The translations under genes and the position numbers were made by a program. Below, one piece after another: positions 1-64,000 of a DNA stretch of 64,000 nucleotides; within the stretch, counting starts at the first letter, position 1; every line of letters starts with the position of its first letter. Source of the DNA: Leptospiraceae bacterium (GTDB taxonomy: Bacteria; Spirochaetota; Leptospiria; Turneriellales; Turneriellaceae); contig JANWWS010000013.1 of assembly GCA_025055765.1 (NCBI GenBank), positions 248,001 to 312,000 on the forward strand, in the 5' to 3' direction. The notes beneath the pieces are model-generated. The model ran no database searches. It saw only the letters and a list, made by a program, of their open reading frames with translations, and had not been told where the DNA came from.

Positions 1-989
1 GGTACATGTTTATAGGCCGCAGCGTGAAAGATAATCTCCGGTTTTTCTCCTTCAAGTAAAAGATACATGCGGTCTTGATCTCGAATATCGGCTAAGACGG
101 CTTCCACATTGGGGTATGAAGAAAACTCCCTTTGTAAGTTATAGATGCCATACTCCCATTGATCGAGGAGGGTAAGTCGCGCCGGTTTATATGTTAGAAG
201 TTGGCGCGCGATTTCACTGCCAATAGAACCAGCAGCTCCCGTAATAAGAATGCGCTTGCCACAAAAAATTTTTTCTAAGGGTTTGGGGTCTAGCCGTATC
301 TCACTGCGCTTTACAAGATCCTCAATGCGCAACTGGCGGATGTCTGGTAAAATATGTTCTATTTTACGGGGTACTATCTTATATTGCAGCACAAAATTTT
401 CCAAGCTATCAAGAGTTTGTTGCAGTAGCTCAGCGGAGGGGGGCATGGTAAACCACACCTCCTTAACCTTTTCTTTTTCCACAATATCCCTAAGATTTTT
501 GCCAGCATAAACTTGGTAAGCACCCAACCGACTACCTATTTTTTGGGGATCATTATCAACAAATGCCGCAATACGGTAGGGATGGGCTACCTCCCGGCTC
601 TGCATTTCTTGCAGCAGATTATGAGCAACACTCCCCGCTCCATAGATCACTACGGGTATTTCACCTTTCATTTTGGTCAATAGTTCCCGGTTTAAAGCAA
701 AGTACCAACTCATGCGGTGCAAAAGGGAGGCGAGAGGCAAAAAGCCAAGCCTGAGAAAAAAATCCTCAGGCTTATTAAAAAAGAAATTAACGGCCAAAGC
801 AGAGATGAGTGGCAGAAAAAGGGCTCTTACGAAAGATAAAAAGTAAAGCCTGCGTATATCCTCCTTTTTCTCTCTCCAAAAAAAAGAAAAAATAGCAAAA
901 AGCAAAAAAGCCAAGACAAATGCCTGCGTATCTTTAAAGAGCCAATAATAAGCAATGAGGATTACGAGAGCTTCTATAATAAAAAACAC
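1..989 (-). CDS. FlaA1/CapD-type nucleotide-sugar dehydratase, C-terminus beyond window
   Basis: This is a membrane-anchored NAD-dependent nucleotide-sugar 4,6-dehydratase or epimerase of the FlaA1/CapD family, which prepares sugars for surface polysaccharide or glycans. The frame is open from a GTG at 989 to the window edge (329 residues seen). Residues 1-95 are largely hydrophobic, giving two or three membrane segments. A first Rossmann-like CoA-binding domain carries IYGAGS (115-120) and the RIEDLVKR signature (221-228). The catalytic Rossmann domain starts with ITGAAGSIGSE (249-259), and HAAAYKHV (322-329) is the family signature at the edge. Family members usually have four membrane helices and about 600 residues, so this N-terminus looks short. 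The GTG start is the first possible one after an in-frame TAG; the ribosome site is weak. Confidence 0.85.
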   Translation of the reverse strand, partial: MFFIIEALVILIAYYWLFKDTQAFVLAFLLFAIFSFFWREKKEDIRRLYFLSFVRALFLPLISALAVNFFFNKPEDFFLRLGFLPLASLLHRMSWYFALNRELLTKMKGEIPVVIYGAGSVAHNLLQEMQSREVAHPYRIAAFVDNDPQKIGSRLGAYQVYAGKNLRDIVEKEKVKEVWFTMPPSAELLQQTLDSLENFVLQYKIVPRKIEHILPDIRQLRIEDLVKRSEIRLDPKPLEKIFCGKRILITGAAGSIGSEIARQLLTYKPARLTLLDQWEYGIYNLQREFSSYPNVEAVLADIRDQDRMYLLLEGEKPEIIFHAAAYKHV

Positions 990-1044
990 ATGCCCCTAGT
1001 GCGAAGCGAAAACACAAAATAAAGCTAAATTCCCTGCTTTTTAC

Positions 1045-1072
1045 TTGCCGCAGCCATGGCTCCTTCTATGTT
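1045..1072 (+). promoter_or_regulatory. Promoter giving a leaderless mRNA for the 1078 lipoprotein
   Basis: TTGCCG (1045-1050), a 16-base spacer and TATGTT (1067-1072) form a sigma-70-like promoter. Only five bases separate the -10 box from the ATG at 1078, so the expected transcription start falls on or next to the start codon. No Shine-Dalgarno sequence precedes the ATG, and an in-frame TAA at 1072-1074 excludes an upstream start. Confidence 0.5.
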
Positions 1073-1077
1073 AACCC

Positions 1078-1800
1078 ATGCTATTGCGCCTTCTTTTGGC
1101 TCTTTCCTTTGCCTTGTTTGTACTTTTCTCATGCAAGAAGACAGCACGAGACATAAGCAGCGGGGCTTTTACCGAGATCAAAATGTTCCTCTTTTACCAA
1201 GAGCAAAACCCTGCGCTGCGTCGTACTGTACTTTCTCGACTTACCCCTCTTTTGGCAAACCGAGAGGGTCTTGAGGTTTTTCGGCCCCTAGAAGGTGTGC
1301 ACTTACTCTTAAGTGGTAGGCCAGTGCACCTCCTGGTCACCCTTGAGGGAGAGTGGGAAGAAACAGAAAATCTCAAAAGAGAGTTAGACAGTGCCGGATT
1401 TCCCTCGGCCTTTGTTTTACAAGCGGCCATACTTGCCCAACCTGCAGGATATACGGGAAGTGGGGGGGATCTCCCCTACACGGTATTAGGTCTTGAGAAA
1501 AGATCTTTTTCTTTTAATAGGCTATACTACGAGCTAAAGGAAAATATCATCGACCAAGAGGAAAAAGAGCTCTACCGTGACATAGCCGATATCTCGGTGG
1601 CAACCTACTTTTGCCTCACAAGAAGTCTTTGCGACAGCATAAGACTTCTTCGTCTCACCCAGCTATCCCTTGCAGGATCCACGATTCTCAACGGGCTCTA
1701 TGAGCGCAGCTTGCAGAAAACACAAGACGTATCTCTTTTCTTTTTGCGCAAGCTACCTACAACAGATATAATCAGAGCTTACGAGTTTAGTTCTAGATAA
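1078..1800 (+). CDS. Lipoprotein of unknown function
   Basis: I do not recognise a domain in this 240-residue protein. It begins with a type II signal peptide: a hydrophobic stretch ending in LFSC, with Cys at residue 19 as the probable lipidated residue. The mature part is mixed alpha/beta with no long low-complexity segment and few cysteines. The start is fixed by an in-frame stop just upstream and by the promoter immediately before it. It is divergent from the FlaA1-like gene, and its 3' end overlaps the 3' end of ptsI by 22 bases. An envelope location is likely; the role is unknown. Confidence 0.7.
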   Translation: MLLRLLLALSFALFVLFSCKKTARDISSGAFTEIKMFLFYQEQNPALRRTVLSRLTPLLANREGLEVFRPLEGVHLLLSGRPVHLLVTLEGEWEETENLKRELDSAGFPSAFVLQAAILAQPAGYTGSGGDLPYTVLGLEKRSFSFNRLYYELKENIIDQEEKELYRDIADISVATYFCLTRSLCDSIRLLRLTQLSLAGSTILNGLYERSLQKTQDVSLFFLRKLPTTDIIRAYEFSSR

Positions 1801-3410
1801 AGCTCTATGCGGTTTTTGAGACTGTCGGTTTGGCAAATCGCCTTTAAGCTCTTCTTTGCTTTGTCGATATCAATTTGATCCAGGTGCTGCAATAAGTAAG
1901 GGAGCTGTGCCACATTGATAGAAAAGTCTCTAAAACCCATGGCGACAAGTAGGCTTAACCAGCCTCGGCGAGATAGGAGCTCCCCGCAGTGGATAACCTT
2001 TTTGCCGTGACTTTGTCTTTGCAAACTTTCTAATAATGAGAGATTACCCTGATGCAAAAGGTAACCAAGACTTTTTTCATCAGAGCTATGACGCTCCGTT
2101 CCCGTGTGGAACTGAAAGAGATCATTAGTACCAATGTTGTAGGAATAAACGAGATTTTTCCAAAAGGGAAGCATATGGCAACTAGCCGGGGTTTCGAGCA
2201 TAGCTGCAATGGGGATTTCTTCTGAGGTAAGTTTAGCAAGTATTTTTTTTACAAAAAGAATTTCTTCTGTAAAACTAACCATAGGTATTAGTATGACTAA
2301 CTGGCAGCGCACTCTCTCATGAGCCCGCACGAGTGCCTTTAGCTGGGTCTTTAAAATGTCAGGGTTTTTAATTAAATAGCGAATAGAGCGCTCACTTAAG
2401 GGAATTTTTTCGTCTCGATGGAATTTTTTATCTTGAGAGATATCAAAAAGGCGAAAGTAAAAAAGCTGGCCAGAGAAGGGTGCCATCATCTCTCTATAAA
2501 ATTCCTCTTGTTCCTTAAAGGAGGGATATTTATCTTTTTCGAGGAAAAATATCTCGCTACGGAATAAACCAACTTGTCGCACAGGGCTTGCCTCAATAGC
2601 TTTTAATTCCTCAGGTAAAGAGAGATTGAGAAAAACCCCAAACCCCCTTTTTATTTTATTCGGAGGAACAAGAGATGGTATTTGAGCGGCTTTTCCTTTG
2701 GTGGGGTAAAGGTAGAGCCGGCCGTGGAGGGCATCTAGAGTAACTGTTTTACCCTCCAGTTCTTGGCTTAAAGGTTGCTCTATTCCATAAAGCAGAGGTT
2801 TTTCCAAAGCACGAGCTACGATAAGTTCATGGGCCGTGGGCGAGCTTTGCTCAAGGATAAAACCCCGTGCCCCCGCACGCGCAAGCTCAATAAGCTCTCC
2901 GGGCAACAAAGAGGAGGCGTAGACAAGAGCGCCCTCAAAGGCAGAAGCAGGTTTTTTCTCTTGTTGAAAACAAGACAAGAGCCGACTCTTAATGTCTTCT
3001 ACATCGCGGGCTTTTTCCTGTATCAAGAGATCAGGTATTTTTTTTAAGGATTGAATAAATTGCTCAAAGACCTCAGCAATGGCGTGGGGAGCACTCTTTT
3101 TTTCTTGATAGATCTTCCACTCAATCTCGCGGGAAACTACGGGATCAGCTAGAGCCATGAGGTGGGTCTCTATGACCCCCACCGCTGCCCTTGCCTGTGG
3201 GTTATCATTGTTTCTTAGGTAGCGGATTTGTCTCTTGAGTTCTGCACTCACATGGCGTCGAGCCGTCTGCCATCTTTTGTCTTCTACCTCCGGTGGCTCC
3301 GCAAGAGCTGGCCGCTGAAAAGAGCTTTCTCCCTTATAGAAAAGAAGCCTGCCTGTGACAAAGCCTGAGCAGCCAATATGGGCTAATATGACTTTCGTGC
3401 TTCTAGCCAC
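1779..3410 (-). CDS. ptsI: Phosphoenolpyruvate-protein phosphotransferase (Enzyme I-like)
   Basis: Enzyme I of the phosphotransferase system takes phosphate from PEP onto a histidine and passes it to HPr. Visible marks in order: the N-terminal GCSGFVTGRLLF strand, the phospho-histidine segment as SSPTAHELIVAR, and the PEP-binding barrel with GLFRSE, FRLFDISQDK, SIGTND-like NIGTND and the active-site CGE. The usual NPxLGxR segment is altered (IPLSERSIR) but keeps its arginine. No HPr or EII gene is nearby, so the role could be regulatory rather than sugar uptake. A longer frame reaches 3551 but would run into metF. I chose GTG 3410 because it puts the first conserved strand close to the N-terminus, as in the family. 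About 543 residues, against roughly 570 usually. Confidence 0.85.
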   Translation of the reverse strand: MARSTKVILAHIGCSGFVTGRLLFYKGESSFQRPALAEPPEVEDKRWQTARRHVSAELKRQIRYLRNNDNPQARAAVGVIETHLMALADPVVSREIEWKIYQEKKSAPHAIAEVFEQFIQSLKKIPDLLIQEKARDVEDIKSRLLSCFQQEKKPASAFEGALVYASSLLPGELIELARAGARGFILEQSSPTAHELIVARALEKPLLYGIEQPLSQELEGKTVTLDALHGRLYLYPTKGKAAQIPSLVPPNKIKRGFGVFLNLSLPEELKAIEASPVRQVGLFRSEIFFLEKDKYPSFKEQEEFYREMMAPFSGQLFYFRLFDISQDKKFHRDEKIPLSERSIRYLIKNPDILKTQLKALVRAHERVRCQLVILIPMVSFTEEILFVKKILAKLTSEEIPIAAMLETPASCHMLPFWKNLVYSYNIGTNDLFQFHTGTERHSSDEKSLGYLLHQGNLSLLESLQRQSHGKKVIHCGELLSRRGWLSLLVAMGFRDFSINVAQLPYLLQHLDQIDIDKAKKSLKAICQTDSLKNRIELYLELNS

Positions 3411-3529
3411 ATATTCTCGTTGTAAGATGCTTGTGATGTGTAAACAAAAACCTAACGTTTTAATTAACCCCGTTGAGATTTTCTCTTCCAAGCCCTTGAC
3501 AGAGTGAAAAAAACTGCTTTTTTGCACCT

Positions 3530-4489
3530 GTGAAGAGCGAGGGGACCCCAACCGTCTTGGAAATTCTTGACCGCGAGTCCTTTACGGTTTCTGCCGAAAT
3601 CATCCCCCCCCGCAATGGTGCCGATATTACCGAAATTTTTCAGCAAATCAACGAGCTCCATGAGGCAGGCTTTCATTTTATTTCTGTTACTCACGGTGCT
3701 GGTGGTTCTCTGCGTGGGGGAACACTCCCTATTGCCCATTATGCGCAGACCAAACAAAATATGACGGCGATAGCCCACCTAACCTGCCGCGGTTTTTCAC
3801 GAGAAGATTTAGAGAATATCCTTATCGATCACTTTTACTTTGGCATACGCAATATCTTAGCTCTAAGAGGTGATCCCCCCACGGGTAGCGAGGGAACATT
3901 TGAACCGCATCCAAGGGGATATCGTTTTGCTTATGAACTCATTGCCCAAATACGCAACATGAATGAGGGCCGATATCTGGTACGCCCCCATTTTGACCCC
4001 CCGGGGGAATATCGTCCTGGACTTCCCACGAATTTTTGTATTGGCGCCGCTAGCTATCCCGAAGACCCCGAACCCCAAAGACTAGAGTATCTCGTGAAAA
4101 AAAAAGAGGCAGGAGCTGAGTTTAGTATCACCCAAATGGTTTTTGACCTGCGTGTCTTGGAAGATTTTTATGCCAGAGTAACAGAGCTTTGGGGACATAG
4201 CTTTCCTATATTACCTGGGATACGAATCCCGACAAGCCTCACCCAGCTTGAAAGACTAGAAAAAAAATTTGGAGTGAGCATACCCCGAGATCTGAGGCAA
4301 TCGATGGCAAACGCCGAAAACAAGGGGGCACAAGCCATGCACAGGGTCGGTGAAGACTGGGCTGTCGAATTTGTGGAAGCTTGCCGAAAAATGGGGATTA
4401 AGGGTATTCACATGTTTATTATGGGGAATACCACTTTACCCATTAAAGTAAAAAAAAGACTTCGGATACCAAACTACCATGCTAGCTGA
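3530..4489 (+). CDS. metF: Methylenetetrahydrofolate reductase
   Basis: MetF is an FAD enzyme that reduces 5,10-methylene-THF to 5-methyl-THF, supplying methyl groups for methionine. The 319-residue length and barrel motifs fit: SAEIIPPR at the N-terminus, the SVTHGAGG segment, ILALRGDPP, FCIGAASYPE, and FSITQMVFD near residue 195. The start is a GTG with no clear ribosome site. It is divergent from ptsI, and its 3' end overlaps the next gene by 11 bases, so the two probably share a transcript. No methionine synthase lies in the window. Confidence 0.92.
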   Translation: MKSEGTPTVLEILDRESFTVSAEIIPPRNGADITEIFQQINELHEAGFHFISVTHGAGGSLRGGTLPIAHYAQTKQNMTAIAHLTCRGFSREDLENILIDHFYFGIRNILALRGDPPTGSEGTFEPHPRGYRFAYELIAQIRNMNEGRYLVRPHFDPPGEYRPGLPTNFCIGAASYPEDPEPQRLEYLVKKKEAGAEFSITQMVFDLRVLEDFYARVTELWGHSFPILPGIRIPTSLTQLERLEKKFGVSIPRDLRQSMANAENKGAQAMHRVGEDWAVEFVEACRKMGIKGIHMFIMGNTTLPIKVKKRLRIPNYHAS

Positions 4490-5276
4490 TCTCGAAAGCC
4501 GATTTCATTGTATGTATGAAACAGTTCTTTTTGCTGGCAAAAGGCTCATGGATTTTTTTGGCAAAAAAGAGCTTTTTGTCAGACATAAGGATAAAGAAAA
4601 CCCTGTTAGCGAAGCTGACTTAACCGTAAATGCCATTATTTTGGACAGTATTGCGCACTATTTCCCCCAAGACAGCTATGTTTCGGAGGAAACGGAGGAA
4701 ACTTCTAGACCAACAAAAAACAAGGAATATCGTTGGGTAATTGATCCTCTCGATGGCACGAAACCCTTTTTACGGGGGAGGGATGAATTTTCTATCTCTG
4801 TCGGTCTCTTATACCACGACATACCTGCCCTGGGCTTTATCTACAACCCAGCAAAGGAATTCTATCTATGCGGGGGCTATGGGATGGGAATTTACTTTTT
4901 TCATGAGCGACTCGACTTAACTCAAGCCCCAACAAAAAAACCCGATGAGATACGCATTGTTGTCTCGCGCACAGAGTTAAAAGAAAACTTATTTGAAGAT
5001 CTATCCTCTTTTTCGCTGACCGGGATTAGCTCAGTGGCTTATAAAATAGCCCTGGTAGTTAAGGGCAACTTTGATCTCTTTATCTCCCGTAGACCCAAAA
5101 ATGAATGGGATATTGCGGCCGGAGCCGCCTTGCTGCGTGAGCGTGGATTTTTCCTCTATGATAGTTTCTTTGAGCCAATATCTTTTCATAATGATCATCC
5201 CCAGAAAACCGGGATTATCTGTGGGGATCCCCAATATTTGGATATACTTAAGTCTATTTGGCACCAGAATTTTTAA
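4479..5276 (+). CDS. Inositol monophosphatase-family phosphatase (CysQ/HisN-like)
   Basis: This 265-residue protein belongs to the Mg-dependent, lithium-sensitive sugar-phosphatase family. The metal site is visible: SEE, then DPLDGTKPFLRG, and the C-terminal WDIAAGAALLRERG. The DGTKPF form of the motif resembles CysQ (3'-phosphoadenosine 5'-phosphate phosphatase) and HisN-like members more than inositol monophosphatase, but the substrate cannot be fixed from sequence alone. A second family member lies at 49509-50291. The ATG start overlaps the end of metF, implying translational coupling. The gene ends on a TTAA shared with the convergent lptF/G gene. Confidence 0.85.
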   Translation: MLADLESRFHCMYETVLFAGKRLMDFFGKKELFVRHKDKENPVSEADLTVNAIILDSIAHYFPQDSYVSEETEETSRPTKNKEYRWVIDPLDGTKPFLRGRDEFSISVGLLYHDIPALGFIYNPAKEFYLCGGYGMGIYFFHERLDLTQAPTKKPDEIRIVVSRTELKENLFEDLSSFSLTGISSVAYKIALVVKGNFDLFISRRPKNEWDIAAGAALLRERGFFLYDSFFEPISFHNDHPQKTGIICGDPQYLDILKSIWHQNF

Positions 5277-6385
5277 GTAGCGGCTTTGCGGTAAACATAA
5301 ATGCATAAGAAAAGGGAGAGGAAATTAGCTAAATTAGCTGCCAAAAAGGGCGGTAAAACCCCCGCCTCCCCCATAGCTGTGCCAAAGTACATTATGAAAA
5401 AATAGCCAATGGTAAAGGTCATCGCAAGACCAATGCTTGAGGCAAGAGAAGTGCGCCTCTGGCGATTACCCAACCTACCCCCTGTGGTTGCTAGGAATGC
5501 CCCTATAAAAGTTACAAAAAAACAGATCAGGGGATAGCTTAGATGCCACCAATATTCCGTGGCAAAGGAATTATACTTAGTCCCGGTTTTTTTCCGGTAA
5601 GCAATAATTTTACTTAATTCTATAATATTGCGCTCATCGGCCCCTGTAGTTTGGATGCCGCCAATTAGCTCCGAAAGCGATTCTGGTAAATACAGTTCGT
5701 ATTGAGGAAATTCTTCTTGACTTAAGAATTCTCCTCTCTCATCGAATTTCGTTAAGAGAACTTGGTGAAAACGCCACATGTTTTTATCATAATAGGCCTC
5801 TTCTGCCTCTAAGGTCAGCTTAGGTATACTTTGCTCTTGTAGCCAGAGAAGATGGAAACCATATATTTTGTTTTCCGACACCTCAATTCGCCCTAAAGTG
5901 TAGTAACGATCTGTGAATATTAAAGCCACATTGCGAAAATGAGAAGAGCTATACCGCCAGTGCTCTCCTCTTCCTCTAATTTTGTTAAGATAATTGTAGG
6001 ACTGATAGGCGCCAGGAAAAGAAATAAATTCATTGATAAAGAAAAACATTACAGAAAATACGAGAGAAAACAAGAGGATAGGCATCACCAACCTATAATA
6101 AGCACGACCCGCGGCAAGCACCACCATGACCTCGCTACTTGCGATAAATTGGGAGAGAGTAAAAGATACAGCAAAGAGAAGGGCCGGGGGCACAATATAA
6201 GTAAAGAAAGAGGGAATCGACCATGCATACATGAGTAAAATGTTAGAAAAGGGTCCCCCATAGCCTCCTAAGAAACGCAAGGTATCGTTCACCTTGGCAA
6301 TAAGGGCAATCCCCGTGAGCATAACGAGGGATCCCACCAAGGTCTTTAGGTAGGCTTTGAAAAAATAACGGTCTAAAATTTGCAT
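5273..6385 (-). CDS. LptF/LptG-family LPS export permease
   Basis: Membrane permease of the YjgP/YjgQ family, which with LptB pulls lipopolysaccharide from the inner membrane towards LptC-A-D/E. The N-terminus MQILDRYFFKAYLKT is typical. Three membrane helices follow, then a large periplasmic region (about residues 120-275), then three C-terminal helices, for 370 residues in all. A TTG fifteen bases upstream is possible, but ATG 6385 lies just after the stop of the upstream gene and matches the family start. LptF and LptG cannot be told apart here, and only one of the pair is in the window. The LptE-like lipoprotein at 35777-36580 may serve the same pathway. Confidence 0.88.
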   Translation of the reverse strand: MQILDRYFFKAYLKTLVGSLVMLTGIALIAKVNDTLRFLGGYGGPFSNILLMYAWSIPSFFTYIVPPALLFAVSFTLSQFIASSEVMVVLAAGRAYYRLVMPILLFSLVFSVMFFFINEFISFPGAYQSYNYLNKIRGRGEHWRYSSSHFRNVALIFTDRYYTLGRIEVSENKIYGFHLLWLQEQSIPKLTLEAEEAYYDKNMWRFHQVLLTKFDERGEFLSQEEFPQYELYLPESLSELIGGIQTTGADERNIIELSKIIAYRKKTGTKYNSFATEYWWHLSYPLICFFVTFIGAFLATTGGRLGNRQRRTSLASSIGLAMTFTIGYFFIMYFGTAMGEAGVLPPFLAANLANFLSLFLCIYVYRKAAT

Positions 6386-6387
6386 TT

Positions 6388-6657
6388 TTACGGCAGCCAA
6401 AGGTGAATACGATAAGGAGCCTCGGCAAATCGCGGCCCAAGATCAGCCCAAATTAAGTTTTTTTGAAAAAAAAGCGGAAACGGCCGCCACGAATCTTTAA
6501 AATAAACATAACCTTGTAGCCAAAAAGCCTTATCTAATGGTAATTCGTAGGCAATGCTAAGCTTACCCTTGCTATCAAGCTGGCCGGTAAAGAGCTTTTC
6601 TTCAAGACCAAGCAGCGCATAACTTGCTAACACGAAGGCAAGGACAAATCGCAACAT
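6388..6657 (-). CDS. Small exported protein of unknown function
   Basis: An 89-residue protein with a signal peptide (hydrophobic residues 3-17) followed by a beta-rich, aromatic-rich mature part (many Trp, Phe, Tyr). I recognise no domain. Its stop codon lies two bases before the ATG of the LptF/G permease, so the two are probably cotranscribed. Immediately upstream on the same strand is the 6S-like RNA, whose 3' end lies only about ten bases from this ATG. This gene may therefore share that transcript, much as E. coli 6S RNA is cotranscribed with ygfA. A role in the envelope is only a guess from context. Confidence 0.6.
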   Translation of the reverse strand: MLRFVLAFVLASYALLGLEEKLFTGQLDSKGKLSIAYELPLDKAFWLQGYVYFKDSWRPFPLFFQKNLIWADLGPRFAEAPYRIHLWLP

Positions 6658-6664
6658 CTAACAG

Positions 6665-6845
6665 AGGGCAGCCGCCTGTGCCGTTTCCAGATAATTGCCT
6701 GAACCCCGGATAAAAGTGGGTGCCCGCAAAAACAGGGTTACTCTTCAGGGCGTGCCCTTACTTTTACCCTGCCTTCTGTAAGGCGCCCTGTAATTTTGCA
6801 TTGGTTCAACGCATTACTCCGGGTGACGAACACCGCAGCCACCCC
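6665..6845 (-). ncRNA. ssrS: Structured RNA, probable 6S RNA
   Basis: Read on the minus strand, this stretch folds into one long interrupted hairpin of about 180 bases, the size and shape of 6S RNA. An 11-pair closing stem joins GGGGUGGCUGC to GCGGCUGCCCU. Beyond an internal loop, UUGAACC pairs with GGUUCAG, GCAAAA with UUUUGC and CAGGG with CCCUG. Several closing pairs are G-U, which pair only on this strand. The 5' part carries GGUGUUCGUCA, like the GAUGUUCG of E. coli 6S, and the 3' part carries GGGUUCAGG and ends near GGCGGC. TAACAT (6851-6856) is a fitting -10 box. 6S RNA binds sigma-70 RNA polymerase and mimics an open promoter. The identity is inferred by eye. Confidence 0.6.
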
Positions 6846-6910
6846 ATGGCATGTTACGAAGCTTCCCCAAAAAGAAAAGCATTTTTATGGTTTGCCGTAC
6901 CAAAAATTTG

Positions 6911-6939
6911 TTTATGTGGATAGGCTCTATTCGTATAAT
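6911..6939 (+). promoter_or_regulatory. Promoter of the delta-60 lipoprotein gene
   Basis: A perfect TATAAT lies at 6934-6939, nine bases before the ATG at 6949. A weak -35 (TTTATG, 6911-6916) sits 17 bases upstream. Transcription would start about three bases before the ATG, so the mRNA has almost no leader. No Shine-Dalgarno sequence is present. Confidence 0.5.
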
Positions 6940-6948
6940 TAAACAAAT

Positions 6949-9843
6949 ATGAATCGGCTTTTCCTAGTCGTAACTCTCATACTATTCCTATTAGGGGCTT
7001 GCCGCCAAGCTGATCTAGGCCATCCCTACGAAGAAGACCTTTTTCGGGTAGCCGAGGGAAAATATATTGTAAAAATTATCGCAAAAGGATTTATCCCTCC
7101 TGATGAAATCGTGCTTCGCCTAGAAAACGGCGAAGAACTCGCCATTAACAAAGACGGTGTCCATTTTTTTAAAACAAAATTCCACCAAGGCGAGTCCTTT
7201 TCCCTTTCCATAGCTCGCTCCCAGCTTAGCGATCGCTGCCTGCCTCCTACGCTCTCGGGTAGCTTTGCTGATCGCGATTATGAACTTACTCTCGATTGCC
7301 GCTTTCGGCTAACAGAAATTATCCCTCGAGAGGGAGCCACGGAGGTTGAATTATTGCCCATCATACATTTACGCTTTAGCCAGCAGCTGGATCCCACAAG
7401 CCTTGTCGTGCAAGATAGAAACGGCCCCTGCTATGGTAGTGTGCAACTAAGCGCCGATGGCTTTCGAAATTGTGTAGGCTTTTCTCTCTATAGTCTCTCT
7501 CTAGATAAAAGGAGTTTGGGCCTTAGGCTCAGCGAATATCTTGAAGGTAAAAAAAACTATCACCTGAGGCTTTCACCCTCCCTGCGCAGTGTACGTAAAG
7601 AAAGACTTCCTTTTTTTGAAACAAAGTTTACAACCACTCAGGGATTTTTTACCCGTGTGAGGGGGGGCACTATCGATGAAATTTTTTTTCTCGATCGCCA
7701 TAGTGGTCTAAGCCCAGTGAATTACTCTGCAAATGTTAAGATTTTGAAAATGCCCGGTGATAGAGTTTTCGTGGCTAATGTAGGGGCTGTCGGACTACAT
7801 AAGGTGCGGCGTCTTGCCATGCTTTTAGCGGATCAAAGCCTTGACCCATCCTTTCATCCCGGGGAGGGACCCAATGGCACTGTCTATGCCATGGCCCGCC
7901 AAAAAGATGGGAAGATCCTCATCGCTGGTGATTTCACCCAATATGACGGTGTACCTCGCCATCGTATTGCTCGACTTAACCCCGATGGCTCTTTAGATAC
8001 TACGTTTGATCCCCAAGGTGGTGCTGATGGCCTGATCCGGGCCCTCCTTATCCAAGAAGATGGCAAAATCCTCGTGGGTGGGCATTTCTCCCAAGTTAAC
8101 GGCCTGCCGAGAAGTCGCCTGGCACGGTTTTTCCCCGACGGCAGAGTCGACAGGGACTTTCATGTTGTGCTAGGTGGTCATCCCTGGTCCCTATCGGTAC
8201 AGGCCCTTGCTCTCGATCCCGACGGGAAAATCCTAATTGGGGGAAACTTTTTGTCCTGCCAGGGTTACTCGCACTGGAATTTAGCTCGTCTCTATGTAGA
8301 TGGCCGTGTCGATACCTCGTTCAATCCCCCAACAATAAGTGGTTCTGTTTATGCCCTTGGCGTGCAAAAAGATAGAAAGATCTTGGTAGGTGGCTCTTTC
8401 ACAAGTCCACAAAATAATCTTACTCGCTTAAACCCTGATGGCTCCCTCGACACCGGTTTTAGCCTAGGCAGTGGGTTTAGTGCATGGGTGCAGAGCATTG
8501 CTATCGATACTGAGAATCATATCTTCGTCGGAGGTAATTTTGCATCCTATAATGGCTTTTCCGTACCATATTTTACACGACTGAGAGCCGATGGTAGTCT
8601 AGATCATGCTTTCCATACAGGAAGTGGCCCTGATGGTTCTGTTTACTCGATCCATGTAGAACCAAATGGCAGTATTTTGCTCAGTGGCTCCTTTGCAAGT
8701 TACAACAATGAGCCCAGAAGACACTTGGTTAGACTCACGCCCCAAGGTAACCCCGATCCCAGTTACCCGGCTTTTGTCTCCCTCACAGGTGCAAGTGGAA
8801 GCATTAATTCTGTTGTTGTCCAAAGCGATGGCAAAATCCTTGTGGCAGGTGACTTCACTACCTTTCACGGGCAAAGCCGTAACCGCATAGCCAGGCTTTT
8901 ACCTAATGGCCCGCTTGACCCTAGTTTTGATCCGGGCCTAGGTGCAAGTGGAGCAATATACGATCTTCTTGTGCAAACTGATGGCAAGATCCTCGTTGCC
9001 GGTGCCTTTACCAGTTTTGGGGGCTCTCCCCGCAACCGTATTGCACGGCTGAACCACAATGGCTCTCTCGATAGCTCTTTTAACCCAGGCTCCGGTGCGA
9101 ATAATACAATATATGCTCTTGCCTTAAGCCCAGACAATAAGATCTATATAGCAGGTAATTTTACCACCTACCAAGGCGAGGCAAGAAACCGAATCGCTCG
9201 ACTTAACAGCGATGGGAGTCTTGACACAACCTTTAACCCGGGTTCAGGAGCAGACTATTATATCTCGCGTCTTCTTCTGCACAGTGGGGGGAAGATTTTA
9301 ATTACTGGGCGTTTTACTACATATAATGGCATCTCAAGAAATGGGATCGCGCAGCTTAATCCAGATGGCTCTCTTGATAGTTCCTTTGATCCACTCTCAG
9401 GACTAGGAGGACATTGGTTTTCTGGTGGTAAAGCGCTTGCCCGCGATAGTGAGGGAAGGATTCTTGTTGCCGGCTGCTTTGCTTCTTATCAAGGCCATCA
9501 TCGCAAAAATTTAGTGAGAATACTTCCTACCGGTAGCATCGATCATAGCTTTGAAGCCCACCCAGATCCCACCACATGTGTCGATGCCGTAGCCATCCAA
9601 GCCGATGGCAAAATACTTGTGGCAGGCTCCTTTTCCTCTTTCGAGGGAATTCCTTTACGAGGTCTTGTACGGCTAAACCCGAATGGCCGTCTTGACCCCG
9701 AATTCCATCCTGGCCTTGGGCTTTTGTCCATGGGTCCTGGTTACACCCTCGCCCTACAGCCTAATGGGCAGATTCTCGTAGGTGGATTTCTTAGCGCTTA
9801 CGATAATTTCTTCATAGGTGGTTTAGTGAGAATTAATCCATAA
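6949..9843 (+). CDS. Large lipoprotein with delta-60 (DUF5122) repeats
   Basis: A 964-residue surface or periplasmic lipoprotein. The signal peptide ends in LLGAC with Cys18 as the lipid site. Residues about 120-160 resemble a bacterial Ig-like (SbsA/Big_5) strand pattern (IPREGATEVELLPIIHLRFS). From about residue 290 to the end run twelve full and one partial delta-60 repeats, each built around DGKILVGG-F and RIARLNPDGSLD-SF-PG. Such repeats are expected to form beta-propeller blades; twelve to thirteen would make two propellers. The function of this family is poorly known; binding to other proteins or surface polymers is a fair guess. The gene appears monocistronic. Confidence 0.85.
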   Translation: MNRLFLVVTLILFLLGACRQADLGHPYEEDLFRVAEGKYIVKIIAKGFIPPDEIVLRLENGEELAINKDGVHFFKTKFHQGESFSLSIARSQLSDRCLPPTLSGSFADRDYELTLDCRFRLTEIIPREGATEVELLPIIHLRFSQQLDPTSLVVQDRNGPCYGSVQLSADGFRNCVGFSLYSLSLDKRSLGLRLSEYLEGKKNYHLRLSPSLRSVRKERLPFFETKFTTTQGFFTRVRGGTIDEIFFLDRHSGLSPVNYSANVKILKMPGDRVFVANVGAVGLHKVRRLAMLLADQSLDPSFHPGEGPNGTVYAMARQKDGKILIAGDFTQYDGVPRHRIARLNPDGSLDTTFDPQGGADGLIRALLIQEDGKILVGGHFSQVNGLPRSRLARFFPDGRVDRDFHVVLGGHPWSLSVQALALDPDGKILIGGNFLSCQGYSHWNLARLYVDGRVDTSFNPPTISGSVYALGVQKDRKILVGGSFTSPQNNLTRLNPDGSLDTGFSLGSGFSAWVQSIAIDTENHIFVGGNFASYNGFSVPYFTRLRADGSLDHAFHTGSGPDGSVYSIHVEPNGSILLSGSFASYNNEPRRHLVRLTPQGNPDPSYPAFVSLTGASGSINSVVVQSDGKILVAGDFTTFHGQSRNRIARLLPNGPLDPSFDPGLGASGAIYDLLVQTDGKILVAGAFTSFGGSPRNRIARLNHNGSLDSSFNPGSGANNTIYALALSPDNKIYIAGNFTTYQGEARNRIARLNSDGSLDTTFNPGSGADYYISRLLLHSGGKILITGRFTTYNGISRNGIAQLNPDGSLDSSFDPLSGLGGHWFSGGKALARDSEGRILVAGCFASYQGHHRKNLVRILPTGSIDHSFEAHPDPTTCVDAVAIQADGKILVAGSFSSFEGIPLRGLVRLNPNGRLDPEFHPGLGLLSMGPGYTLALQPNGQILVGGFLSAYDNFFIGGLVRINP
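7825..9843 (+). repeat. Tandem delta-60 coding repeats, about 150-165 bases each
   Basis: Thirteen tandem units (the last partial) encode the core DGKILVAG-F-NRIARLNPDGSLD-SF-PGSGA. Units 7-9 are the closest to consensus; units 2-6 and 10-13 have drifted and contain small insertions. The divergence shows old duplication rather than recent expansion, and no frameshift was seen. Long open frames on the opposite strand here are by-products of the repeat. Confidence 0.8.
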
Positions 9844-9893
9844 GGTGGTTTTTGTGCACCTCAAAGTTTGCGCTAGGCTTTTGTTCATTTTTC

Positions 9894-9921
9894 TTGACAG
9901 CTTTTGTGGGTTTGCTATATT
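9894..9921 (+). promoter_or_regulatory. Sigma-70-type promoter of clpC
   Basis: TTGACA (9894-9899), a 16-base spacer and TATATT (9916-9921) make a near-consensus promoter. The ATG of clpC is at 9933, so the leader would be about five bases, with only AAGGG directly before the ATG. No CIRCE element or CtsR-type repeat was seen, so heat-shock control by those repressors is not supported. Confidence 0.7.
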
Positions 9922-9932
9922 GAAAGCAAGGG

Positions 9933-12503
9933 ATGTTTGATTTTACCAACAGAGTAAAAAGAATCATTAACGAGCTTGCCCCACGGGAAGCAAAGCGGCT
10001 GGGCCATGACTACATTGGCCCCGAACATATCCTCTTGGGTTTGCTACGCGCCAACGATTCTGTGGCAATCAAAATGCTCAGCAACCTTGGTGTCGATCTC
10101 AATGACCTGCGCAGGGAAGTAGAGAGGCGCTGCGAGGCCGATGGGGCTACTTTGGTCATCGATCCTGCGAGCAAAGACCGAATACAAAAAATACTTGAAT
10201 ATTCTCGGGAAGAGGCGCGCAAATTACGCCACAGCTACATCGGTTCAGAGCATATTTTACTTGCTCTTTTGCGCGACCAAAATTCTATTGCGGCACAAGC
10301 ACTAGGTGCCTTCTCCATCACCTACCAGGTGATCCGTAACGAAATCAATAATACCTTAGGCACGGGTCAGGCCAGGCAAACCCAACAGCCACCGCGCAAG
10401 GAACCAGCCAAAACCCCTATGCTCGATGAATACGCGCGCAATCTCACCAAAATGGCCGAGCAAAACCAAACTGACCCCGTAATTGGACGAGATAGGGAAA
10501 TTGAAAGAGTGATACAAATTCTCTCGCGTAAAACAAAAAACAATCCCATCTTAATTGGGGAAGCAGGGGTGGGCAAGACAGCTATTGTAGAAGGACTTGC
10601 TCAAAGAATTGTTAAGAAAAAGGTACCTGAGGCCCTCTTGGGAAAAAGAATCTATGCCCTGGATGTAGCGGCCCTTATCGCGGGGACAAAGTATCGGGGA
10701 GAATTTGAGGACCGCATTAAGAAAATCATGCGCGAACTACAGCAAAACAAAGATGTCATTTTGTTTATTGATGAAGTCCATACCATTATTGGGGCCGGTG
10801 CGGCCGAGGGAGCTGTAGATGCCGCCAATATTCTAAAGCCAGCGTTAGCCCGAGGGGAAATCCAATGCATTGGAGCTACCACTTTGCGGGAACACAAGAA
10901 ATACATTGAAAAAGACTCGGCCCTAGAGCGACGCTTTCAAACCGTTATGGTTGAAGAGCCATCCATCCCAGATGCTATACGCATTTTAGCAGGACTAAGA
11001 CGCAGTTACGAGCGTCATCATGCTGTGCGCTACACCAAAGAAAGCATTGTAGCGGCTGTTACTCTCTCGGCTCGCTACATCAACGGACGCTATTTACCTG
11101 ATAAGGCCATTGATCTCATAGATGAGGCGGGAGCACGAGCTAGGCTTACGAGCGTGGCTGTCCCCGAAGAAATTAAGAAATTGGAGCAGGAAATAGTGCG
11201 CCTTACCCGGGAAAAAAACGAGATGGTGCGCACCCAGGAGTACGAAAAGGCAGCTAAGTTAAGGGACCAAATTGTGCAGATTGAGCAGGAACTTGCTATA
11301 AAAATGGAGGAATGGCGTTCCCAGCAAAGAGAAAAACCTCTCTTTATTACCGCTCGTGATATTGAGGAAATTGTCTCCCAGTGGACTGGCATCCCCGTTG
11401 GGCAGCTCAGTGAAATCGACACCCAACGGCTACTCGAAATGGAAAAAGCTTTGGCAAAACGCGTCGTTGGTCAAAAAGCGGCTATTGAACAAATAGCAAG
11501 AGCCGTGCGGCGCTCACGAGCTGGTCTAAAATCGCCGCGGCGTCCCATTGGCTCTTTTATCTTTTTAGGACCTACAGGTGTAGGCAAAACAGAAGTAGCC
11601 AAGGCTCTTGCAGAATTTCTTTTTGGTAAGGATGATGCTCTCGTTCGCTTTGACATGAGCGAATTTATGGAGCCTCATTCTGTTTCTAAATTCATTGGCT
11701 CCCCTCCTGGCTATGTGGGCTATGACGAGGGCGGGCAACTTACCGAAGCCGTGCGCCGAAAGCCCCATTCTATTGTCTTATTTGATGAAATTGAAAAAGC
11801 CCATCATGACATCCAAAACATCTTGCTGCAGATTTTAGACGAAGGGGCCCTTACAGATAACATGGGCAGAAGGGTCAGCTTTAAAGAAACCATCATTATC
11901 ATGACTTCCAACATAGGTGCAAGACTTCTGCAGAAGGGGGGTAAGCTAGGATTTGCCGAAGAACAACGTAAAAATGATTCCAAGCGAGAACAAGTTTTAG
12001 AAGAATTAAAACGCTTTTTCTCACCTGAATTTCTGAACCGGGTAGATGAAATTATTATCTTTGATTATTTGCGCCGCGAAGAAGTAGAAGCCATTGTCGA
12101 CCTAATTTTAACCGAAATGAACCGTAACTCCCTTACTAAGGGAATATACACCTCGCTAGACAAAAATGTGAAAACTTATCTCGCTGAAAAAGGATATGAT
12201 GAAAAATTTGGCGCAAGGCCATTGAGAAGGCTTATCCAAAGAGAGGTTGAAGATAAGATAGCCGAGCTTGTACTAGCGGGCAAGATAAATACCCCCTGCG
12301 AAGTAAAGGTTTCTTTAAAAAATAATAAGCTTCATTTTAGGACGAGAAAACTAGAAGAAGAAAAATTACAAAAGCTTAAAGAAAAATATCAAGTGCCTGA
12401 TCAAAGCGAAGAGGATTTCTGGTCTAATGATGAGGACGAAGGCCTTTTTGAAGACCATGAGGAAAATGAATTAAACAACCCACCCATGTCGCTTATGCGC
12501 TAA
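9933..12503 (+). CDS. clpC: ATP-dependent Clp protease ATPase subunit ClpC
   Basis: An 856-residue AAA+ unfoldase that feeds proteins to ClpP. Two N-terminal Clp repeats (residues about 5-145) bind adaptors. The first AAA+ domain has GEAGVGKT and [12 protein letters not shown]; the UVR/middle region ([12 protein letters not shown], about 430-445) marks it as ClpC rather than ClpA or ClpB; the second AAA+ domain has [14 protein letters not shown] and [10 protein letters not shown] ClpP-binding LGF loop lies in GGKLGFAEE. The acidic C-terminal tail (about 825-850) is unusual in its length. It heads a transcript that continues into rsmH two bases later. No ClpP gene is nearby. Confidence 0.96.
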
Positions 12504-12505
12504 TC

Positions 12506-13438
12506 TTGGAACATTCAAGTGTTTTATTAGAACCATTTCTCTTTTATAGCCAAGAAATCGAACCTCGGCGCATGTGGGATGCCACACTAGGCCTGGCAGG
12601 CCACAGTCTGGCACTTGCCCAACTTTGTCCCAATCTTTATGTCTACGGCTCAGATCTCGACGCGGAGCTTCTGCAATTGGCTGCCGAAAGAATTGAAAAA
12701 GCCAAATTGCAAAATCGCTTTTTTCTTAAAAAAGCCAATTTCGCCGAGGATCCTTTTGCCAAAGAGGCCCCCTTTGATATTATCTTACTTGATCTCGGCA
12801 TCTCCTCGTTTCACTTGGATTACTTTGAGAGAGGTTTCTCTTTTCGCCAAAACGCTAAACTTGATATGCGCCTAGACCCCTCCACGGGAAATCCCTTATA
12901 TGATTGGCTCAACAAAGCCTCTCTTGAAGAAATTAGCCAAGTTTTAAGAAACTATGGTGAAGAGCCATATGCCCGACCCATTGCCCAAGAAATCTTGCGT
13001 GAGCGCACAAAAAATCCTCTTTTGACCTCAGGACAACTTAGGCAAATTGTAGAGAAGGTCTATGCACAAAAAAAAGTCCCTCACAAAAAAAGACATGTTT
13101 TGCGCCACCCCGCGGTGCGCACCTTTCAGGCATTGCGCATTTTCATAAATCACGAAATCGAAAATTTGGAAAAGGCCCTTTCTTTTTTACCAGAAAGACT
13201 CTCCCAGAGAGGTCGACTTTTTATTATAAGCTTCCATTCTCTAGAAGATAGGGTTGTGAAAAAAGCATTTTCCGAGAAAGTAAGAATTTTCTTAAAAGAC
13301 CCCTTGCGCAAAAGCAACTTTGTCGCAGGCAACTTTCGTCTTCTAACACCAAAGCCCATCAGGCCGAGCGCAATAGAAATCCGCCATAACCCCCGCTCAC
13401 GCTCAGCCAAAATGCGGATCTTGGAGAAAATTACGTGA
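12506..13438 (+). CDS. rsmH: 16S rRNA m4C1402 methyltransferase RsmH (MraW)
   Basis: RsmH N4-methylates C1402 of 16S rRNA at the ribosomal decoding centre, using S-adenosylmethionine. The N-terminus EHSSVLLEP matches the family H-x-SVLL start, which supports the TTG at 12506, two bases after the clpC stop. The SAM motif is degenerate (DATLGLAGHS), followed by GSDLD, ILLDLGISS, the GFSFR and LDMRLD segments, and RTFQALRIFIN. Length (310) is typical. RsmH usually opens the division/cell-wall cluster; here it follows clpC and is not joined to ftsI or murE, though mraY lies alone at 57.5 kb. Confidence 0.93.
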   Translation: MEHSSVLLEPFLFYSQEIEPRRMWDATLGLAGHSLALAQLCPNLYVYGSDLDAELLQLAAERIEKAKLQNRFFLKKANFAEDPFAKEAPFDIILLDLGISSFHLDYFERGFSFRQNAKLDMRLDPSTGNPLYDWLNKASLEEISQVLRNYGEEPYARPIAQEILRERTKNPLLTSGQLRQIVEKVYAQKKVPHKKRHVLRHPAVRTFQALRIFINHEIENLEKALSFLPERLSQRGRLFIISFHSLEDRVVKKAFSEKVRIFLKDPLRKSNFVAGNFRLLTPKPIRPSAIEIRHNPRSRSAKMRILEKIT

Positions 13439-14169
13439 GTTTAACTTTTTCCATTTTCTTTTTTTTTAAAATACTATTGGTCATTCCCATTTCTTTTAAC
13501 CATGAAGGAAAACCGGTCGTACAACCAAAAGATATTCCCAATCCCTACCATCTCTCTTTGGAAGATATGGCTCATGTGCCACTTATATTGGAAAGCCTGG
13601 CAAGAGCAGGCCGCATAGATGAGAGAAAACGCGTGCTTTATTCAGCTATCCGCTTTCCCTGCCATGAGTTAAAACCCAAAGAAACGCAAAAACTTTGTTT
13701 AAGCCAAAAAGCGCAAATTTTAAAGAAAGCTCATAGAGAGCTTTCACGCACAAGTGTGTGGCAGGCTGATGAGATTTTTTACCAAGTTGAGCAAAGCTAT
13801 ATTTATATTAATTTCCCAATTCGCTTAAAGCTAATCTTCGCCGAACCATTACATAAACTTACTCGAGAAGAAAGCCAAGCAAGTAGCGAAGTTTACATGT
13901 ACACATCTTCCCTAAAATTAAAGCTAATTATTGAAAAAAAAGCTCCCTCTACCATATCTGCGGAGGAGTTCCCTAAGTATATGCTCTCTCGCCTAAACCT
14001 TCAAGGAAGAGCCTATAAGCTCATCTCGGCAAGACAAGACTCTCACATAGAAGAATATCGCCTACAACTCGAGGGTACCAAATCTCATATAGCTTTTTTT
14101 CGCCGCCATGAACTCTTTGTTTTTCTCATCTATGAGGGAGCTCCTCTACAATGGTACTATTTAGAGTAG
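13435..14169 (+). CDS. Exported or membrane-anchored protein of unknown function
   Basis: A 244-residue protein with one N-terminal hydrophobic segment (residues 3-20, phenylalanine-rich) that is either a signal peptide or an anchor. The rest is mixed alpha/beta and lysine-rich. I recognise no domain. The GTG start overlaps the rsmH stop by four bases, so translation is probably coupled. Position after rsmH, where ftsL often sits, raises a cell-division link, but the protein is far longer than FtsL and lacks a clear coiled coil. The 3' end overlaps the convergent regulator by 13 bases. Confidence 0.65.
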   Translation: MSLTFSIFFFFKILLVIPISFNHEGKPVVQPKDIPNPYHLSLEDMAHVPLILESLARAGRIDERKRVLYSAIRFPCHELKPKETQKLCLSQKAQILKKAHRELSRTSVWQADEIFYQVEQSYIYINFPIRLKLIFAEPLHKLTREESQASSEVYMYTSSLKLKLIIEKKAPSTISAEEFPKYMLSRLNLQGRAYKLISARQDSHIEEYRLQLEGTKSHIAFFRRHELFVFLIYEGAPLQWYYLE

Positions 14170-15059
14170 GATAACTTTTTTGTTAAGGTTACACTATTGC
14201 CTTTCTCGTTGTAGTATACTTCATCCATGTTAATGCGGGTAATAAAAATCCCACGCCCACTGAGACTTTCTAAATTTTTTTCATCTAAGGGGGAGGGGAT
14301 TTTGCTTACATCAAACCCTGGCCCTTCATCTGTTATAGTAAAAGTAAGTTTGTCATTAGCATATTGATACGAAAAGACAATCTTTCTATCGCGGTAGGGA
14401 GGCATCTGTGCCCTTTCTTGTAGAAACTTATGATAATCTAGGGTTTTTTCTAAGATCTCTTTTTTGGTCTGATAATCAATTTCAAGATTGCCATGCTCCA
14501 TCGAGTTTACGAGCATTTCATACAAGCACAGGCGCAAAGATAAGAGTGTTCTCTTATCTACTCCAGGAAAACGTTTGAGCATATTAAGTACTTCATTTAA
14601 GAAAGGATTTAAAATTAAAAAATCGGTAGGTAGCACAAAGGTTCTTTTCTCTTCAGCGAGGTTTTCAATTAAATTAAATTCAGCAAGAGAGCTTGTGGTC
14701 ATGGAAAAGTATTTTTCCATCACAAGCGCCACATCTTCTACACTAAAGGGTTTTGCTAAAAAATCCATAGCACCCTGCCTTATGGCAGAGATAGCCTGCT
14801 CTACGGTAGGCTTATAGGACATAGCAATAATGAGTGCATTAGGCTGTTTTCGCTTAAGCTCTTCGATTACAGACACCCCACTTTTACCATTATTATCAAT
14901 TTCCGTGAAGATTAAATCGTATTCATGCTCTAAACATCGCTCTAAGGCTTCTTTGGCATCCTTGGCACCATGGCTTTCCAACTTTTGAGACAATAATTCC
15001 TGCAAAATTTCCGTCGTTGCCTCATCCGAATCTAAAATCAAGGCCTTAGCCTTAGGCAT
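14157..15059 (-). CDS. Receiver domain fused to a serine-kinase-like ATPase, phospho-site Asp replaced by Glu
   Basis: A 300-residue signalling protein. Residues 1-115 form a response-regulator receiver: D10/D12 of the acidic pocket, S81 and K103 are kept, but the phospho-accepting Asp is Glu53 (FTEID). Residues about 145-300 form a HATPase_c domain with EMLVNSMEHGN (N box), TDEGPGFD and SGRG, as in RsbW-type anti-sigma kinases. Such proteins usually join a phosphorelay to partner switching with an anti-sigma antagonist. Glu at the phospho-site may hold the receiver in an active-like state. It is last in a minus-strand run with the MBL hydrolase and a lipoprotein; a TTGACA (15094-15089) upstream may give it its own promoter. 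Confidence 0.85.
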   Translation of the reverse strand: MPKAKALILDSDEATTEILQELLSQKLESHGAKDAKEALERCLEHEYDLIFTEIDNNGKSGVSVIEELKRKQPNALIIAMSYKPTVEQAISAIRQGAMDFLAKPFSVEDVALVMEKYFSMTTSSLAEFNLIENLAEEKRTFVLPTDFLILNPFLNEVLNMLKRFPGVDKRTLLSLRLCLYEMLVNSMEHGNLEIDYQTKKEILEKTLDYHKFLQERAQMPPYRDRKIVFSYQYANDKLTFTITDEGPGFDVSKIPSPLDEKNLESLSGRGIFITRINMDEVYYNEKGNSVTLTKKLSYSK

Positions 15060-15089
15060 ACTTGTAGAGGGCCAGAGTGAGCTATAATG

Positions 15090-15938
15090 TCAAGACTTTT
15101 CAAAAGGTCTAACGAGCAAGATTGTCTTTGCCCATAATTCTTCAGGAAGTTTTTTTTTCACAAATTCTTCGATTTGGCTAGGCGTATATCTTTTGGAAAA
15201 ATGCGTTAGAATAAGTTGTTTATTTTGAAAGCATGAGGCGTAAGTCGCAATTTCATCAAGATGTACATGCCCCCATTTTCTTGCTATCTCGACTGGTTTT
15301 TTCTCATCAATATAGGTACATTCCAACAAGAGAATTTCCGTTTTTTGTACTAAGGGATTTTGGGTCACAAATTCAATGGTGGTGTCCCCAGAAAAACAAA
15401 AGAGAGGGGTTTCTTGAATATCAAAAATCCTCTCCCCTTTTTCTTTTAACTCACGGATTTTCTCGCCAGGCAAGTTAAGAAACTCTTGCTTTAATTTTCT
15501 TGTTTCCTTCACTAAGACATAACCTAGAGCACAGATGCGATGATGGGCCAAAAGTGGCCTAATATAGTAGTTTTGACGTACCTCTATCTTGTCGCCTGGC
15601 TCAACTGGTATAAGATTTATGGTATACGAGAAATCTTCAATTTTATGCCAGAGTTCTAGAATCTGCCTTAAGGGTTCTAGAATTTGTTTAGGTACATAAA
15701 CTTCCCCGCTGTCAAGATGTTTCAGTGACCTTTGGCTAAAATAATAAGGAAGACCACTCGCGTGGTCTAGATGTCCATGTGTGAGAAAGACGCGACTAAT
15801 ATCAATAAGCTCCTCAGGGCAACGCCCAAAATCAAAAGCAAGCTGAAATTCAGGAAGAATATAGCATGATTCTATACCCCCAAGTCCTATAGCCTTTAAG
15901 TGAAAATGGCCTAAGAAGAGCTCAGTCATGCACATCAC
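15090..15938 (-). CDS. RNase Z-like metallo-beta-lactamase-fold hydrolase
   Basis: A 282-residue zinc hydrolase with the marks of the RNase Z branch: HGHLDH (about 54-59) for metals, FSGDTT, LLLECTY, the HVHLDEIA helix and LTHFSKRY near the C-terminus. RNase Z cuts the 3' trailer from tRNA precursors that lack encoded CCA, which is the case for both tRNAs in this window. The N-terminal loop is unusual (HFHLKAIGLGGIESC instead of the TGAAVPT-type start), so the assignment stays tentative. The start overlaps the stop of the upstream lipoprotein gene by 17 bases; ATGs at 15935 or 15929 are alternatives. Confidence 0.75.
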   Translation of the reverse strand: MMCMTELFLGHFHLKAIGLGGIESCYILPEFQLAFDFGRCPEELIDISRVFLTHGHLDHASGLPYYFSQRSLKHLDSGEVYVPKQILEPLRQILELWHKIEDFSYTINLIPVEPGDKIEVRQNYYIRPLLAHHRICALGYVLVKETRKLKQEFLNLPGEKIRELKEKGERIFDIQETPLFCFSGDTTIEFVTQNPLVQKTEILLLECTYIDEKKPVEIARKWGHVHLDEIATYASCFQNKQLILTHFSKRYTPSQIEEFVKKKLPEELWAKTILLVRPFEKS

Positions 15939-16668
15939 TTAGACTAAGCAATTTTTTCTCTTTCAAAATTAAATCTTTTTGCTTAAAGTGGAGCACTATC
16001 TTGCAGCGTAGGGGAAAGCGTGGATCTTCTTTTTCGGCAATGACCTCGTAGCTATAGTGGCGCTCCGCGAGGTATTTTTTAAGAATGTCAATCACTTGCA
16101 TGAGCTCAGGAAAATAATAAGTGCGCAGCGGGAAAAAATTTCCTTGTAAGGCTGCTAATTTTTCTTCAGTAAGGCCATTTGGTTTTGAGCTTTCTATTAA
16201 TAATAAAAATTGATAGAGACCTGTCAGATGCGCATGGTCGCAGGCATAGTAAAAGAGTTTTTTCTTTAGCTCGACAAGGGCTGCAAGTTCCGGGCTTCCC
16301 TTTTCTGGGTGAGTTTCTAATAGTAATTCACTGGCTTCGTCAATTTTTAACAAATCTCGAACGAGATATCTTTGATAGCGAATTTTAAGAGAAGTTTCTC
16401 CTTGTTGGAGCACAACCTCTCGGCTAACTTTAGGTAAATTGTCATAGCTATAGCCCTCAGGCAACGGGTAATATAGAGGCAGAGCCGATATGCTGGCAAG
16501 GGGAAGTTCCGGGGGAAAAAAGTTCCCATAGGCCAGTTGCTGCCAGGTATCCTGATCTACAAAACCATTATTCTCATGGTCTTTCGGAGAGAGATAACTT
16601 GCCCTGGGGTATTTCTTAGTGCAGGTAACCACTATGAGCAAGGAAAGGAAGAGTTTACCATATCGCAT
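15922..16668 (-). CDS. Lipoprotein of unknown function
   Basis: A 248-residue protein starting MRYGKLFLSLLIVVTCTKK, with VVTC as lipobox and Cys16 as the probable lipid site. The mature protein is charged, with a helical middle and a beta-rich end; I recognise no domain. A longer frame to 16758 exists but would bury the signal peptide, so ATG 16668 is chosen. It is divergent from the hem operon across about 150 bases that must hold both promoters. It leads the run lipoprotein - RNase Z-like - receiver/ATPase. Confidence 0.65.
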   Translation of the reverse strand: MRYGKLFLSLLIVVTCTKKYPRASYLSPKDHENNGFVDQDTWQQLAYGNFFPPELPLASISALPLYYPLPEGYSYDNLPKVSREVVLQQGETSLKIRYQRYLVRDLLKIDEASELLLETHPEKGSPELAALVELKKKLFYYACDHAHLTGLYQFLLLIESSKPNGLTEEKLAALQGNFFPLRTYYFPELMQVIDILKKYLAERHYSYEVIAEKEDPRFPLRCKIVLHFKQKDLILKEKKLLSLSDVHD

Positions 16669-16751
16669 AGTTCTTTCTGTAAGACAAAAAATACTGCGGC
16701 AACATGAATTTTCGTGAGTTTTTAAAAACGCTTTGGGCTTCGACTTTACCT

Positions 16752-16779
16752 TTGACAATTTTTTTACAATCTTTAAATT
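16752..16779 (+). promoter_or_regulatory. Probable promoter of the heme operon
   Basis: TTGACA (16752-16757) is followed after 16 bases by TAAATT (16774-16779). Transcription would begin near 16786, leaving a leader of about 30 bases that includes a short hairpin and a ribosome site. Confidence 0.55.
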
Positions 16780-16787
16780 TCTTTTGT

Positions 16788-16804
16788 CAAGGGACTAGCC
16801 CTTG
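16788..16804 (+). promoter_or_regulatory. Hairpin in the hemA leader
   Basis: CAAGGG-ACTAG-CCCTTG is a perfect 6-base inverted repeat with a 5-base loop. It starts at the predicted transcription start and ends two bases before the AGG ribosome site of hemA. It could be an operator for a repressor or a leader hairpin affecting initiation. No iron-box similarity is obvious. Confidence 0.45.
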
Positions 16805-16816
16805 CGAGGTTTAACT

Positions 16817-17803
16817 ATGCAGAGGCTTATCGTCTTACACGGACCAAAGGAGCATGTGACTGGCTTCCCCAGCCAAGAAAACCACTTTAGCGAGGTCTTT
16901 TATCTGGAAACCTGCCAGAGATTCTTAGTCGTAGCCGTAGAAAAAGAAAAAAGAAAAGCAAAACCATGGATAGAGCTACCATGGGAAGTTTATGAAGACG
17001 AAGAAGCCTATGCCTTCTTACTTGAATTTCTATGTGGCCTTAAAAGTGCCCTCATAGGTGAAACCGAGGTTCTCGGCCAATTCCGTCGGGCTTATGAGAG
17101 CCAAAAGTCTCATCTTTTTATATTGCGAAATTATTTTGAGAATCTCATTGCTGATGCTCGGGAGGTGCGCCATAACTACTTACAAAATTTAGGAAATCTA
17201 GGGTATGGCTCCCTTGTGCGCCGTGCTCTTATTCAAGAAGAAGCTCAAAAAGGCGTGTATACAAAACCCACTCTGCTGCTTTTGGGTGCTGGGGAATTAG
17301 CCTTGGCAGTCGCCCCTTATCTCTGCGATTTCGCTAAGCAAAGAGAGGGAAAACTTTATGCCTACAACCGCACCGCGGCTAGGCTCGCAGCCTTGCAGGG
17401 GTATTTAGAAAAATTGGGGAAGGATGGCTTGGAACCCATAGATACTGAAGACCTTGGCCAGATGGTCCAGAAAAGTAACATCGTGGTTGTCGCCATCCCC
17501 TATGACAGAGCCTTTGCTGAGAGACTAACTGCGAATTTCTTGCAAAACAAAAACCCAAGAAAAATTCTTATAAGGCTCTCAGGTGAGGAAGAACCCAACT
17601 CAGCCTATGAGCAAATCAATCCTCAGGAGACTTTATCGCTAAAGGATCTTTTTTCCCTAAAAAGCCGCAGCGAGAAACTGCGTGAAGAAAAATTACAACA
17701 AGCAAGAAACTTTTGCCACATCCGCGCAAAACTGCGTTTTTTGGGCTCGGGGCATAGCCATAGCTGGGAAGATTTGGCTTATTTTAACTTTGCCCTTTCA
17801 TGA
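16817..17803 (+). CDS. hemA: Glutamyl-tRNA reductase, short form
   Basis: HemA reduces glutamyl-tRNA(Glu) to glutamate-1-semialdehyde, the first committed step of C5 heme synthesis. Residues 28-34 (FYLETCQ) hold the catalytic Cys33, and SALIGETEVLGQ (78-89) is the second family signature; an NADPH-binding GAGELA lies near 155. At 328 residues it is about 90 shorter than usual, mostly at the C-terminal dimerisation helices. The conserved Asn after the catalytic Cys is Gln, and the N-terminal domain is also reduced. ATG 16817, with AGG eight bases upstream, is preferred over TTG 16802. It is the first gene of the heme operon. Confidence 0.85.
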   Translation: MQRLIVLHGPKEHVTGFPSQENHFSEVFYLETCQRFLVVAVEKEKRKAKPWIELPWEVYEDEEAYAFLLEFLCGLKSALIGETEVLGQFRRAYESQKSHLFILRNYFENLIADAREVRHNYLQNLGNLGYGSLVRRALIQEEAQKGVYTKPTLLLLGAGELALAVAPYLCDFAKQREGKLYAYNRTAARLAALQGYLEKLGKDGLEPIDTEDLGQMVQKSNIVVVAIPYDRAFAERLTANFLQNKNPRKILIRLSGEEEPNSAYEQINPQETLSLKDLFSLKSRSEKLREEKLQQARNFCHIRAKLRFLGSGHSHSWEDLAYFNFALS

Positions 17804-19341
17804 AGAAATCCCTGCGTCTGGGTACAAGGCGCTCCCTTCTAGCCATGGCCCAGAGCCGTTACGTAGCACAAAAGCTTGAAGAAGTCCATCGGGACATAGA
17901 AGTCAAACTTGTTGGCATTGAGACAATGGGAGATCGCCTTTTAGATGTCTCTTTACAAAAGGTACCAGGAAAAGACTTTTTCGTTTCTGAAATTGACAAA
18001 GAACTTTTAGAGAAAAAAATAGATCTTGCTGTCCACTCCCTGAAGGATCTGAGTTTAGAGCGACCTAGTGAGCTTGTCATAGCAGCCGTACCGCCTCGAC
18101 AACACCAACACGACATTGTTTTTTTTCATATAAGAGTCCTCGAAAAATTAGCTAAGAACAAACCCATTATTATTGGTAGTTCCTCTCCCCGTCGAAAATC
18201 TCTTGTGCTGGCTTTTTTACGAAAGTCTCTCCCAAGACTTAAAGACAATGTCCAAATTGTTTTTGAGGATCTCCGGGGCAATGTAAACACTCGACTTGGT
18301 AGGCTCTTTGCCACTCCCCAAAGCGGCCGACAGCTTGATGCCGTAGTTCTGGCCCTAGCTGGCATAAACCGTCTGTGGCAAGATCCACAAAGTTTAAAGG
18401 AACTTGCGTTTTTTTTCGAAAAAAAAGATGAGATTTTATATCAGCTTTTGCCACTCAGTGAAATCCCCACCGCAGCAGCCCAGGGCGCCCTTGCTGTTGT
18501 CTGCCGCAAAGAAGATGTGGAGACAGTTAATTTAGTAAAAAGTATCCATGACGAGGCTTCCCAAAAAAGTGCTTTTTTAGAACGTGAGATACTTGCCCAT
18601 TATGGGGGTGGTTGTCATGAAAACCTTGGTATAAGCTGTCTTTATCACCCTGAGCTTGGGTTGCTGAAGATAGTTAGAGGACTCTCCCAAGGCCAGGAAT
18701 TCCATAGCCTCAAGCAGGAAAATTATCCTTCGCTAGATCGTACGAAGTCATATCTTGTCTTTAACGGCATGGCCTATTTGCAAAAGCAAGATAAAAAGCG
18801 CATTTACCGCAAACTTAGCGAAAGTGACTGGCAGAAGCTACAAAAAGCAAAAGCCATTTTTGTGAGCCATCGTCACGCTGTGAGCGACGAGATATTGCCC
18901 ATACTGAAAAACAAAAAAGTCTATACCGCAGGTACGAAGACATGGTTTTCTCTGGCCCAAAAAGGAGTTTGGGTTCATGGTAGTGCCGACTCCTTAGGTT
19001 TTACCTATCTCGAGCAAATTTTACAAAGCTCTCCTCTCTTACAAGAAGAGGAAATTCTCATCATAACGCATAGTGGCGCACTGTCGCGTAAGAAAACCCA
19101 GGCAGTGGCCACCTACGAAAGTGAAATTTCTCCTTTACCGCAAATTATTTCACAGGCAGACATACTTTACTGGGCGTCGGCTTCGCAATTTTTGGCAAAT
19201 AAGGACTTTATAAAAAAAGAGGCGATCCACTGCTGCGGCTGCGGGGAAACCGCCTCGGTATTACGAGAAAATGGTATAGAGCCATTTGTTTTTTATAGCG
19301 AAGCCATTTTTAACGAGTGGATCGGCCATGCACAAAGATAG
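17800..19341 (+). CDS. hemCD: Fused porphobilinogen deaminase / uroporphyrinogen-III synthase
   Basis: One 513-residue protein performs two successive heme steps. Residues 1 to about 325 are Hem[19 protein letters not shown] (78-83), RGNVNTRLG (159-167) and the GGGCHENLG loop with Cys272 that holds the dipyrromethane cofactor. The rest, about 330-513, is HemD-like ([28 protein letters not shown]), which is always weakly conserved. HemC-HemD fusion is known from Leptospira. The product passes directly to HemE. The start overlaps hemA by four bases and the end overlaps hemL by 14 bases. Confidence 0.92.
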
Positions 19342-20614
19342 TTCTATAGAACTTTTTGAAAGAGCCCAAAAGGTCTCCCCGGGGGGGGTACACTCGCCCG
19401 TAAGAGCTTTTCGGGGAGTTGGGGGTGTACCCCGTTTTATAAAAAGAAGTGAAGGGCCTTTTTTGTATGATGTCGATGATAACCGCTACGTGGATTTTTG
19501 TCTTTCCTGGGGACCGCTCCTTTTTGGCCATCGGGATCCAGAAACCGAAGAGGCTGTAAGGGCGGCTCTTTCTCGTGGCTGGAGCTATGGTGCTGCGGAG
19601 CCTTATTCCTTGGAATTGTGTGAACTTATACAACAATCTATACCCTGGGCAGAGAAAATCCGGTTAGTCAGCTCGGGTACGGAGGCTGTCATGTCGGCTA
19701 TCCGCGTAGCACGTGCCGCGACGGGTCGCCATAAGATCCTGAAATTTGACGGATGTTATCATGGCCACAGTGATTCTATGCTCGTGCGCGCAGGCTCTGG
19801 CCTCGCAGAAGCCTCAAGTCCCGACTCAGCAGGGGTACCGCCCGCTACGGCGCAAGATACCTTGGTAGCCCCCTTAGACGATGAGCTCTACATAGAAAAG
19901 CTTTTTCTCACATATGCCTCTCAAATTGCCGCAGTCATCATAGAGCCATTACCGGCTAACTATGGCTTGCTTATACAAAGAACTGAGTTTTTACAAAAAA
20001 TCCGTGATCTATGTACTAAATACCACTCTTTACTCATCTTTGATGAGGTTATCTCAGGCTTTCGCGTTGGCTTTGGGGGTATGGCCGAAAAAACAGGCAT
20101 TCAACCTGATCTTGTTACCTACGGCAAGCTTATGGGAGGTGGCTTTCCGCTGGCAGCTTACGCTGGGAAGAAGGAGCTCATGGACCTTGTGGCCCCTGTC
20201 GGTCCTGTATACCAGGCAGGGACCTTGAGCGCCAACCCCGTGGCCGTGGCAGCCGGACTTACCACATTAAAGAAGTTACTTCGAGATAACCCCTATACCG
20301 AACTTACACGAAGAACAACCAAGTTTGCTGACTACCTAGAAAAACACGCTCAAGAAAAGGGCATAGAACTTTGCGTAGTAAGGGAAGCCTCCATCTTTTG
20401 GGTTGCCTTTCGCAGAGACAGAGCCATCCACAGTATAAAAGACATACCCTCAGGCCAAAAAGAAAGATATGCCAAACTCTTTCATGGCTTGTTGCGCCGT
20501 GGAGTGTATCTTTCCCCCAGTGGTTTTGAAGTTTCGTTTATTAGTACAGCACACAGCGACACTCTTTTAGACGAAGTCTGCCAAAAATTTTGTGAGGCTT
20601 TGGATGAGCTCTAA
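19328..20614 (+). CDS. hemL: Glutamate-1-semialdehyde 2,1-aminomutase
   Basis: HemL is a PLP enzyme that turns glutamate-1-semialdehyde into 5-aminolevulinate. The N-terminus [12 protein letters not shown] is characteristic; [12 protein letters not shown] and the [11 protein letters not shown] segment bind [12 protein letters not shown] follows; and [10 protein letters not shown] contains the Schiff-base lysine. About 428 residues, a normal length. The frame could begin at 19286, but ATG 19328 matches the family start and overlaps hemCD by 14 bases. In Leptospira I recall hemB lying between hemCD and hemL; here the two are directly joined. Confidence 0.95.
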
Positions 20615-21644
20615 GCTACTTAACGAGGCACTTCAACGCAAAAACAACCAAAGACCACCTGTTTATTTTATGCGTCAAGCCGGGCGCTACCACAGCCATT
20701 ACCAAAATTTGCGCAAAAAGCATAGCTTTTTGGAACTATGCAAAAATCCCAAGCTTTCTGCAGAAGTTGCCCTTGGCCCAGTGGCAGATTTTGGGTTTGA
20801 TGCGGCCATCCTTTTCTCTGACCTACTCTTTCCTCTGGAAGCCATGGGCATGGGACTTACCTATAGCGAGGGACCAGAGCTTTCTTTTCTTCTCAAAACC
20901 GTACATGATGTGCAAATACTTAAAGATGCTGATACAGCGGTTGCTAATCTTCTCTTTCAGGCAGAAGCCATTGCGTTGTTGCGCGAAAAACTATCTCCTG
21001 AAAAAGCAATTTTAGGCTTTGTAGGTGGCCCCATCACTCTTTTTACCTACGCCACAGAAGGCTCCCATCAAGGCTACCTTCGCGAGGCCAAGACGGGACT
21101 TGCCGATGGCCGATTTTCTTTTTTTTTACAAAAATTATTACCCATTTTGTCAGAAAATATGTCACAACAGGCCCAAGCTGGGGCGGATGTCATCGCGATT
21201 TTTGACACTGCCTGCGGGGAATTCTCATATGAGGATCTTCGAGATTTCTCTCTTCCTGCTTTAAAAGAGCTCCTTGCTCTTTTTCATGGCAAAAACCCAG
21301 GCTTTCCTGTATTATATTATAGTAGGGGTGTCTCTTATAGTTATTTACAAGCCCTTTCTGAGCTGCCCTTTTCTGCCCTCGGGGTTGATTGGCGTATGCC
21401 CATGAAGGAGTTGCTAGCTAATTTAGGAGGAAAACTCGCCTTGCAGGGTAACTTTGACCCCACTCTTATGCTTTTACCCCCAAAGATGCTTGAAAAAAAA
21501 TTGCGAAGCTATTTCTGGGAGCTTAGTCAAGAAATGACGCTATTAAAAGGTTATATCTGTAGTTTGGGACATGGCGTCTTACCACCCACACCCGAAGAAA
21601 ATGTACGACTTTTTCTGCGTGTGTTTCAGGAGTACTTTCTATGA
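20604..21644 (+). CDS. hemE: Uroporphyrinogen III decarboxylase
   Basis: HemE removes four carboxyl groups from uroporphyrinogen III to give coproporphyrinogen III. The N-terminal [12 protein letters not shown] and the [17 protein letters not shown] segment, with its substrate-binding Asp, are diagnostic, as is the C-terminal [17 protein letters not shown] 20604 has GAGG seven bases upstream and overlaps the hemL stop by 11 bases; GTG 20592 is less likely. 346 residues, a normal length. Confidence 0.95.
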
Positions 21645-23017
21645 CAAAAGTGCTTACACGCTCTGAGCTTTTGGCAAAATATAATGTTCCTGGCCCGCGC
21701 TACACAAGCTACCCCACCGTACCATACTGGGAAGATACACCAAGCCAGTGGGATTGGCTTGAGGCCCTAAAGCAAACTTTAAATGAAAACCAAGAACATG
21801 GTATTTCCATCTATATTCACATCCCCTTCTGTGAATCTTTGTGTACCTATTGTGGCTGCAACACGAGAATTACCAAAAACCATGCTCTAGGGACAAAATA
21901 CATCACCACTCTCTTAAAGGAACTTGATCTTTACCTCGAAAAGCTTTCTTTACAAGACAAGCCCCTAGTAGCCGAACTCCACTTTGGAGGAGGCACACCG
22001 ACTTTTCTGAGAGCTCATGAGTTAGAGATACTTTTACGAGGACTGCACGAGCGGCTCGCTTTTAGAAAAGATGCGGAAATATCTATAGAAGCACATCCTG
22101 CTGTAACTTCTACGGAACAGCTCGATGTTTTAGCACGCTATGGCGTAAACCGCCTAAGCCTAGGGATTCAGGATTACGACCCCAAAGTACAGGACATTGT
22201 AAATCGCCATCAAACCCCTGAAATGGTGGCTAAAATTACCCATTATGCGCGTAAGCTAGGAATGCGCAGTATAAACTACGATCTCATCTATGGCCTACCT
22301 CTCCAGACCCCCGATAGTATCCGCTACACCATGAGATTCGTACTACAAGATAGACCAGACCGCATAGCGTTTTATTCGTACGCTCACGTTCCTTGGATCA
22401 AGCCAAGTCAAAGACGCTTTACCGAAAAAGACCTACCGCAGGGCGCAGAAAAAAGAAGACTATATGAACTTGGGCGTGATCTTCTAGAAGAAAGTGGTTA
22501 TCGCGAAATTGGCATGGATCACTTTGCCCTAGAAAGCGATGATCTATGGCAGGCATCGATCCGCAAAACTCTCCATCGCAATTTTATGGGATATACCCCT
22601 CGCTACGTCGCCCCCCTTCTTGGCCTGGGGGTATCGGCTATTGGAGATGCCCTTACTGTATTTGCGCAAAATGAAAAGGTATTAGAAAAATATGAGGAAA
22701 AAGTAGAACGCCGGGAACTCCCTCTTCTGCGAGGCCATATCCTAAACCAAGAAGACCAAATCCTGCGTCGGCATATTTTAAACCTCATGACTCGGCTAAA
22801 GACATCTTGGGAAGACCCATGTCTATATACGGAATTTTTAGATACCGTAAGAGAAAGACTCAAAGAAATGGAGAAAGATCAATTAGTAGAAATCCATGAC
22901 AAAGAGGTGGTGGTAACCCCCGAAGGAAGGGCTTTTTTGCGCAATATTTGTATGGCGTTTGATGCTCGGCTTATCCGCAAAAGCCCAGGTATGCGGGTTT
23001 TTAGCCAAACCATCTAG
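21641..23017 (+). CDS. hemN: Oxygen-independent coproporphyrinogen III oxidase
   Basis: A radical-SAM enzyme that decarboxylates coproporphyrinogen III to protoporphyrinogen IX without oxygen. The N-terminus has PGPRYTSYPT, and Cys64, Cys68 and Cys71 in FCESLCTYCGC hold the 4Fe-4S cluster. FGGGTPTFL, IEAHPA and DLIYGLPLQT follow, and the C-terminal HemN domain ends near MRVF. At 458 residues this is true HemN, not the shorter HemW. The start overlaps hemE by four bases. Confidence 0.95.
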   Translation: MTKVLTRSELLAKYNVPGPRYTSYPTVPYWEDTPSQWDWLEALKQTLNENQEHGISIYIHIPFCESLCTYCGCNTRITKNHALGTKYITTLLKELDLYLEKLSLQDKPLVAELHFGGGTPTFLRAHELEILLRGLHERLAFRKDAEISIEAHPAVTSTEQLDVLARYGVNRLSLGIQDYDPKVQDIVNRHQTPEMVAKITHYARKLGMRSINYDLIYGLPLQTPDSIRYTMRFVLQDRPDRIAFYSYAHVPWIKPSQRRFTEKDLPQGAEKRRLYELGRDLLEESGYREIGMDHFALESDDLWQASIRKTLHRNFMGYTPRYVAPLLGLGVSAIGDALTVFAQNEKVLEKYEEKVERRELPLLRGHILNQEDQILRRHILNLMTRLKTSWEDPCLYTEFLDTVRERLKEMEKDQLVEIHDKEVVVTPEGRAFLRNICMAFDARLIRKSPGMRVFSQTI

Positions 23018-23019
23018 TC

Positions 23020-23988
23020 ATGCAAAAGATAGCCATCCTCTTTCTTAACTTTGGGGGACCACAAAACTTAAAAGAAGTTACCCCTTTTTTGTTTCGCCTT
23101 TTTCGTCAAAGGGAAATTCTCTACGGTATTCCCCTGCCTATGCGTATTTTTCTTGCAGCTCTCATTGCTTTACTGAAAAGCAAAAACTCGCGACAAAATT
23201 ATGCTAAAATAGGTGGCGGGTCCCCACAGCTTGCCTACACATGGACTCAAGCTGAAAAAAGTACAGGCTTTTTAAAAGAAATGCTCCAAGTCGAAGTGCG
23301 TGCCTTTGTTGGCATGCGCTCCTCAAAACCAAGTTTTCAAGATGCTATTCTTGAAATAAAGAAATTCCAACCACAAAAATTGGTAGTTTTACCTCTTTTC
23401 CCTCAAAATTCCCTTACGACTACTAAACCCTATTTAGAAGATATACGAAAATTGCTACAGAGGTACAAATTATTATATGAAATTTATGAAATCTCTGGCT
23501 GGCATGACCATCCCACCTACATTAAGCTAAAAAGGTGTCTTTTACAAGAAAAGCTAGCCCTGTTGAAAGAAGAAGAGTACAGCTATAGTCATGTACTTTT
23601 TACAGCTCACTCTTTACCCTATCATCTTATTAAGAAGGGGGACAGTTACCAGAAAGAAACAGAAAAAACGGTTTCTCTTATTGCAGAAAGCTTACCCTTA
23701 AGCTACTCTCTTGCCTACCAAAGCCGGCTCAAGGGCCAACGCTGGCTGTCCCCTTATACTGACGCCGAGATTATGAGACTTGCCAGAGAGGGGATTAAAA
23801 ATCTCATAGTTATGCCCGTGAGCTTCGTAAGTGACCATATTGAAACGCTCTATGAGTTAGACCACCAATACCGCCAGCTGGCCCATAGCTACGGGATAGA
23901 AAAATACCTACGCTGTCGTACCTTTAATGACGACGAAAATTTTGCTCTTTTTCTAGCACAGCTTATACAAGAAAAACTGGTTTCATGA
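23020..23988 (+). CDS. hemH: Ferrochelatase
   Basis: HemH inserts ferrous iron into protoporphyrin IX (or coproporphyrin III in other lineages). N-terminal ILFLNFGGP, FVGMRSSKPS, the catalytic His in FTAHSLPYHL (near 195), the SLAYQSRLKGQRWL segment and SFVSDHIETLYELD (near 274) are all in place. 322 residues. No iron-sulphur cysteines are seen. It sits two bases after hemN and before the protoporphyrinogen oxidase, which suggests the classical protoporphyrin route. Confidence 0.93.
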   Translation: MQKIAILFLNFGGPQNLKEVTPFLFRLFRQREILYGIPLPMRIFLAALIALLKSKNSRQNYAKIGGGSPQLAYTWTQAEKSTGFLKEMLQVEVRAFVGMRSSKPSFQDAILEIKKFQPQKLVVLPLFPQNSLTTTKPYLEDIRKLLQRYKLLYEIYEISGWHDHPTYIKLKRCLLQEKLALLKEEEYSYSHVLFTAHSLPYHLIKKGDSYQKETEKTVSLIAESLPLSYSLAYQSRLKGQRWLSPYTDAEIMRLAREGIKNLIVMPVSFVSDHIETLYELDHQYRQLAHSYGIEKYLRCRTFNDDENFALFLAQLIQEKLVS

Positions 23989-25229
23989 TAGGAAGGCTAA
24001 ATACCAAAGAAAAGAAAGTTACGGTTATTGGTGGAGGTATAAGTGGGCTTTTGGCCGCATACTACCTGCACCGACATGGCTATGAAGTAACTCTCCTTGA
24101 AAAACAAAAGCAGGCAGGTGGTCTTATTGATACCATAATGACCCCCTATGGCCTAGCCGAGAAGGCAGCGCACTCTTTTTTAGCCACCCCTTCTATGGTT
24201 TCTCTTGCACAGGGTCTTGGGTTGAAACTCCTACGGGCCCAAACCCGTACACGTTATATCTTACGTGATGGACAACTAAAGCGAATGCCTCTTTCGCCTA
24301 AAGAAGCTTTCCATGCTGTCTGGCGTTTTCTTTTTTCGCGTGCCCAAAGCGACGCACAAACCTTTGCTCAGTGGGCAAAAGAACATCTCAACGAAAGTGC
24401 CATGAATTATCTATTAAACCCATTTTTACTGGGCATTTTTGGTGCCACGGCAGAAAATATTAGTGTAAAAGCTGCTTTTCCACGCCTGGCCACCTTCCCC
24501 GGAGAGCGCGTTTGGGATGCCCTGAGACGAACCCCCAAAAAGCGGGAAAAAACTTTTCTTGCCGCTTTTGAAAAGGGTACTGGTTCTTTGGTAAAAGCTC
24601 TTTCTCAGGACCTTACATTAAAACTGGGGAAAAACTTTGTTTTAGGAAAAGCCGTAGAAGAACTCCCTAGGAGTGGGAATGTGGTACTGTGTGTACCAGC
24701 TTACGAGGCAGCACGTTTGTTACAAAAAAAACATAAAGCTCTGGCCCGGGCTCTCGAAAAAGTGAACTATAACCCGTTCGTTCAGGCTACCGTTTTCTTA
24801 GAAAAAAGGGCGGAAATCCCTAAGGGAGTAGGGGTCCTGATCCCTCCCCAGGAAAAGCGCAAGATACTAGGTGTTTTATTTAACTCGCACACCTTTGCAT
24901 ATCGGACAGTCTCTCAAGAACTGCATTCCGTGTCCGTCTTTGCCGGGGGCAGCCTTTTTCCTGAAATTGTTTCCTTAAAGGAAAGTGAGATACGAGAAAT
25001 TATAGAAGAAGAGCTAGCGGCTTTATTTCATGCCAGAAAATACATCCGGCATATGGAAATCGTTAGATGGCACAAAGGTATACCACTCTACAATGAAGAT
25101 CTCCGCTTGGCTTGGGACATTGCCGAAAAATTACTTGCCCAAGAAGAAGGGCTAATCCTTTTTGGCAACTATACGGGCGAAATTTCCCTGCGAGGTCTTG
25201 AAAAAAAAGCCTCACAGCTGGGTAGCTAG
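23985..25229 (+). CDS. hemY: Protoporphyrinogen oxidase, FAD type
   Basis: A 414-residue flavin oxidase that converts protoporphyrinogen IX to protoporphyrin IX. The FAD-binding VTVIGGGISGLLAAYYL (residues about 12-28) and ELLEKQ-like LLEKQKQAGG follow the family pattern. The central LLNPFLLGIFGATAEN matches the substrate domain of HemY/PPOX, and GNYTGEISLRG is the C-terminal flavin motif. It is somewhat shorter than usual. The published Leptospira name may be hemG. It overlaps hemH by four bases and is the last heme gene; lepA follows after a 39-base gap. Confidence 0.9.
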   Translation: MIGRLNTKEKKVTVIGGGISGLLAAYYLHRHGYEVTLLEKQKQAGGLIDTIMTPYGLAEKAAHSFLATPSMVSLAQGLGLKLLRAQTRTRYILRDGQLKRMPLSPKEAFHAVWRFLFSRAQSDAQTFAQWAKEHLNESAMNYLLNPFLLGIFGATAENISVKAAFPRLATFPGERVWDALRRTPKKREKTFLAAFEKGTGSLVKALSQDLTLKLGKNFVLGKAVEELPRSGNVVLCVPAYEAARLLQKKHKALARALEKVNYNPFVQATVFLEKRAEIPKGVGVLIPPQEKRKILGVLFNSHTFAYRTVSQELHSVSVFAGGSLFPEIVSLKESEIREIIEEELAALFHARKYIRHMEIVRWHKGIPLYNEDLRLAWDIAEKLLAQEEGLILFGNYTGEISLRGLEKKASQLGS

Positions 25230-25268
25230 CTTTTCTTTACATTTCATCCCTTTTTAAAAAAAAATTCC

Positions 25269-27098
25269 ATGGCCTATGGCAATATACCTGCCTCGCGCAT
25301 ACGTAACTTTTCTATAATCGCCCACATTGATCATGGTAAAAGCACCCTAGCAGATCGCCTACTAGAACTTGGGGGTCTAATGGACCCACGGGAACAAAAA
25401 GAGCAGATTTTAGATAATATGGACATTGAGCGTGAAAGAGGTATAACTATAAAGTCAAACTCCGCTTCTTTTTTGTGGCGTGGACAGGATGGTCTATCCT
25501 ATCTTTTTAATCTCATTGACACCCCGGGCCATGTGGATTTTACTTACGAGGTATTGCGCTCCCTCGCTGCCTGTGAAGGGGTTTTGCTTTTAATTGATGC
25601 CACTCAAGGGATTCAGGCCCAAACTATAGCTAATTTCTACCTAGCACTCGAGGCAGATTTGGCCATCTTGCCGGTAATCAATAAGATAGACCTAGCCTCA
25701 GCTGACATTGAAAAAACCAAAAAACAAATAAGAGACTTGCTAGGTCTTAACCCTGAAGAGGCAATCTGTGTCTCTGCCAAAACAGGGCTCAATGTAGAGC
25801 AGCTTATGCATAAGATTATTGAAAAAATCCCGGCCCCACAGGCCGATGTTCATAAACCACTAAGAGCTCTGGTCTTTGATGCTTATTTTGACAGCTACCG
25901 GGGGGTAGTTGCCAAAGTACGTATCTTTGACGGTAGGCTTCGCAAAGGTGATAAAATTAAGTTTATGCGTCGTTTAAGCGAACATGAGGTTATGGAATTA
26001 GGTATCGCCCAGCTTAAACTAAAGCCCCTGGAACAGCTAGAAGCAGGAGAGGTAGGCTATATTGTCACGGGCTTGAAAAATGTCTCGGATGTGCTTTTAG
26101 GAGATACCTTGACTCTCACAACCCAACCAGCCCAGGAACCCCTTTTTAAAATCAAAGAAATCAAACCTATGGTTTTCTCAGGGCTTTTTCCAGTTAACGG
26201 GGAAGATTTTGATCTCTTAAAAGAAGCCATGCAAAAACTCTGCTTAAATGACCCCTCCCTTGTCTACGAAAGCGAAAACAGTGAGGCATTAGGCTTTGGC
26301 TTTCGGGTAGGTTATCTTGGCCTTCTACATATGGAAATTGTGCAGGAAAGGCTAGAGAGGGAATTTGGTCTAAATCTCATTACTACGGCTCCCTCTGTAC
26401 GCTACAGGGTTACCAAAACCAATGGCCAAGTTGTGGAAATCGATAACCCAAGTGAATTTCCCCCCGATGCTATATCGGTGGAGGAGCCTTACGTAAAGGT
26501 GACCATTATCTCCCCTGCAGAATATTTGGGTAATCTCTTGCAGCTTTTACAAGAAAAACGTGGCGAAAATCAAAACATCCATTACCTTGACCCGCAGACG
26601 GTACAAATTACCTACCTCTTACCCTTAAGCGAGATGATTTTTGAATTTTACGACAAACTAAAATCGCTCTCGCGCGGTTATGCTACTTTAGATTATGAGT
26701 TCTTTGATTATCGAAAAAGCGATTTAGTAAAAGTTGACATTCTTGTGCATGGACAAAAGGTAGATGCCCTGGCCATGATCGTGCACCGCTCTGTGGCCGA
26801 AAAAAGAGGCCGTGAAGTCATCCAGAAGTTAAAAAATCTCATTAGCCGCCACCAGTTCCAAATAGCCCTTCAGGCTGCCATCGGCTCACGAGTAATTGCA
26901 AGAGAAAATATATCCGCTTTACGCAAAAACGTCACTGCCAAATGCTATGGAGGAGATATCACACGCAAAAGAAAGCTTCTTGAAAAGCAAAAAGAAGGCA
27001 AAAAACGCATGAAAATGATAGGTCAGGTAGAGATACCCCAAGAGGCCTTCTTGGCGGTTCTCAAAACAAGTGATTGGCAAAAAAAAGAAAGGCAGTAA
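25269..27098 (+). CDS. lepA: Elongation factor 4 (LepA)
   Basis: A 609-residue translational GTPase that remodels stalled or early-elongating ribosomes. G1 [10 protein letters not shown]3 DTPGHVDF, G4 NKIDL and switch [10 protein letters not shown] are present, and the LepA-specific C-terminal domain (residues about 490-600, with the lysine/arginine-rich [20 protein letters not shown] area) is complete. No ribosome site precedes the ATG; the upstream sequence is a T-then-A tract followed by TTCC. It may be read from its own promoter or from the hem operon. Confidence 0.96.
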
Positions 27099-27613
27099 TG
27101 CGCAAAAGACAAATTACTGACAAAATTCTCTACACAGGCCATGATATTTCTTTTGCTGTCATTTCTACCCCTCAAGGTGAGAGACCACTCGTTTATTATC
27201 CCGAAGCAGCTGCCATCCTAGCTGTGCAAAATGAACACCTTATTATGGTAGAACAGTTCCGCTATGGTAGTGATTGCTATTCCTTGGAGATCCCTGCTGG
27301 CAAAAAGGACCCACAAGAAGACATCCTGAGCTGTGCCCAAAGGGAGCTAAGAGAAGAAACAGGTTATGTGGCCAAACATTGGGAACTTTTATTTTGTTAT
27401 TATCCAGCCATTAGTATTATGACAGAAAAACTCTGCCTTTTTCTAGCCAAAGAGCTTAGCTATGTGGGAGAAAGCCCCGATCCTGACGAAATTCTAACTA
27501 CGAAAATGGTAAGTTTTCAAAAAGCCCAGGAACTTTTCATGCAGGGCCAAATCATTGACAGCAAGACCATAATCGCTTTGCAATATCTAGCTTTAAATTC
27601 GTGGCAGCTCTAG
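27098..27613 (+). CDS. Nudix hydrolase, ADP-ribose pyrophosphatase-like
   Basis: A 171-residue Nudix enzyme, close in layout to NudF/ADP-ribose pyrophosphatases. The Nudix box is complete: Gly, then Glu five residues later, then RELREETGY (about 75-90). It is preceded by the typical VEQFRYG and LEIPAGK strands. It would hydrolyse ADP-ribose or a related nucleotide-sugar in the cytoplasm. ATG 27098 overlaps the lepA stop by one base (TAATG) with AAAGG upstream. The end is two bases from the convergent gloB. Confidence 0.88.
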   Translation: MRKRQITDKILYTGHDISFAVISTPQGERPLVYYPEAAAILAVQNEHLIMVEQFRYGSDCYSLEIPAGKKDPQEDILSCAQRELREETGYVAKHWELLFCYYPAISIMTEKLCLFLAKELSYVGESPDPDEILTTKMVSFQKAQELFMQGQIIDSKTIIALQYLALNSWQL

Positions 27614-27615
27614 CT

Positions 27616-28401
27616 CTACCACCTATCCCGTAGCCGGCGCAAGGCTAAGAAAACTTCTTTATTACTGCATTGGAGGGAGCTAATCTCTTTTTTTTGGTAG
27701 AGACTGCGACGCAAGCTTGGATCATCTAAACGAAAAAAGAGATTGCTTTCAAATTCATCAGCCACGGTGCGGATGTCATTGTGAGTTTTTTGCCAAGCTT
27801 CATATGCCTGCCTTAAATAGTGATCATCGGGTAAGATACTTAAGCCAAATAGTAGGTTTCTTTCAAGATAGCGGTGACCTGGAAACACCTGGGCAGACCT
27901 TGGTATTTTAAAGATGATTTTTTCAAAAGTCTCATATAGCTGCTCCACATCACCCCCATGGTAGCAATTGCCCACCCCTCCGTGAAAGAGAGTATCTCCA
28001 CAAAACAACATGGGGGGCTCTGACGGCACATAAAGACATATGTGTCCCAACGTATGGCCTGGGGTGTAAAGTATCGCTATTTGGTCAGACCCCAAGCTCA
28101 AGCTATCCCCCTGTTGAACTGGGTGGTTGGCATGAGGTACTTTGGACAACAAACTCTCGTGTACGACCACTCTCACGGAATATCTTTGACATAGACAGGA
28201 ATTGCCTGAAGTATGGTCTAAATGTTCGTGTGTGTTGACAATATATTGGGGGTTAAGGTTCAGCGTCTTTATTGTGGCTATTAATAGCTCCTCCTTTAAG
28301 GGATCCACGATGAGGCAGTCCTTAGTTTCCCTGTCATAAATAAGATAGTTATAGTTTTGTAGGGCGTTTTGAGCATAGATTTTTTCCACAGTAAGAGCCA
28401 A
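27616..28401 (-). CDS. gloB: Hydroxyacylglutathione hydrolase-like (glyoxalase II)
   Basis: A 261-residue metallo-beta-lactamase-fold thioesterase. Metal motifs: THEHLDH (about 57-63), TPGHTLGH, GDTLFHGGVGNC and GHRYLERNL, all at glyoxalase II positions. The HYLRQAYEAW and C-terminal helices match the glyoxalase II substrate domain. It would hydrolyse S-lactoylglutathione or another thiol ester to D-lactate. It is five bases downstream of lactate dehydrogenase on the same strand, so both probably act in lactate/methylglyoxal metabolism, although that dehydrogenase acts on L-lactate. Confidence 0.85.
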   Translation of the reverse strand: MALTVEKIYAQNALQNYNYLIYDRETKDCLIVDPLKEELLIATIKTLNLNPQYIVNTHEHLDHTSGNSCLCQRYSVRVVVHESLLSKVPHANHPVQQGDSLSLGSDQIAILYTPGHTLGHICLYVPSEPPMLFCGDTLFHGGVGNCYHGGDVEQLYETFEKIIFKIPRSAQVFPGHRYLERNLLFGLSILPDDHYLRQAYEAWQKTHNDIRTVADEFESNLFFRLDDPSLRRSLYQKKEISSLQCSNKEVFLALRRLRDRW

Positions 28402-28406
28402 TGTCG

Positions 28407-29321
28407 CTACAACTTCTCTAAGTAACTCTTTAAGACCGTTGCACTTTTTTCAAGCTGCAGATTTTCTTCGTCCGACAATTTAATGCCCACAAGTTCAATC
28501 GCACCAGCTTCACTCACAACATGGGGTAGCGAAAGCGCTGTACCAAAAAGAGGGTTGTAGCGGCTTATCGTATAGATGGCCTTTTCTCGGCGCAGAATGC
28601 TTTCCGTTATCCTTGCTAACACAGCACCTATCCCAAAGGCTGTAGCCCCCTTTCCCTCAATGATCTTATAAGCGGCGCGGCGCACGTTTTCATCAATAAT
28701 TTTCTTTTCCTCTTCGCTAAAGGCAATCCGTCGGCTACGACAAAAATCCTCAAAACCCAGCCCCGCAATGGTAGCTCCCGACCACACAAGGACCTCACTA
28801 TCCCCGTGCTCACCCACCACATAGGCATGTACATGTCGAGCATCGACACCAGCAAAACCCCCTAAAAGCGCTCGAAAACGGGCAGTATCAAGAGTTGTGC
28901 CACTGCCAAACACCCGAGGGTTTGCACCACCTGCTTCTCGTTCCGTTAAAGCGGTAATAATGTCAACGGGATTTGTGGCAACAATTAGTATAGCCCCACT
29001 TTCATGCCGCAATACCTGAGGCACAATTTCACGAAAAATAGCAGCATTGCGTTCTAAAAGGGCAAGCCGGCTTTCCCCTGGTAATTGGTTTACCCCCGCA
29101 GCTAATATAACCACCTCAGCCCCCTTGAGATCGGCATAGGTACCTGCATAAACCTCTACCGGATTGGAAAAGGGGGCTGCGTGAAGCATATCATGGGCTT
29201 CTGCTACAGCCTTTTTCTCATTTTTGTCAATTAACACAAGCTCACGACAGCTCCCGCGCAAAACCATGGCATAACCTGTTGCCGAACCCACATACCCGAC
29301 ACCCACAATACCTACTTTCAT
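28407..29321 (-). CDS. ldh: L-lactate dehydrogenase
   Basis: A 304-residue NAD-dependent 2-hydroxyacid dehydrogenase of the lactate/malate family. GVGYVGSATGYA is the NAD motif and VLIDKN the acidic end of strand 2. The specificity loop reads AAGVNQLPGESRL; Gln where malate dehydrogenase has Arg argues for lactate/pyruvate. TNPVD, the substrate Arg in LDTARFR and the catalytic His in GEHGDSE are intact. A TTGACA lies about 60 bases upstream of the ATG. It forms a two-gene unit with gloB. Confidence 0.9.
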   Translation of the reverse strand: MKVGIVGVGYVGSATGYAMVLRGSCRELVLIDKNEKKAVAEAHDMLHAAPFSNPVEVYAGTYADLKGAEVVILAAGVNQLPGESRLALLERNAAIFREIVPQVLRHESGAILIVATNPVDIITALTEREAGGANPRVFGSGTTLDTARFRALLGGFAGVDARHVHAYVVGEHGDSEVLVWSGATIAGLGFEDFCRSRRIAFSEEEKKIIDENVRRAAYKIIEGKGATAFGIGAVLARITESILRREKAIYTISRYNPLFGTALSLPHVVSEAGAIELVGIKLSDEENLQLEKSATVLKSYLEKL

Positions 29322-29402
29322 ACGCTTTTTACCCCGCCGTTAAGCAAAACGCTACATGGGCTTTTTTGAAATCCAAATATGTCAAGATTTTTATAAAAAT
29401 TT

Positions 29403-29431
29403 TTGCCGCTTGGGCCAGAGATGCATATTTA
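29403..29431 (+). promoter_or_regulatory. Promoter giving a leaderless fmdB-type mRNA
   Basis: TTGCCG (29403-29408), a 17-base spacer and TATTTA (29426-29431) end six bases before the ATG at 29438. The predicted transcription start is the A of the ATG, and there is no Shine-Dalgarno sequence. Confidence 0.5.
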
Positions 29432-29437
29432 TGTATC

Positions 29438-29716
29438 ATGCCAAGCTATGACTATCGTTGCCAAAATTGTGGGCATGTCATGGAAGTCGTACATGGCATG
29501 AACGAAAAACCAGAGCTAAGCTGTCCCTCCTGCGAAAGTAAAAATATGGTTAAACTTATCTCAGGAGGAACAGGGGTTATCTTTAAAGGTAGTGGCTTTT
29601 ATGTAACTGACTACAAAAAAGCCGCATCCAAAAGTAATGAAAAAGAATCAAGCACAGCAGGCACTGCTACCGCAGAAAAAACCCATACCTGCACAGGAGC
29701 CTGCAGCCACAGTTAA
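29438..29716 (+). CDS. FmdB-family zinc-ribbon regulatory protein
   Basis: A 92-residue protein starting MPSYDYRCQNCGHVMEV, the characteristic FmdB/CxxC_CxxC_SSSS start. Two CxxC pairs (CQNC, CPSC) would hold one zinc. KLISGGTGVIFKGSGFYVTDYK is the standard second half, shown here in outline: GTG, KGSGFY and DYK. The tail is low-complexity (Ser, Thr, Ala, Glu) and ends in CTGACSHS, which adds two more cysteines. FmdB-type proteins are proposed regulators of one-carbon or amide operons, but the function is unproven. A longer frame from 29279 is dismissed because of the family start and the promoter. Confidence 0.85.
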   Translation: MPSYDYRCQNCGHVMEVVHGMNEKPELSCPSCESKNMVKLISGGTGVIFKGSGFYVTDYKKAASKSNEKESSTAGTATAEKTHTCTGACSHS

Positions 29717-31767
29717 GAAAGCCCCACGGAGGTCATAGCGATTTTCTCCAATGTTGCTTCCATGACCTCCTCTATATCTTTTCCCTCTACAATAACATCA
29801 TAAATACCCCGAGCTATGGGATAGTTTTCGTAGGAAAGATGGACAAGTCGCGCCAGTGCCTGGATACCATGTAGGCCTGGTAATTTCTTTTCTTTAGAGG
29901 CTTTGCCGTAAATAAAATCATGTCCCCATTGGCGATCGCGGGCATCTTGCCCAAAGCAGCTAAGCATAAGATCGGTCATCCCAGAGAGCCCAGCAAAAGT
30001 GGATTTCCTACCACCCAAGGCTACTCCTAATCTTGTCATTTCTTGAAAAATCCGATGGGAAAAGTGGAACAGGGTATTGTCGCTGTTTCCACCTAAGTTT
30101 TTCTCATAATAGCCATCCAAAAGTCCAATGCCCAGGGCATAGATATTCTTTAGGGCTCCCCCCAATTGCATCCCGCGAACATCATATGGATTATAAGCAG
30201 CTCTAGTAAAGGTATAGCCGGTATTGAAGTAACGTGTGAGAGGTTGTACTAAACTTGTATTAATTGCCGCAAATTCAAAGCCTGTAGGTTTTCTCTCCAT
30301 GATTTGGTCAGGGTAGTTAGCGCCAGCAAGGGCACAAAATCGCACTGGGTTAAGCCCATAGATATGCTCTAAATCATCAAAGATGAGACCATAGCGTGAA
30401 CTGGTAAAGCCTTTCACCACATTGATAATGGGACTCCAGTTTTCTTGCAGAATTGGGGCAAGCTCTCGATAATAGTCGTCAATTTCCCATGACCTTGCGG
30501 CTTGAATGTATATCGTTGCTTTGCGTAGATCTTCGGGATTTGCCGTAAAGGATATATTAGGAGGTAACTTAAACAAGGGAAAATGGTCTTGGTCTAATCT
30601 CAGTTCATTAAACAAAGCAGCTTTTTCTTTATCAGGTATGTAAATCTTAATCTCTACGGGATGGTTGGCCATAACTGTAGCATAAGCTACTCCATAGGGA
30701 GAATGGCCTATTACCGCCACATGCTCCTTTGGCTCCTTAGGTCGACTTATTAATATGTTTTCTTTTGTTCCAAAAGAGAGGCTTTGGTAAAGGTTCCGGT
30801 AAGTACCGTGCATGTGACGATGTAAATTTTGACCCACGAGGAGAGCTAAATTATCGATAATAAACTGCTTCTTGTTAGCATCATCAGGAACCTCTAGGCG
30901 ATCTACGCTGTCGGGGAGGCTTTTCATTTGCTCTGGGGGTAGCTTCCCCACAAGTATGGGGCGCCCAATCGAAACCTTACCCGTGGCAATGTTAAATAAA
31001 AAGGAATCTGTCGGTAGAATTTTGTCAGTCCCTGTAAGAGAAAATGGTACAATAATCTTATTGGTGACGTAGTGATAAACCGTATCCACGAAACCCAAGA
31101 GCTTACCGGTGCGCGAACGGGTACCTTCTGGGAAGATCGCAATTACCTTGCCTTGCTTTTGCAGTTCATGGGCCATGCGAAAACTGCGCATGTTGATCCG
31201 GGTCATAAGATCAGCCATTGCGGGGTTTTCGATCATATCCCGCTTGCTGCACACAAGTAGACTGTGAATCATATAAACCCCAAGCCGGGTAATGTCTGGC
31301 AAAAAGACAAGCCTGCCTGCAATAAAAACCATGCTGTCAGCGAGCTTACGTGCCTCTCCCCCTTGGCGGTAGAGAAGGCCATACATCGCTGCCGTATCCA
31401 TGTGGGAGAGATGATTAGAAATTATGGTGATAGGATACTTACCCAATAAGGGAAGGATGTAGCGTAGGTTTTCTGTGCCCTCTAAGGTAAAGTTACGTAA
31501 AAGAGGATCTAGAAACTCCATCATGAAATCACGTATTTCATCCCGCCTCTCCGTATAGACCCCTACCTCATCAAGTTTGGATTCATCCTCAAAAGTCTCC
31601 ATTACTCTGGGCATGGGTGTGGCTTGAGAAAGTTGTAGGTATTTGGTTAAAAGCTCTCGCGCTCTTTGCTCACTAAGTCCCTGCGCGACAAAAATTTCTA
31701 TATTTTTGTAAAACTCTCTTACCCAAGGAGCATGGGTCACTGGTTCAGGCCGGATATCCTTGCTCAT
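29713..31767 (-). CDS. Bifunctional glycerol-3-phosphate acyltransferase / glycerol-3-phosphate dehydrogenase fusion
   Basis: One 684-residue protein carries two enzymes. Residues about 60-340 are an acyltransferase with the HX4D site His119-Asp124 (NHLSHMD), FPEGTRSR (212-219) and a VCSKRDM...NMRSF stretch (172-196) resembling plastid-type soluble G3P acyltransferase. Residues about 347-684 are GpsA-like: a nucleotide motif VIGHSPYG (altered from GAGAWG), GGALKNIYALGIGLLDG with the catalytic Lys, and GLSGMTDLMLSCFG. Together they could turn dihydroxyacetone phosphate into G3P and acylate it to lysophosphatidate, the entry of phospholipid synthesis. The loss of the second Gly of the nucleotide motif leaves it open whether the dehydrogenase part is active. 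It ends on a TTAA shared with fmdB. Confidence 0.82.
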   Translation of the reverse strand: MSKDIRPEPVTHAPWVREFYKNIEIFVAQGLSEQRARELLTKYLQLSQATPMPRVMETFEDESKLDEVGVYTERRDEIRDFMMEFLDPLLRNFTLEGTENLRYILPLLGKYPITIISNHLSHMDTAAMYGLLYRQGGEARKLADSMVFIAGRLVFLPDITRLGVYMIHSLLVCSKRDMIENPAMADLMTRINMRSFRMAHELQKQGKVIAIFPEGTRSRTGKLLGFVDTVYHYVTNKIIVPFSLTGTDKILPTDSFLFNIATGKVSIGRPILVGKLPPEQMKSLPDSVDRLEVPDDANKKQFIIDNLALLVGQNLHRHMHGTYRNLYQSLSFGTKENILISRPKEPKEHVAVIGHSPYGVAYATVMANHPVEIKIYIPDKEKAALFNELRLDQDHFPLFKLPPNISFTANPEDLRKATIYIQAARSWEIDDYYRELAPILQENWSPIINVVKGFTSSRYGLIFDDLEHIYGLNPVRFCALAGANYPDQIMERKPTGFEFAAINTSLVQPLTRYFNTGYTFTRAAYNPYDVRGMQLGGALKNIYALGIGLLDGYYEKNLGGNSDNTLFHFSHRIFQEMTRLGVALGGRKSTFAGLSGMTDLMLSCFGQDARDRQWGHDFIYGKASKEKKLPGLHGIQALARLVHLSYENYPIARGIYDVIVEGKDIEEVMEATLEKIAMTSVGLS

Positions 31768-31920
31768 GGGATGGGAATTTTCTAAAAAGAAAAAAAGTCA
31801 AATACTTTTGTCGCCTCAGAATTTATTGACCTCGCGGCACACTCTGCAGATCATTATAGATCCTTCTTTACTAACATAAACCAAAATCTCGTTCCTACTC
31901 ACATTTGCCAAAGATCTTCT

Positions 31921-32199
31921 ATGAAAATAGAAATTCCCAAAAAGCTTGACAAGTCAGCTTTGCTTGAGAATAATAAGCTCTTCTTTATGAAGAAAAATGT
32001 AGGAAAGCTTGATCGCACACTCCGGTATATAGCAGCGGTTGGCCTTGTCGTTATCGGACTTTTCATTATGGGGGGTATTCAAGGCAATGTGGCAGGACTT
32101 GTGGTAGCTCTTCTTTCCATAATCCCGGCACTCACCGCCACAACCCGCAGCTGCCCCCTCTATAGCCTTACAGGTATCTCCACCGTAGAGAAAAAATAA
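31921..32199 (+). CDS. Small membrane protein, DUF2892 (YgaP-like)
   Basis: A 92-residue protein. From residue 23 it reads MKKNVGKLDRTLRY, the standard DUF2892 start, followed by two hydrophobic helices (about 38-52 and 57-75) and the TRSCPLYSLTG loop usual for the family. Such proteins resemble the membrane part of YgaP rhodanese; their own function is not established. ATG 31987 would give the minimal family protein, and the 22-residue extension from 31921 is plausible but unsupported by a ribosome site. The stop codon directly abuts the convergent phosphoesterase. Confidence 0.8.
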   Translation: MKIEIPKKLDKSALLENNKLFFMKKNVGKLDRTLRYIAAVGLVVIGLFIMGGIQGNVAGLVVALLSIIPALTATTRSCPLYSLTGISTVEKK

Positions 32200-32715
32200 T
32201 TAGCTTATTTCATAGAGCTGCCAGAGGTCCTGCGAGGGCCAAAAAAGAGCTGCTGTGTATTGGTCGCTACGATAAAGAGGGCCTGGATTTAAAATACGGA
32301 TCTCGCCCCGTCGGTAGTCCTCGGGAAAGTGAGTATGCCCCTTAATTAAATAATGAAGCTTGCGGGGGTTCTCAGGAGAAGTCACCTCCCGAAAAAAACG
32401 TGGGTTATCACCATGGGTTAGTAGGATATTTTTACCCCCACAATGCAAAAACCAGTGCTCCTGTGGGGGAGAAAAACCCAGCATGCGGGCTTTTTCCGTT
32501 ATTCCAGATCGGAAAATGTCATTGTTTCCCCATGCTAGGTAAAGAGAAAAAGAAGAGAAAACCTCCAAGGTCTGTGGAGAAACTAAATCTCCTGCATGCA
32601 GTATGGTCCGTACCCGATTTTGACTAAAGTACTTAAGACAGCGCTCTAAAGGACGTAGATTATCGTGGGTATCGGCTAGAACCCCTATGGGTTCATACGG
32701 CTCCAAAATCGTCAT
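32200..32715 (-). CDS. YfcE/MJ0936-family metallophosphoesterase
   Basis: A 171-residue calcineurin-like phosphodiesterase. The metal-binding series is complete: ADTHDN (about 14-19), HAGD, WGNND, THGD and KGHTHFP. The natural substrate of the family is uncertain (it cleaves model phosphodiesters). The start overlaps the upstream 121-residue membrane protein by 23 bases, so it is the third gene of the ccmC unit. Confidence 0.88.
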   Translation of the reverse strand: MTILEPYEPIGVLADTHDNLRPLERCLKYFSQNRVRTILHAGDLVSPQTLEVFSSFSLYLAWGNNDIFRSGITEKARMLGFSPPQEHWFLHCGGKNILLTHGDNPRFFREVTSPENPRKLHYLIKGHTHFPEDYRRGEIRILNPGPLYRSDQYTAALFWPSQDLWQLYEIS

Positions 32716-33058
32716 CTTTGGTTATCCGAACAATCCTACGATAGCTTAAAACACTATAAAGCGCAATAAAGGTAAACAAAAGCAAGAGAGCCAAAAATAG
32801 GTAAATAAGCCTTTCTTGGGCTGTACGGTCTGCCTGGCGGTGGTAGTACTCTTCAATAAGCCATAGATACCGCCTTTCCTTCAGATTTTTTGCTTCGAGA
32901 TACTGGTTGTAATAATCCAAGAGTTCCTTATCCGAAAACTGGCGAAGCATTTCCCGCGCGCGTTCAGTATCTGTCTCTAAAAACTCAGTTAGAATCTCTT
33001 TTTCGGACGCAACGAGTGTCGTTAACAGGAACACAAAAACAAGCCAAAATCTCCTCAT
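32693..33058 (-). CDS. Small membrane protein following ccmC, unknown function
   Basis: A 121-residue protein with a signal peptide (residues 3-18), a highly charged helical periplasmic segment (about 20-75, rich in Glu, Arg, Tyr) and a C-terminal membrane helix (about 84-106) followed by a short basic tail. The layout recalls small cytochrome c maturation partners such as CcmD, but it is longer and I see no CcmD motif. The start overlaps the stop of ccmC by four bases, implying coupled translation and a possible role beside CcmC. Confidence 0.6.
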   Translation of the reverse strand: MRRFWLVFVFLLTTLVASEKEILTEFLETDTERAREMLRQFSDKELLDYYNQYLEAKNLKERRYLWLIEEYYHRQADRTAQERLIYLFLALLLLFTFIALYSVLSYRRIVRITKDDDFGAV

Positions 33059-33714
33059 TGTCGGCTTTTACCCCTAACCAATTTTAGCTTCTGCCATTTC
33101 GCAGCGGGAATGTAAAGCATAAATAAGAATAAATGAAACCACAGCACAGCGTACCAAAAAGTCCAAGTCATGCGCCAATCCCTGAGACCTCCCCGCATGA
33201 CGACGGGACCAGGATGGGAAGGTGTCTCCCACAAAATAATCGAAAAATAAACCAAGGGTATGTTAAGTAGAAAAAGAAGAGCTAAAACAGCCCCATATTT
33301 TGCTTTTTTATCCAAATCGTCAAGACTCAACCGAAATAGAAAATAGGCTCCATAGGAAAGCCACATCACAAAAAAAGTAATGAGCCTTTCATCAGACCAA
33401 TTCCAAAAATCCCCCCAAATGGGTTTTGCCCAGAGAGGTCCCGTAATGAGTACCCCTGTTGTAAAAAGCCATCCTAAGAGAATAAAGTTCTCAGCTCTCC
33501 CATCGTCCTCAGCCTGGCCATAGCGTAAATAGCGAAAACTATACCATCCGCCTAAGATAAAGGCCGTAAAAGACACCCAGGCCGTTGGAACATGGTAGTA
33601 AAAAATGCGCTGCACTACTCCCTGCATGGCATCCGAGGGCACGAAAAATAAAGTTAAAAAGGCCAGCAGCACAAAGCCAAAGAAGACCAAACCAACATAA
33701 ACATAATAGCCCAT
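33055..33714 (-). CDS. ccmC: Cytochrome c assembly heme protein CcmC/CcsA type
   Basis: A 219-residue membrane protein with six hydrophobic helices. The tryptophan-rich loop WAKPIWGDFWNWSDERL matches the WWD heme-handling signature, with the conserved His pair in YYHVPTAW and the later WETPSHPG. CcmC loads heme onto CcmE for cytochrome c maturation. No ccmA, ccmB, ccmE or ccmF is in the window. It starts a three-gene unit and is divergent from the oligopeptide-type permeases. It is a plausible consumer of the heme made by the operon at 16.8-25.2 kb. Confidence 0.88.
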   Translation of the reverse strand: MGYYVYVGLVFFGFVLLAFLTLFFVPSDAMQGVVQRIFYYHVPTAWVSFTAFILGGWYSFRYLRYGQAEDDGRAENFILLGWLFTTGVLITGPLWAKPIWGDFWNWSDERLITFFVMWLSYGAYFLFRLSLDDLDKKAKYGAVLALLFLLNIPLVYFSIILWETPSHPGPVVMRGGLRDWRMTWTFWYAVLWFHLFLFMLYIPAAKWQKLKLVRGKSRQ

Positions 33715-33787
33715 AATCCACTGCGTCCTCTAGACAGCTGTAGTAAAGAAAATCTTGCCAATACTAAGCCCGGTATGAGACAAAGCC

Positions 33788-34792
33788 ATGCGCAGCTATT
33801 TTATTAAAAGAATTCTTTGGATGTTGCCAACTCTCTTTGGCATTGTTACCATTACTTTCTTTCTCACAAAATTAAGGCCTGACCCTCTTAGCCAGATGGC
33901 CTTTGGCCCTGAGGGCTTAAAAGACACTTCCGCTGCCGAACAGTACTTACAAGAGCTTAGACGCTACTACGGCTACGACAAACCTTTATGGGAACAATAT
34001 CTCTTGATGTGGAAAAACATACTTACTTTAGATTTTTCGACAAGTCGTGTTGATAAACGCAAGGTCCTTGAAAAAATAGCAGAGGCCCTCCCCTATACGC
34101 TCATTTTAAATGCCATCACCATCTTTGTGGTTTACCTAATTTCGGTACCTTTGGGGATTTGGTCTGCCATACATGACGCCACCTTTATAGAGAAAACACT
34201 TACTTTTTTGTTGTACATCCTATACTCCCTGCCGGGTTTTTGGGTGGCTTTGCTCTTACTGCGCTATCTTGCCGGGGGAGACTATCTTGACCTTTTTCCT
34301 TTAGGTGGATTTCGCTGCGAAGGCTATGAAAACCTTCCTTGGTACCTGCAATTATGGGACATCCTACACCATCTTGTGCTGCCGGTTACTGTCTCTGTCT
34401 ATGGCTCCATTGCCTTTATGTCACGGTTTGTAAAGAGTAGTTTTCTCGAGGCTTTAAAAGCAGACTACATCCGCACAGCGAAAGCCAAGGGTTTAACCCA
34501 AAGACGAATTATTTACATTCACGCCTTACGCAACTCCCTTATACCCCTGATTACACTAATGGCCGGTCTTCTACCCGCTCTTTTTGGGGGGAGTGTAATT
34601 GTAGAAAAAATTTTTTCCATACCTGGCCTGGGGAAACTTGCTTACGATAGCGTGTATGCCAACGATGATCCCGTTATCATAGCCGAGGTTTTCATTTCTG
34701 CCGTACTTACTATGTTAGGTATACTTCTGGCCGACCTTGCCTATGCTAAAGTTGATCCACGGATCACCTTTGAGAAAACCGAGGTTCACTGA
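33788..34792 (+). CDS. ABC transporter permease, DppB/OppB family
   Basis: A 334-residue inner-membrane permease with the N-terminal helix and start MRSYFIKRILWMLPTLFG, a periplasmic segment, five further helices and the EAA loop (DYIRTAKAKGLTQRRIIYIHALRNSLIP, visible as RTAKAKGL and HALRNSLIP). It pairs with the next gene for oligopeptide-like substrates. The GFRCEGYENL loop is typical of YejB/OppB members. No binding protein or ATPase lies beside it. The two genes overlap by one base. Confidence 0.9.
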   Translation: MRSYFIKRILWMLPTLFGIVTITFFLTKLRPDPLSQMAFGPEGLKDTSAAEQYLQELRRYYGYDKPLWEQYLLMWKNILTLDFSTSRVDKRKVLEKIAEALPYTLILNAITIFVVYLISVPLGIWSAIHDATFIEKTLTFLLYILYSLPGFWVALLLLRYLAGGDYLDLFPLGGFRCEGYENLPWYLQLWDILHHLVLPVTVSVYGSIAFMSRFVKSSFLEALKADYIRTAKAKGLTQRRIIYIHALRNSLIPLITLMAGLLPALFGGSVIVEKIFSIPGLGKLAYDSVYANDDPVIIAEVFISAVLTMLGILLADLAYAKVDPRITFEKTEVH

Positions 34793-35790
34793 TGAAATCA
34801 TGGCTCTTGCTGCGCCTAGCTAAAAAATCACCCCTTGCTTTTTTCCTAATATGTCTTTTAATTTTTTTAGCTATTTTTGCGGATTTCATAGCAAGCCCCC
34901 TACCCTACCTCGTTTGGGCAAACCATACAGAGCACGATATCCCCCTCTCCCCGCTTTTCGCTGAGCTTACCCAAGGGCGAACATCCTCTCTACCCTATCG
35001 ACGCTTAGCTGCCGAAGGCAAAATCAAAGCCCTTTTTGCCCCCATACCTTTTTCCCCTTACGAGACGAATTTAGATGAGGTATTAGCCCCTCCCAAGCTT
35101 GCCCGATTTGCCCATTATATGGGCACAGACAATTTAGGCCGAGACGTAGCCGCAAGACTCATCCACGGGACCAGGAATTCCATACTGGTGGGCTTTGTCG
35201 CTGTCGCTCTTGCCCTTATTCTTGGCCTCATCATGGGAAGCCTCGCTGGTTATTTAGGAGGATTTGCCGACATCTTCATTAGCCGTTTTATTGAGGTAGT
35301 CATTTGCTTTCCCACTCTCATACTTATATTGGCAGTGCTCTCCCTCTTAAAGCCGTCTCTCCTAAATATCATGATAGTTATAGGCGCAACTGGCTGGACT
35401 GGTATTGCGCGGGTTATTCGAGGGGAGTTTTTAAAACGAAAACACGCTGACTTTGTTTTGGCAAGCCGGCTCATGGGAGCAAGCCACTTGCGGCTTATCT
35501 TAAAACATATCTTGCCTAATTCCCTTCCCCCTGTAATTGTAATCTCCGCCTTTGGTATTGCCGGAGCCGTGCTAACCGAAAGTGCCCTGAGTTTTTTAGG
35601 TATAGGAGTGCCCGCACCTGAGCCCTCCTGGGGGGATGTGCTCAAACTTTCTCAGGATTATCCCGACATTGCCTGGTGGCTAACCATATTTCCTGGCTGC
35701 TTTATTTTTCTTACAGTGGTAGCCTTCAATCGCCTTGGCGATACCCTTAGGGAAGAATTGAACCCTAGAGAAACCTTTAAGGATTCGTAG
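34792..35790 (+). CDS. ABC transporter permease, DppC/OppC family
   Basis: A 332-residue partner permease. An N-terminal helix (about 14-34) is followed by a long periplasmic loop, the MGTDNLGRDVAARLIHGTRNS segment typical of OppC (seen as GTDNLGRD), five helices, and the EAA loop with ASRLMGASHLRLILKHILPN. Substrate type is oligopeptide or microcin-like by family. Its 3' end overlaps the convergent LptE-like gene by 14 bases. With no ATPase or binding protein next to it, the pair must be completed from elsewhere. Confidence 0.9.
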   Translation: MKSWLLLRLAKKSPLAFFLICLLIFLAIFADFIASPLPYLVWANHTEHDIPLSPLFAELTQGRTSSLPYRRLAAEGKIKALFAPIPFSPYETNLDEVLAPPKLARFAHYMGTDNLGRDVAARLIHGTRNSILVGFVAVALALILGLIMGSLAGYLGGFADIFISRFIEVVICFPTLILILAVLSLLKPSLLNIMIVIGATGWTGIARVIRGEFLKRKHADFVLASRLMGASHLRLILKHILPNSLPPVIVISAFGIAGAVLTESALSFLGIGVPAPEPSWGDVLKLSQDYPDIAWWLTIFPGCFIFLTVVAFNRLGDTLREELNPRETFKDS

Positions 35791-36580
35791 AGGGTGGTTG
35801 AGGATCTTCTTTACGGCTGCGCCTGAGCCCAGGAGGGGGTGGGGCTAGATCATCCTGGGGTGGCCTGCGGTTTTTCGCCTCTTCTTCGTATTGTTTTATT
35901 CTCTGGAGTATTTCTTGTCTTTGTTCCCGAGGCAGATCCTTTGGGACTACCCTTTCTCGCTCGGCTTGCTTGAGAGCCTCATAGCGATCGTAATTCAACT
36001 CCCGGGGGGTTTTCAAGTCGGAATACCACCCCTCAAATGAGGTCTTTAAAATCCGCTCGCTTATGCCCAAAATGAGTCGCTCCTGGGCATTAAATTGAGA
36101 CTCAAAAGGCGGCAGACGAGGGGTCCAAGAAGTGTCAAAACGAATCGTACGATTCTCAAGCAGGATACTTTCGGCTTCTCCTAGTTCGCTAAACTTTAAA
36201 TGATTCACTCTTTGACGGATACTAACAATTAAGGTAAGCCAAAACTGCGTCGGCTGCCCTACATTATCAAAACTTACAGGATTTTCCTGGTAACTTTCCA
36301 CGGTTCCATAAAGCCAGAGATCCGCCTCGTCTTTTTCACGAGCAACTTTCAACCGGCCATCTAACTGGTAGGTGACTTGCAGGCGGTCCCTTAACCGGCG
36401 TACAAGGTCAGCCTGAAAGGTACGATTATCAAAATGATGGATGTAAATACTACGATATTTCAGGGGGATTACCTCCTCCCCATCTATAGAAGAGAGGGCC
36501 TCTTCTACCCCTCCTCTTTCTTGTGGGCTGCTACATTGAAACACAAATAAAAAATACACCAACGGAAACAGAAGACTCAT
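35777..36580 (-). CDS. LptE-like outer-membrane lipoprotein
   Basis: A 267-residue lipoprotein: signal peptide ending FVFQC (Cys16). The core IYIHHFDNRTFQADLVRRL...LKVAREKDEADLWLYGTV follows the LptE/lipoprotein pattern of a strand, an N-R-T turn, an amphipathic helix and a second strand. LptE plugs the LptD channel that puts lipopolysaccharide on the outer surface. The last 70 residues are charged and proline-rich (ending PPPGLRRSRKEDPQPPS), unusual for the family. LptD is not in the window. It is the last gene of a run with DUF4159 and the ACT protein. Confidence 0.7.
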   Translation of the reverse strand: MSLLFPLVYFLFVFQCSSPQERGGVEEALSSIDGEEVIPLKYRSIYIHHFDNRTFQADLVRRLRDRLQVTYQLDGRLKVAREKDEADLWLYGTVESYQENPVSFDNVGQPTQFWLTLIVSIRQRVNHLKFSELGEAESILLENRTIRFDTSWTPRLPPFESQFNAQERLILGISERILKTSFEGWYSDLKTPRELNYDRYEALKQAERERVVPKDLPREQRQEILQRIKQYEEEAKNRRPPQDDLAPPPPGLRRSRKEDPQPPSTNP

Positions 36581-36620
36581 CTAAGTTATTTCTTACCTTA
36601 TCAAAATTGCGGGGCCAATT

Positions 36621-37292
36621 TTACTTGCCGACAAGCCCTGCCGTAAGTGCGTAATAGAGTACATTGACCCCCATCTTTAAAGCAAGCTCATGTTTGTGAG
36701 GAGGAGTGTTGTGTACATCGATATCTTCCCATCCATCACCAAGATCCGTGTTATAGCCATAAAAAACCACAAGTCTACCATTTAGGAATATCCCATAAGC
36801 TTGGGGGGGGCCTCCATAGTGCTCATGGATTTTAGGTAAACAACCTGGCATATCATGGACGGTTCGAAAAATTACATGGCTACATGGGATTTCCTTTAAC
36901 GGAGAGTCAGGAAACAGCTGGTTTAATTCTTTACGGATATAGGGATCCATGCCAAAGTTGTCATCAGCGAAGAGAAAGCCACCCTCACGCAGGTAAGCTC
37001 GCAAATTCTCTCTTTCTTTTTCCGAGAATTCCAATTTGCCATGACCTGTGAAATAGATAATTGGGACAGTGCGGTAGCTGCCATCCTGTAGAGAGACCAC
37101 CTTTTCCCGAAGAGCCACACGAGCTCCCGTATCCCTTCGAAAAGCGGCAAGCAAGTTTGCTAGAGAAGAGGGATTTGAATACCAATCCCCCCCACCTGAA
37201 TACCGCAACCGGCCAATAGTTAGCTCTTGAGCATAAAGCAAGCCAGCAAGAGTAAGTAGTGTGCCTAGACTAGAGAACCTTACGCAGCTCAT
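36621..37292 (-). CDS. Exported DUF4159 protein
   Basis: A 223-residue protein. It begins with a signal peptide (MSCVRFSSLGTLLTLAGLLYA) and then DUF4159: LTIGRLRYSGGGDWYSNP, the IYFTGHG strand, LREGGFLFADDNFG and the GDGWEDIDVH end are all recognisable. DUF4159 resembles a glutamine-amidotransferase-like fold and often sits near MoxR/VWA gene sets; its function is unknown. A longer frame to 37367 exists, but the signal peptide favours ATG 37292, which overlaps the upstream gene by 23 bases. Confidence 0.8.
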   Translation of the reverse strand: MSCVRFSSLGTLLTLAGLLYAQELTIGRLRYSGGGDWYSNPSSLANLLAAFRRDTGARVALREKVVSLQDGSYRTVPIIYFTGHGKLEFSEKERENLRAYLREGGFLFADDNFGMDPYIRKELNQLFPDSPLKEIPCSHVIFRTVHDMPGCLPKIHEHYGGPPQAYGIFLNGRLVVFYGYNTDLGDGWEDIDVHNTPPHKHELALKMGVNVLYYALTAGLVGK

Positions 37293-37896
37293 CCAAAAGA
37301 CGAAGTCTATCATCACCCTCCAGGGCTTTGTTATTTTCATGCCTGATGTAGAAAATATCGTCGGCATCTTGGCCTATCATCCCGGCCTCGAGAGAGACAA
37401 TGTCTAAATGCAGTAAGTAAAGTACCTGGGCCACCTCCAATAGCAAACCCGGCCTATCTTTGGTTTTAATGCGCAATATGGCTAAATTTTTTTTGGGGCT
37501 TTCACTAATCTGAATCTGCGCCTTGCCCGCTTGGCTACGATGCGCCTTAAGTTTTTCTAATTTGTCGGGATATGAGGAGAGATAGTCTACCACAGAGAGA
37601 CGGTTGAGAAAAAGCTTTTCAAAGTCTTGTTGCAAAGATTTTATTTCGTCCGCATTTAAATTTTTTTCTTTGCTTTCAATCTCAAATTCATCTTGAACTT
37701 GACCATGTTCTGAGGTCTTAATCATAGCTCTCATGATATTCCAGTCGTGCACATAAAGCACAGCAGTGAGACGGTAAACTATGCCCTTTTCATCCTTAGC
37801 TTTTTTAACGAAAAGCTTACCCCGACCTTCTCCTGTCGCAACAAAACCTATTTCAAGATCCCCAATAGAATACATACTGGCACTGCCGGGATGCAT
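37270..37896 (-). CDS. Tandem ACT-domain protein resembling the C-terminus of GlnD
   Basis: A 208-residue protein with two ACT-type domains. The first (about 38-75) reads VYRLTAVLYVHDWNIMRAMI, and the second (about 140-190) ILRIKTKDRPGLLLEVAQVL, the same order and spacing as the C-terminus of GlnD (PII uridylyltransferase). No nucleotidyltransferase or HD domain is present. ACT domains sense amino acids such as glutamine. The window also encodes a PII protein that lacks the usual uridylylation Tyr, so a non-enzymatic nitrogen sensor is conceivable. ATG 37875 is an alternative start. It leads the run ACT - DUF4159 - LptE-like. Confidence 0.75.
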   Translation of the reverse strand: MHPGSASMYSIGDLEIGFVATGEGRGKLFVKKAKDEKGIVYRLTAVLYVHDWNIMRAMIKTSEHGQVQDEFEIESKEKNLNADEIKSLQQDFEKLFLNRLSVVDYLSSYPDKLEKLKAHRSQAGKAQIQISESPKKNLAILRIKTKDRPGLLLEVAQVLYLLHLDIVSLEAGMIGQDADDIFYIRHENNKALEGDDRLRLLDELRKVL

Positions 37897-37982
37897 TCCA
37901 TGGTTGCCACAAAATGTACATCATTTATTTCGCGTGTGGTTATAACTTTCCGTTGAGTGCTTAGACTTGTAACATTACTTGC

Positions 37983-38007
37983 TTTCGCCTCTTCTTTAGA
38001 GGCGAAA
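37983..38007. promoter_or_regulatory. Perfect 10-base inverted repeat between divergent genes
   Basis: TTTCGCCTCT-TCTTT-AGAGGCGAAA is a perfect inverted repeat with a 5-base loop. No T-run follows on either strand, so it does not look like an intrinsic terminator. It lies four bases before a TTGACA (38011-38016) that serves the downstream genes, a good place for an operator that would control the FlhB-like/HD-GYP unit. Confidence 0.5.
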
Positions 38008-38010
38008 TAC

Positions 38011-38039
38011 TTGACAAAATAAAATTTCACGGCTTTTCA
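38011..38039 (+). promoter_or_regulatory. Possible promoter of the FlhB-like/HD-GYP unit
   Basis: TTGACA (38011-38016) with a 17-base spacer and a weak -10 TTTTCA (38034-38039), five bases before the ATG at 38045. The geometry matches the other leaderless promoters in this window; the -10 itself is poor. Confidence 0.35.
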
Positions 38040-38044
38040 GCTTT

Positions 38045-38515
38045 ATGAGAAAGCTCTCTTATTGGCAACGGTTGGGACTGATCTTCTTTGCACTTATCCC
38101 CAACCTCAATACAGAAGCCCACGACAGATTTTTGGGTTTTCTTGTTTTTGAAAAAATACCGAAATCTCTAAATAAGTCACAAAAGCGAGAACTCGCCCTC
38201 CTCACCGCAAGCCTTTCCCCCACAGATAACCTCCAACTCATTGTAGAAATACGACATCCCCCTAAAGCCCTTGCCGCTTCCCTTAAGCTTGCCCATGCTT
38301 TAAGCCAGGAGCTTCGTCAACAAGGTTTTGCCTTGGACCAACTCGTTTTTTACCATAGTTTTTCACATAAAAAATGGTGGCAGGCCAATTTCATAGAAAA
38401 AACTCATGAGATCCCAAAACCCAAAGAAAATGTTCTATTGTGGGTTGCTGGCCTTTCCTTTTTAACGGGGGGAGGTGTTGTGGCTCTAGCTTTCATGTTA
38501 TTTCGACGCAAATGA
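38045..38515 (+). CDS. Exported protein with C-terminal membrane helix, unknown function
   Basis: A 156-residue protein with an N-terminal signal or anchor (about 7-25), a soluble alpha/beta domain and a C-terminal helix (about 131-152) before RRK. The domain (LQLIVEIRHPPK then a long helix ending QELRQQGFALDQLVFYHS) recalls the beta-alpha-beta pattern of OmpA-type or TPM-type domains, but I cannot assign it. Its stop overlaps the next ATG (ATGA). Cotranscription with a flagellar FlhB-like gene and an HD-GYP gene hints at a motility or c-di-GMP role. Confidence 0.65.
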   Translation: MRKLSYWQRLGLIFFALIPNLNTEAHDRFLGFLVFEKIPKSLNKSQKRELALLTASLSPTDNLQLIVEIRHPPKALAASLKLAHALSQELRQQGFALDQLVFYHSFSHKKWWQANFIEKTHEIPKPKENVLLWVAGLSFLTGGGVVALAFMLFRRK

Positions 38516-38796
38516 ATGACTTAGGTAAGAAAATTCTCTTAGCCTGCGCATTGAAGTACCACGCAGAGAAAAAGTTACCCATCCTCATTGCCCGTGGTGA
38601 GGGATATCTCGCTCAAAAAATAATAAATTTGGCACGAGAATATAATATCCCTGTCATGAAAGAAGAAGTAGAGGGCTTGGTCTGTGAACTGCAAAAATTA
38701 CCCCTAAAAAAGGAAATACCGCCAGAACTATACATGGCTGTGGCCAAGATCTATGCTTATCTTTACCTTGAGGGCAAGCTGAGGACCTCATTATGA
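38512..38796 (+). CDS. FlhB-like protein: C-terminal cytoplasmic domain only
   Basis: A 94-residue protein matching the cytoplasmic C-terminus of the flagellar export switch FlhB: ALKYHAEKKLPILIARGEGYLAQ, the NIPVMKEEVEGL segment, and the end PPELYMAVAKIYAYLY. The autocleavage NPTH motif and the membrane domain of FlhB are absent. Stand-alone proteins of this type (FlhX/YlqH) occur beside full FlhB in many bacteria and may take part in export switching. The frame is longer upstream, but ATG 38512 overlaps the previous stop and the next gene overlaps this one, forming a coupled three-gene unit. Confidence 0.8.
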   Translation: MNDLGKKILLACALKYHAEKKLPILIARGEGYLAQKIINLAREYNIPVMKEEVEGLVCELQKLPLKKEIPPELYMAVAKIYAYLYLEGKLRTSL

Positions 38797-39986
38797 AAGG
38801 GATTTGGGTCAGGGGACTTCGCCCGGGTATGGTTTTTAGTAAACCGGTATATATCGATAAGAATAACCTCTTGGTGAAAGCCTATGAGCCCATCACAGAA
38901 GCCGATATAAACCGTCTGGTAAAATGGGGCATTCGGGAGGTCTATTGCGACGGTGAGCTCGTAACCCAAGTTCAGATAGAGCCTACCCAGCAAGTATCAC
39001 CTGAAGAGGAAATCCTTGTGGAAAATGTAAAAAAAGGGATAAAACAGACCGTTAAGCAGCGCAGTAGCCTTGACCAACTCTTTGGTAACGGCGGAAAAAC
39101 CCTTCAAAGTGTCTATGAATATCTCGCAAAAGATACCGTAACTCAAATTTCCCCTGTTCGAGATCTCGCTGAGAAAATTATTACCACGATAGATAGCCAA
39201 ATTGGTCTTGTGATTTATGTATTGGAATACTTAAAAGAACCTAACCTCTACCGCCACGCGATTGCCAATGGGATCCTAGCCACCATACTAGGCCGGGGAT
39301 TAAATTTTTCTATCCCCAAAATGATAGAAATAATTTTTAGTATATTGCTTATGGATGTGGGTATGCTAAAAATATCAGCCTATCAAAACAAAAAAGAGGA
39401 TAGCCTTACCGCCCAAGAAAAATACGAAGTGCAAAAACACACTTTGCTAGGTTACCAAATTCTAACGGGGGTTGCCAAGATTAAGGCTAATTTGGCCGAA
39501 GTTGCTTTACAACACCATGAGCACTACGATGGCTCAGGCTACCCCCGCAAAATCAAAGGAAAAGATATGTCAGAGGCGTCGCGTTTGGCCTCCATTGTAG
39601 ACTCATATACCGCCATGATCGAACATAAACCTTACCGCAAAGCAAAACTCCCCTATGAGGCCATTCGCGAACTATTGACACTAGGTCTCTACCGATACGA
39701 TCCCGTCTACCTAAAAACATTTGTCGACCGGCTCTCTATGTATCCCCTCGGCTCGGTGGTGGAACTTTCCAATCGCTCTGTAGGGATCGTGGTTGCAAGC
39801 TCCCCTGGAAAACCCATTAGACCTGTGGTCCTGGCTGTCCGCAGTGACTTAGAAACACCATTTCCCAAAGCTAGGATTGAACCACTTGCTTTTCGCCCCG
39901 AACTCTTCATCACCCGCGCCCTAGAGCCAAGTGTAATCCGGCTCTCGGTAGCAGAGGAACTGGAAAAAGCTGCCCAACAATTTTAA
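38793..39986 (+). CDS. HD-GYP-domain protein with altered HD motif
   Basis: A 397-residue protein. Residues 1-60 are a DUF3391-like N-terminal domain (VRGLRPGMVFSKPVY). Residues about 120-330 are HD-GYP: His155, His216 in QKHTLLGYQIL, HHEHYDGSGYP (241-251) and Asp270. The central HD doublet is Met187-Asp188 (LLMDVGM) in place of HD, and the following Lys is Met. HD-GYP enzymes hydrolyse cyclic di-GMP with a two- or three-iron site; losing this His should remove or weaken one metal. It may act as a c-di-GMP receptor. It sits behind the FlhB-like gene, suiting motility control. It ends on a TTAA shared with the M23 gene. Confidence 0.85.
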   Translation: MKGIWVRGLRPGMVFSKPVYIDKNNLLVKAYEPITEADINRLVKWGIREVYCDGELVTQVQIEPTQQVSPEEEILVENVKKGIKQTVKQRSSLDQLFGNGGKTLQSVYEYLAKDTVTQISPVRDLAEKIITTIDSQIGLVIYVLEYLKEPNLYRHAIANGILATILGRGLNFSIPKMIEIIFSILLMDVGMLKISAYQNKKEDSLTAQEKYEVQKHTLLGYQILTGVAKIKANLAEVALQHHEHYDGSGYPRKIKGKDMSEASRLASIVDSYTAMIEHKPYRKAKLPYEAIRELLTLGLYRYDPVYLKTFVDRLSMYPLGSVVELSNRSVGIVVASSPGKPIRPVVLAVRSDLETPFPKARIEPLAFRPELFITRALEPSVIRLSVAEELEKAAQQF

Positions 39987-41698
39987 GGAGCAACTTCAAT
40001 TAATCCATGAAAATAAGAGCTGGGATTGCCTGAGCGGTCAAAAGCTCGCAGCGATATTGGTAAAATTATCCCCGCCAGATCTTGGCGAGGCTCAGCCTCA
40101 AAACCCGTGGGGAAAACAAAAGCCTGACGATCCTTATCATAATACACCCCCCAACGAAGCAGCTCCTTTTTCGTAAGCCTCCTACCCGCAAAGATGACCT
40201 CTACGTTTTCTTGATCCACCCCACTTTGAGCATCGCTCACAGGGACATATAACTGAATCTTGGAGAGGGGACCTGTGGCCCCTGCTACGCCCACACGTGG
40301 GGGTTCTCTGTCATCCGCAAGATATAGCCCTGCACTATCCCGTACATGGGTGCAATAAGCCCTGCGCTTTTCATCATAAAGCCGGCTCTGAAGACTCCCA
40401 CCTAAGTAAATCCCCCGCCTTTTTTTATAGGGCGAAAAAAGGCAAACCTCAAGTGTGGGTTTTTGGCTAGCACAGGTTAGACGAATATCATGGAGGCTAC
40501 CCCAGGCAACAAGACCCCGCCTCCTCGGAGGCCTACGTGAAAAATGACGGAAAGAGCAGGGACCTTCAAGAGGAGAGGAGCCCAGCTCGATATCCTTTTT
40601 TCTGTATAGTATTTTCTGGCCGGGCTGGTAGGGAAAGCTCACCTTGGTGGGTACGGGAGGTAGGGGCCTGTAACGGATAGGGATTTCCACAACACTCACA
40701 TTCTGGGATAAATCGGCTACGCGGATTTGGTAGTTGTGGATTTCCATAACGGGCCAGGTGGTGGGATCTACCTTGCCACCCCCAGCGTGGTAGCGGATCC
40801 AAGAGGGTGGCTTTCCCGGCCCGCTAAAGAAGAGCCTTACTGCATAGAAAGCCTGGGAGGAACTGCTTTTGCTTATATCATAGAGCCATTCTGGCTTTTC
40901 GCTTTCCACAAAATGAAAATAATCGAGACGCAGGTGAAAGAGAAGTTCTTGGTCATGGGATAGCCAGGCCTCTTGGATAGATAACGGATTTATGGAGTTA
41001 AATTCATCCCTTACTTGTATTACAAAGCCAAAGCGGCCATGGACCTCGAGTGGGGAACAACGATAAAAGCCTTCTTTTTCTTTTTGTGGTCTACATGAAT
41101 TTTTTCGCGAAGAAGGATAGACTTCGTCGTGATCAACACTCACCGCAATTATTTCCGGAAAAGATCTATCGAAATTACCATATCTGCTTTTTGATATGGG
41201 GTTGTGGAAAACCCCATCCGGCCACTCTATTTCATAATGCAGATGGCTTACCCCGCTTCCTTTTTCTCCTGCAAAGGCAATTGGCTCTCCAGGGTTTACC
41301 CAAATCCACTTTGGCGGAAAGATGAGGTGAAAACTTTGGCCTGGATGTAGGATTTCCATAATTTCAAAAGTTAGCTGTAGCTTTTTTCTTTCCCAAAATC
41401 TATGAAGGTGGGCGTATGTTACTCGGGGGCCATCTGCATGCCTAATGGTAATGGCTTGTCCAAAACCCTGGTTTTTAGAGCTGCCGCGGATCGACTCAAC
41501 CCAACCGGGGGCAAGGTTATACACCGTGAGGCCATTTTGGCCAAAGGTGCGCAGATCCACACCTCGATGAAGATGCCCGCGTCTAAGTTCCCCAAAAGAA
41601 CCCGAAATTCGCAAATAGATCTTTAAGGGCACAGGCAGATCTTGCCAAGACTGGGCCACAAGAGCTGAGCTTATCCAAAATACCAGGACAAGGCGCAC
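39983..41698 (-). CDS. Exported M23 (LytM-type) metallopeptidase
   Basis: A 571-residue protein with a signal peptide (MRLVLVFWISSALVA). Residues about 30-165 are the M23 domain with HxxxD His44-Asp48 (HLHRGVDL), YAHLH (95-99) and SHLHYE (151-156), so all zinc and catalytic residues look present. M23 enzymes cut peptidoglycan peptide bridges or act as their activators. The remaining 400 residues are beta-rich with no domain I recognise, unusually long for such a protein and perhaps an outer-membrane or substrate-binding part. The same architecture is common in spirochaete envelope proteins. Confidence 0.85.
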   Translation of the reverse strand: MRLVLVFWISSALVAQSWQDLPVPLKIYLRISGSFGELRRGHLHRGVDLRTFGQNGLTVYNLAPGWVESIRGSSKNQGFGQAITIRHADGPRVTYAHLHRFWERKKLQLTFEIMEILHPGQSFHLIFPPKWIWVNPGEPIAFAGEKGSGVSHLHYEIEWPDGVFHNPISKSRYGNFDRSFPEIIAVSVDHDEVYPSSRKNSCRPQKEKEGFYRCSPLEVHGRFGFVIQVRDEFNSINPLSIQEAWLSHDQELLFHLRLDYFHFVESEKPEWLYDISKSSSSQAFYAVRLFFSGPGKPPSWIRYHAGGGKVDPTTWPVMEIHNYQIRVADLSQNVSVVEIPIRYRPLPPVPTKVSFPYQPGQKILYRKKDIELGSSPLEGPCSFRHFSRRPPRRRGLVAWGSLHDIRLTCASQKPTLEVCLFSPYKKRRGIYLGGSLQSRLYDEKRRAYCTHVRDSAGLYLADDREPPRVGVAGATGPLSKIQLYVPVSDAQSGVDQENVEVIFAGRRLTKKELLRWGVYYDKDRQAFVFPTGFEAEPRQDLAGIILPISLRAFDRSGNPSSYFHGLIEVAP

Positions 41699-41740
41699 CA
41701 GTTTGCTTATCGGCAGCTAGGTGTCACCTGGAAAAGGGCC

Positions 41741-41768
41741 TTGACCTCAGGCCATCTTTTTCTATTTA
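41741..41768 (+). promoter_or_regulatory. Promoter giving a leaderless dienelactone-hydrolase mRNA
   Basis: TTGACC (41741-41746), a 16-base spacer and TATTTA (41763-41768) end five bases before ATG 41774. The first base of the mRNA would be at or next to the start codon. This supports ATG 41774 rather than the TTG at 41741, which is part of the -35 box. Confidence 0.55.
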
Positions 41769-41773
41769 GGCAT

Positions 41774-42451
41774 ATGGAAATCTGGGAAATCCCACTATCA
41801 AAGCGCCAACTTAGGGGTTATTTTTACAAAGCCGGTGATGGAAAAAAACCCGCTATTCTTTATCTACATGACCTCCTAGGTGTGCAAGAGACCACTCACG
41901 AGGCAGCCATGGCCCTTTCCCGGGAGGGGTTTCATGTATTAATTGTGGATCTTTTTTCGGGAGGTGGTATTGTCCCTTATTGCCTGCACTATGTTTTCAA
42001 TACTTTAACCTTGCTAAATGAAGAAAATTCCCCTGGTGTTCTGGAAGCCCGCGAGCTTGTAGGATTTTTGCGAAACCGGCCGGAAGTTGATGCACAGAGG
42101 CTTGGCTTTGTGGGTCAATGCTTGACTGGTGGTTATGCCCTACATGCAGCGCTATGGCCGGGAGTTCGTGCACCTGTGGTCTTCCATCATAGTTTAGGAC
42201 TTTGGGGAAGCGGTTTTCCCCAAAGCTGTGCGCAAAGGGTTGCTACTACTATCCAAGGCCACTTTTCCCATTTTGACATATTCTGCCCACCCTGGAGGAT
42301 TGCGGAACTAGAAAAACAGCTGGGAGAACGCTTAGAACGGCATGACTATCAATTGCCCCATGCCATTCCCCATCTTTTTTCTCGCACCGAGGAAGGTCGA
42401 CGAGCCTGGCACAACATGTTGCGCTTCTTTCATGAAAAATTAGGCTCCTAA
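41774..42451 (+). CDS. Dienelactone hydrolase-family protein
   Basis: A 225-residue alpha/beta hydrolase. The nucleophile is Cys116 in GQCLTGG, with likely partners Asp168 (HFDIF) and His200 (HAIPHLF), the Cys-Asp-His set of dienelactone hydrolases. LYLHDLLGV near residue 30 forms the oxyanion side. The true substrate is unknown, since many members act outside chlorocatechol breakdown. A dps gene follows after 54 bases with its own regulatory site. Confidence 0.82.
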   Translation: MEIWEIPLSKRQLRGYFYKAGDGKKPAILYLHDLLGVQETTHEAAMALSREGFHVLIVDLFSGGGIVPYCLHYVFNTLTLLNEENSPGVLEARELVGFLRNRPEVDAQRLGFVGQCLTGGYALHAALWPGVRAPVVFHHSLGLWGSGFPQSCAQRVATTIQGHFSHFDIFCPPWRIAELEKQLGERLERHDYQLPHAIPHLFSRTEEGRRAWHNMLRFFHEKLGS

Positions 42452-42463
42452 AAAATGGGCAAG

Positions 42464-42494
42464 TTTTAGAAATAGACTTAATCTATTTCAAAAA
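42464..42494. promoter_or_regulatory. Palindromic operator upstream of dps
   Basis: GAAATAGA-CTTAA-TCTATTTC is a perfect 8-base inverted repeat (42469-42489), extended by TTTT and AAAA on the two sides. Its AT-rich dyad and place before an iron-storage gene suggest a Fur/PerR-type site, although the sequence is not a textbook box. TAATCT (42479-42484) inside it could be the -10, so binding would block the promoter. A strong AAAGGAGG ribosome site follows. Confidence 0.6.
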
Positions 42495-42505
42495 AGGAGG
42501 ATTTC

Positions 42506-42982
42506 ATGGATATTGGAATTTCTGAAAAATATCGGGATGAGCTAGCCGAGGATTTGCGCAGGCTCTTGGCAGAAACCTATGCCCTTTACTTTAAGACCCA
42601 TTCCTATCATTGGAATGTCACGGGACCTCTGTTTGAGCCCCTTCACCGTCTATTCATGGTCCAATATACAGAACTATGGAATGCCATTGATCTCATTGCG
42701 GAGCGCATCCGCGCGCTTGGCCAATATGCTCCCCTCAGTCACCAGCAGCTGTTGGAGGCGAGCAGTATCCACAACGATGAGAGGGTACCTCCTGCACTGG
42801 AGATGGTGCACAACTTGCGCGTAGGACATGAAAACCTTATACGCACGACTAGGCAAATTTTACCTCGAGCAGAAGCTGCCCAAGATGCCGTTACCATTGA
42901 TTTACTCACGCAAAGATTGCATGCTCATGAGAAAAATGCTTGGATGTTACGCGCTATAGAAGAGGACCAAGGAAAACATTGA
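42506..42982 (+). CDS. dps: Dps-family ferritin-like DNA-binding/iron-storage protein
   Basis: A 158-residue Dps/miniferritin. KTHSYHWNVTGPLFEPLH holds the ferroxidase His residues and DLIAERIRALG the matching acidic residues of the neighbouring subunit; HEKNAWMLRA lies at the C-terminal helix. Dps forms a 12-subunit shell that oxidises iron with hydrogen peroxide and protects DNA. There is no long lysine-rich N-terminal tail, so direct DNA binding is uncertain. Strong ribosome site (AAAGGAGG, seven bases upstream) and an upstream palindrome suggest stress-regulated, high expression. Confidence 0.93.
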   Translation: MDIGISEKYRDELAEDLRRLLAETYALYFKTHSYHWNVTGPLFEPLHRLFMVQYTELWNAIDLIAERIRALGQYAPLSHQQLLEASSIHNDERVPPALEMVHNLRVGHENLIRTTRQILPRAEAAQDAVTIDLLTQRLHAHEKNAWMLRAIEEDQGKH

Positions 42983-43011
42983 CGGCCTGTTTAGGGCAGC
43001 AACTGTGACTT

Positions 43012-43428
43012 ATGTCTGAAGCAAAAGCTTGGCTGCTCACGCAGGCAGCCCCCGTGACGACAAATCCAGCTCCCCAAAGCCCGCAAGAGAGCGCAGCGCA
43101 ACCAAGCCCTTGGACCTCTTTGCTTTTTCCCGTACTACTTGTCGCTATTTTTTACTTTTTGCTAATTCGTCCCCAGCAAAAAAAAGAAAAAAAGCGCCAA
43201 GAGATGTTAAAGCAATTGGCCAAGGGGGACAAAGTACTTACTAGAGGAGGAATATGGGGGGTTGTCGTTGGTGTGCGTCAGGAGGAAGGAATTGCTGTCG
43301 TAAAAATTGCCGAGAATGTGAAAGTAGAGGTAGCTATCCAAGCCATTGAACTCGTTAATCCCTCTCCTGAAGAAGCGAAATCGGCAGGGGCAGAAGCTCC
43401 CAAGACCAAAGCAAGCCCAAAGAAATAA
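43012..43428 (+). CDS. yajC: Sec translocon accessory subunit YajC
   Basis: A 138-residue protein with one membrane helix (about 37-52) and the defining FLLIRPQQKKEKKRQEML segment, then KGDKVLTRGGIWGVV and a beta-rich end with a lysine/alanine-rich tail. YajC joins SecD-SecF in the holotranslocon. The N-terminal 35 residues are Pro/Ala/Gln-rich and longer than in E. coli. It starts the yajC - unknown - secD - secF run. Confidence 0.93.
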   Translation: MSEAKAWLLTQAAPVTTNPAPQSPQESAAQPSPWTSLLFPVLLVAIFYFLLIRPQQKKEKKRQEMLKQLAKGDKVLTRGGIWGVVVGVRQEEGIAVVKIAENVKVEVAIQAIELVNPSPEEAKSAGAEAPKTKASPKK

Positions 43429-43432
43429 GCCG

Positions 43433-43792
43433 ATGCATCTATGGTGGAGGTGGGGCATACGAACTATTGGGTTCTCCCTCTTCCTCTGGCATTCTCTTTT
43501 AGCTATTGGGACAAGAGAGTTACAGGAGCTTGCCCCATTAAATCAGGATTATCTTAAAGACCCGATGGTTCTGCCGGGCATGGAAAAATGGCACCGCCAG
43601 AAGGAGACAGCAAAGAACACCCCCTACTCACCGGAAGATAGAAAAGACGAAGAAAGAGCACGAGAGGAGAGGCGTCCTCCCTTAAAAATCCATATTCCCC
43701 CATGGCCACAGCTCCTCGTAGTCGCTGGCATTATCTTGCTCTTTATTTTGTATCGGCTTAGGCATCGTCAGGCCAAACAACGCAGGAGGTAG
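43433..43792 (+). CDS. Small membrane protein between yajC and secD, unknown function
   Basis: A 119-residue protein with a signal peptide or anchor (about 8-25), a charged, proline-containing periplasmic stretch (about 30-85) and a C-terminal helix (about 90-107) with an arginine-rich cytoplasmic tail. No known domain. Placed four bases after yajC and two bases before secD, so it may be a further, lineage-specific translocon partner. The frame runs upstream to 43346, but ATG 43433 fits the signal peptide and the gap after yajC. Confidence 0.65.
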   Translation: MHLWWRWGIRTIGFSLFLWHSLLAIGTRELQELAPLNQDYLKDPMVLPGMEKWHRQKETAKNTPYSPEDRKDEERAREERRPPLKIHIPPWPQLLVVAGIILLFILYRLRHRQAKQRRR

Positions 43793-43794
43793 GC

Positions 43795-45684
43795 TTGAGT
43801 ATAGGTACCCGATTAATCCTTACCATAATAGCTGTGGGTGTATCTCTCGTCTTTGTCTGGCCTAATTTTGCTACCCGCCACATTGAAGTTTATTTCCTAG
43901 AAGAGCTATCTCAACAAGAGCAAGAGAAAAAGGCCCAAGCTCTAATAGCGTATTTAGCGGAGCACTACCCAGGACGCTTTCAAACAGAATTACGGCAAAA
44001 AGCACGCCAAAGCGGTGAGGGCCAAGAGATAGTCCTATCGATTTGGGGAAACTTTATACAGACAGCCTTCCTCAATGAGTTGGCAAGGCAAGGGGGGGTG
44101 GATCAAGCCAGGCTAAGCCTTGAGCCGCTATGGGTAGAGCGTCACTTGAAAGTAAGACCTTTTAAATTGGGGCTTGACCTGCAGGGTGGCATGAATTTAG
44201 TACTAGAGGCTGATTTTGAAAAACTAAAAGAACAGCTGGAAAAGCAATATCCCCCTGATGACATAAAAAAATGGGAAGAGGAGCTTACCAAAGAACAAAA
44301 CCCCGAGAAGAAAAAGGAATTAGAGGCAAAACTCGAAGAGGCGCGTCGTGCGTTAGACTTTAGCGACGAGCGCAAACGGCTTGATACCGAGGGGGCTCTT
44401 GAAATTATCCGAGCACGCATAGACCGCACGGGTGTTTCAGAGCCCTTGATTCGTCTTCAGGGTTCTGACAAAATTGAGATTGCGCTTCCTGGGGTGGCCT
44501 CCCCAGAACAGGCCAAAAAGATTATATCCTCCACGGCACGCGTTGAGTATCGTCTCGCCGAACCTTCTCAGGGTGGTGAGCTTGGTCCTTACACGCAAGC
44601 TGCCAATTTGCGTTTTGAAGAGTATAAGCAGTTAAAAACAGACTATCAAAGGCAGGAGTTTATAAAAAAGCTAGAAAAAGAAATCAAATTACCTAAAGAG
44701 TATGGCATTTATGTCTACATGGAGCGCCGAGACAGCCCAGAAAATGTCTCGAGGGCAGGCCTTGAAATGCGCTATTTTATGGTGTTGGAAAATGAGGTCG
44801 CCCTTTCGGGCGATATGATGAGCCGCAATGTATACGCCACTTTTGACCCTGAGAGTTTGCAAAATACTGTTGAGTTTGAGCTCACAAATGAAGGGCGCAA
44901 GCGCTTTGCAGAAATCACAAGCAAAAACCGCGGACGGCTTCTGGCCATTTTAATAGATGGGGTGGTACGTTCTGCCCCGCGCATTAACGAGCCTATTACT
45001 GGAGGACGGGCTCGGATTACAGGTTCCTTCACGCCACAGGAAGCAAAGGATTTAGCTCTTATTATTCGCGAAGGTGCCTTGCCCGTACCTATGAAAATTG
45101 TTGAGGAGCGCTCTATAGGTCCAACTCTAGGCAAAGAAGCCATTGATACAGGCTTTAAAGCCATTATCTTTGGCTTTACGCTTGTCGTAGCTTATATGGC
45201 CCTGTACTACCACCTGGCAGGAATTATTGCCAACGTAGCGTTATTGCTAAACCTCCTGTTTATGGCTGCCATTTTTTCTCTCATGGATTTTACTATAACC
45301 CTTCCGGGATTGGCTGGTGTGGTACTTACCCTAGGGATGGCAGTAGATGCCAACGTGATCATATATGAGCGATTGCGAGAAGAGCTGGCACGCGGACATT
45401 CCTTGAAAAAGGCTGTCGATGCTAGTTTTGAGCGAGCCACAAAGACCATATTGGATAGCAACTTAACCACTTTAATTTCCGCAGTTATTTTATCTTCAAA
45501 ACTCGGTGTTGGGCCCATTAAAGGATTTGGCGTTACCTTGTTTGTAGGCATCATCACCACTCTTTTTACTTCTTTATTTGTGACCAAGACCGTATTTTTC
45601 TGGCTGACCTACAGCTTAAATGTAAAGTCCATTGCCGTTGGTTTTGGGAAATACCGCCTGGCCCAAAGGGGAAGTGCAGCATGA
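43795..45684 (+). CDS. secD: Protein translocase subunit SecD
   Basis: A 629-residue membrane protein that uses the proton gradient to help pull exported proteins across the inner membrane. After helix 1, LGLDLQGGMNLVLE (about 122-135) is the SecD signature. A charged coiled insert (about 140-195) precedes the P1 domain (EIIRARIDRTGVSEPLI, visible as RIDRTGV). Five helices occupy the C-terminal third with GMAVDANVIIYERLREE. The TTG start has AGGAGG five bases upstream. It overlaps secF by four bases. Confidence 0.96.
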   Translation: MSIGTRLILTIIAVGVSLVFVWPNFATRHIEVYFLEELSQQEQEKKAQALIAYLAEHYPGRFQTELRQKARQSGEGQEIVLSIWGNFIQTAFLNELARQGGVDQARLSLEPLWVERHLKVRPFKLGLDLQGGMNLVLEADFEKLKEQLEKQYPPDDIKKWEEELTKEQNPEKKKELEAKLEEARRALDFSDERKRLDTEGALEIIRARIDRTGVSEPLIRLQGSDKIEIALPGVASPEQAKKIISSTARVEYRLAEPSQGGELGPYTQAANLRFEEYKQLKTDYQRQEFIKKLEKEIKLPKEYGIYVYMERRDSPENVSRAGLEMRYFMVLENEVALSGDMMSRNVYATFDPESLQNTVEFELTNEGRKRFAEITSKNRGRLLAILIDGVVRSAPRINEPITGGRARITGSFTPQEAKDLALIIREGALPVPMKIVEERSIGPTLGKEAIDTGFKAIIFGFTLVVAYMALYYHLAGIIANVALLLNLLFMAAIFSLMDFTITLPGLAGVVLTLGMAVDANVIIYERLREELARGHSLKKAVDASFERATKTILDSNLTTLISAVILSSKLGVGPIKGFGVTLFVGIITTLFTSLFVTKTVFFWLTYSLNVKSIAVGFGKYRLAQRGSAA

Positions 45685-46634
45685 AATTCTCTGTAATGAA
45701 ATACAAGTATGTTAGTCTCATCTCTTCCTTGCTATTGCTTGGCTTTACCCTTTTTTATACTTACCAAGTACACGGAGGGTTTCACAAAGGGATTGATTTT
45801 GCAGGGGGTGTAAAGTTAGAAATTCTCGCCTCCGACAAAATTTCTCTTGAGAAATTGCGTGGATTTTTAGCTGAGCATAACATGGCAGCTGTGGTTTTTG
45901 CAAGTGAAAGAGAGGGGCAAAAGACACTTAAGCTCGAGCTCAGTGGTCCCGTAGAGGTGACCCTTAGCCGAGAGGCGGAAAAGCAAAAGGAACTTTTGGA
46001 GAAGGCAGGCTATGCTCCCAACGCGGTGGATTATTTGCACATGTTGCTGGTACAAAAACTTGCCGGGGGGCAAAAACAAGATGTCCAATTTATCCATGCT
46101 GACCGTGTGGGGCCAACTATTGGCCGCTATCTTACCCAAGCAGCCATAAAGGTTCTCGCTGTAGCACTCCTTTTAATTACGATTTATGTTGCTTTTCGCT
46201 TTAAGCTTAATTTCGCCATAGGCGCTTTAATAGCCTCAATTCACGATCTTTTGCTTACACTGGGTTTTGTCGGTTTTTTACAAATCCCTCTCTCCATTCC
46301 GGTCATTGCAGCTTTACTGACTATTTTGGGCTATTCGATTAATGATACTATTGTCATATACGACCGCATTCGAGAAAACCTGCATGGGCAGGAAGAGTTA
46401 GGTATTGACAAGGTAGTCGACAAATCAATTTACCAATCTCTCTCCCGAACTATCAACACCTCAGCTACCACCATTCTAGCTATCCTTCCTGTCTATCTTA
46501 TTGGGGGAGAGGGTCTTAAGGAGCTGGCTTTAGTATTAATAATAGGCATTATTGTTGGTACATACTCATCGAACTTTGTGGCAGCACCAGTTGTGGTTAT
46601 CTGGGAAAATCTCCTGCGCCGTAAAGCAACTTAA
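45681..46634 (+). CDS. secF: Protein translocase subunit SecF
   Basis: A 317-residue partner of SecD with six membrane helices. GIDFAGGVKLEI (about 36-47) and the C-terminal GYSINDTIVIYDRIREN are diagnostic. It forms a proton-driven SecDF complex with the preceding protein. Translation is coupled by the 4-base overlap. pntAA begins 11 bases later, after an AAAGGA ribosome site, so the transcript may continue into the transhydrogenase genes. Confidence 0.96.
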   Translation: MKFSVMKYKYVSLISSLLLLGFTLFYTYQVHGGFHKGIDFAGGVKLEILASDKISLEKLRGFLAEHNMAAVVFASEREGQKTLKLELSGPVEVTLSREAEKQKELLEKAGYAPNAVDYLHMLLVQKLAGGQKQDVQFIHADRVGPTIGRYLTQAAIKVLAVALLLITIYVAFRFKLNFAIGALIASIHDLLLTLGFVGFLQIPLSIPVIAALLTILGYSINDTIVIYDRIRENLHGQEELGIDKVVDKSIYQSLSRTINTSATTILAILPVYLIGGEGLKELALVLIIGIIVGTYSSNFVAAPVVVIWENLLRRKAT

Positions 46635-46645
46635 AGGACCTAGCT

Positions 46646-47764
46646 ATGGTGATAGGAGTGGTTAAAGAAACCCGGCCAAATGAAAGAAGGGTGGCCTTAG
46701 TGCCAGAAAGTGTCAAAAGGCTTAAAGAGAGGGGCTTACGCATCTTAGTAGAAAAAGGCGCTGGACTTTTATCTTATTACAGTGATGAAGAATATCAAGA
46801 GGCAGGAGCCGAGCTTTTCTCGAGCTTTGCGGAAGTTGTCCTGCAGAGTGATATCTTAGTCAAGGTGCGCCCTCCTTCCCCAAGTGAAGCGGAAAAGCTA
46901 AGAGAAAGAAGCCACCTGATTGCTCTTTTGGAGCCCTTTTCTCAGAAGGAGTTAGTCGCCATCTACCAAAAGAAAAATATTTCAGCCTATGCCCTAGAGT
47001 TTATTCCACGTACCACCTTGGCCCAATCTATGGATGTACTCTCCTCCATGGCTGCCATTGCAGGCTACCGAGCTGTTCTTTTAGCCGCCTGGGAATTACC
47101 TCGCTTTTTTCCCATGCTCATGACAGCTGCAGGAACTATCACTCCTGCCAAATGTCTTGTTTTGGGAGCTGGTGTGGCCGGTTTGCAAGCCATCGCCACC
47201 GCACGGCGGCTCGGAGCTGTTGTGGAGGCTTTTGATGTAAGACCTGTGGTAAAAGAGCAGGTGGAATCACTGGGAGCAAAGTTTATTGAAATGGAGCTAA
47301 CCGAAAATCTGCAAGACGAACAAGGTTATGCAAAAGAAGCATCTCCTGAATTCTTAAGGAAACAAATGGAGCTTTTAAGCCGCCATCTGGCCAAATGCGA
47401 TTTTTGCATAACCACTGCGCAGGTATTTGGTAAAAAAGCCCCTATTTTAATTACGGAAGCTATGGTGAAGAACATGCGACCAGGATCAGTTATTGTAGAT
47501 TTAGCTGCCGAAAGCGGAGGCAACTGTGAGCTCACCCAGCCGGGGGAAAGCCGAGAAGTTTATGGCGTTAAGATTATCGCTCCTACCAACATAACCAGTG
47601 GACTTGCGAAAGATGCTAGTAAAATGTTTTCGCGAAATCTAGAAAATTTAATCTTGCACATGTACCGAGGTGGCCCATTCCCCCATGATGAAAATGATGA
47701 CATTGTAAAGCGCATGCGCATTACCAAAGACGGATATATTCTCTCCGAGCTTTTGGGAGGTTAG
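46646..47764 (+). CDS. pntAA: NAD(P) transhydrogenase subunit alpha, part 1
   Basis: A 372-residue soluble NAD(H)-binding domain of proton-translocating transhydrogenase. The N-terminus GVVKETRPNERRVAL and the MAAIAGYRAVL, VLGAGVAGLQAIATARRLGA and DLAAESGGNCELT segments match PntAA/alanine dehydrogenase; the last, and the presence of pntAB and pntB, decide for PntAA. The complex uses the proton gradient to reduce NADP with NADH. The split into three genes is normal for many bacteria. Confidence 0.94.
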   Translation: MVIGVVKETRPNERRVALVPESVKRLKERGLRILVEKGAGLLSYYSDEEYQEAGAELFSSFAEVVLQSDILVKVRPPSPSEAEKLRERSHLIALLEPFSQKELVAIYQKKNISAYALEFIPRTTLAQSMDVLSSMAAIAGYRAVLLAAWELPRFFPMLMTAAGTITPAKCLVLGAGVAGLQAIATARRLGAVVEAFDVRPVVKEQVESLGAKFIEMELTENLQDEQGYAKEASPEFLRKQMELLSRHLAKCDFCITTAQVFGKKAPILITEAMVKNMRPGSVIVDLAAESGGNCELTQPGESREVYGVKIIAPTNITSGLAKDASKMFSRNLENLILHMYRGGPFPHDENDDIVKRMRITKDGYILSELLGG

Positions 47765-47768
47765 AAAT

Positions 47769-48080
47769 ATGCAAGAAAGTTCTGAACTGATTATGACCAT
47801 CTATGTCTTTGTGCTTGCTATTTTTACGGGGTTTGAACTTATCTCAAAGGTACCACCAACTTTGCATACCCCTCTCATGTCAGGTTCTAATGCTATTTCC
47901 GGGATTACTTTATTAGGTGCCATGATCATTGCTGGAAACGCATCCTCTCTTCTTAGCGCCGAGGGACTCCTTGGATTTTTAGCTGTTTTCTTTGCTGGTC
48001 TCAATGTCTTTGGCGGTTACGTGGTTACTGACCGCATGTTGCGCATGTTCAAAAAGAAAGAAGATCCCAAAGACAAATGA
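47769..48080 (+). CDS. pntAB: NAD(P) transhydrogenase subunit alpha, part 2
   Basis: A 103-residue membrane segment with three helices. KVPPTLHTPLMSGSNAISGI is the conserved loop (seen as PLMSGSNAISG), and NVFGGYVVTDRMLRMF its C-terminal end. It anchors the complex between PntAA and PntB and forms part of the proton path. Confidence 0.94.
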   Translation: MQESSELIMTIYVFVLAIFTGFELISKVPPTLHTPLMSGSNAISGITLLGAMIIAGNASSLLSAEGLLGFLAVFFAGLNVFGGYVVTDRMLRMFKKKEDPKDK

Positions 48081-48090
48081 GGAATATTAT

Positions 48091-49527
48091 ATGAATTTTA
48101 GAGAGCTCCTTCACAGTGGCGGCCAGGACCTAATTTATCTTTTTGCTGTTATTTTGTTTATCTTTGGTATTAAAAATCTTAGCAAACCGAAGACAGCCCG
48201 TCGCGGGAATTTTCTTTCGGCGCTTGGTATGCTCTTAGCGGTCGGGGTGACCCTCTTTGATCCCCATATAGAAAGCTTCCAGCTAATTATACTTGGGCTT
48301 TGGGCAAGTGCTCTCTTAGGAACTTTTATAGCAAGAACGGTACCTATGACAGCTATGCCCCAAATGGTGGCTCTTTTAAATGGCTTTGGGGGTATATCAT
48401 CCTTTCTGGTGGCGTTTCGTGAATTTCAGAGCAATGCCATAGACATACTTCAGAAGGGTTTTATAGACTATTTAACTCTCATGCTTTCGACACTCGTGGG
48501 GATGGTCACCTTTAGCGGCAGCTTGGTGGCTGCTCTAAAACTACAGGAATGGCTTCCGGGAAGACCCATCCTTTTTCCTATGCAAAAAACACTTAATGCC
48601 ATACTTGGGCTACTCACCCTTCTCCTCTTTGTACTTACCTACCAAAGTCTTGTGGACATGAATCTGGATCTTCTCGCCAAGGAGATGGCTTATAGGTACT
48701 ATTATCTCATTGGCATTATTGCCTTTATCTTGGGTATAACGTTAGTTATACCCATAGGTGGGGCGGATATGCCAGTTGTTGTCTCCCTATTAAACTCATA
48801 TTCAGGAATTGCCGTGGCCATGACCGGTTTTGTCTTGCACAACAATGCTTTGATTGTGGTGGGCTCACTGGTGGGTGCCTCTGGCATTATTCTTACCAAC
48901 ATCATGTGCAAAGCCATGAATCGCTCTCTTCTCAATGTGCTCTTTGGAGGTTTTGGGGCTACTACAGTTATACCAACGCAACAGGCTAAAGGCTCTGTAA
49001 AAAATATCTCTCCAGAAGAAGCCGCCCTCATTTTAGATGCTGCAGAAAACGTTATCATAATTCCCGGCTATGGTATGGCAGTTTCCCAAGCCCAACACAT
49101 GGTAAAAAAACTTACGGATTACTTGTTGCAAAAAGGAAAAAAAGTTAGCTTTGCCGTTCATCCTGTGGCAGGGAGAATGCCAGGACATATGAATGTGCTA
49201 CTTGCCGAAGCAGGCGTGGAATATGATCTTCTGCATGACCTCGAAATTAATGATCAATTCCCCCAGACCGATGTCAGTGTGGTGATTGGTGCCAATGATG
49301 TGGTGAATCCCGCTGCCAAAGAAAATCCCAATAGCCCTATTTATGGCATGCCCGTTTTTGATGTGGAGAAATCACGCACTGTACTTGTGCTCAAGAGATC
49401 ACTCAATCCGGGTTTTGCTGGCATTGAAAACGAACTTTTCTACAAAGAAAACACCCTTATGGTTTTTGGAGATGCGAAAAAGACGCTCGAGGGATTTTTA
49501 GCTGCCCTTCAAGAACTTGAGAGCTGA
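48091..49527 (+). CDS. pntB: NAD(P) transhydrogenase subunit beta
   Basis: A 478-residue protein with about nine membrane helices followed by the NADP(H)-binding domain. PQMVALLNGFGG, GGADMPVVVSLLNSYSG, VIIPGYGMAVSQAQ, VHPVAGRMPGHMNVLLAEA and VIGANDVVNPAA are classic PntB motifs. The frame opens at 47992, but ATG 48091, with GAGG nine bases upstream, gives the family N-terminus. The 3' end overlaps the convergent phosphatase gene by 19 bases. Confidence 0.95.
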   Translation: MNFRELLHSGGQDLIYLFAVILFIFGIKNLSKPKTARRGNFLSALGMLLAVGVTLFDPHIESFQLIILGLWASALLGTFIARTVPMTAMPQMVALLNGFGGISSFLVAFREFQSNAIDILQKGFIDYLTLMLSTLVGMVTFSGSLVAALKLQEWLPGRPILFPMQKTLNAILGLLTLLLFVLTYQSLVDMNLDLLAKEMAYRYYYLIGIIAFILGITLVIPIGGADMPVVVSLLNSYSGIAVAMTGFVLHNNALIVVGSLVGASGIILTNIMCKAMNRSLLNVLFGGFGATTVIPTQQAKGSVKNISPEEAALILDAAENVIIIPGYGMAVSQAQHMVKKLTDYLLQKGKKVSFAVHPVAGRMPGHMNVLLAEAGVEYDLLHDLEINDQFPQTDVSVVIGANDVVNPAAKENPNSPIYGMPVFDVEKSRTVLVLKRSLNPGFAGIENELFYKENTLMVFGDAKKTLEGFLAALQELES

Positions 49528-50291
49528 AGCAGGCGCAAGACATCAGCATGTATCTTGCCGTTTGAGGCGACAATTTCCGGGAAAAAAATATTGAAAGGCT
49601 CACCACTAAAACGGCTCAATTTGCCGCCTGCCTCTTTTAAAATACAGGCAGCAGCGCATGTGTCCCAGGGTTTTAGACCGCTTTCATAGTAGCCATCTAT
49701 ACGTCCGCAGGCCACATAGCAGATATCAAGGGAGGCCGAACCTGTGCGGCGTATATCTTGGACTGCATTTAACACCCGAGCTAAGCGCTCTAAAATTTCA
49801 TCGAGAATTTCCCGACGATTATACGGAAATCCCGTCGCCAAAAGAGCCTTTTCAAGGACACTTGTTTCACTTACCGAAATGGCCTGGTTGTTGAGGAATG
49901 CCCCCTCTCCCTTTTGCGCAAAGAAAAGCTCTTTTAATAGAGGATTGTAGACAAAACCCGCCACGGGGTCTTTATGCATATCAACTAATCCTACTGATAC
50001 GGAAAAAAAGGGAAAGCCATGGGCAAAACTAGTCGTTCCATCCAAAGGATCCACGACCCATATATAGCCATTTTCACTTTCTTTTAGGGAACCCTCCTCG
50101 GCTAGTATACCATATTCCGGGAAGTATTCACATAGTTTGGAAAACAAGAGTTTTTCAGAGGCTTCATCGGCATCGGTAACTAAATCCAATACACCCTTAT
50201 TACGGATATTTTTGTTTTTATTAAGATAAGACAAAAGTAATTGCCCTGCTTCAAGCACAAGATCCTTAACGATTAAGAGATGGGGTGACAC
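49509..50291 (-). CDS. Inositol-1-monophosphatase (SuhB-like)
   Basis: A 260-residue Mg-dependent phosphatase. LVTDADEASE, ILAEEGS, WVVDPLDGTTSFAHGFPFFSVS (shown in part: DPLDGTTSF) and LKPWDTCAAACILKEAGG contain all metal ligands, and the DGTTNF-like form with GFPFF is typical of inositol monophosphatase/SuhB. It hydrolyses inositol-1-phosphate and related sugar phosphates. It is a paralogue of the 4479 gene, which has the CysQ-like motif. rdgB and galK lie upstream on the same strand. Confidence 0.9.
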   Translation of the reverse strand: MSPHLLIVKDLVLEAGQLLLSYLNKNKNIRNKGVLDLVTDADEASEKLLFSKLCEYFPEYGILAEEGSLKESENGYIWVVDPLDGTTSFAHGFPFFSVSVGLVDMHKDPVAGFVYNPLLKELFFAQKGEGAFLNNQAISVSETSVLEKALLATGFPYNRREILDEILERLARVLNAVQDIRRTGSASLDICYVACGRIDGYYESGLKPWDTCAAACILKEAGGKLSRFSGEPFNIFFPEIVASNGKIHADVLRLLQLSSS

Positions 50292-50327
50292 AAGCGTCTT
50301 GCTTTCATTTTGAGATTGCGCGAAAAG

Positions 50328-50942
50328 TCAATATTGAAGAAATTTTTTGAGATAATTACCAAAAAGCTCAAGAGCTCTTCTTCGCTGACTTATCTGATTT
50401 TTCTTGTCTTTAGACATTTGCGCATAGCTCAAGGAGCTACCATCAGGAATAAACACAGGATCATACCCAAATCCCCCAACACCCATTGCCTCCTCTGCAA
50501 TATTTCCTTGTATTCGGCCATTAAAGAATATAGCATGACCATGCTCATCGAAAAAACACAAGGTTGTGGCAAAAACAGCTCTACGGTTTTTTAAGCCACG
50601 GAGTTCTGCCAAAAGTTTTACTATTTTTTCTTCATCGCTAGCTGCATAGCGCGCTGAAAGAACACCAGGCCTTCCTTGAAGAGCCTCCACAAATAAACCA
50701 CTGTCTTCGGCAAGAACTGGGCTACGCACAAGGCGGTAGAGATTTTGAGCTTTTGCATAAGCATTTTGCATTAAAGTCGGATATATTTCCTGAGGATTAT
50801 ATTGGGACCTTATTTCTTCTGAGAGCTCAGCTAAAGTTCGCACAAAGATTTCTTTTTTCCCTAAATCTAGGATTTCGTGTAGAATTTCTATAAGCTCTTG
50901 CTGTTTGTGGGGATTAGTTGTAGCAAGGGTGATTATTTTCAT
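50328..50942 (-). CDS. rdgB: dITP/XTP pyrophosphatase (RdgB/HAM1)
   Basis: A 204-residue housecleaning enzyme that hydrolyses dITP and XTP. The start IITLATTNPHKQQEL, AEDSGLFVEAL, PGVLSARYA, the GGFGYDPVF loop and the SQRRRAL end (family SHRxxA) are all recognisable. The N-terminal T/SGN-K motif is TTNPHK. It overlaps galK by four bases. Confidence 0.93.
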   Translation of the reverse strand: MKIITLATTNPHKQQELIEILHEILDLGKKEIFVRTLAELSEEIRSQYNPQEIYPTLMQNAYAKAQNLYRLVRSPVLAEDSGLFVEALQGRPGVLSARYAASDEEKIVKLLAELRGLKNRRAVFATTLCFFDEHGHAIFFNGRIQGNIAEEAMGVGGFGYDPVFIPDGSSLSYAQMSKDKKNQISQRRRALELFGNYLKKFLQY

Positions 50943-52105
50943 ATTTCATTTAAAAGAGAAGCTCCATCGCTAATTTCCACATCATAGACAGATGGCTTAT
51001 TGGCGATGATTTTCATATATTCGGCCATGACCTCTTGTGAAAAAACATCTCTCTCGGCCTTTTTTACCAAAGCTACTACCGCACCCCCAAAGCCTGCACC
51101 TGTCATACGGCATCCCACACAGCCCGTATGGGAAACACACAATTTCTGGAGTGTATCAAGTTCCACACCTGTTACCTCATAGTCATTTTTCAGCGAAAGG
51201 TGGGATTCATTCATTAACCTGCCCAGTTCGCTAACCTCCCCCCTCTCGAGAGAGCGCGCAAATGCAAATACTCTTTGGTTTTCAGAAACTACATGGCGCA
51301 CCCTGCGAAAAAGCACAGATTCCCCAAGGACTTTCCTTGCATCATCAATTTCAGCTTCGACTAAATTTTGAATCCCCTGCCTCTTCTTGAGTTTTTCTAA
51401 AGCTTCTTCGCATTCCTGTCGTCTTTGGTTGTACTGGGAATGTGCTAGTTCCCTTTTCTTGCCTGTGTGTAAAATTAAAAACTGGTAATCTCCCAAACTC
51501 ACTGGAATATAGCGGTAGGAGAGATTTTGTGTGTTGAGCAAGATGGCATGGTCTTTTTTACCCATCGTCACAGAAAACTGGTCCATGATTCCGCAGTTCA
51601 CACCCACATATTGGTTTTCCACTTGCTGGCACATAAGGGCTATCTCAATAGGATCCATTTCCCTACCTGCTAAATAGAGGAAAAAGCGTGCCGCAAGTAC
51701 CTCTAATGCTGCCGAAGAAGAGAGGCCAGCTGCTGCCGGTAAAGTACTTGCGATTAGCACATCGGCTCCTTTTAAACTCACCCCCCTTTTTTGTAAAAAG
51801 TAACCTACACCCCTAATGTAATTAGCCCAAGTATAAGACTCTTCCTTATGCTCGAGCTTATTTAAATCTACTTCAAGCTGGCCTGGCAAACTTAAGGAAT
51901 TTAATATAAGTTTGTTGTCTTCTCTTGGTGCCAGAAGGGCATATATGCCTTTTGATAAAGCAGCTGGTAAGACATTGCCTCCGTTATAATCTATGTGATC
52001 TCCTATAAGATTAACGCGTCCGGGAGAAAAAAAAATAAAGCGCCTTGGCCTGCCATAGAGATTTTCAAAAATCTCTTCTAAATCATTTAAGGCAGCTTCT
52101 CGCAT
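50939..52105 (-). CDS. galK: Galactokinase
   Basis: A 388-residue GHMP kinase that phosphorylates galactose at C1. SPGRVNLIGDHIDYNGG is the galactokinase signature, with Asp replacing the common Glu in GEH. The ATP loop is LPAAAGLSSSAALE, CGIMDQF holds the catalytic Asp, and RMTGAGFGG is the third GHMP motif. No galT, galE or transporter is close by. Related arabino- or N-acetylgalactosamine kinases cannot be excluded. It overlaps the DUF115 gene by 23 bases. Confidence 0.88.
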   Translation of the reverse strand: MREAALNDLEEIFENLYGRPRRFIFFSPGRVNLIGDHIDYNGGNVLPAALSKGIYALLAPREDNKLILNSLSLPGQLEVDLNKLEHKEESYTWANYIRGVGYFLQKRGVSLKGADVLIASTLPAAAGLSSSAALEVLAARFFLYLAGREMDPIEIALMCQQVENQYVGVNCGIMDQFSVTMGKKDHAILLNTQNLSYRYIPVSLGDYQFLILHTGKKRELAHSQYNQRRQECEEALEKLKKRQGIQNLVEAEIDDARKVLGESVLFRRVRHVVSENQRVFAFARSLERGEVSELGRLMNESHLSLKNDYEVTGVELDTLQKLCVSHTGCVGCRMTGAGFGGAVVALVKKAERDVFSQEVMAEYMKIIANKPSVYDVEISDGASLLNEI

Positions 52106-53894
52106 TTTCCTTCCCTAGGGATGTCTTAATAGCCTGCAAAGCTTTTTTTACAAGAAGCAAATGTTCCCAGGCTGAGTCGCGCATAGACTTGTAAAATTCC
52201 CTTTTGCGCCAAATCTCGCCACTTTCTGTGATCTGCAAAATTGCCGATTGAGCACGCAAGGCAATAAGGTCATGAGCTTGTTTCAAGCGCTTTAATAAAG
52301 CCTCATCCTGAGCCTTCATTAAGGGATTTTCCCCGCGCTCAAGAATTTCCCATTGCCTATTATAAAAATCGAGCAATTCTCTTATTTCTCTCTTTAGTTT
52401 TTCCAAAAACTCAATACCTTGTTCCAAAAAACTTTGCCTTTGTGGGGGATATGTTGGCGGATTTACTTTTTTTTCTTCATGGAAAATCTCAGCAAGACTC
52501 ATATGCTGAAAGCCATCAAGGAAAGCACCCTCTAAAGTGGCATTGTATAGCTCAAGCGTATTCTCCGTCTTTAACCACCTGGCCTGTTGTTCAAACCATT
52601 CATGGAACACCCGTAACTTAGCATTTGTGGCAAGCTTCTTTCCTTTAATAGAGCGAACATAAATAGCAGGAAGGGCTTTCATTTGCTTAAAGTTATGTAA
52701 TTCCATATTTGTGAAACGGTTTGTTTGTGTGTACACCATTTCTTCAAGGACAGAGCCCTTCACATGGGCTCTCCCCCCCGTAAAAGAGAGATCTTGCCCA
52801 ACTAAAATTACCCTCTTTTGGGCCATTTGCAAAGCAGCAGCAAAGGCATTCGTAGATATAGAACCTCCATGCTCCATAGCACCCCGGTTGCCCGTAAGTG
52901 CACGCAACATAGCATCTGCGGCAAAGGGATTGTCCCAAGCAATTACAAGAGCTTTATTTTTGTACAAAAAATGGACCAGGTGATAATTTAGCACAGGATC
53001 CATACACCATAGACTTTGGCTAACCCCATGGTGAAATCCATAATAGCGATTAATAGGTTGGGGATCACTGGCAAAAACCACATCAGGATAAATACCGGCT
53101 TTAACAAGTGGTATAAAAGCAGTATCCGCACAAAAAAGCCAAAAGTATTTGCGCCACGTTCTTATTTCACCTATGGAGTCAGTTAAAGAAGGACCTGCCC
53201 CACAGATAACGATATTGTCAGTGCGATTCATAGCAATAAACTCGCTATATCTTGCACACGATAGCAACATGGGTATATTGAGAAAAATATTGCGATTCCA
53301 AAGATTTTGAAACTTCACAATAGTGGCTTGGTTGATGGCTCGCTTTTCTAGAAGTTTCTGCAGCCGTTGAGAAAGCACCCCATAAAGTTCGGGATAGGCT
53401 ATATGAGAAGGGCGATGGTAAAAAATTTTAATGTCGGCAACATTTTTCCCTTGGAAAAAAGGCAAGATAGCCTCAAGATTATCCTTTTCTACTTCTTTGC
53501 TATGTAAGGAAAGATTAATGGCTTTTATAACCTCTGGTTCCAAAAAGCTAAGTAAGTAAAAGAGGATTTCCCTATCTGGCTCAAGAAGAAGACATGACAA
53601 AACCTTCTTTTGAGGAAAAAGGGAGAGCAAGTAGCCCAAACCCGCGCCCACACATACGACATGGGCTCTTCCCTCAACAAGAGCAAGGGCTTCCAGCTGG
53701 CGTCTTGCTTCCTGCCAGGGATCTCTCCGGCTATGATAAAAGATTCCGTTTTTTGAGATAGTACCGGTTTTTTTTATCTCAAAAAGTTTTTTTCTCCAAC
53801 TCTCTGGGGGATGTTCAAGTGCCTCGAGAAGCTCTGCATCGAGAAGCTCCTTAGCTTTCAAATAATCTATGTTTTGCCGCAAGTGCTCAGCCAT
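52083..53894 (-). CDS. DUF115 / Maf-like glycosyltransferase-related protein
   Basis: A 603-residue protein of the DUF115 (6-hydroxymethylpterin-diphosphokinase MptE-like) family. The N-terminal half has a Rossmann-like strand VVCVGAGLGYLLSLFP; the central DUF115 core reads IVICGAGPSLTDSI, FASDPQPINRYYG and VILVGQDLSFTGG. The C-terminal third is helical. In flagellated bacteria such proteins (Maf) modify flagellin with nonulosonic acids and DUF115 genes are frequent in spirochaetes. No flagellin gene is near, so the substrate is uncertain. It begins the DUF115-galK-rdgB-IMPase run. Confidence 0.8.
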   Translation of the reverse strand: MAEHLRQNIDYLKAKELLDAELLEALEHPPESWRKKLFEIKKTGTISKNGIFYHSRRDPWQEARRQLEALALVEGRAHVVCVGAGLGYLLSLFPQKKVLSCLLLEPDREILFYLLSFLEPEVIKAINLSLHSKEVEKDNLEAILPFFQGKNVADIKIFYHRPSHIAYPELYGVLSQRLQKLLEKRAINQATIVKFQNLWNRNIFLNIPMLLSCARYSEFIAMNRTDNIVICGAGPSLTDSIGEIRTWRKYFWLFCADTAFIPLVKAGIYPDVVFASDPQPINRYYGFHHGVSQSLWCMDPVLNYHLVHFLYKNKALVIAWDNPFAADAMLRALTGNRGAMEHGGSISTNAFAAALQMAQKRVILVGQDLSFTGGRAHVKGSVLEEMVYTQTNRFTNMELHNFKQMKALPAIYVRSIKGKKLATNAKLRVFHEWFEQQARWLKTENTLELYNATLEGAFLDGFQHMSLAEIFHEEKKVNPPTYPPQRQSFLEQGIEFLEKLKREIRELLDFYNRQWEILERGENPLMKAQDEALLKRLKQAHDLIALRAQSAILQITESGEIWRKREFYKSMRDSAWEHLLLVKKALQAIKTSLGKENARSCLK

Positions 53895-53949
53895 ATTCCA
53901 CTTGGGTATCTTTTCTACCAGTAAAGAATTACATGTGTCAACAAATTAT

Positions 53950-53976
53950 GAGACTTAAAATAATAGTCTCTATACT
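53950..53976 (+). promoter_or_regulatory. Promoter with overlapping inverted repeat before the 54032 lipoprotein
   Basis: TATACT (53971-53976) is a good -10 box. GAGACT-N9-AGTCTC (53950-53970) is an inverted repeat covering the spacer and -35 region, as expected for a repressor site. The leader would be about 49 bases and ends with an AGAGG ribosome site, unlike the leaderless promoters elsewhere. Confidence 0.45.
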
Positions 53977-54031
53977 GAATTTTCTTTACAGCTGAGCCCA
54001 TCGCTTAATTTGGGAGAAATAAGAGGTCTTT

Positions 54032-54733
54032 ATGAAAAAAGTCTTACTGCTGGTACTCTGTCTGTTAGCCCTCATGTGCCAAAGTGATACCTCACCGTGG
54101 ATATGGAAAATTGAGGGTAAGCCAACCACGCTGAAACAGTTTGAAGCAGCCTATGAGGGGTATCTCACCCTTATGAGAGAGCAGTTTCAAATGATGACGG
54201 GGCGCAGTGTTCCCCATGAGGAGTTTATTGATTACATTGCCAATCCAGAGAAATTAGGCAATCCTCAGCTACAACAGCTTTTTCGAGGCCTGCAAAAGAA
54301 AAACTTCGCTGACCAATACAAAATTATGCTTATACTCAACCAGGAAGCTGCCAGATCGGGGTTTCTCAAACGAGAAGATATCCGGGCCCGCATCGACTAC
54401 ATGCAAAAATATTTTGTGGCTAACATGTTTCTCATGGAAAAGGTAAAGCCTGCAGATATTCAAATAGATGAAAATGAAGCTGTGCAAAGATGGGAAAAAG
54501 TAAGAGCCCAGGATCCGCGTTACCGCACTATTCCATACGAACAAGGACTAGAGCTTGCCAAACAAGACCTACAGGGGCAAAAGCTTAAACTAAAGCAAGA
54601 AGAAATTATCTCCCAAATTCGCGAGCAGTACAAAGTAGAGCCTAATGAAAACTTTAGCCTAGCCGAGTATTTAAAAGGCGAAAAAAAGGAAGAGCCAGGC
54701 CAAGAAAAAAAACCAACAGAAGAAAAGAAATAG
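54032..54733 (+). CDS. SurA-like periplasmic lipoprotein
   Basis: A 233-residue lipoprotein: signal peptide ending LALMC (Cys16). WIWKIEGKPTTLKQFEAAY, then a helical domain containing an ADQYKIMLILNQEAARSGF-like segment, matches the N-terminal chaperone domain of SurA/PrsA (SurA_N_3). No PpiC isomerase domain follows. The C-terminus is Lys/Glu-rich low complexity. It probably assists outer-membrane protein folding. I have a recollection of a similar Leptospira lipoprotein (LipL31-like) but cannot confirm it. Its stop is two bases from the convergent TPR gene. Confidence 0.75.
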   Translation: MKKVLLLVLCLLALMCQSDTSPWIWKIEGKPTTLKQFEAAYEGYLTLMREQFQMMTGRSVPHEEFIDYIANPEKLGNPQLQQLFRGLQKKNFADQYKIMLILNQEAARSGFLKREDIRARIDYMQKYFVANMFLMEKVKPADIQIDENEAVQRWEKVRAQDPRYRTIPYEQGLELAKQDLQGQKLKLKQEEIISQIREQYKVEPNENFSLAEYLKGEKKEEPGQEKKPTEEKK

Positions 54734-54735
54734 GC

Positions 54736-55704
54736 CTAGAGTGGGTGGTGGCGGGAATAAATCTCCCATAATTCAGGGCTTAGGGAAATCATTTCTTTGC
54801 GCCACTCGTCAAACTCATCAAAGTTATGGTTTGCATGGCTTATACCAATAAGCCAAGAAAGGTAATGGGCTAATCGCGGAAAGATCTCATCCTTGACCTC
54901 TGGGTTTTGGTTATATTCCTTAAAAAGTCTGTCATATTCTTTTGCTATTTTTGCAATTTCAGAGTTCGGAAGAGATAAAGTAGTGGGATATAGGTTATAA
55001 AGCTCCGCAAAGAGAGCAAAATAGCGGTCTTGCAAGATTCTACTGTCATAGCCTTTTTCTGAGACCTTCCGGTACAAATCTCGCAATACTCCCCCAGGAA
55101 GAAAATCAGGATATTGCGAAATAACCTCAGGTCGATATAGCATGGCCTCCCTAAAGTAGCGATAGGCATCTTCGTCTTGACCTAAGCGGTGCTTGGCATA
55201 AGCTAAGAGGTAAAGAGTAAGGGGTGACTTTGGGTTCAGCTGATAGAGAAATATAAGTACCTCTTCCGCCGCTCGGATATTTTCGATTTCTAAAAGGGAT
55301 AAGGCCAATTGTACAATTTCATCCGTGTTTAGGTTATAGGCCTTCTGTCCCCTGAAATCTTTGGCAAAACCATCAGCAATTTGGGAGTGGCAAAAGACAC
55401 GCGCTGCCTGGTAGAGAGATGGCACGAGCCTCTCACCACTCTCATGAAGATATTTCTCTAAATCACCTAACAGTCCCAAAAAATAGCGCGCTTTTTCTGC
55501 ACCTGAAGGATAAAAGGCAAGCCTTTCTTGACGATTTAAGAAAAACCTAGATATGATATAGGCAAAACGCGCAACCTCTCTTTCTTCCTTTTGTTCTCCT
55601 TCTAGAGGTATCTGGTGCAACCATTCCTCAGCAAGTTGCACCGCTCGAGAAAAGTTACCAGAGACAAGGGCCTTTGCGACTTCTTCTTCGTTACCATAGC
55701 CCAT
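54736..55704 (-). CDS. TPR-like helical-repeat protein
   Basis: A 322-residue soluble, all-helical protein. Residues about 135-190 read as tetratricopeptide repeats (AEEVLIFLYQLNPKSPLTLYLLAYAKHRLGQDEDAYRYFREA in outline: A-E-L-P-L-A-LG-A-Y motifs). No signal peptide. Such repeats mediate protein-protein contacts; the partner is unknown. ATG 55704 is used because the frame upstream enters tRNA-Tyr, whose 3' end is only ten bases away, so gene and tRNAs probably share a transcript. Confidence 0.72.
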   Translation of the reverse strand: MGYGNEEEVAKALVSGNFSRAVQLAEEWLHQIPLEGEQKEEREVARFAYIISRFFLNRQERLAFYPSGAEKARYFLGLLGDLEKYLHESGERLVPSLYQAARVFCHSQIADGFAKDFRGQKAYNLNTDEIVQLALSLLEIENIRAAEEVLIFLYQLNPKSPLTLYLLAYAKHRLGQDEDAYRYFREAMLYRPEVISQYPDFLPGGVLRDLYRKVSEKGYDSRILQDRYFALFAELYNLYPTTLSLPNSEIAKIAKEYDRLFKEYNQNPEVKDEIFPRLAHYLSWLIGISHANHNFDEFDEWRKEMISLSPELWEIYSRHHPL

Positions 55705-55713
55705 GCGGCTTTT

Positions 55714-55796
55714 TGGGCAGGGATGGATTCGAACCACCGAACTCTTACGAGAGCAGATTTACAGTCTGCCGCCTTTAACCACTCGGCCACCTGCCC
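55714..55796 (-). tRNA. tRNA-Tyr (GTA)
   Basis: A class II tRNA of 83 bases. The acceptor GGGCAGG pairs with CCTGCCC; the anticodon loop CTGTAAATC gives GTA; a long variable arm (TCTCGTAAGAG-type) and the T loop GGTTCGAATCC are present. The 3' CCA is not encoded, so tRNA nucleotidyltransferase is needed. It lies five bases downstream of tRNA-Thr. Confidence 0.96.
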
Positions 55797-55801
55797 CTAT
55801 T

Positions 55802-55874
55802 AGCTGCCTGCCAGAATCGAACTGGCAACCTACTGCTTACAAGGCAGTTGCTCTACCGATTGAGCTAAGGCAGC
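55802..55874 (-). tRNA. tRNA-Thr (TGT)
   Basis: A 73-base tRNA. The acceptor GCTGCCT pairs with AGGCAGC, the D arm is GCTC-GAGC, the anticodon stem ACTGC-GCAGT holds loop CTTGTAA with anticodon TGT, and the T arm contains GTTCGATTC. No encoded CCA. An extended -10 (TGCTATACC, minus strand, plus coordinates 55889-55897) just upstream may drive the tRNA pair. The matching synthetase, ThrS, is at the window's end. Confidence 0.96.
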
Positions 55875-55907
55875 GCTTGGTGCCTTTGGGTATAGCAAGA
55901 CAAACCG

Positions 55908-56801
55908 TCAAGCACTTTGCATGAGCCGCTCAATCCGTTTTTCAAGTGGAGGATGGGTTGAAAAAAGAGCCAAGATACCCTCTTTATTGGAGATTTTCAT
56001 GCTAGCAAAGCTTGGTGCGTGGTTATCTACTTGCTCCACATAGTCCTTCAGCCGTCTTAAGGCGGCAATCATCTTCCCTTTACCTGCAAGACGTGCACCA
56101 CCCGCATCTGCTCGGTATTCTCGGTAGCGAGAAAACCAAGCTACGACGAGCGAACCCAAAATAGTGAACAGGATATCGAATACAAACACAAGTATTCCAT
56201 GTAAAACATATGGAAATCCAGATTCTTCTTCATCAGAGCGCGTGGCCATGCTTATGACATAGGCAAGTACACGGGAGAGAAACATAACAAACGCATTAAT
56301 GATCCCCTGTAAAAGGGTCATTGTCACCATGTCACCATTGGCAATATGAGCCACCTCATGACCTAATACTCCTTCTACCTCATCACGGTTCATGTGATGC
56401 AATAGGCCTGTAGAGACAGCCACAAGAGAGTTATTCCGTGACGGACCTGTCGCAAATGCATTAACCTCGGGTGAGTCATAAATGCCTACCTCAGGCATTT
56501 TTGAAAGACCAGCCTGGCGTGCTAGGCGGTACACCATGTCGACGAGTTCTGCCTCAGCCCCTACCGCACGACGCGGATCGATAACCTCCACACCCATGGC
56601 CATTTTCGCCATCCATTTCGACAAAAATAGGGAAATAAAAGATCCTCCCATCCCCCAAATCAAGCAAAAGAGAAGTAGGGCTTCTACGTTTATTCCTGAG
56701 GCTTGGAGATATTGATGAACCCCTAGTATATTTAACACTAGGGATATCGTGGCTATTACCATAAGATTTGTCAGCATAAATAGGAACACACGCTTTACCA
56801 T
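55908..56801 (-). CDS. htpX: Membrane zinc metalloprotease HtpX
   Basis: A 297-residue M48 peptidase of the inner membrane that degrades misfolded membrane proteins. Two N-terminal helices, the zinc motif HEVAH (about 147-151), two more helices, and the third ligand Glu in YREYRADAGGA are all seen; STHPPLEKRI is the usual C-terminal end. A good promoter precedes it. The tRNA pair and a TPR gene follow on the same strand. Confidence 0.94.
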   Translation of the reverse strand: MVKRVFLFMLTNLMVIATISLVLNILGVHQYLQASGINVEALLLFCLIWGMGGSFISLFLSKWMAKMAMGVEVIDPRRAVGAEAELVDMVYRLARQAGLSKMPEVGIYDSPEVNAFATGPSRNNSLVAVSTGLLHHMNRDEVEGVLGHEVAHIANGDMVTMTLLQGIINAFVMFLSRVLAYVISMATRSDEEESGFPYVLHGILVFVFDILFTILGSLVVAWFSRYREYRADAGGARLAGKGKMIAALRRLKDYVEQVDNHAPSFASMKISNKEGILALFSTHPPLEKRIERLMQSA

Positions 56802-56818
56802 GGCCTACTTCCTCTTCA

Positions 56819-56847
56819 AGCTTAGAGTTTTTTGCTCTAGTTGTCAA
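56819..56847 (-). promoter_or_regulatory. Sigma-70-type promoter of htpX
   Basis: On the minus strand TTGACA (56847-56842), a 17-base spacer and TAAGCT (56824-56819) precede htpX, and GAAGAGGAAG before the ATG acts as ribosome site. The expected leader is about 10 bases. Confidence 0.6.
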
Positions 56848-56881
56848 GTTACAAGAAGCTCTAATCGCTGGCAAGAATTTT

Positions 56882-57477
56882 TTATTGTCCATAACGTAGC
56901 AGGATCTCATAAAGTTTTTCCTTGCGGAAAGGTTTTGGCAAGATGTCTACAAAAAACTCTCCACGTTGTATTTTGCTTCTGCCTTTCGGTTTCCTCAAGG
57001 AGCTGGGGAGTTACACCTGGGATGTGTTCCACTCAATACGTGCGTATATTGTCTTTGTCTCAGCAGGCTGGATAAAGAAAGTATAATAGTAGCCATTACA
57101 TCCATCTTTTTGTTCACGGAAAGGAATACAAGCCCCTGATTTCGTTTTCCGAAAAGTGCTCTCCTCAAAAAAAGACAAATAGTAAATTCGGTTGTTGTTT
57201 TGCCGCAAAAGCCATCTCCCGTCATTCTTCGTTGAATTCTTGACGACGAGCCTCAACCACACCACATCATCGAGAAAACCCAGTTTCAAACCACCTTCGG
57301 GTATTGGGTTCCATAGTAGGTCTTTTTTGAGTTGCGTGGGATCCTGCCACTTTCTCTCCCCTTCATCTTTTGTGACTTAGTAAAACCCTTGAAGACCTTC
57401 AAGAATGCGATCGTGAAGGGGGAATTCATAGGACCAAAGCGCAGCGCGAAGCGATAAAAACTAGATGCATTTCCCAT
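56882..57477 (-). pseudogene. Remnant of a 7TM-DISM hybrid sensor kinase with receiver domain
   Basis: No intact gene fills this 750-base gap, but two recognisable pieces lie in order on the minus strand. Frame 57376-57011 encodes KWQDPTQ, then LGFLDDVVWLRLVVKNS and ETKTIYARIEW, the pattern of the 7TMR-DISMED2 extracellular sensor domain. It has no start codon at its head and an in-frame TAA at 57379-57377. Further on, a frame ending at the TAA 56884-56882 encodes FVDILPKPFRKEKLYEILL, the last strand and helix of a receiver domain with its KPF lysine. The membrane, kinase and most receiver parts between are missing. I infer an internal deletion plus frameshifts in a hybrid kinase gene. Confidence 0.6.
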
Positions 57478-57553
57478 AGGCGTATGCTTTTGTTTGTGCT
57501 GTCAAGGAAAACTAAAAGTATTTGCAGGCTGGGCTCTTTTTTTAAAAAATTCC

Positions 57554-58669
57554 ATGCTTTATTCCTTCCTTTACCCCCTACGGGAAATCGAAGCCCTATC
57601 TTTTTTAAGGGTCCTTAGCTCCGTTAATGTGCGCCTAACAGGAGCCTTTCTCACATCGCTATTTTTAACCTGGTTTCTCGGACCCAAATTCATCGATTTT
57701 CTAAAAAAATTGCGTTTTGGGGAAAATATCCGCCATGATGGCCCCCAAAGTCACCATCAAAAGGCAGGAACACCCACTATGGGTGGTCTTCTCTTTATTA
57801 CCACAAGCAGCTTTGCGGTCTTACTTTGGGGATATCTTTCTAATACCTATTTACTTGCCGTCTGGTTTGGGACACTACTCCTATCTCTTCTGGGTTTTTG
57901 GGATGACTACTTAAAGACCGTCCTAAAGAAGAAAAAAGGAATACCACCCTTAAGAAAACTAATGTTTCAAGTCTCTATTGCCTTACTTTTTTCTTTGGCT
58001 ATTTATCTTCGGCCTTATGTACCTACCGAGCGTCCTACCCAGTTCATGGATCTCTTTTTACCTTTCAAAATTAATCCTGTATTCTCGCTGGGACTTTTCG
58101 CTATTTTATTTTGGATCTTGGTTATCGTGGGTTCTTCCAATGCTGTTAACCTAACCGATGGGCTTGATGGTTTAGCTGTCGGCATTTCTGCCGTTGTCAT
58201 AGCTGCACTCATGGTCTTTGCTTATGTTAGTGGTCTCAAAGAAATAGCGCATTTTATTCGTGTACCCTATATTCCCGAAGCTAATGAACTCACCGTTTTT
58301 TTAGGAGCCCTTTTGGGGGGTTGTATTGGCTTTCTCTGGTACAACTCCCACCCCGCAGAGGTCTTTATGGGAGATACGGGCTCTCTTGCTTTAGGAGGAG
58401 CCATCGGTATGACAGCAGTGGCTATCCGCCGGGAACTTATGCTTTTAATCTTAGGTGGTATTTTTGTTGTGGAGGCGTTAAGCGTGATGCTCCAGGTTTT
58501 CAGTTACAAACTTCGGGGGGGGAAAAGGATTTTTAAAATGGCCCCCCTCCACCATCATTTTGAGCTTTCTGGATGGCATGAAAACAAAGTAGTCATCCGC
58601 TTTTGGATTATTGGCACTTTACTAGCTGTTCTTTCTCTTTTATCTCTTACTCCTCTTAAGGTTTTGTAG
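57554..58669 (+). CDS. mraY: Phospho-N-acetylmuramoyl-pentapeptide transferase
   Basis: MraY makes lipid I by joining UDP-MurNAc-pentapeptide to undecaprenyl phosphate in the inner membrane. GTPTMGGLLF, the WDDYLK loop with the Mg-binding Asp pair, NAVNLTDGLDGL, GDTGSLALGG and MAPLHHHFEL are all typical. About ten helices, 371 residues. The frame opens at 57494; ATG 57554 gives the family start MLYSFLYPL. It stands outside any mur/fts cluster here. No ribosome site: a T-tract and A-tract followed by TTCC precede the ATG, as at lepA. Confidence 0.95.
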   Translation: MLYSFLYPLREIEALSFLRVLSSVNVRLTGAFLTSLFLTWFLGPKFIDFLKKLRFGENIRHDGPQSHHQKAGTPTMGGLLFITTSSFAVLLWGYLSNTYLLAVWFGTLLLSLLGFWDDYLKTVLKKKKGIPPLRKLMFQVSIALLFSLAIYLRPYVPTERPTQFMDLFLPFKINPVFSLGLFAILFWILVIVGSSNAVNLTDGLDGLAVGISAVVIAALMVFAYVSGLKEIAHFIRVPYIPEANELTVFLGALLGGCIGFLWYNSHPAEVFMGDTGSLALGGAIGMTAVAIRRELMLLILGGIFVVEALSVMLQVFSYKLRGGKRIFKMAPLHHHFELSGWHENKVVIRFWIIGTLLAVLSLLSLTPLKVL

Positions 58670-59987
58670 AATCCTCAAGGGCATAGATTCGAATACGATC
58701 GTCTAAGAAATCACTAGAAACGAGCACTTTACCTGAGGGAGAAAGCGCCAGGCCCGTGGGTTGCTCTCCACCCTCCCATTCGGCAAGGAATTTTAATTCA
58801 GGCAGCTCAAAGATTTGGAGACGACCAAATTCAAATCCTGATCTTAGATAACTCTCGGGATGATTAGGTCCCCGACAGGACACAAAGAGCCAATGGCGCT
58901 CCTTGTGTAATACGATAGTGTTTGGTTTGCTGCAGGTTTTGGCTTTGCGCACAAGCTTCTGGCCCTTGTACTCCCAGATATACCCAGCCGCCATGTCGGA
59001 TATATAATAGGAATTATCAGAGTAGGCCACAATGTGGCGCATAGCACCCAACCCAAGATAGCGCTTATGCCACTTAAATGTGCTAAGTTCGAGAATCCCC
59101 AAACCACCTTCGTTATCGGTATCTGTCTTTTGCCCAAATAAAGCTACCGCTAACTCCTGGCCATCGAGAGAAAGTGCAAGTCCCCTGGGCACACCCCCAG
59201 TTGGTACACGTCTAATTTCTAACCGCCTCTCTAAATCAATAACCGAGATATCTTTGCTTAGCCAATTGGATGCATAAAGATAATGGCGATAGGGGTCATA
59301 ATGCAGAACCTTAGTCCATTTGCCTCCGGTGGCTATCCGTTCAAGGTATTGGAAATCGCTTAGAGAAAAAACATGCACCGATGCTGTCGTCATTTGACTC
59401 ACATAGAATTCGCCCCTTTGGGCGAGAATAAGAGATTCAACGAAGCCTTTTTGATTCGCCACTTTATCTGGCAAGAGGAGGGGCCATCTTAAAGCCGTTC
59501 GTATATCCACGATATGGATTTCCTTATCCTCAAGGCAAACAACAAGCACCTTACTTTCATCTAAAAAGTTCACACTCTTTGGTTTATGGCAGACAGTAAA
59601 AGCTCCTACAAATCTTATTGGCACCCGCTCGGGTAAGAGTTGCCAATAGAGCGGCTCCCCCCGTGCCAAAATCCGGTAATCCCTTTCCTCTAGCTCATGG
59701 ACAATGCTTTTATACCCTACTTTTTCTACCCGCACCCGCCATCGCTCCTGACCCTCAAGGGATAGGCGCATGAGGCTGCGACTCTTTTCGAATTTTTCTA
59801 TTTTGGGCCGGATTTTCCTTTCGTTAAGATATACCGTTACCTCATCAAAGGGTTGTACATAAAAGACAAGTTCTTGAACAGCTAATGGTTTTTTCTGCCA
59901 CAAGCGGATTTCGCACCTAACTAGAATAAAAAGCAAAAAGACGCTGAAATAACCGGTAACGACTCTTATTTTTGAAAAAGATGACAT
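58656..59987 (-). CDS. YVTN-type beta-propeller lipoprotein
   Basis: A 443-residue protein starting with a signal peptide ending FILVRC (lipid Cys near residue 25). Residues about 40-115 form a small PEGA-like strand domain (VYLNERKIRPKIE, WRVRVEKVGYKSI). The rest is a propeller of 40-residue YVTN-type blades: LYASNWLSKDISVIDLERR, GLALSLDGQELAVA, TGLALSPSGKVLVSSD. It is likely exported and involved in binding; function unknown. The start is set by the promoter, whose TATAAT ends six bases before the ATG. The frame to 60008 would run through that promoter. Confidence 0.8.
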   Translation of the reverse strand: MSSFSKIRVVTGYFSVFLLFILVRCEIRLWQKKPLAVQELVFYVQPFDEVTVYLNERKIRPKIEKFEKSRSLMRLSLEGQERWRVRVEKVGYKSIVHELEERDYRILARGEPLYWQLLPERVPIRFVGAFTVCHKPKSVNFLDESKVLVVCLEDKEIHIVDIRTALRWPLLLPDKVANQKGFVESLILAQRGEFYVSQMTTASVHVFSLSDFQYLERIATGGKWTKVLHYDPYRHYLYASNWLSKDISVIDLERRLEIRRVPTGGVPRGLALSLDGQELAVALFGQKTDTDNEGGLGILELSTFKWHKRYLGLGAMRHIVAYSDNSYYISDMAAGYIWEYKGQKLVRKAKTCSKPNTIVLHKERHWLFVSCRGPNHPESYLRSGFEFGRLQIFELPELKFLAEWEGGEQPTGLALSPSGKVLVSSDFLDDRIRIYALEDSTKP

Positions 59988-59993
59988 AGCGGC

Positions 59994-60021
59994 ATTATAC
60001 GGCTGCATAGGAAAAGGTCAG
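59994..60021 (-). promoter_or_regulatory. Promoter giving a leaderless propeller-lipoprotein mRNA
   Basis: On the minus strand CTGACC (60021-60016), a 16-base spacer and a perfect TATAAT (59999-59994) lie six bases before ATG 59987. The transcript would start at the ATG. There is no ribosome site. Confidence 0.6.
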
Positions 60022-60079
60022 GGCTCATATAAAATATACATTTTGCTTATTTTCTATCCACAAGCTGCCTCCTTGGGAC

Positions 60080-60095
60080 TGGCATTTTCTTTGCA
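60080..60095 (+). promoter_or_regulatory. Sigma-54 promoter of amtB-glnK
   Basis: TGGCA-N6-TTGCA (60080-60095) matches the -24/-12 consensus with the exact GG-to-GC spacing of 12. Transcription would start near 60106, giving a 33-base leader with AAGGAG seven bases before ATG 60139. This predicts control by RpoN and an enhancer-binding protein, as is usual for amtB. Confidence 0.8.
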
Positions 60096-60138
60096 GTAAC
60101 GTTCTGGGATGAAACCCAAATGCGATAAGGAGTGTGCT

Positions 60139-61452
60139 ATGAAACGGATACAACATAAATTCCCACTTGGGATAGTGGTTTTCTTGGCTCTACCCTTTGC
60201 GCTCTTTGCCGAGGAAAAGGTGAGTCAAGATCTTTTTACCACAAATAACTTATGGATGATGATCTCCACCTTTCTTGTGTTTATCATGCACCTGGGATTT
60301 GCCACGGTAGAAAGCGGTCTCTGCCAGGCGAAAAATACGGCCAATATTCTCTTTAAGAATATCCTGGTTGTCGCTATTGGCTTGCTGACCTATGCCTTCC
60401 TAGGTTTCAATCTCATGTACCCAGGGGAGAATTGGGTGATTGGTAAATTCCTAGGTTTTGGAGGGATAGGGATTGGCACCGATGAAAAGGGAGTTACAAG
60501 CGACTACAATGTGGGTTATACCTATTGGACGGATTTTCTCTTTCAAGCTATGTTTGCCGCCACAGCAGCCACGATTGTCTCGGGTGCTGTTGCGGAACGC
60601 ATTAAACTAAAAGCCTTCCTCATTTTTTCAACATTCTACGTCATGCTTGTTTATCCCATCGCAGGCTCGTGGAATTGGGGGGGAGGCTGGCTAAAAGAGC
60701 GAGGATTTGTTGACTTCGCTGGCTCAACCCTAGTGCACAGTGTAGGCGGTTGGGGAGCTCTTGCGGGGGTAATTTTACTTGGCCCAAGACTTGGTAAGTA
60801 CCGAGATGACGGCACTGTAAAACCCATCTTGGGTCATAATCTGCCCCTGGCTACTATTGGCATGTTCATGCTGTGGCTGGGCTGGTTTGGCTTTAACGGG
60901 GGATCTGTCTTAAGCGCTGATCCCGGGAAAGTATCCCTGGTTCTTGTAACTACCTCTTTAGCAGCAGCAGCTGGTATTATTGGGGCTGTGATCGCTAGCT
61001 GGTTTTTTGGTAAAAGACCAGATCTCTCGATGGCCTTAAACGGTTCGCTGGCAGGACTTGTTGGTATAACCGCTGGTGCGGATACAGTTACGCCAGGCAG
61101 TTCCGTAGTTATCGGGCTCATAGCAGGAATTCTCGTATATTTTTCTGTTGTCTTCTTAGACAAGCTTAAGCTTGACGACCCTGTAGGAGCCATTTCGGTA
61201 CATCTCACTTGCGGCATATGGGGAACCCTAGCTGTGGGGATATTTAGTGTAAATCCCGACCATAAGTTCCTCACCCAACTATTGGGTGTATTTGCCTATG
61301 GCGTCTTTAGCTTTGCCTTGGCCTTGCTCTTCTTTTTTATCTTAAAGGTCACCATGGGTATTCGGGTGAGCCGAGATGAAGAAATTCTGGGGCTTGATGT
61401 CGGAGAACACGGCAATGAGGCCTATCCCGACTTTCAGCTAACCATCCGCTAA
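60139..61452 (+). CDS. amtB: Ammonium transporter AmtB
   Basis: A 437-residue transporter with a cleavable N-terminal signal (IVVFLALPFALFA) and eleven helices. The Amt-specific FVESGLCQAKN region appears as ATVESGLCQAKNTANI, DFAGSTLVHSVGGW holds the first pore His, and HLTCGIWGTLAVG the second. The C-terminal tail is short. AmtB lets ammonium through when nitrogen is scarce and is blocked by PII/GlnK. The ATG at 60109 also opens this frame, but ATG 60139 has the ribosome site and the signal peptide. glnK follows after 28 bases. Confidence 0.95.
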   Translation: MKRIQHKFPLGIVVFLALPFALFAEEKVSQDLFTTNNLWMMISTFLVFIMHLGFATVESGLCQAKNTANILFKNILVVAIGLLTYAFLGFNLMYPGENWVIGKFLGFGGIGIGTDEKGVTSDYNVGYTYWTDFLFQAMFAATAATIVSGAVAERIKLKAFLIFSTFYVMLVYPIAGSWNWGGGWLKERGFVDFAGSTLVHSVGGWGALAGVILLGPRLGKYRDDGTVKPILGHNLPLATIGMFMLWLGWFGFNGGSVLSADPGKVSLVLVTTSLAAAAGIIGAVIASWFFGKRPDLSMALNGSLAGLVGITAGADTVTPGSSVVIGLIAGILVYFSVVFLDKLKLDDPVGAISVHLTCGIWGTLAVGIFSVNPDHKFLTQLLGVFAYGVFSFALALLFFFILKVTMGIRVSRDEEILGLDVGEHGNEAYPDFQLTIR

Positions 61453-61480
61453 ATAACGTAAATAACGAAAGGAGAGTACT

Positions 61481-61819
61481 ATGAAACTTATAACAGCCAT
61501 TGTTCAACCACATCGCTTTAAAGATGTGAAGGATGCCCTTACGAGGGCCGGGGTAACCAAAATGACCGTGACGAATGTTGTGGGTTGCGGTCAGCAAAAA
61601 GGCTACGACGAGAACTATCGGGGCCAGGTAGTGGAGGTAAACCTATTAAAGAAGGTAAAACTTGAGATTGCCGTAAACGATGATCTCGTAGAAGCCACCA
61701 TCCAGGCCATAATAGAAGGAGCCCGGACGGGAAACATTGGTGATGGCAAGATTTTCGTCACCGACCTAAAAGAAGTGATCCGTATCCGTACGGGCGAGAG
61801 GGGAAAAGTCGCCTGCTAA
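61481..61819 (+). CDS. glnK: PII nitrogen regulatory protein GlnK, lacking Tyr51
   Basis: A 112-residue PII protein that senses ATP/ADP and 2-oxoglutarate and blocks AmtB. The N-terminus and the C-terminal [22 protein letters not shown] are standard, and the T-loop reads [20 protein letters not shown]. Tyr46 is kept, but the uridylylated residue 51 is Val and residue 49 is Gln, so neither uridylylation nor the cyanobacterial Ser49 phosphorylation is expected. AAAGGAG lies before the ATG. It shares the sigma-54 transcript with amtB. Confidence 0.95.
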
Positions 61820-61839
61820 GAAAATCCCTTTGCCTTCGC

Positions 61840-61868
61840 CGCCTCTGCACTTTACACGTGCAGAGGCG
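61840..61868 (+). terminator. Hairpin after glnK, possible terminator
   Basis: CGCCTCTGCAC pairs perfectly with GTGCAGAGGCG (11 pairs, loop TTTACAC). The following GTCTCTTGTTT is T-rich but not a clean T-run. It lies 20 bases after the glnK stop and is the best terminator-like hairpin noticed in the window. It also argues that the next gene starts after it. Confidence 0.5.
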
Positions 61869-61886
61869 TCTCTTGTTTATCCCTTA

Positions 61887-62534
61887 GTGAGGCACTACCG
61901 CCATATTATCTTTGACTGGGATGGCACTTTAGCTAAGAGTATCGACCATATTGTCGTGGCATTGCAGATGGCTGGCCAAAGTATAGGTCGCATTATTCCC
62001 GAAGACAAGGCCCGCTACATCATTGGTCTAGGCATTGAAGATGCTCGGCGTTACCTTTTAGGCGATATTCAAGATATCGAAGTTGCGCAAAAATTTCACC
62101 GTGTCTATCGCCAAAACTACCTTGCTCGAGAGAAAGATATACCTCTCTATCCTTGCGCCCGGGAACTCGTGCAAAAACTTTATGAAAGTGGCCATAAACT
62201 TACTATTGCTACAGGAAAAAGCCGAGAGGGGATATTGCGTGCCCTTGAACATAAAAAATTACAGCACTACTTTCAGGCCATCCGCACCTCCGATATGACC
62301 AAGCCTAAACCTAACCCCAACATGGTGTGGGAACTCTGCGAGGAGGTTGGCCTGCCCCCATCGCAAACCCTTTTGGTGGGAGATACCATCCATGACTTGG
62401 AAATGGCAAACCGGGCAGGCATTGATGCCGTCGGTGTCACCTATGGTGCCCACAAGCAAGAAGAACTTGCCAAATACCCCCACCTTGTCTTAGTAGATTC
62501 TCTCAGCGCTTTTTACGAGTGGTATTTTAGTTGA
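61887..62534 (+). CDS. HAD-family phosphatase, phosphoglycolate phosphatase-like
   Basis: A 215-residue haloacid dehalogenase-type phosphatase. FDWDGTLAKS is motif I with its nucleophile Asp, ATGK motif II, the Lys of TKPKPNP motif III, and VGDTIHDLEMANRAG motif IV. A helical cap (about 15-80) places it with Gph/PpaX-like enzymes (phosphoglycolate or pyrophosphate). The frame opens at TTG 61830, but that start would place the hairpin 61840-61868 inside the gene. GTG 61887 is preferred and gives the usual short lead to motif I. The start remains uncertain. Confidence 0.82.
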   Translation: MRHYRHIIFDWDGTLAKSIDHIVVALQMAGQSIGRIIPEDKARYIIGLGIEDARRYLLGDIQDIEVAQKFHRVYRQNYLAREKDIPLYPCARELVQKLYESGHKLTIATGKSREGILRALEHKKLQHYFQAIRTSDMTKPKPNPNMVWELCEEVGLPPSQTLLVGDTIHDLEMANRAGIDAVGVTYGAHKQEELAKYPHLVLVDSLSAFYEWYFS

Positions 62535-64000
62535 CGCAATTTTTTTGCGCAATTTCGGCTCGCAATTTTTCTAGAAATTGCTCAAGCGGCATGGTTTCTG
62601 TTTCTTGATGACCCCGGCTTCGTACAGAAATCAACTTTTCTGCCGCTTCCTTTCGACCTATAATTACAGCATAGTTGATTTTCTCCGCATTCCATTGCCT
62701 TATTTTATAACTAATTTTTTCATTCGAGTCATCAAGTTCGCAGCGTATTTCTGCTTTTCTAAGCTCTTGTAATACCTCCTGGGCATAAACTAGTTGCTCC
62801 TGGCTAATAGTGAGAATCTTAACCTGCACTGGCGAGAGCCAGAGAGGAAGCTTGCCGTTATAGTGCTCTAGCAAAATAGCCATAAACCTTTCTAGAGACC
62901 CCAGAATGGCTCGGTGGATCATGACGGGTTGATGCTTTTTCCCGTCGGGGCCGATATATTCCAGTGCAAAGCGCTCAGGCAAATTAAAATCCACTTGGAT
63001 CGTACCACATTGCCAGTGCCTCTCTAAGGCATCTTCTATGTTAAATTCAATCTTAGGTCCGTAAAATGCCCCCTCTCCTTCTTTTACTTGGTAGGCAGTC
63101 CCTGTCTTGGCAAGTGCCTTTATCAAGGCTTGGGTGGCTTTTTGCCATGCTTCTTCAGAGCCCATACTTTTTTCGGGACGGGTAGCCAAATAAACCAAAA
63201 TATTCTTAAAGCCAAAGCGCTCATATACTTCCTTTGTGAAGCTTATAGCCTTTTCGATTTCCCCCTCAAGTTGTTCATAGGTACAATAGATATGCGCATC
63301 GTCTTGAGTAAAGGAGCGCACCCGAAAGAGACCATGCAAAACACCCGAAAGCTCATGGCGATGCACAAGGCCAAGCTCGGCCTGGCGCAGCGGCAAATCA
63401 CGATAAGAGCGCAATTCACTTTGGTACACTAAAATAGATCCAGGACAGTTCATGGGTTTAATGGCAAATCCCTTTTTTTCTACCTCCGAAAAATACATAT
63501 GTTCGCGATAATTTTCGTAATGACCAGAGCGGACCCAAAGATCTTGGGAAAGCATGATGGGCGTGCGGATTTCCACATAACCTCTTTTGACACACTCTTC
63601 GCGTATGTACTCACAAAGAGTATTAAAAAGAACTGTCCCCCTTGGCAAATAGAAAGGAAAACCGGGTCCCTCCTCAACAAAAAGAAAAAGCTTTAGTTCT
63701 TGGCCTAATTTTCTATGATCCCTTTTTCTCGCCTCCTCAAGCTTGGCTAAATATTTCTCTAGTTCCTCTTGCGTGGGGAAAGAGACCCCGTAAACCCGCT
63801 GGAGCATGGGATTGGCGGCATCCCCCTTCCAATAGGCACCTGACACCGCTGTTAGCTTAAAAACACCGGCCTTGCCCGTGCTAGGTATATGTGGTCCCCG
63901 ACATAGATCCTCAAATTCTCCCTGCCGGTACAAAGAAATCTCGGTGTTGTCACTAAGACGCTTGAGAATATCTACCTTAAAAATCTCTCCTTTTTGCTGA
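62527..64000 (-). CDS. thrS: Threonyl-tRNA synthetase, N-terminus beyond window
   Basis: 491 residues of ThrS are present, beginning in the editing/SAD region (KVDILKRLSDN then GEFEDLCRGPHIPSTGK). The class II catalytic core has MNCPGS (zinc Cys), RHELSG (zinc His), RVRSFTQDDAHIYC and MIHRAILGSLERF, followed by the anticodon-binding domain (VKILTISQEQ, AEKINYAVIIG). The frame stays open to position 64000, so roughly 150 residues (TGS and editing domain) lie outside. It charges tRNA-Thr, one of which is at 55802-55874. Its stop overlaps the HAD gene by eight bases. Confidence 0.96.
   Translation of the reverse strand, partial: QQKGEIFKVDILKRLSDNTEISLYRQGEFEDLCRGPHIPSTGKAGVFKLTAVSGAYWKGDAANPMLQRVYGVSFPTQEELEKYLAKLEEARKRDHRKLGQELKLFLFVEEGPGFPFYLPRGTVLFNTLCEYIREECVKRGYVEIRTPIMLSQDLWVRSGHYENYREHMYFSEVEKKGFAIKPMNCPGSILVYQSELRSYRDLPLRQAELGLVHRHELSGVLHGLFRVRSFTQDDAHIYCTYEQLEGEIEKAISFTKEVYERFGFKNILVYLATRPEKSMGSEEAWQKATQALIKALAKTGTAYQVKEGEGAFYGPKIEFNIEDALERHWQCGTIQVDFNLPERFALEYIGPDGKKHQPVMIHRAILGSLERFMAILLEHYNGKLPLWLSPVQVKILTISQEQLVYAQEVLQELRKAEIRCELDDSNEKISYKIRQWNAEKINYAVIIGRKEAAEKLISVRSRGHQETETMPLEQFLEKLRAEIAQKNCVN

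Follow-up and report, generated by a model that had tools for sequence, protein, structure and literature searches.

Bacterial membrane lipid synthesis has its first committed step in the acylation of glycerol 3-phosphate (G3P), usually carried out by PlsX/PlsY or PlsB on G3P supplied by GpsA or glycerol kinase. A gene in a Leptospiraceae genome raises the question of what is accomplished by a single protein that joins an acyltransferase to a GpsA-like domain, an arrangement for which we found no published description in the literature. The gene (29713..31767, minus strand) lies in the stretch of DNA analyzed here, a 64,000-nucleotide segment of one contig referred to below as the window.

The preliminary description of this locus proposed a protein whose N-terminal half resembles plastid-type soluble G3P acyltransferase (GPAT) and whose C-terminal half resembles GpsA, and domain and fold comparisons bear this out. 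The gene starts with ATG and runs as one uninterrupted frame of 684 amino acids, its assignment resting on the single open frame, its domains and 30 homologous rows. Pfam recognizes an Acyltransferase domain (PF01553, residues 94-233, E 1e-11) followed by NAD_Gly3P_dh_N (residues 350-503, E 2.5e-13) and NAD_Gly3P_dh_C (residues 529-670, E 4.8e-29), all three exceeding the curated cut-offs. The acyltransferase (AT) half (residues ~14-311; 30835..31728, minus strand) consists of N-terminal helices and the PF01553 core, and scores 24 bits against the PlsC model TIGR00530, under the cut-off of 102.95. NCBIfam GpsA models cover the GpsA-like half (residues 348-675; 29743..30726, minus strand) almost end to end, but the top score of 165.8 bits falls below the cut-off of 257.

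AlphaFold models were built from the window protein and five relatives. Since the AT half was weak in the full-length model (pLDDT 65 overall), it was also modelled alone (pLDDT 74); its top PDB matches are the plastidial GPATs 1IUQ, 1K30 (both squash) and 8IA1 (Myrmecia), at E 9e-13 to 3e-11 over 315-331 columns, with human GPAT1 and PlsC ranking behind, and a profile comparison likewise matches plastid-type GPAT (E 6e-7). The C-terminal half folds onto the GpsA structures 1z82, 3k96 and 1n1e (target TM 0.77-0.83). No operon or conserved neighbours were found around the gene, which stands alone, without flanking genes common to its relatives; a small zinc-ribbon open reading frame (FmdB-like by eye; 29279-29716, plus strand) converges on it with a 4-base overlap.

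The fusion and its family are real. Of 393 genomes of the phylum, 40 contained a match at E 1e-30 or better, all of them in the window's own class, so that the fusion or fragments of it occur in 40 of the 48 genomes of that class, a few of these carriers holding contig-edge fragments or split frames. An assembly artifact, a frameshift join or chance is ruled out by full-length fusions, at 51-80% identity, in many independent genomes. The fusion is present throughout the window genome's own family (f1) except in genus g2, and in families f5 and f6 except in one 0.9-Mb genome; none was found in families f2-f4 in the phylum search. Named relatives are metagenome-assembled Leptospiraceae, Leptospirales and Spirochaetia. 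No record from cultured Leptospira appeared among the matches returned, for which the scan method may be the reason, and a search of a plasmid collection returned only ordinary GpsA matches. The copy in genome G179 (C3:235150-237145) is broken near residue 280 into two frames that overlap, perhaps by sequencing errors, and a 317-residue stand-alone paralog of the AT half (~36% identity), without the GpsA part, occurs in genus g3 (L066; G048, 1089463-1090407).

Strong purifying selection is evident, from sequence comparison, on both halves. For one pair of fusions (L023/L028) dN is 0.034 in the AT half and 0.062 in the dehydrogenase half, with synonymous sites near saturation; neither half is therefore decaying, the dehydrogenase half changing somewhat faster.

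How far the active sites are preserved was read from 30 distinct homologous fusion sequences, aligned over their length. In the AT half, both residues of the HX4D motif (H119-D124) and the motif FPEGTRSR (residues 212-219; APSGGRDR in squash GPAT) are invariant in all 30. The squash phosphate-pocket residues are presumably those numbered K193/H194/R235/R237, and two of the four differ: an arginine pair matching the G3P-phosphate arginines is kept in 30/30, but the H194 position is Asp in every fusion and the K193 position is variable (R in 16, L in 9, K in 5). In chloroplast GPATs, four positively charged residues bind the phosphate of G3P (PMC4785142). Compared with these plastid-type (ATS1) soluble enzymes, the AT half thus shares HX4D, the two pocket arginines and the overall fold, N-terminal helices included, and differs in its low identity (~17%), its altered pocket and its junction to a GpsA-like domain. 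It is likely to be an enzyme of first acylation.

The nucleotide loop of the GpsA-like half, as had been pointed out, reads GHSPYG rather than GxGxxG (residues 354-359; 30691..30708, minus strand), Ser356 replacing the second glycine. G354 and S356 are kept in 30/30 fusions, all of which fit the pattern GxSxx[GSA], the third glycine often being Ser or Ala. We did not accept that this motif signifies an inability to bind cofactor: 6-phosphogluconate dehydrogenase, which uses NADP, has GMAVMG at its nucleotide motif, and a deviant glycine motif is for that reason weak evidence of lost cofactor binding.

Three residues equivalent to those of the human GPD1 active site, K452 (K120; 30412..30414), K540 (K204; 30148..30150) and D599 (D260; 29971..29973), all on the minus strand, are kept in all 30 fusions, and the N205 equivalent in 28. 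The phosphate grip is different: R610-D611 (29935..29940, minus strand) correspond to R269-N270, with asparagine changed to aspartate in 28/30 and the preceding residue being R in 20, H in 7 and K in 3, while the T264 equivalent is Ser or Ala in every fusion. The position of Leishmania P94 is changed from Pro to Arg in 27/30. Twelve stand-alone GpsAs of the same class retain K120/K204/D260, N205, T264/R269/N270 and the second loop glycine. In human GPD1, K120, K204 and D260 serve the carbonyl chemistry of dihydroxyacetone phosphate (DHAP) and R269 and N270 grip its phosphodianion; the R269A mutation causes a 4.5 million-fold loss in kcat/Km, and N270A costs 5.6 kcal/mol (PMC12874384). Relative to GpsA (1z82, 3k96, 1n1e), the fusion domain thus has in common the complete two-domain fold and the K120/K204/D260/N205 set, but is set apart by the loop serine, the altered T264/R269/N270 grip and a long separate branch in the tree.

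That the carbonyl residues are invariant and the grip changed suggests, therefore, a domain that keeps the reaction chemistry with a rebuilt substrate handle. The preliminary description had held that a separate intact gpsA together with loss of catalytic residues would refute its reading of the protein; the window genome does have a separate gpsA, but the catalytic residues have not been lost. Its other suggestion, a sensor of G3P, fits poorly, since in a sensor the reverse would be expected, with the ligand grip conserved and the catalytic residues free to vary. The changed grip and loop glycine also argue against an ordinary DHAP reductase. On balance, the evidence tips towards a reductase half that is active on some C2 ketone.

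Which other genes could perform these steps? It had been proposed that the fusion commits carbon to lipids with no free G3P. Against this as the route taken by the cell, the window genome also encodes a stand-alone gpsA (contig C13), plsX (C11), two plsY (C32, C20) and glycerol kinase, so that free G3P and another route for its acylation exist; other acyltransferases are present too, and the fusion as sole gpsA or GPAT of this genome is ruled out. The relatives present a different picture. PlsY and PlsX were sought in 15 genomes, including three without the fusion (G017, G069, G115). PlsY was not found in six of the fusion carriers (G080, G085, G120, G199, G055, G179), nor PlsX in five of these six, among them G080, G085, G120 and G199. 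Both PlsX and PlsY are present in roughly half of the carriers examined, and PlsY in all three fusion-less genomes. Within this sample the absences are thus confined to fusion carriers except for PlsX in G017; that genome, whose listed completeness is 100%, has PlsY but neither a PlsX match nor the fusion.

Most fusion carriers have a separate intact gpsA, but several lineages lack a stand-alone copy. None was found in G080, G085, G120 or G199, which are drafts of 81-95% completeness, all four having the same absences. The fusion is the only PF07479 gene in G080, G120 and G199, and in G085 it is accompanied only by the reverse-order fusion described below. These four genomes have PgsA above cut-off and so evidently make phospholipid; the idea, drawn from PF01066 counts, that they had lost PgsA and need no G3P is ruled out by PgsA and by the presence of glycerol kinase (G080, G085 and G120; partial in G199). 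A PlsC-like enzyme passes the TIGR00530 cut-off in G080 and G120 and is the best PF01553 match in G085 and G199. No PlsB-like acyltransferase was found in G080 or G120, the other acyltransferases of G080 being PlsC-like or unassigned. The absence of PlsX and PlsY suggests that, in these carriers, G3P (or DHAP) is acylated by the AT half; for the reductase half the loss pattern is weaker evidence, because glycerol kinase is present.

For the whole protein, we give an even chance to its being a bifunctional starter enzyme for glycerolipids that would convert DHAP to lysophosphatidate (LPA) within one polypeptide. The plastid-type AT half would attach the first acyl chain to a three-carbon phosphate, and the GpsA-like half would reduce the C2 ketone with NAD(P)H. 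The intermediate between DHAP and LPA would be G3P if reduction came first and acyl-DHAP if acylation did, with a slight lean to the latter order because the carbonyl chemistry is kept and the grip for the DHAP phosphate rebuilt; we infer both activities, the step order, the cofactor and any channelling. Against a starter enzyme of either kind stand the N270/R269/T264 changes, the changes in the AT pocket and the window genome's own gpsA, plsX and plsY, and the glycerol kinase of the gpsA-less relatives could supply G3P without GpsA.

A somewhat unlikely alternative leaves catalysis to the AT half, as a functional G3P acyltransferase, and gives the GpsA-like half a non-catalytic role, as a regulatory or scaffolding domain sensing the redox or triose-phosphate state. 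The deviant nucleotide motif, the altered grip, the Pro to Arg change at the Leishmania P94 position, the intact gpsA of most carriers and the somewhat faster evolution of the dehydrogenase half would all agree with such a domain, but invariant carbonyl Lys, Lys and Asp beside variable ligand-grip residues reverse the pattern expected of a G3P sensor, and several lineages have no stand-alone gpsA.

Taken as an account of the starter enzyme's chemistry, an acyl-DHAP pathway in one bacterial protein, in which the AT half would acylate DHAP and the rebuilt GpsA-like half would reduce acyl-DHAP to LPA, is rather unlikely. The acyl-DHAP route occurs in peroxisomes and yeast; we found no description in the literature of this route in bacteria or with a GpsA-type reductase. 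The grip changes should, moreover, weaken binding of acyl-DHAP too, as its phosphate is retained. Quite unlikely is the other form of the starter enzyme, that of the preliminary description, with an ordinary NAD(P)H-dependent DHAP reductase passing G3P internally to a G3P acyltransferase. The intact K120/K204/D260 equivalents, the arginine kept at R269 in 20 fusions, the window protein among them, and the carriers without stand-alone gpsA agree with it, but the changes of N270 to Asp and of T264 to Ser or Ala are family-wide, R269 is lost in a third of the fusions, single mutants at this grip are severe in human GPD1 (PMC12874384), and the NCBIfam score is sub-threshold. Most doubtful is a lineage-specific lipid other than the phospholipid backbone, the AT half using another acceptor (a lysolipid, an amino-lipid or another phosphate ester) and the reductase another ketone: the invariant Asp at H194, the rebuilt reductase grip and the PlsX and PlsY already present in about half of the carriers tested would suit it, but the best fold match is to plastidial GPATs and, in the sample tested, the PlsX/PlsY absences fall among fusion carriers, apart from PlsX in G017.

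The starter-enzyme reading also gains context from a second protein (~800-877 codons) in many f6 genomes (L057, L058, L059, L060, L065), in which a GpsA-like domain precedes a PlsB-like acyltransferase (PlsB matches at E 1e-24 to 1e-26). Like the window fusion it holds the same two functions in one polypeptide and belongs to the same class, but it has the opposite order, a different acyltransferase (~21-26% identity between the two, which are distantly related), the ordinary R269/N270 grip and mostly an intact GxGxxG. Its GpsA-like domains form their own clade, in a tree that cannot tell whether they have a common divergent ancestor with those of the window fusion; that the order and the acyltransferase family both differ suggests two separate fusions. 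The reverse-order copy in G179 is broken, like that genome's split fusion, again perhaps by sequencing errors. The independent reverse-order fusion suggests that the two functions have been coupled repeatedly. Among the structure matches of the GpsA-like half is also the Dunaliella salina protein 6IUY, which we take to be a phosphatase-GPDH fusion; it too joins GPDH to the enzyme of a neighbouring step, but its partner is presumably a phosphatase giving glycerol, unlike the acyltransferase of the window fusion, which would give lipid.

Within one bacterial class, then, two types of acyltransferase are joined to GpsA-like domains in opposite orders, and some lineages of this class appear to have abandoned the usual PlsX/PlsY route. 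The fusion allows a direct coupling of backbone synthesis to first acylation to be tested, and is a candidate way into phospholipids that would not depend on G3P.
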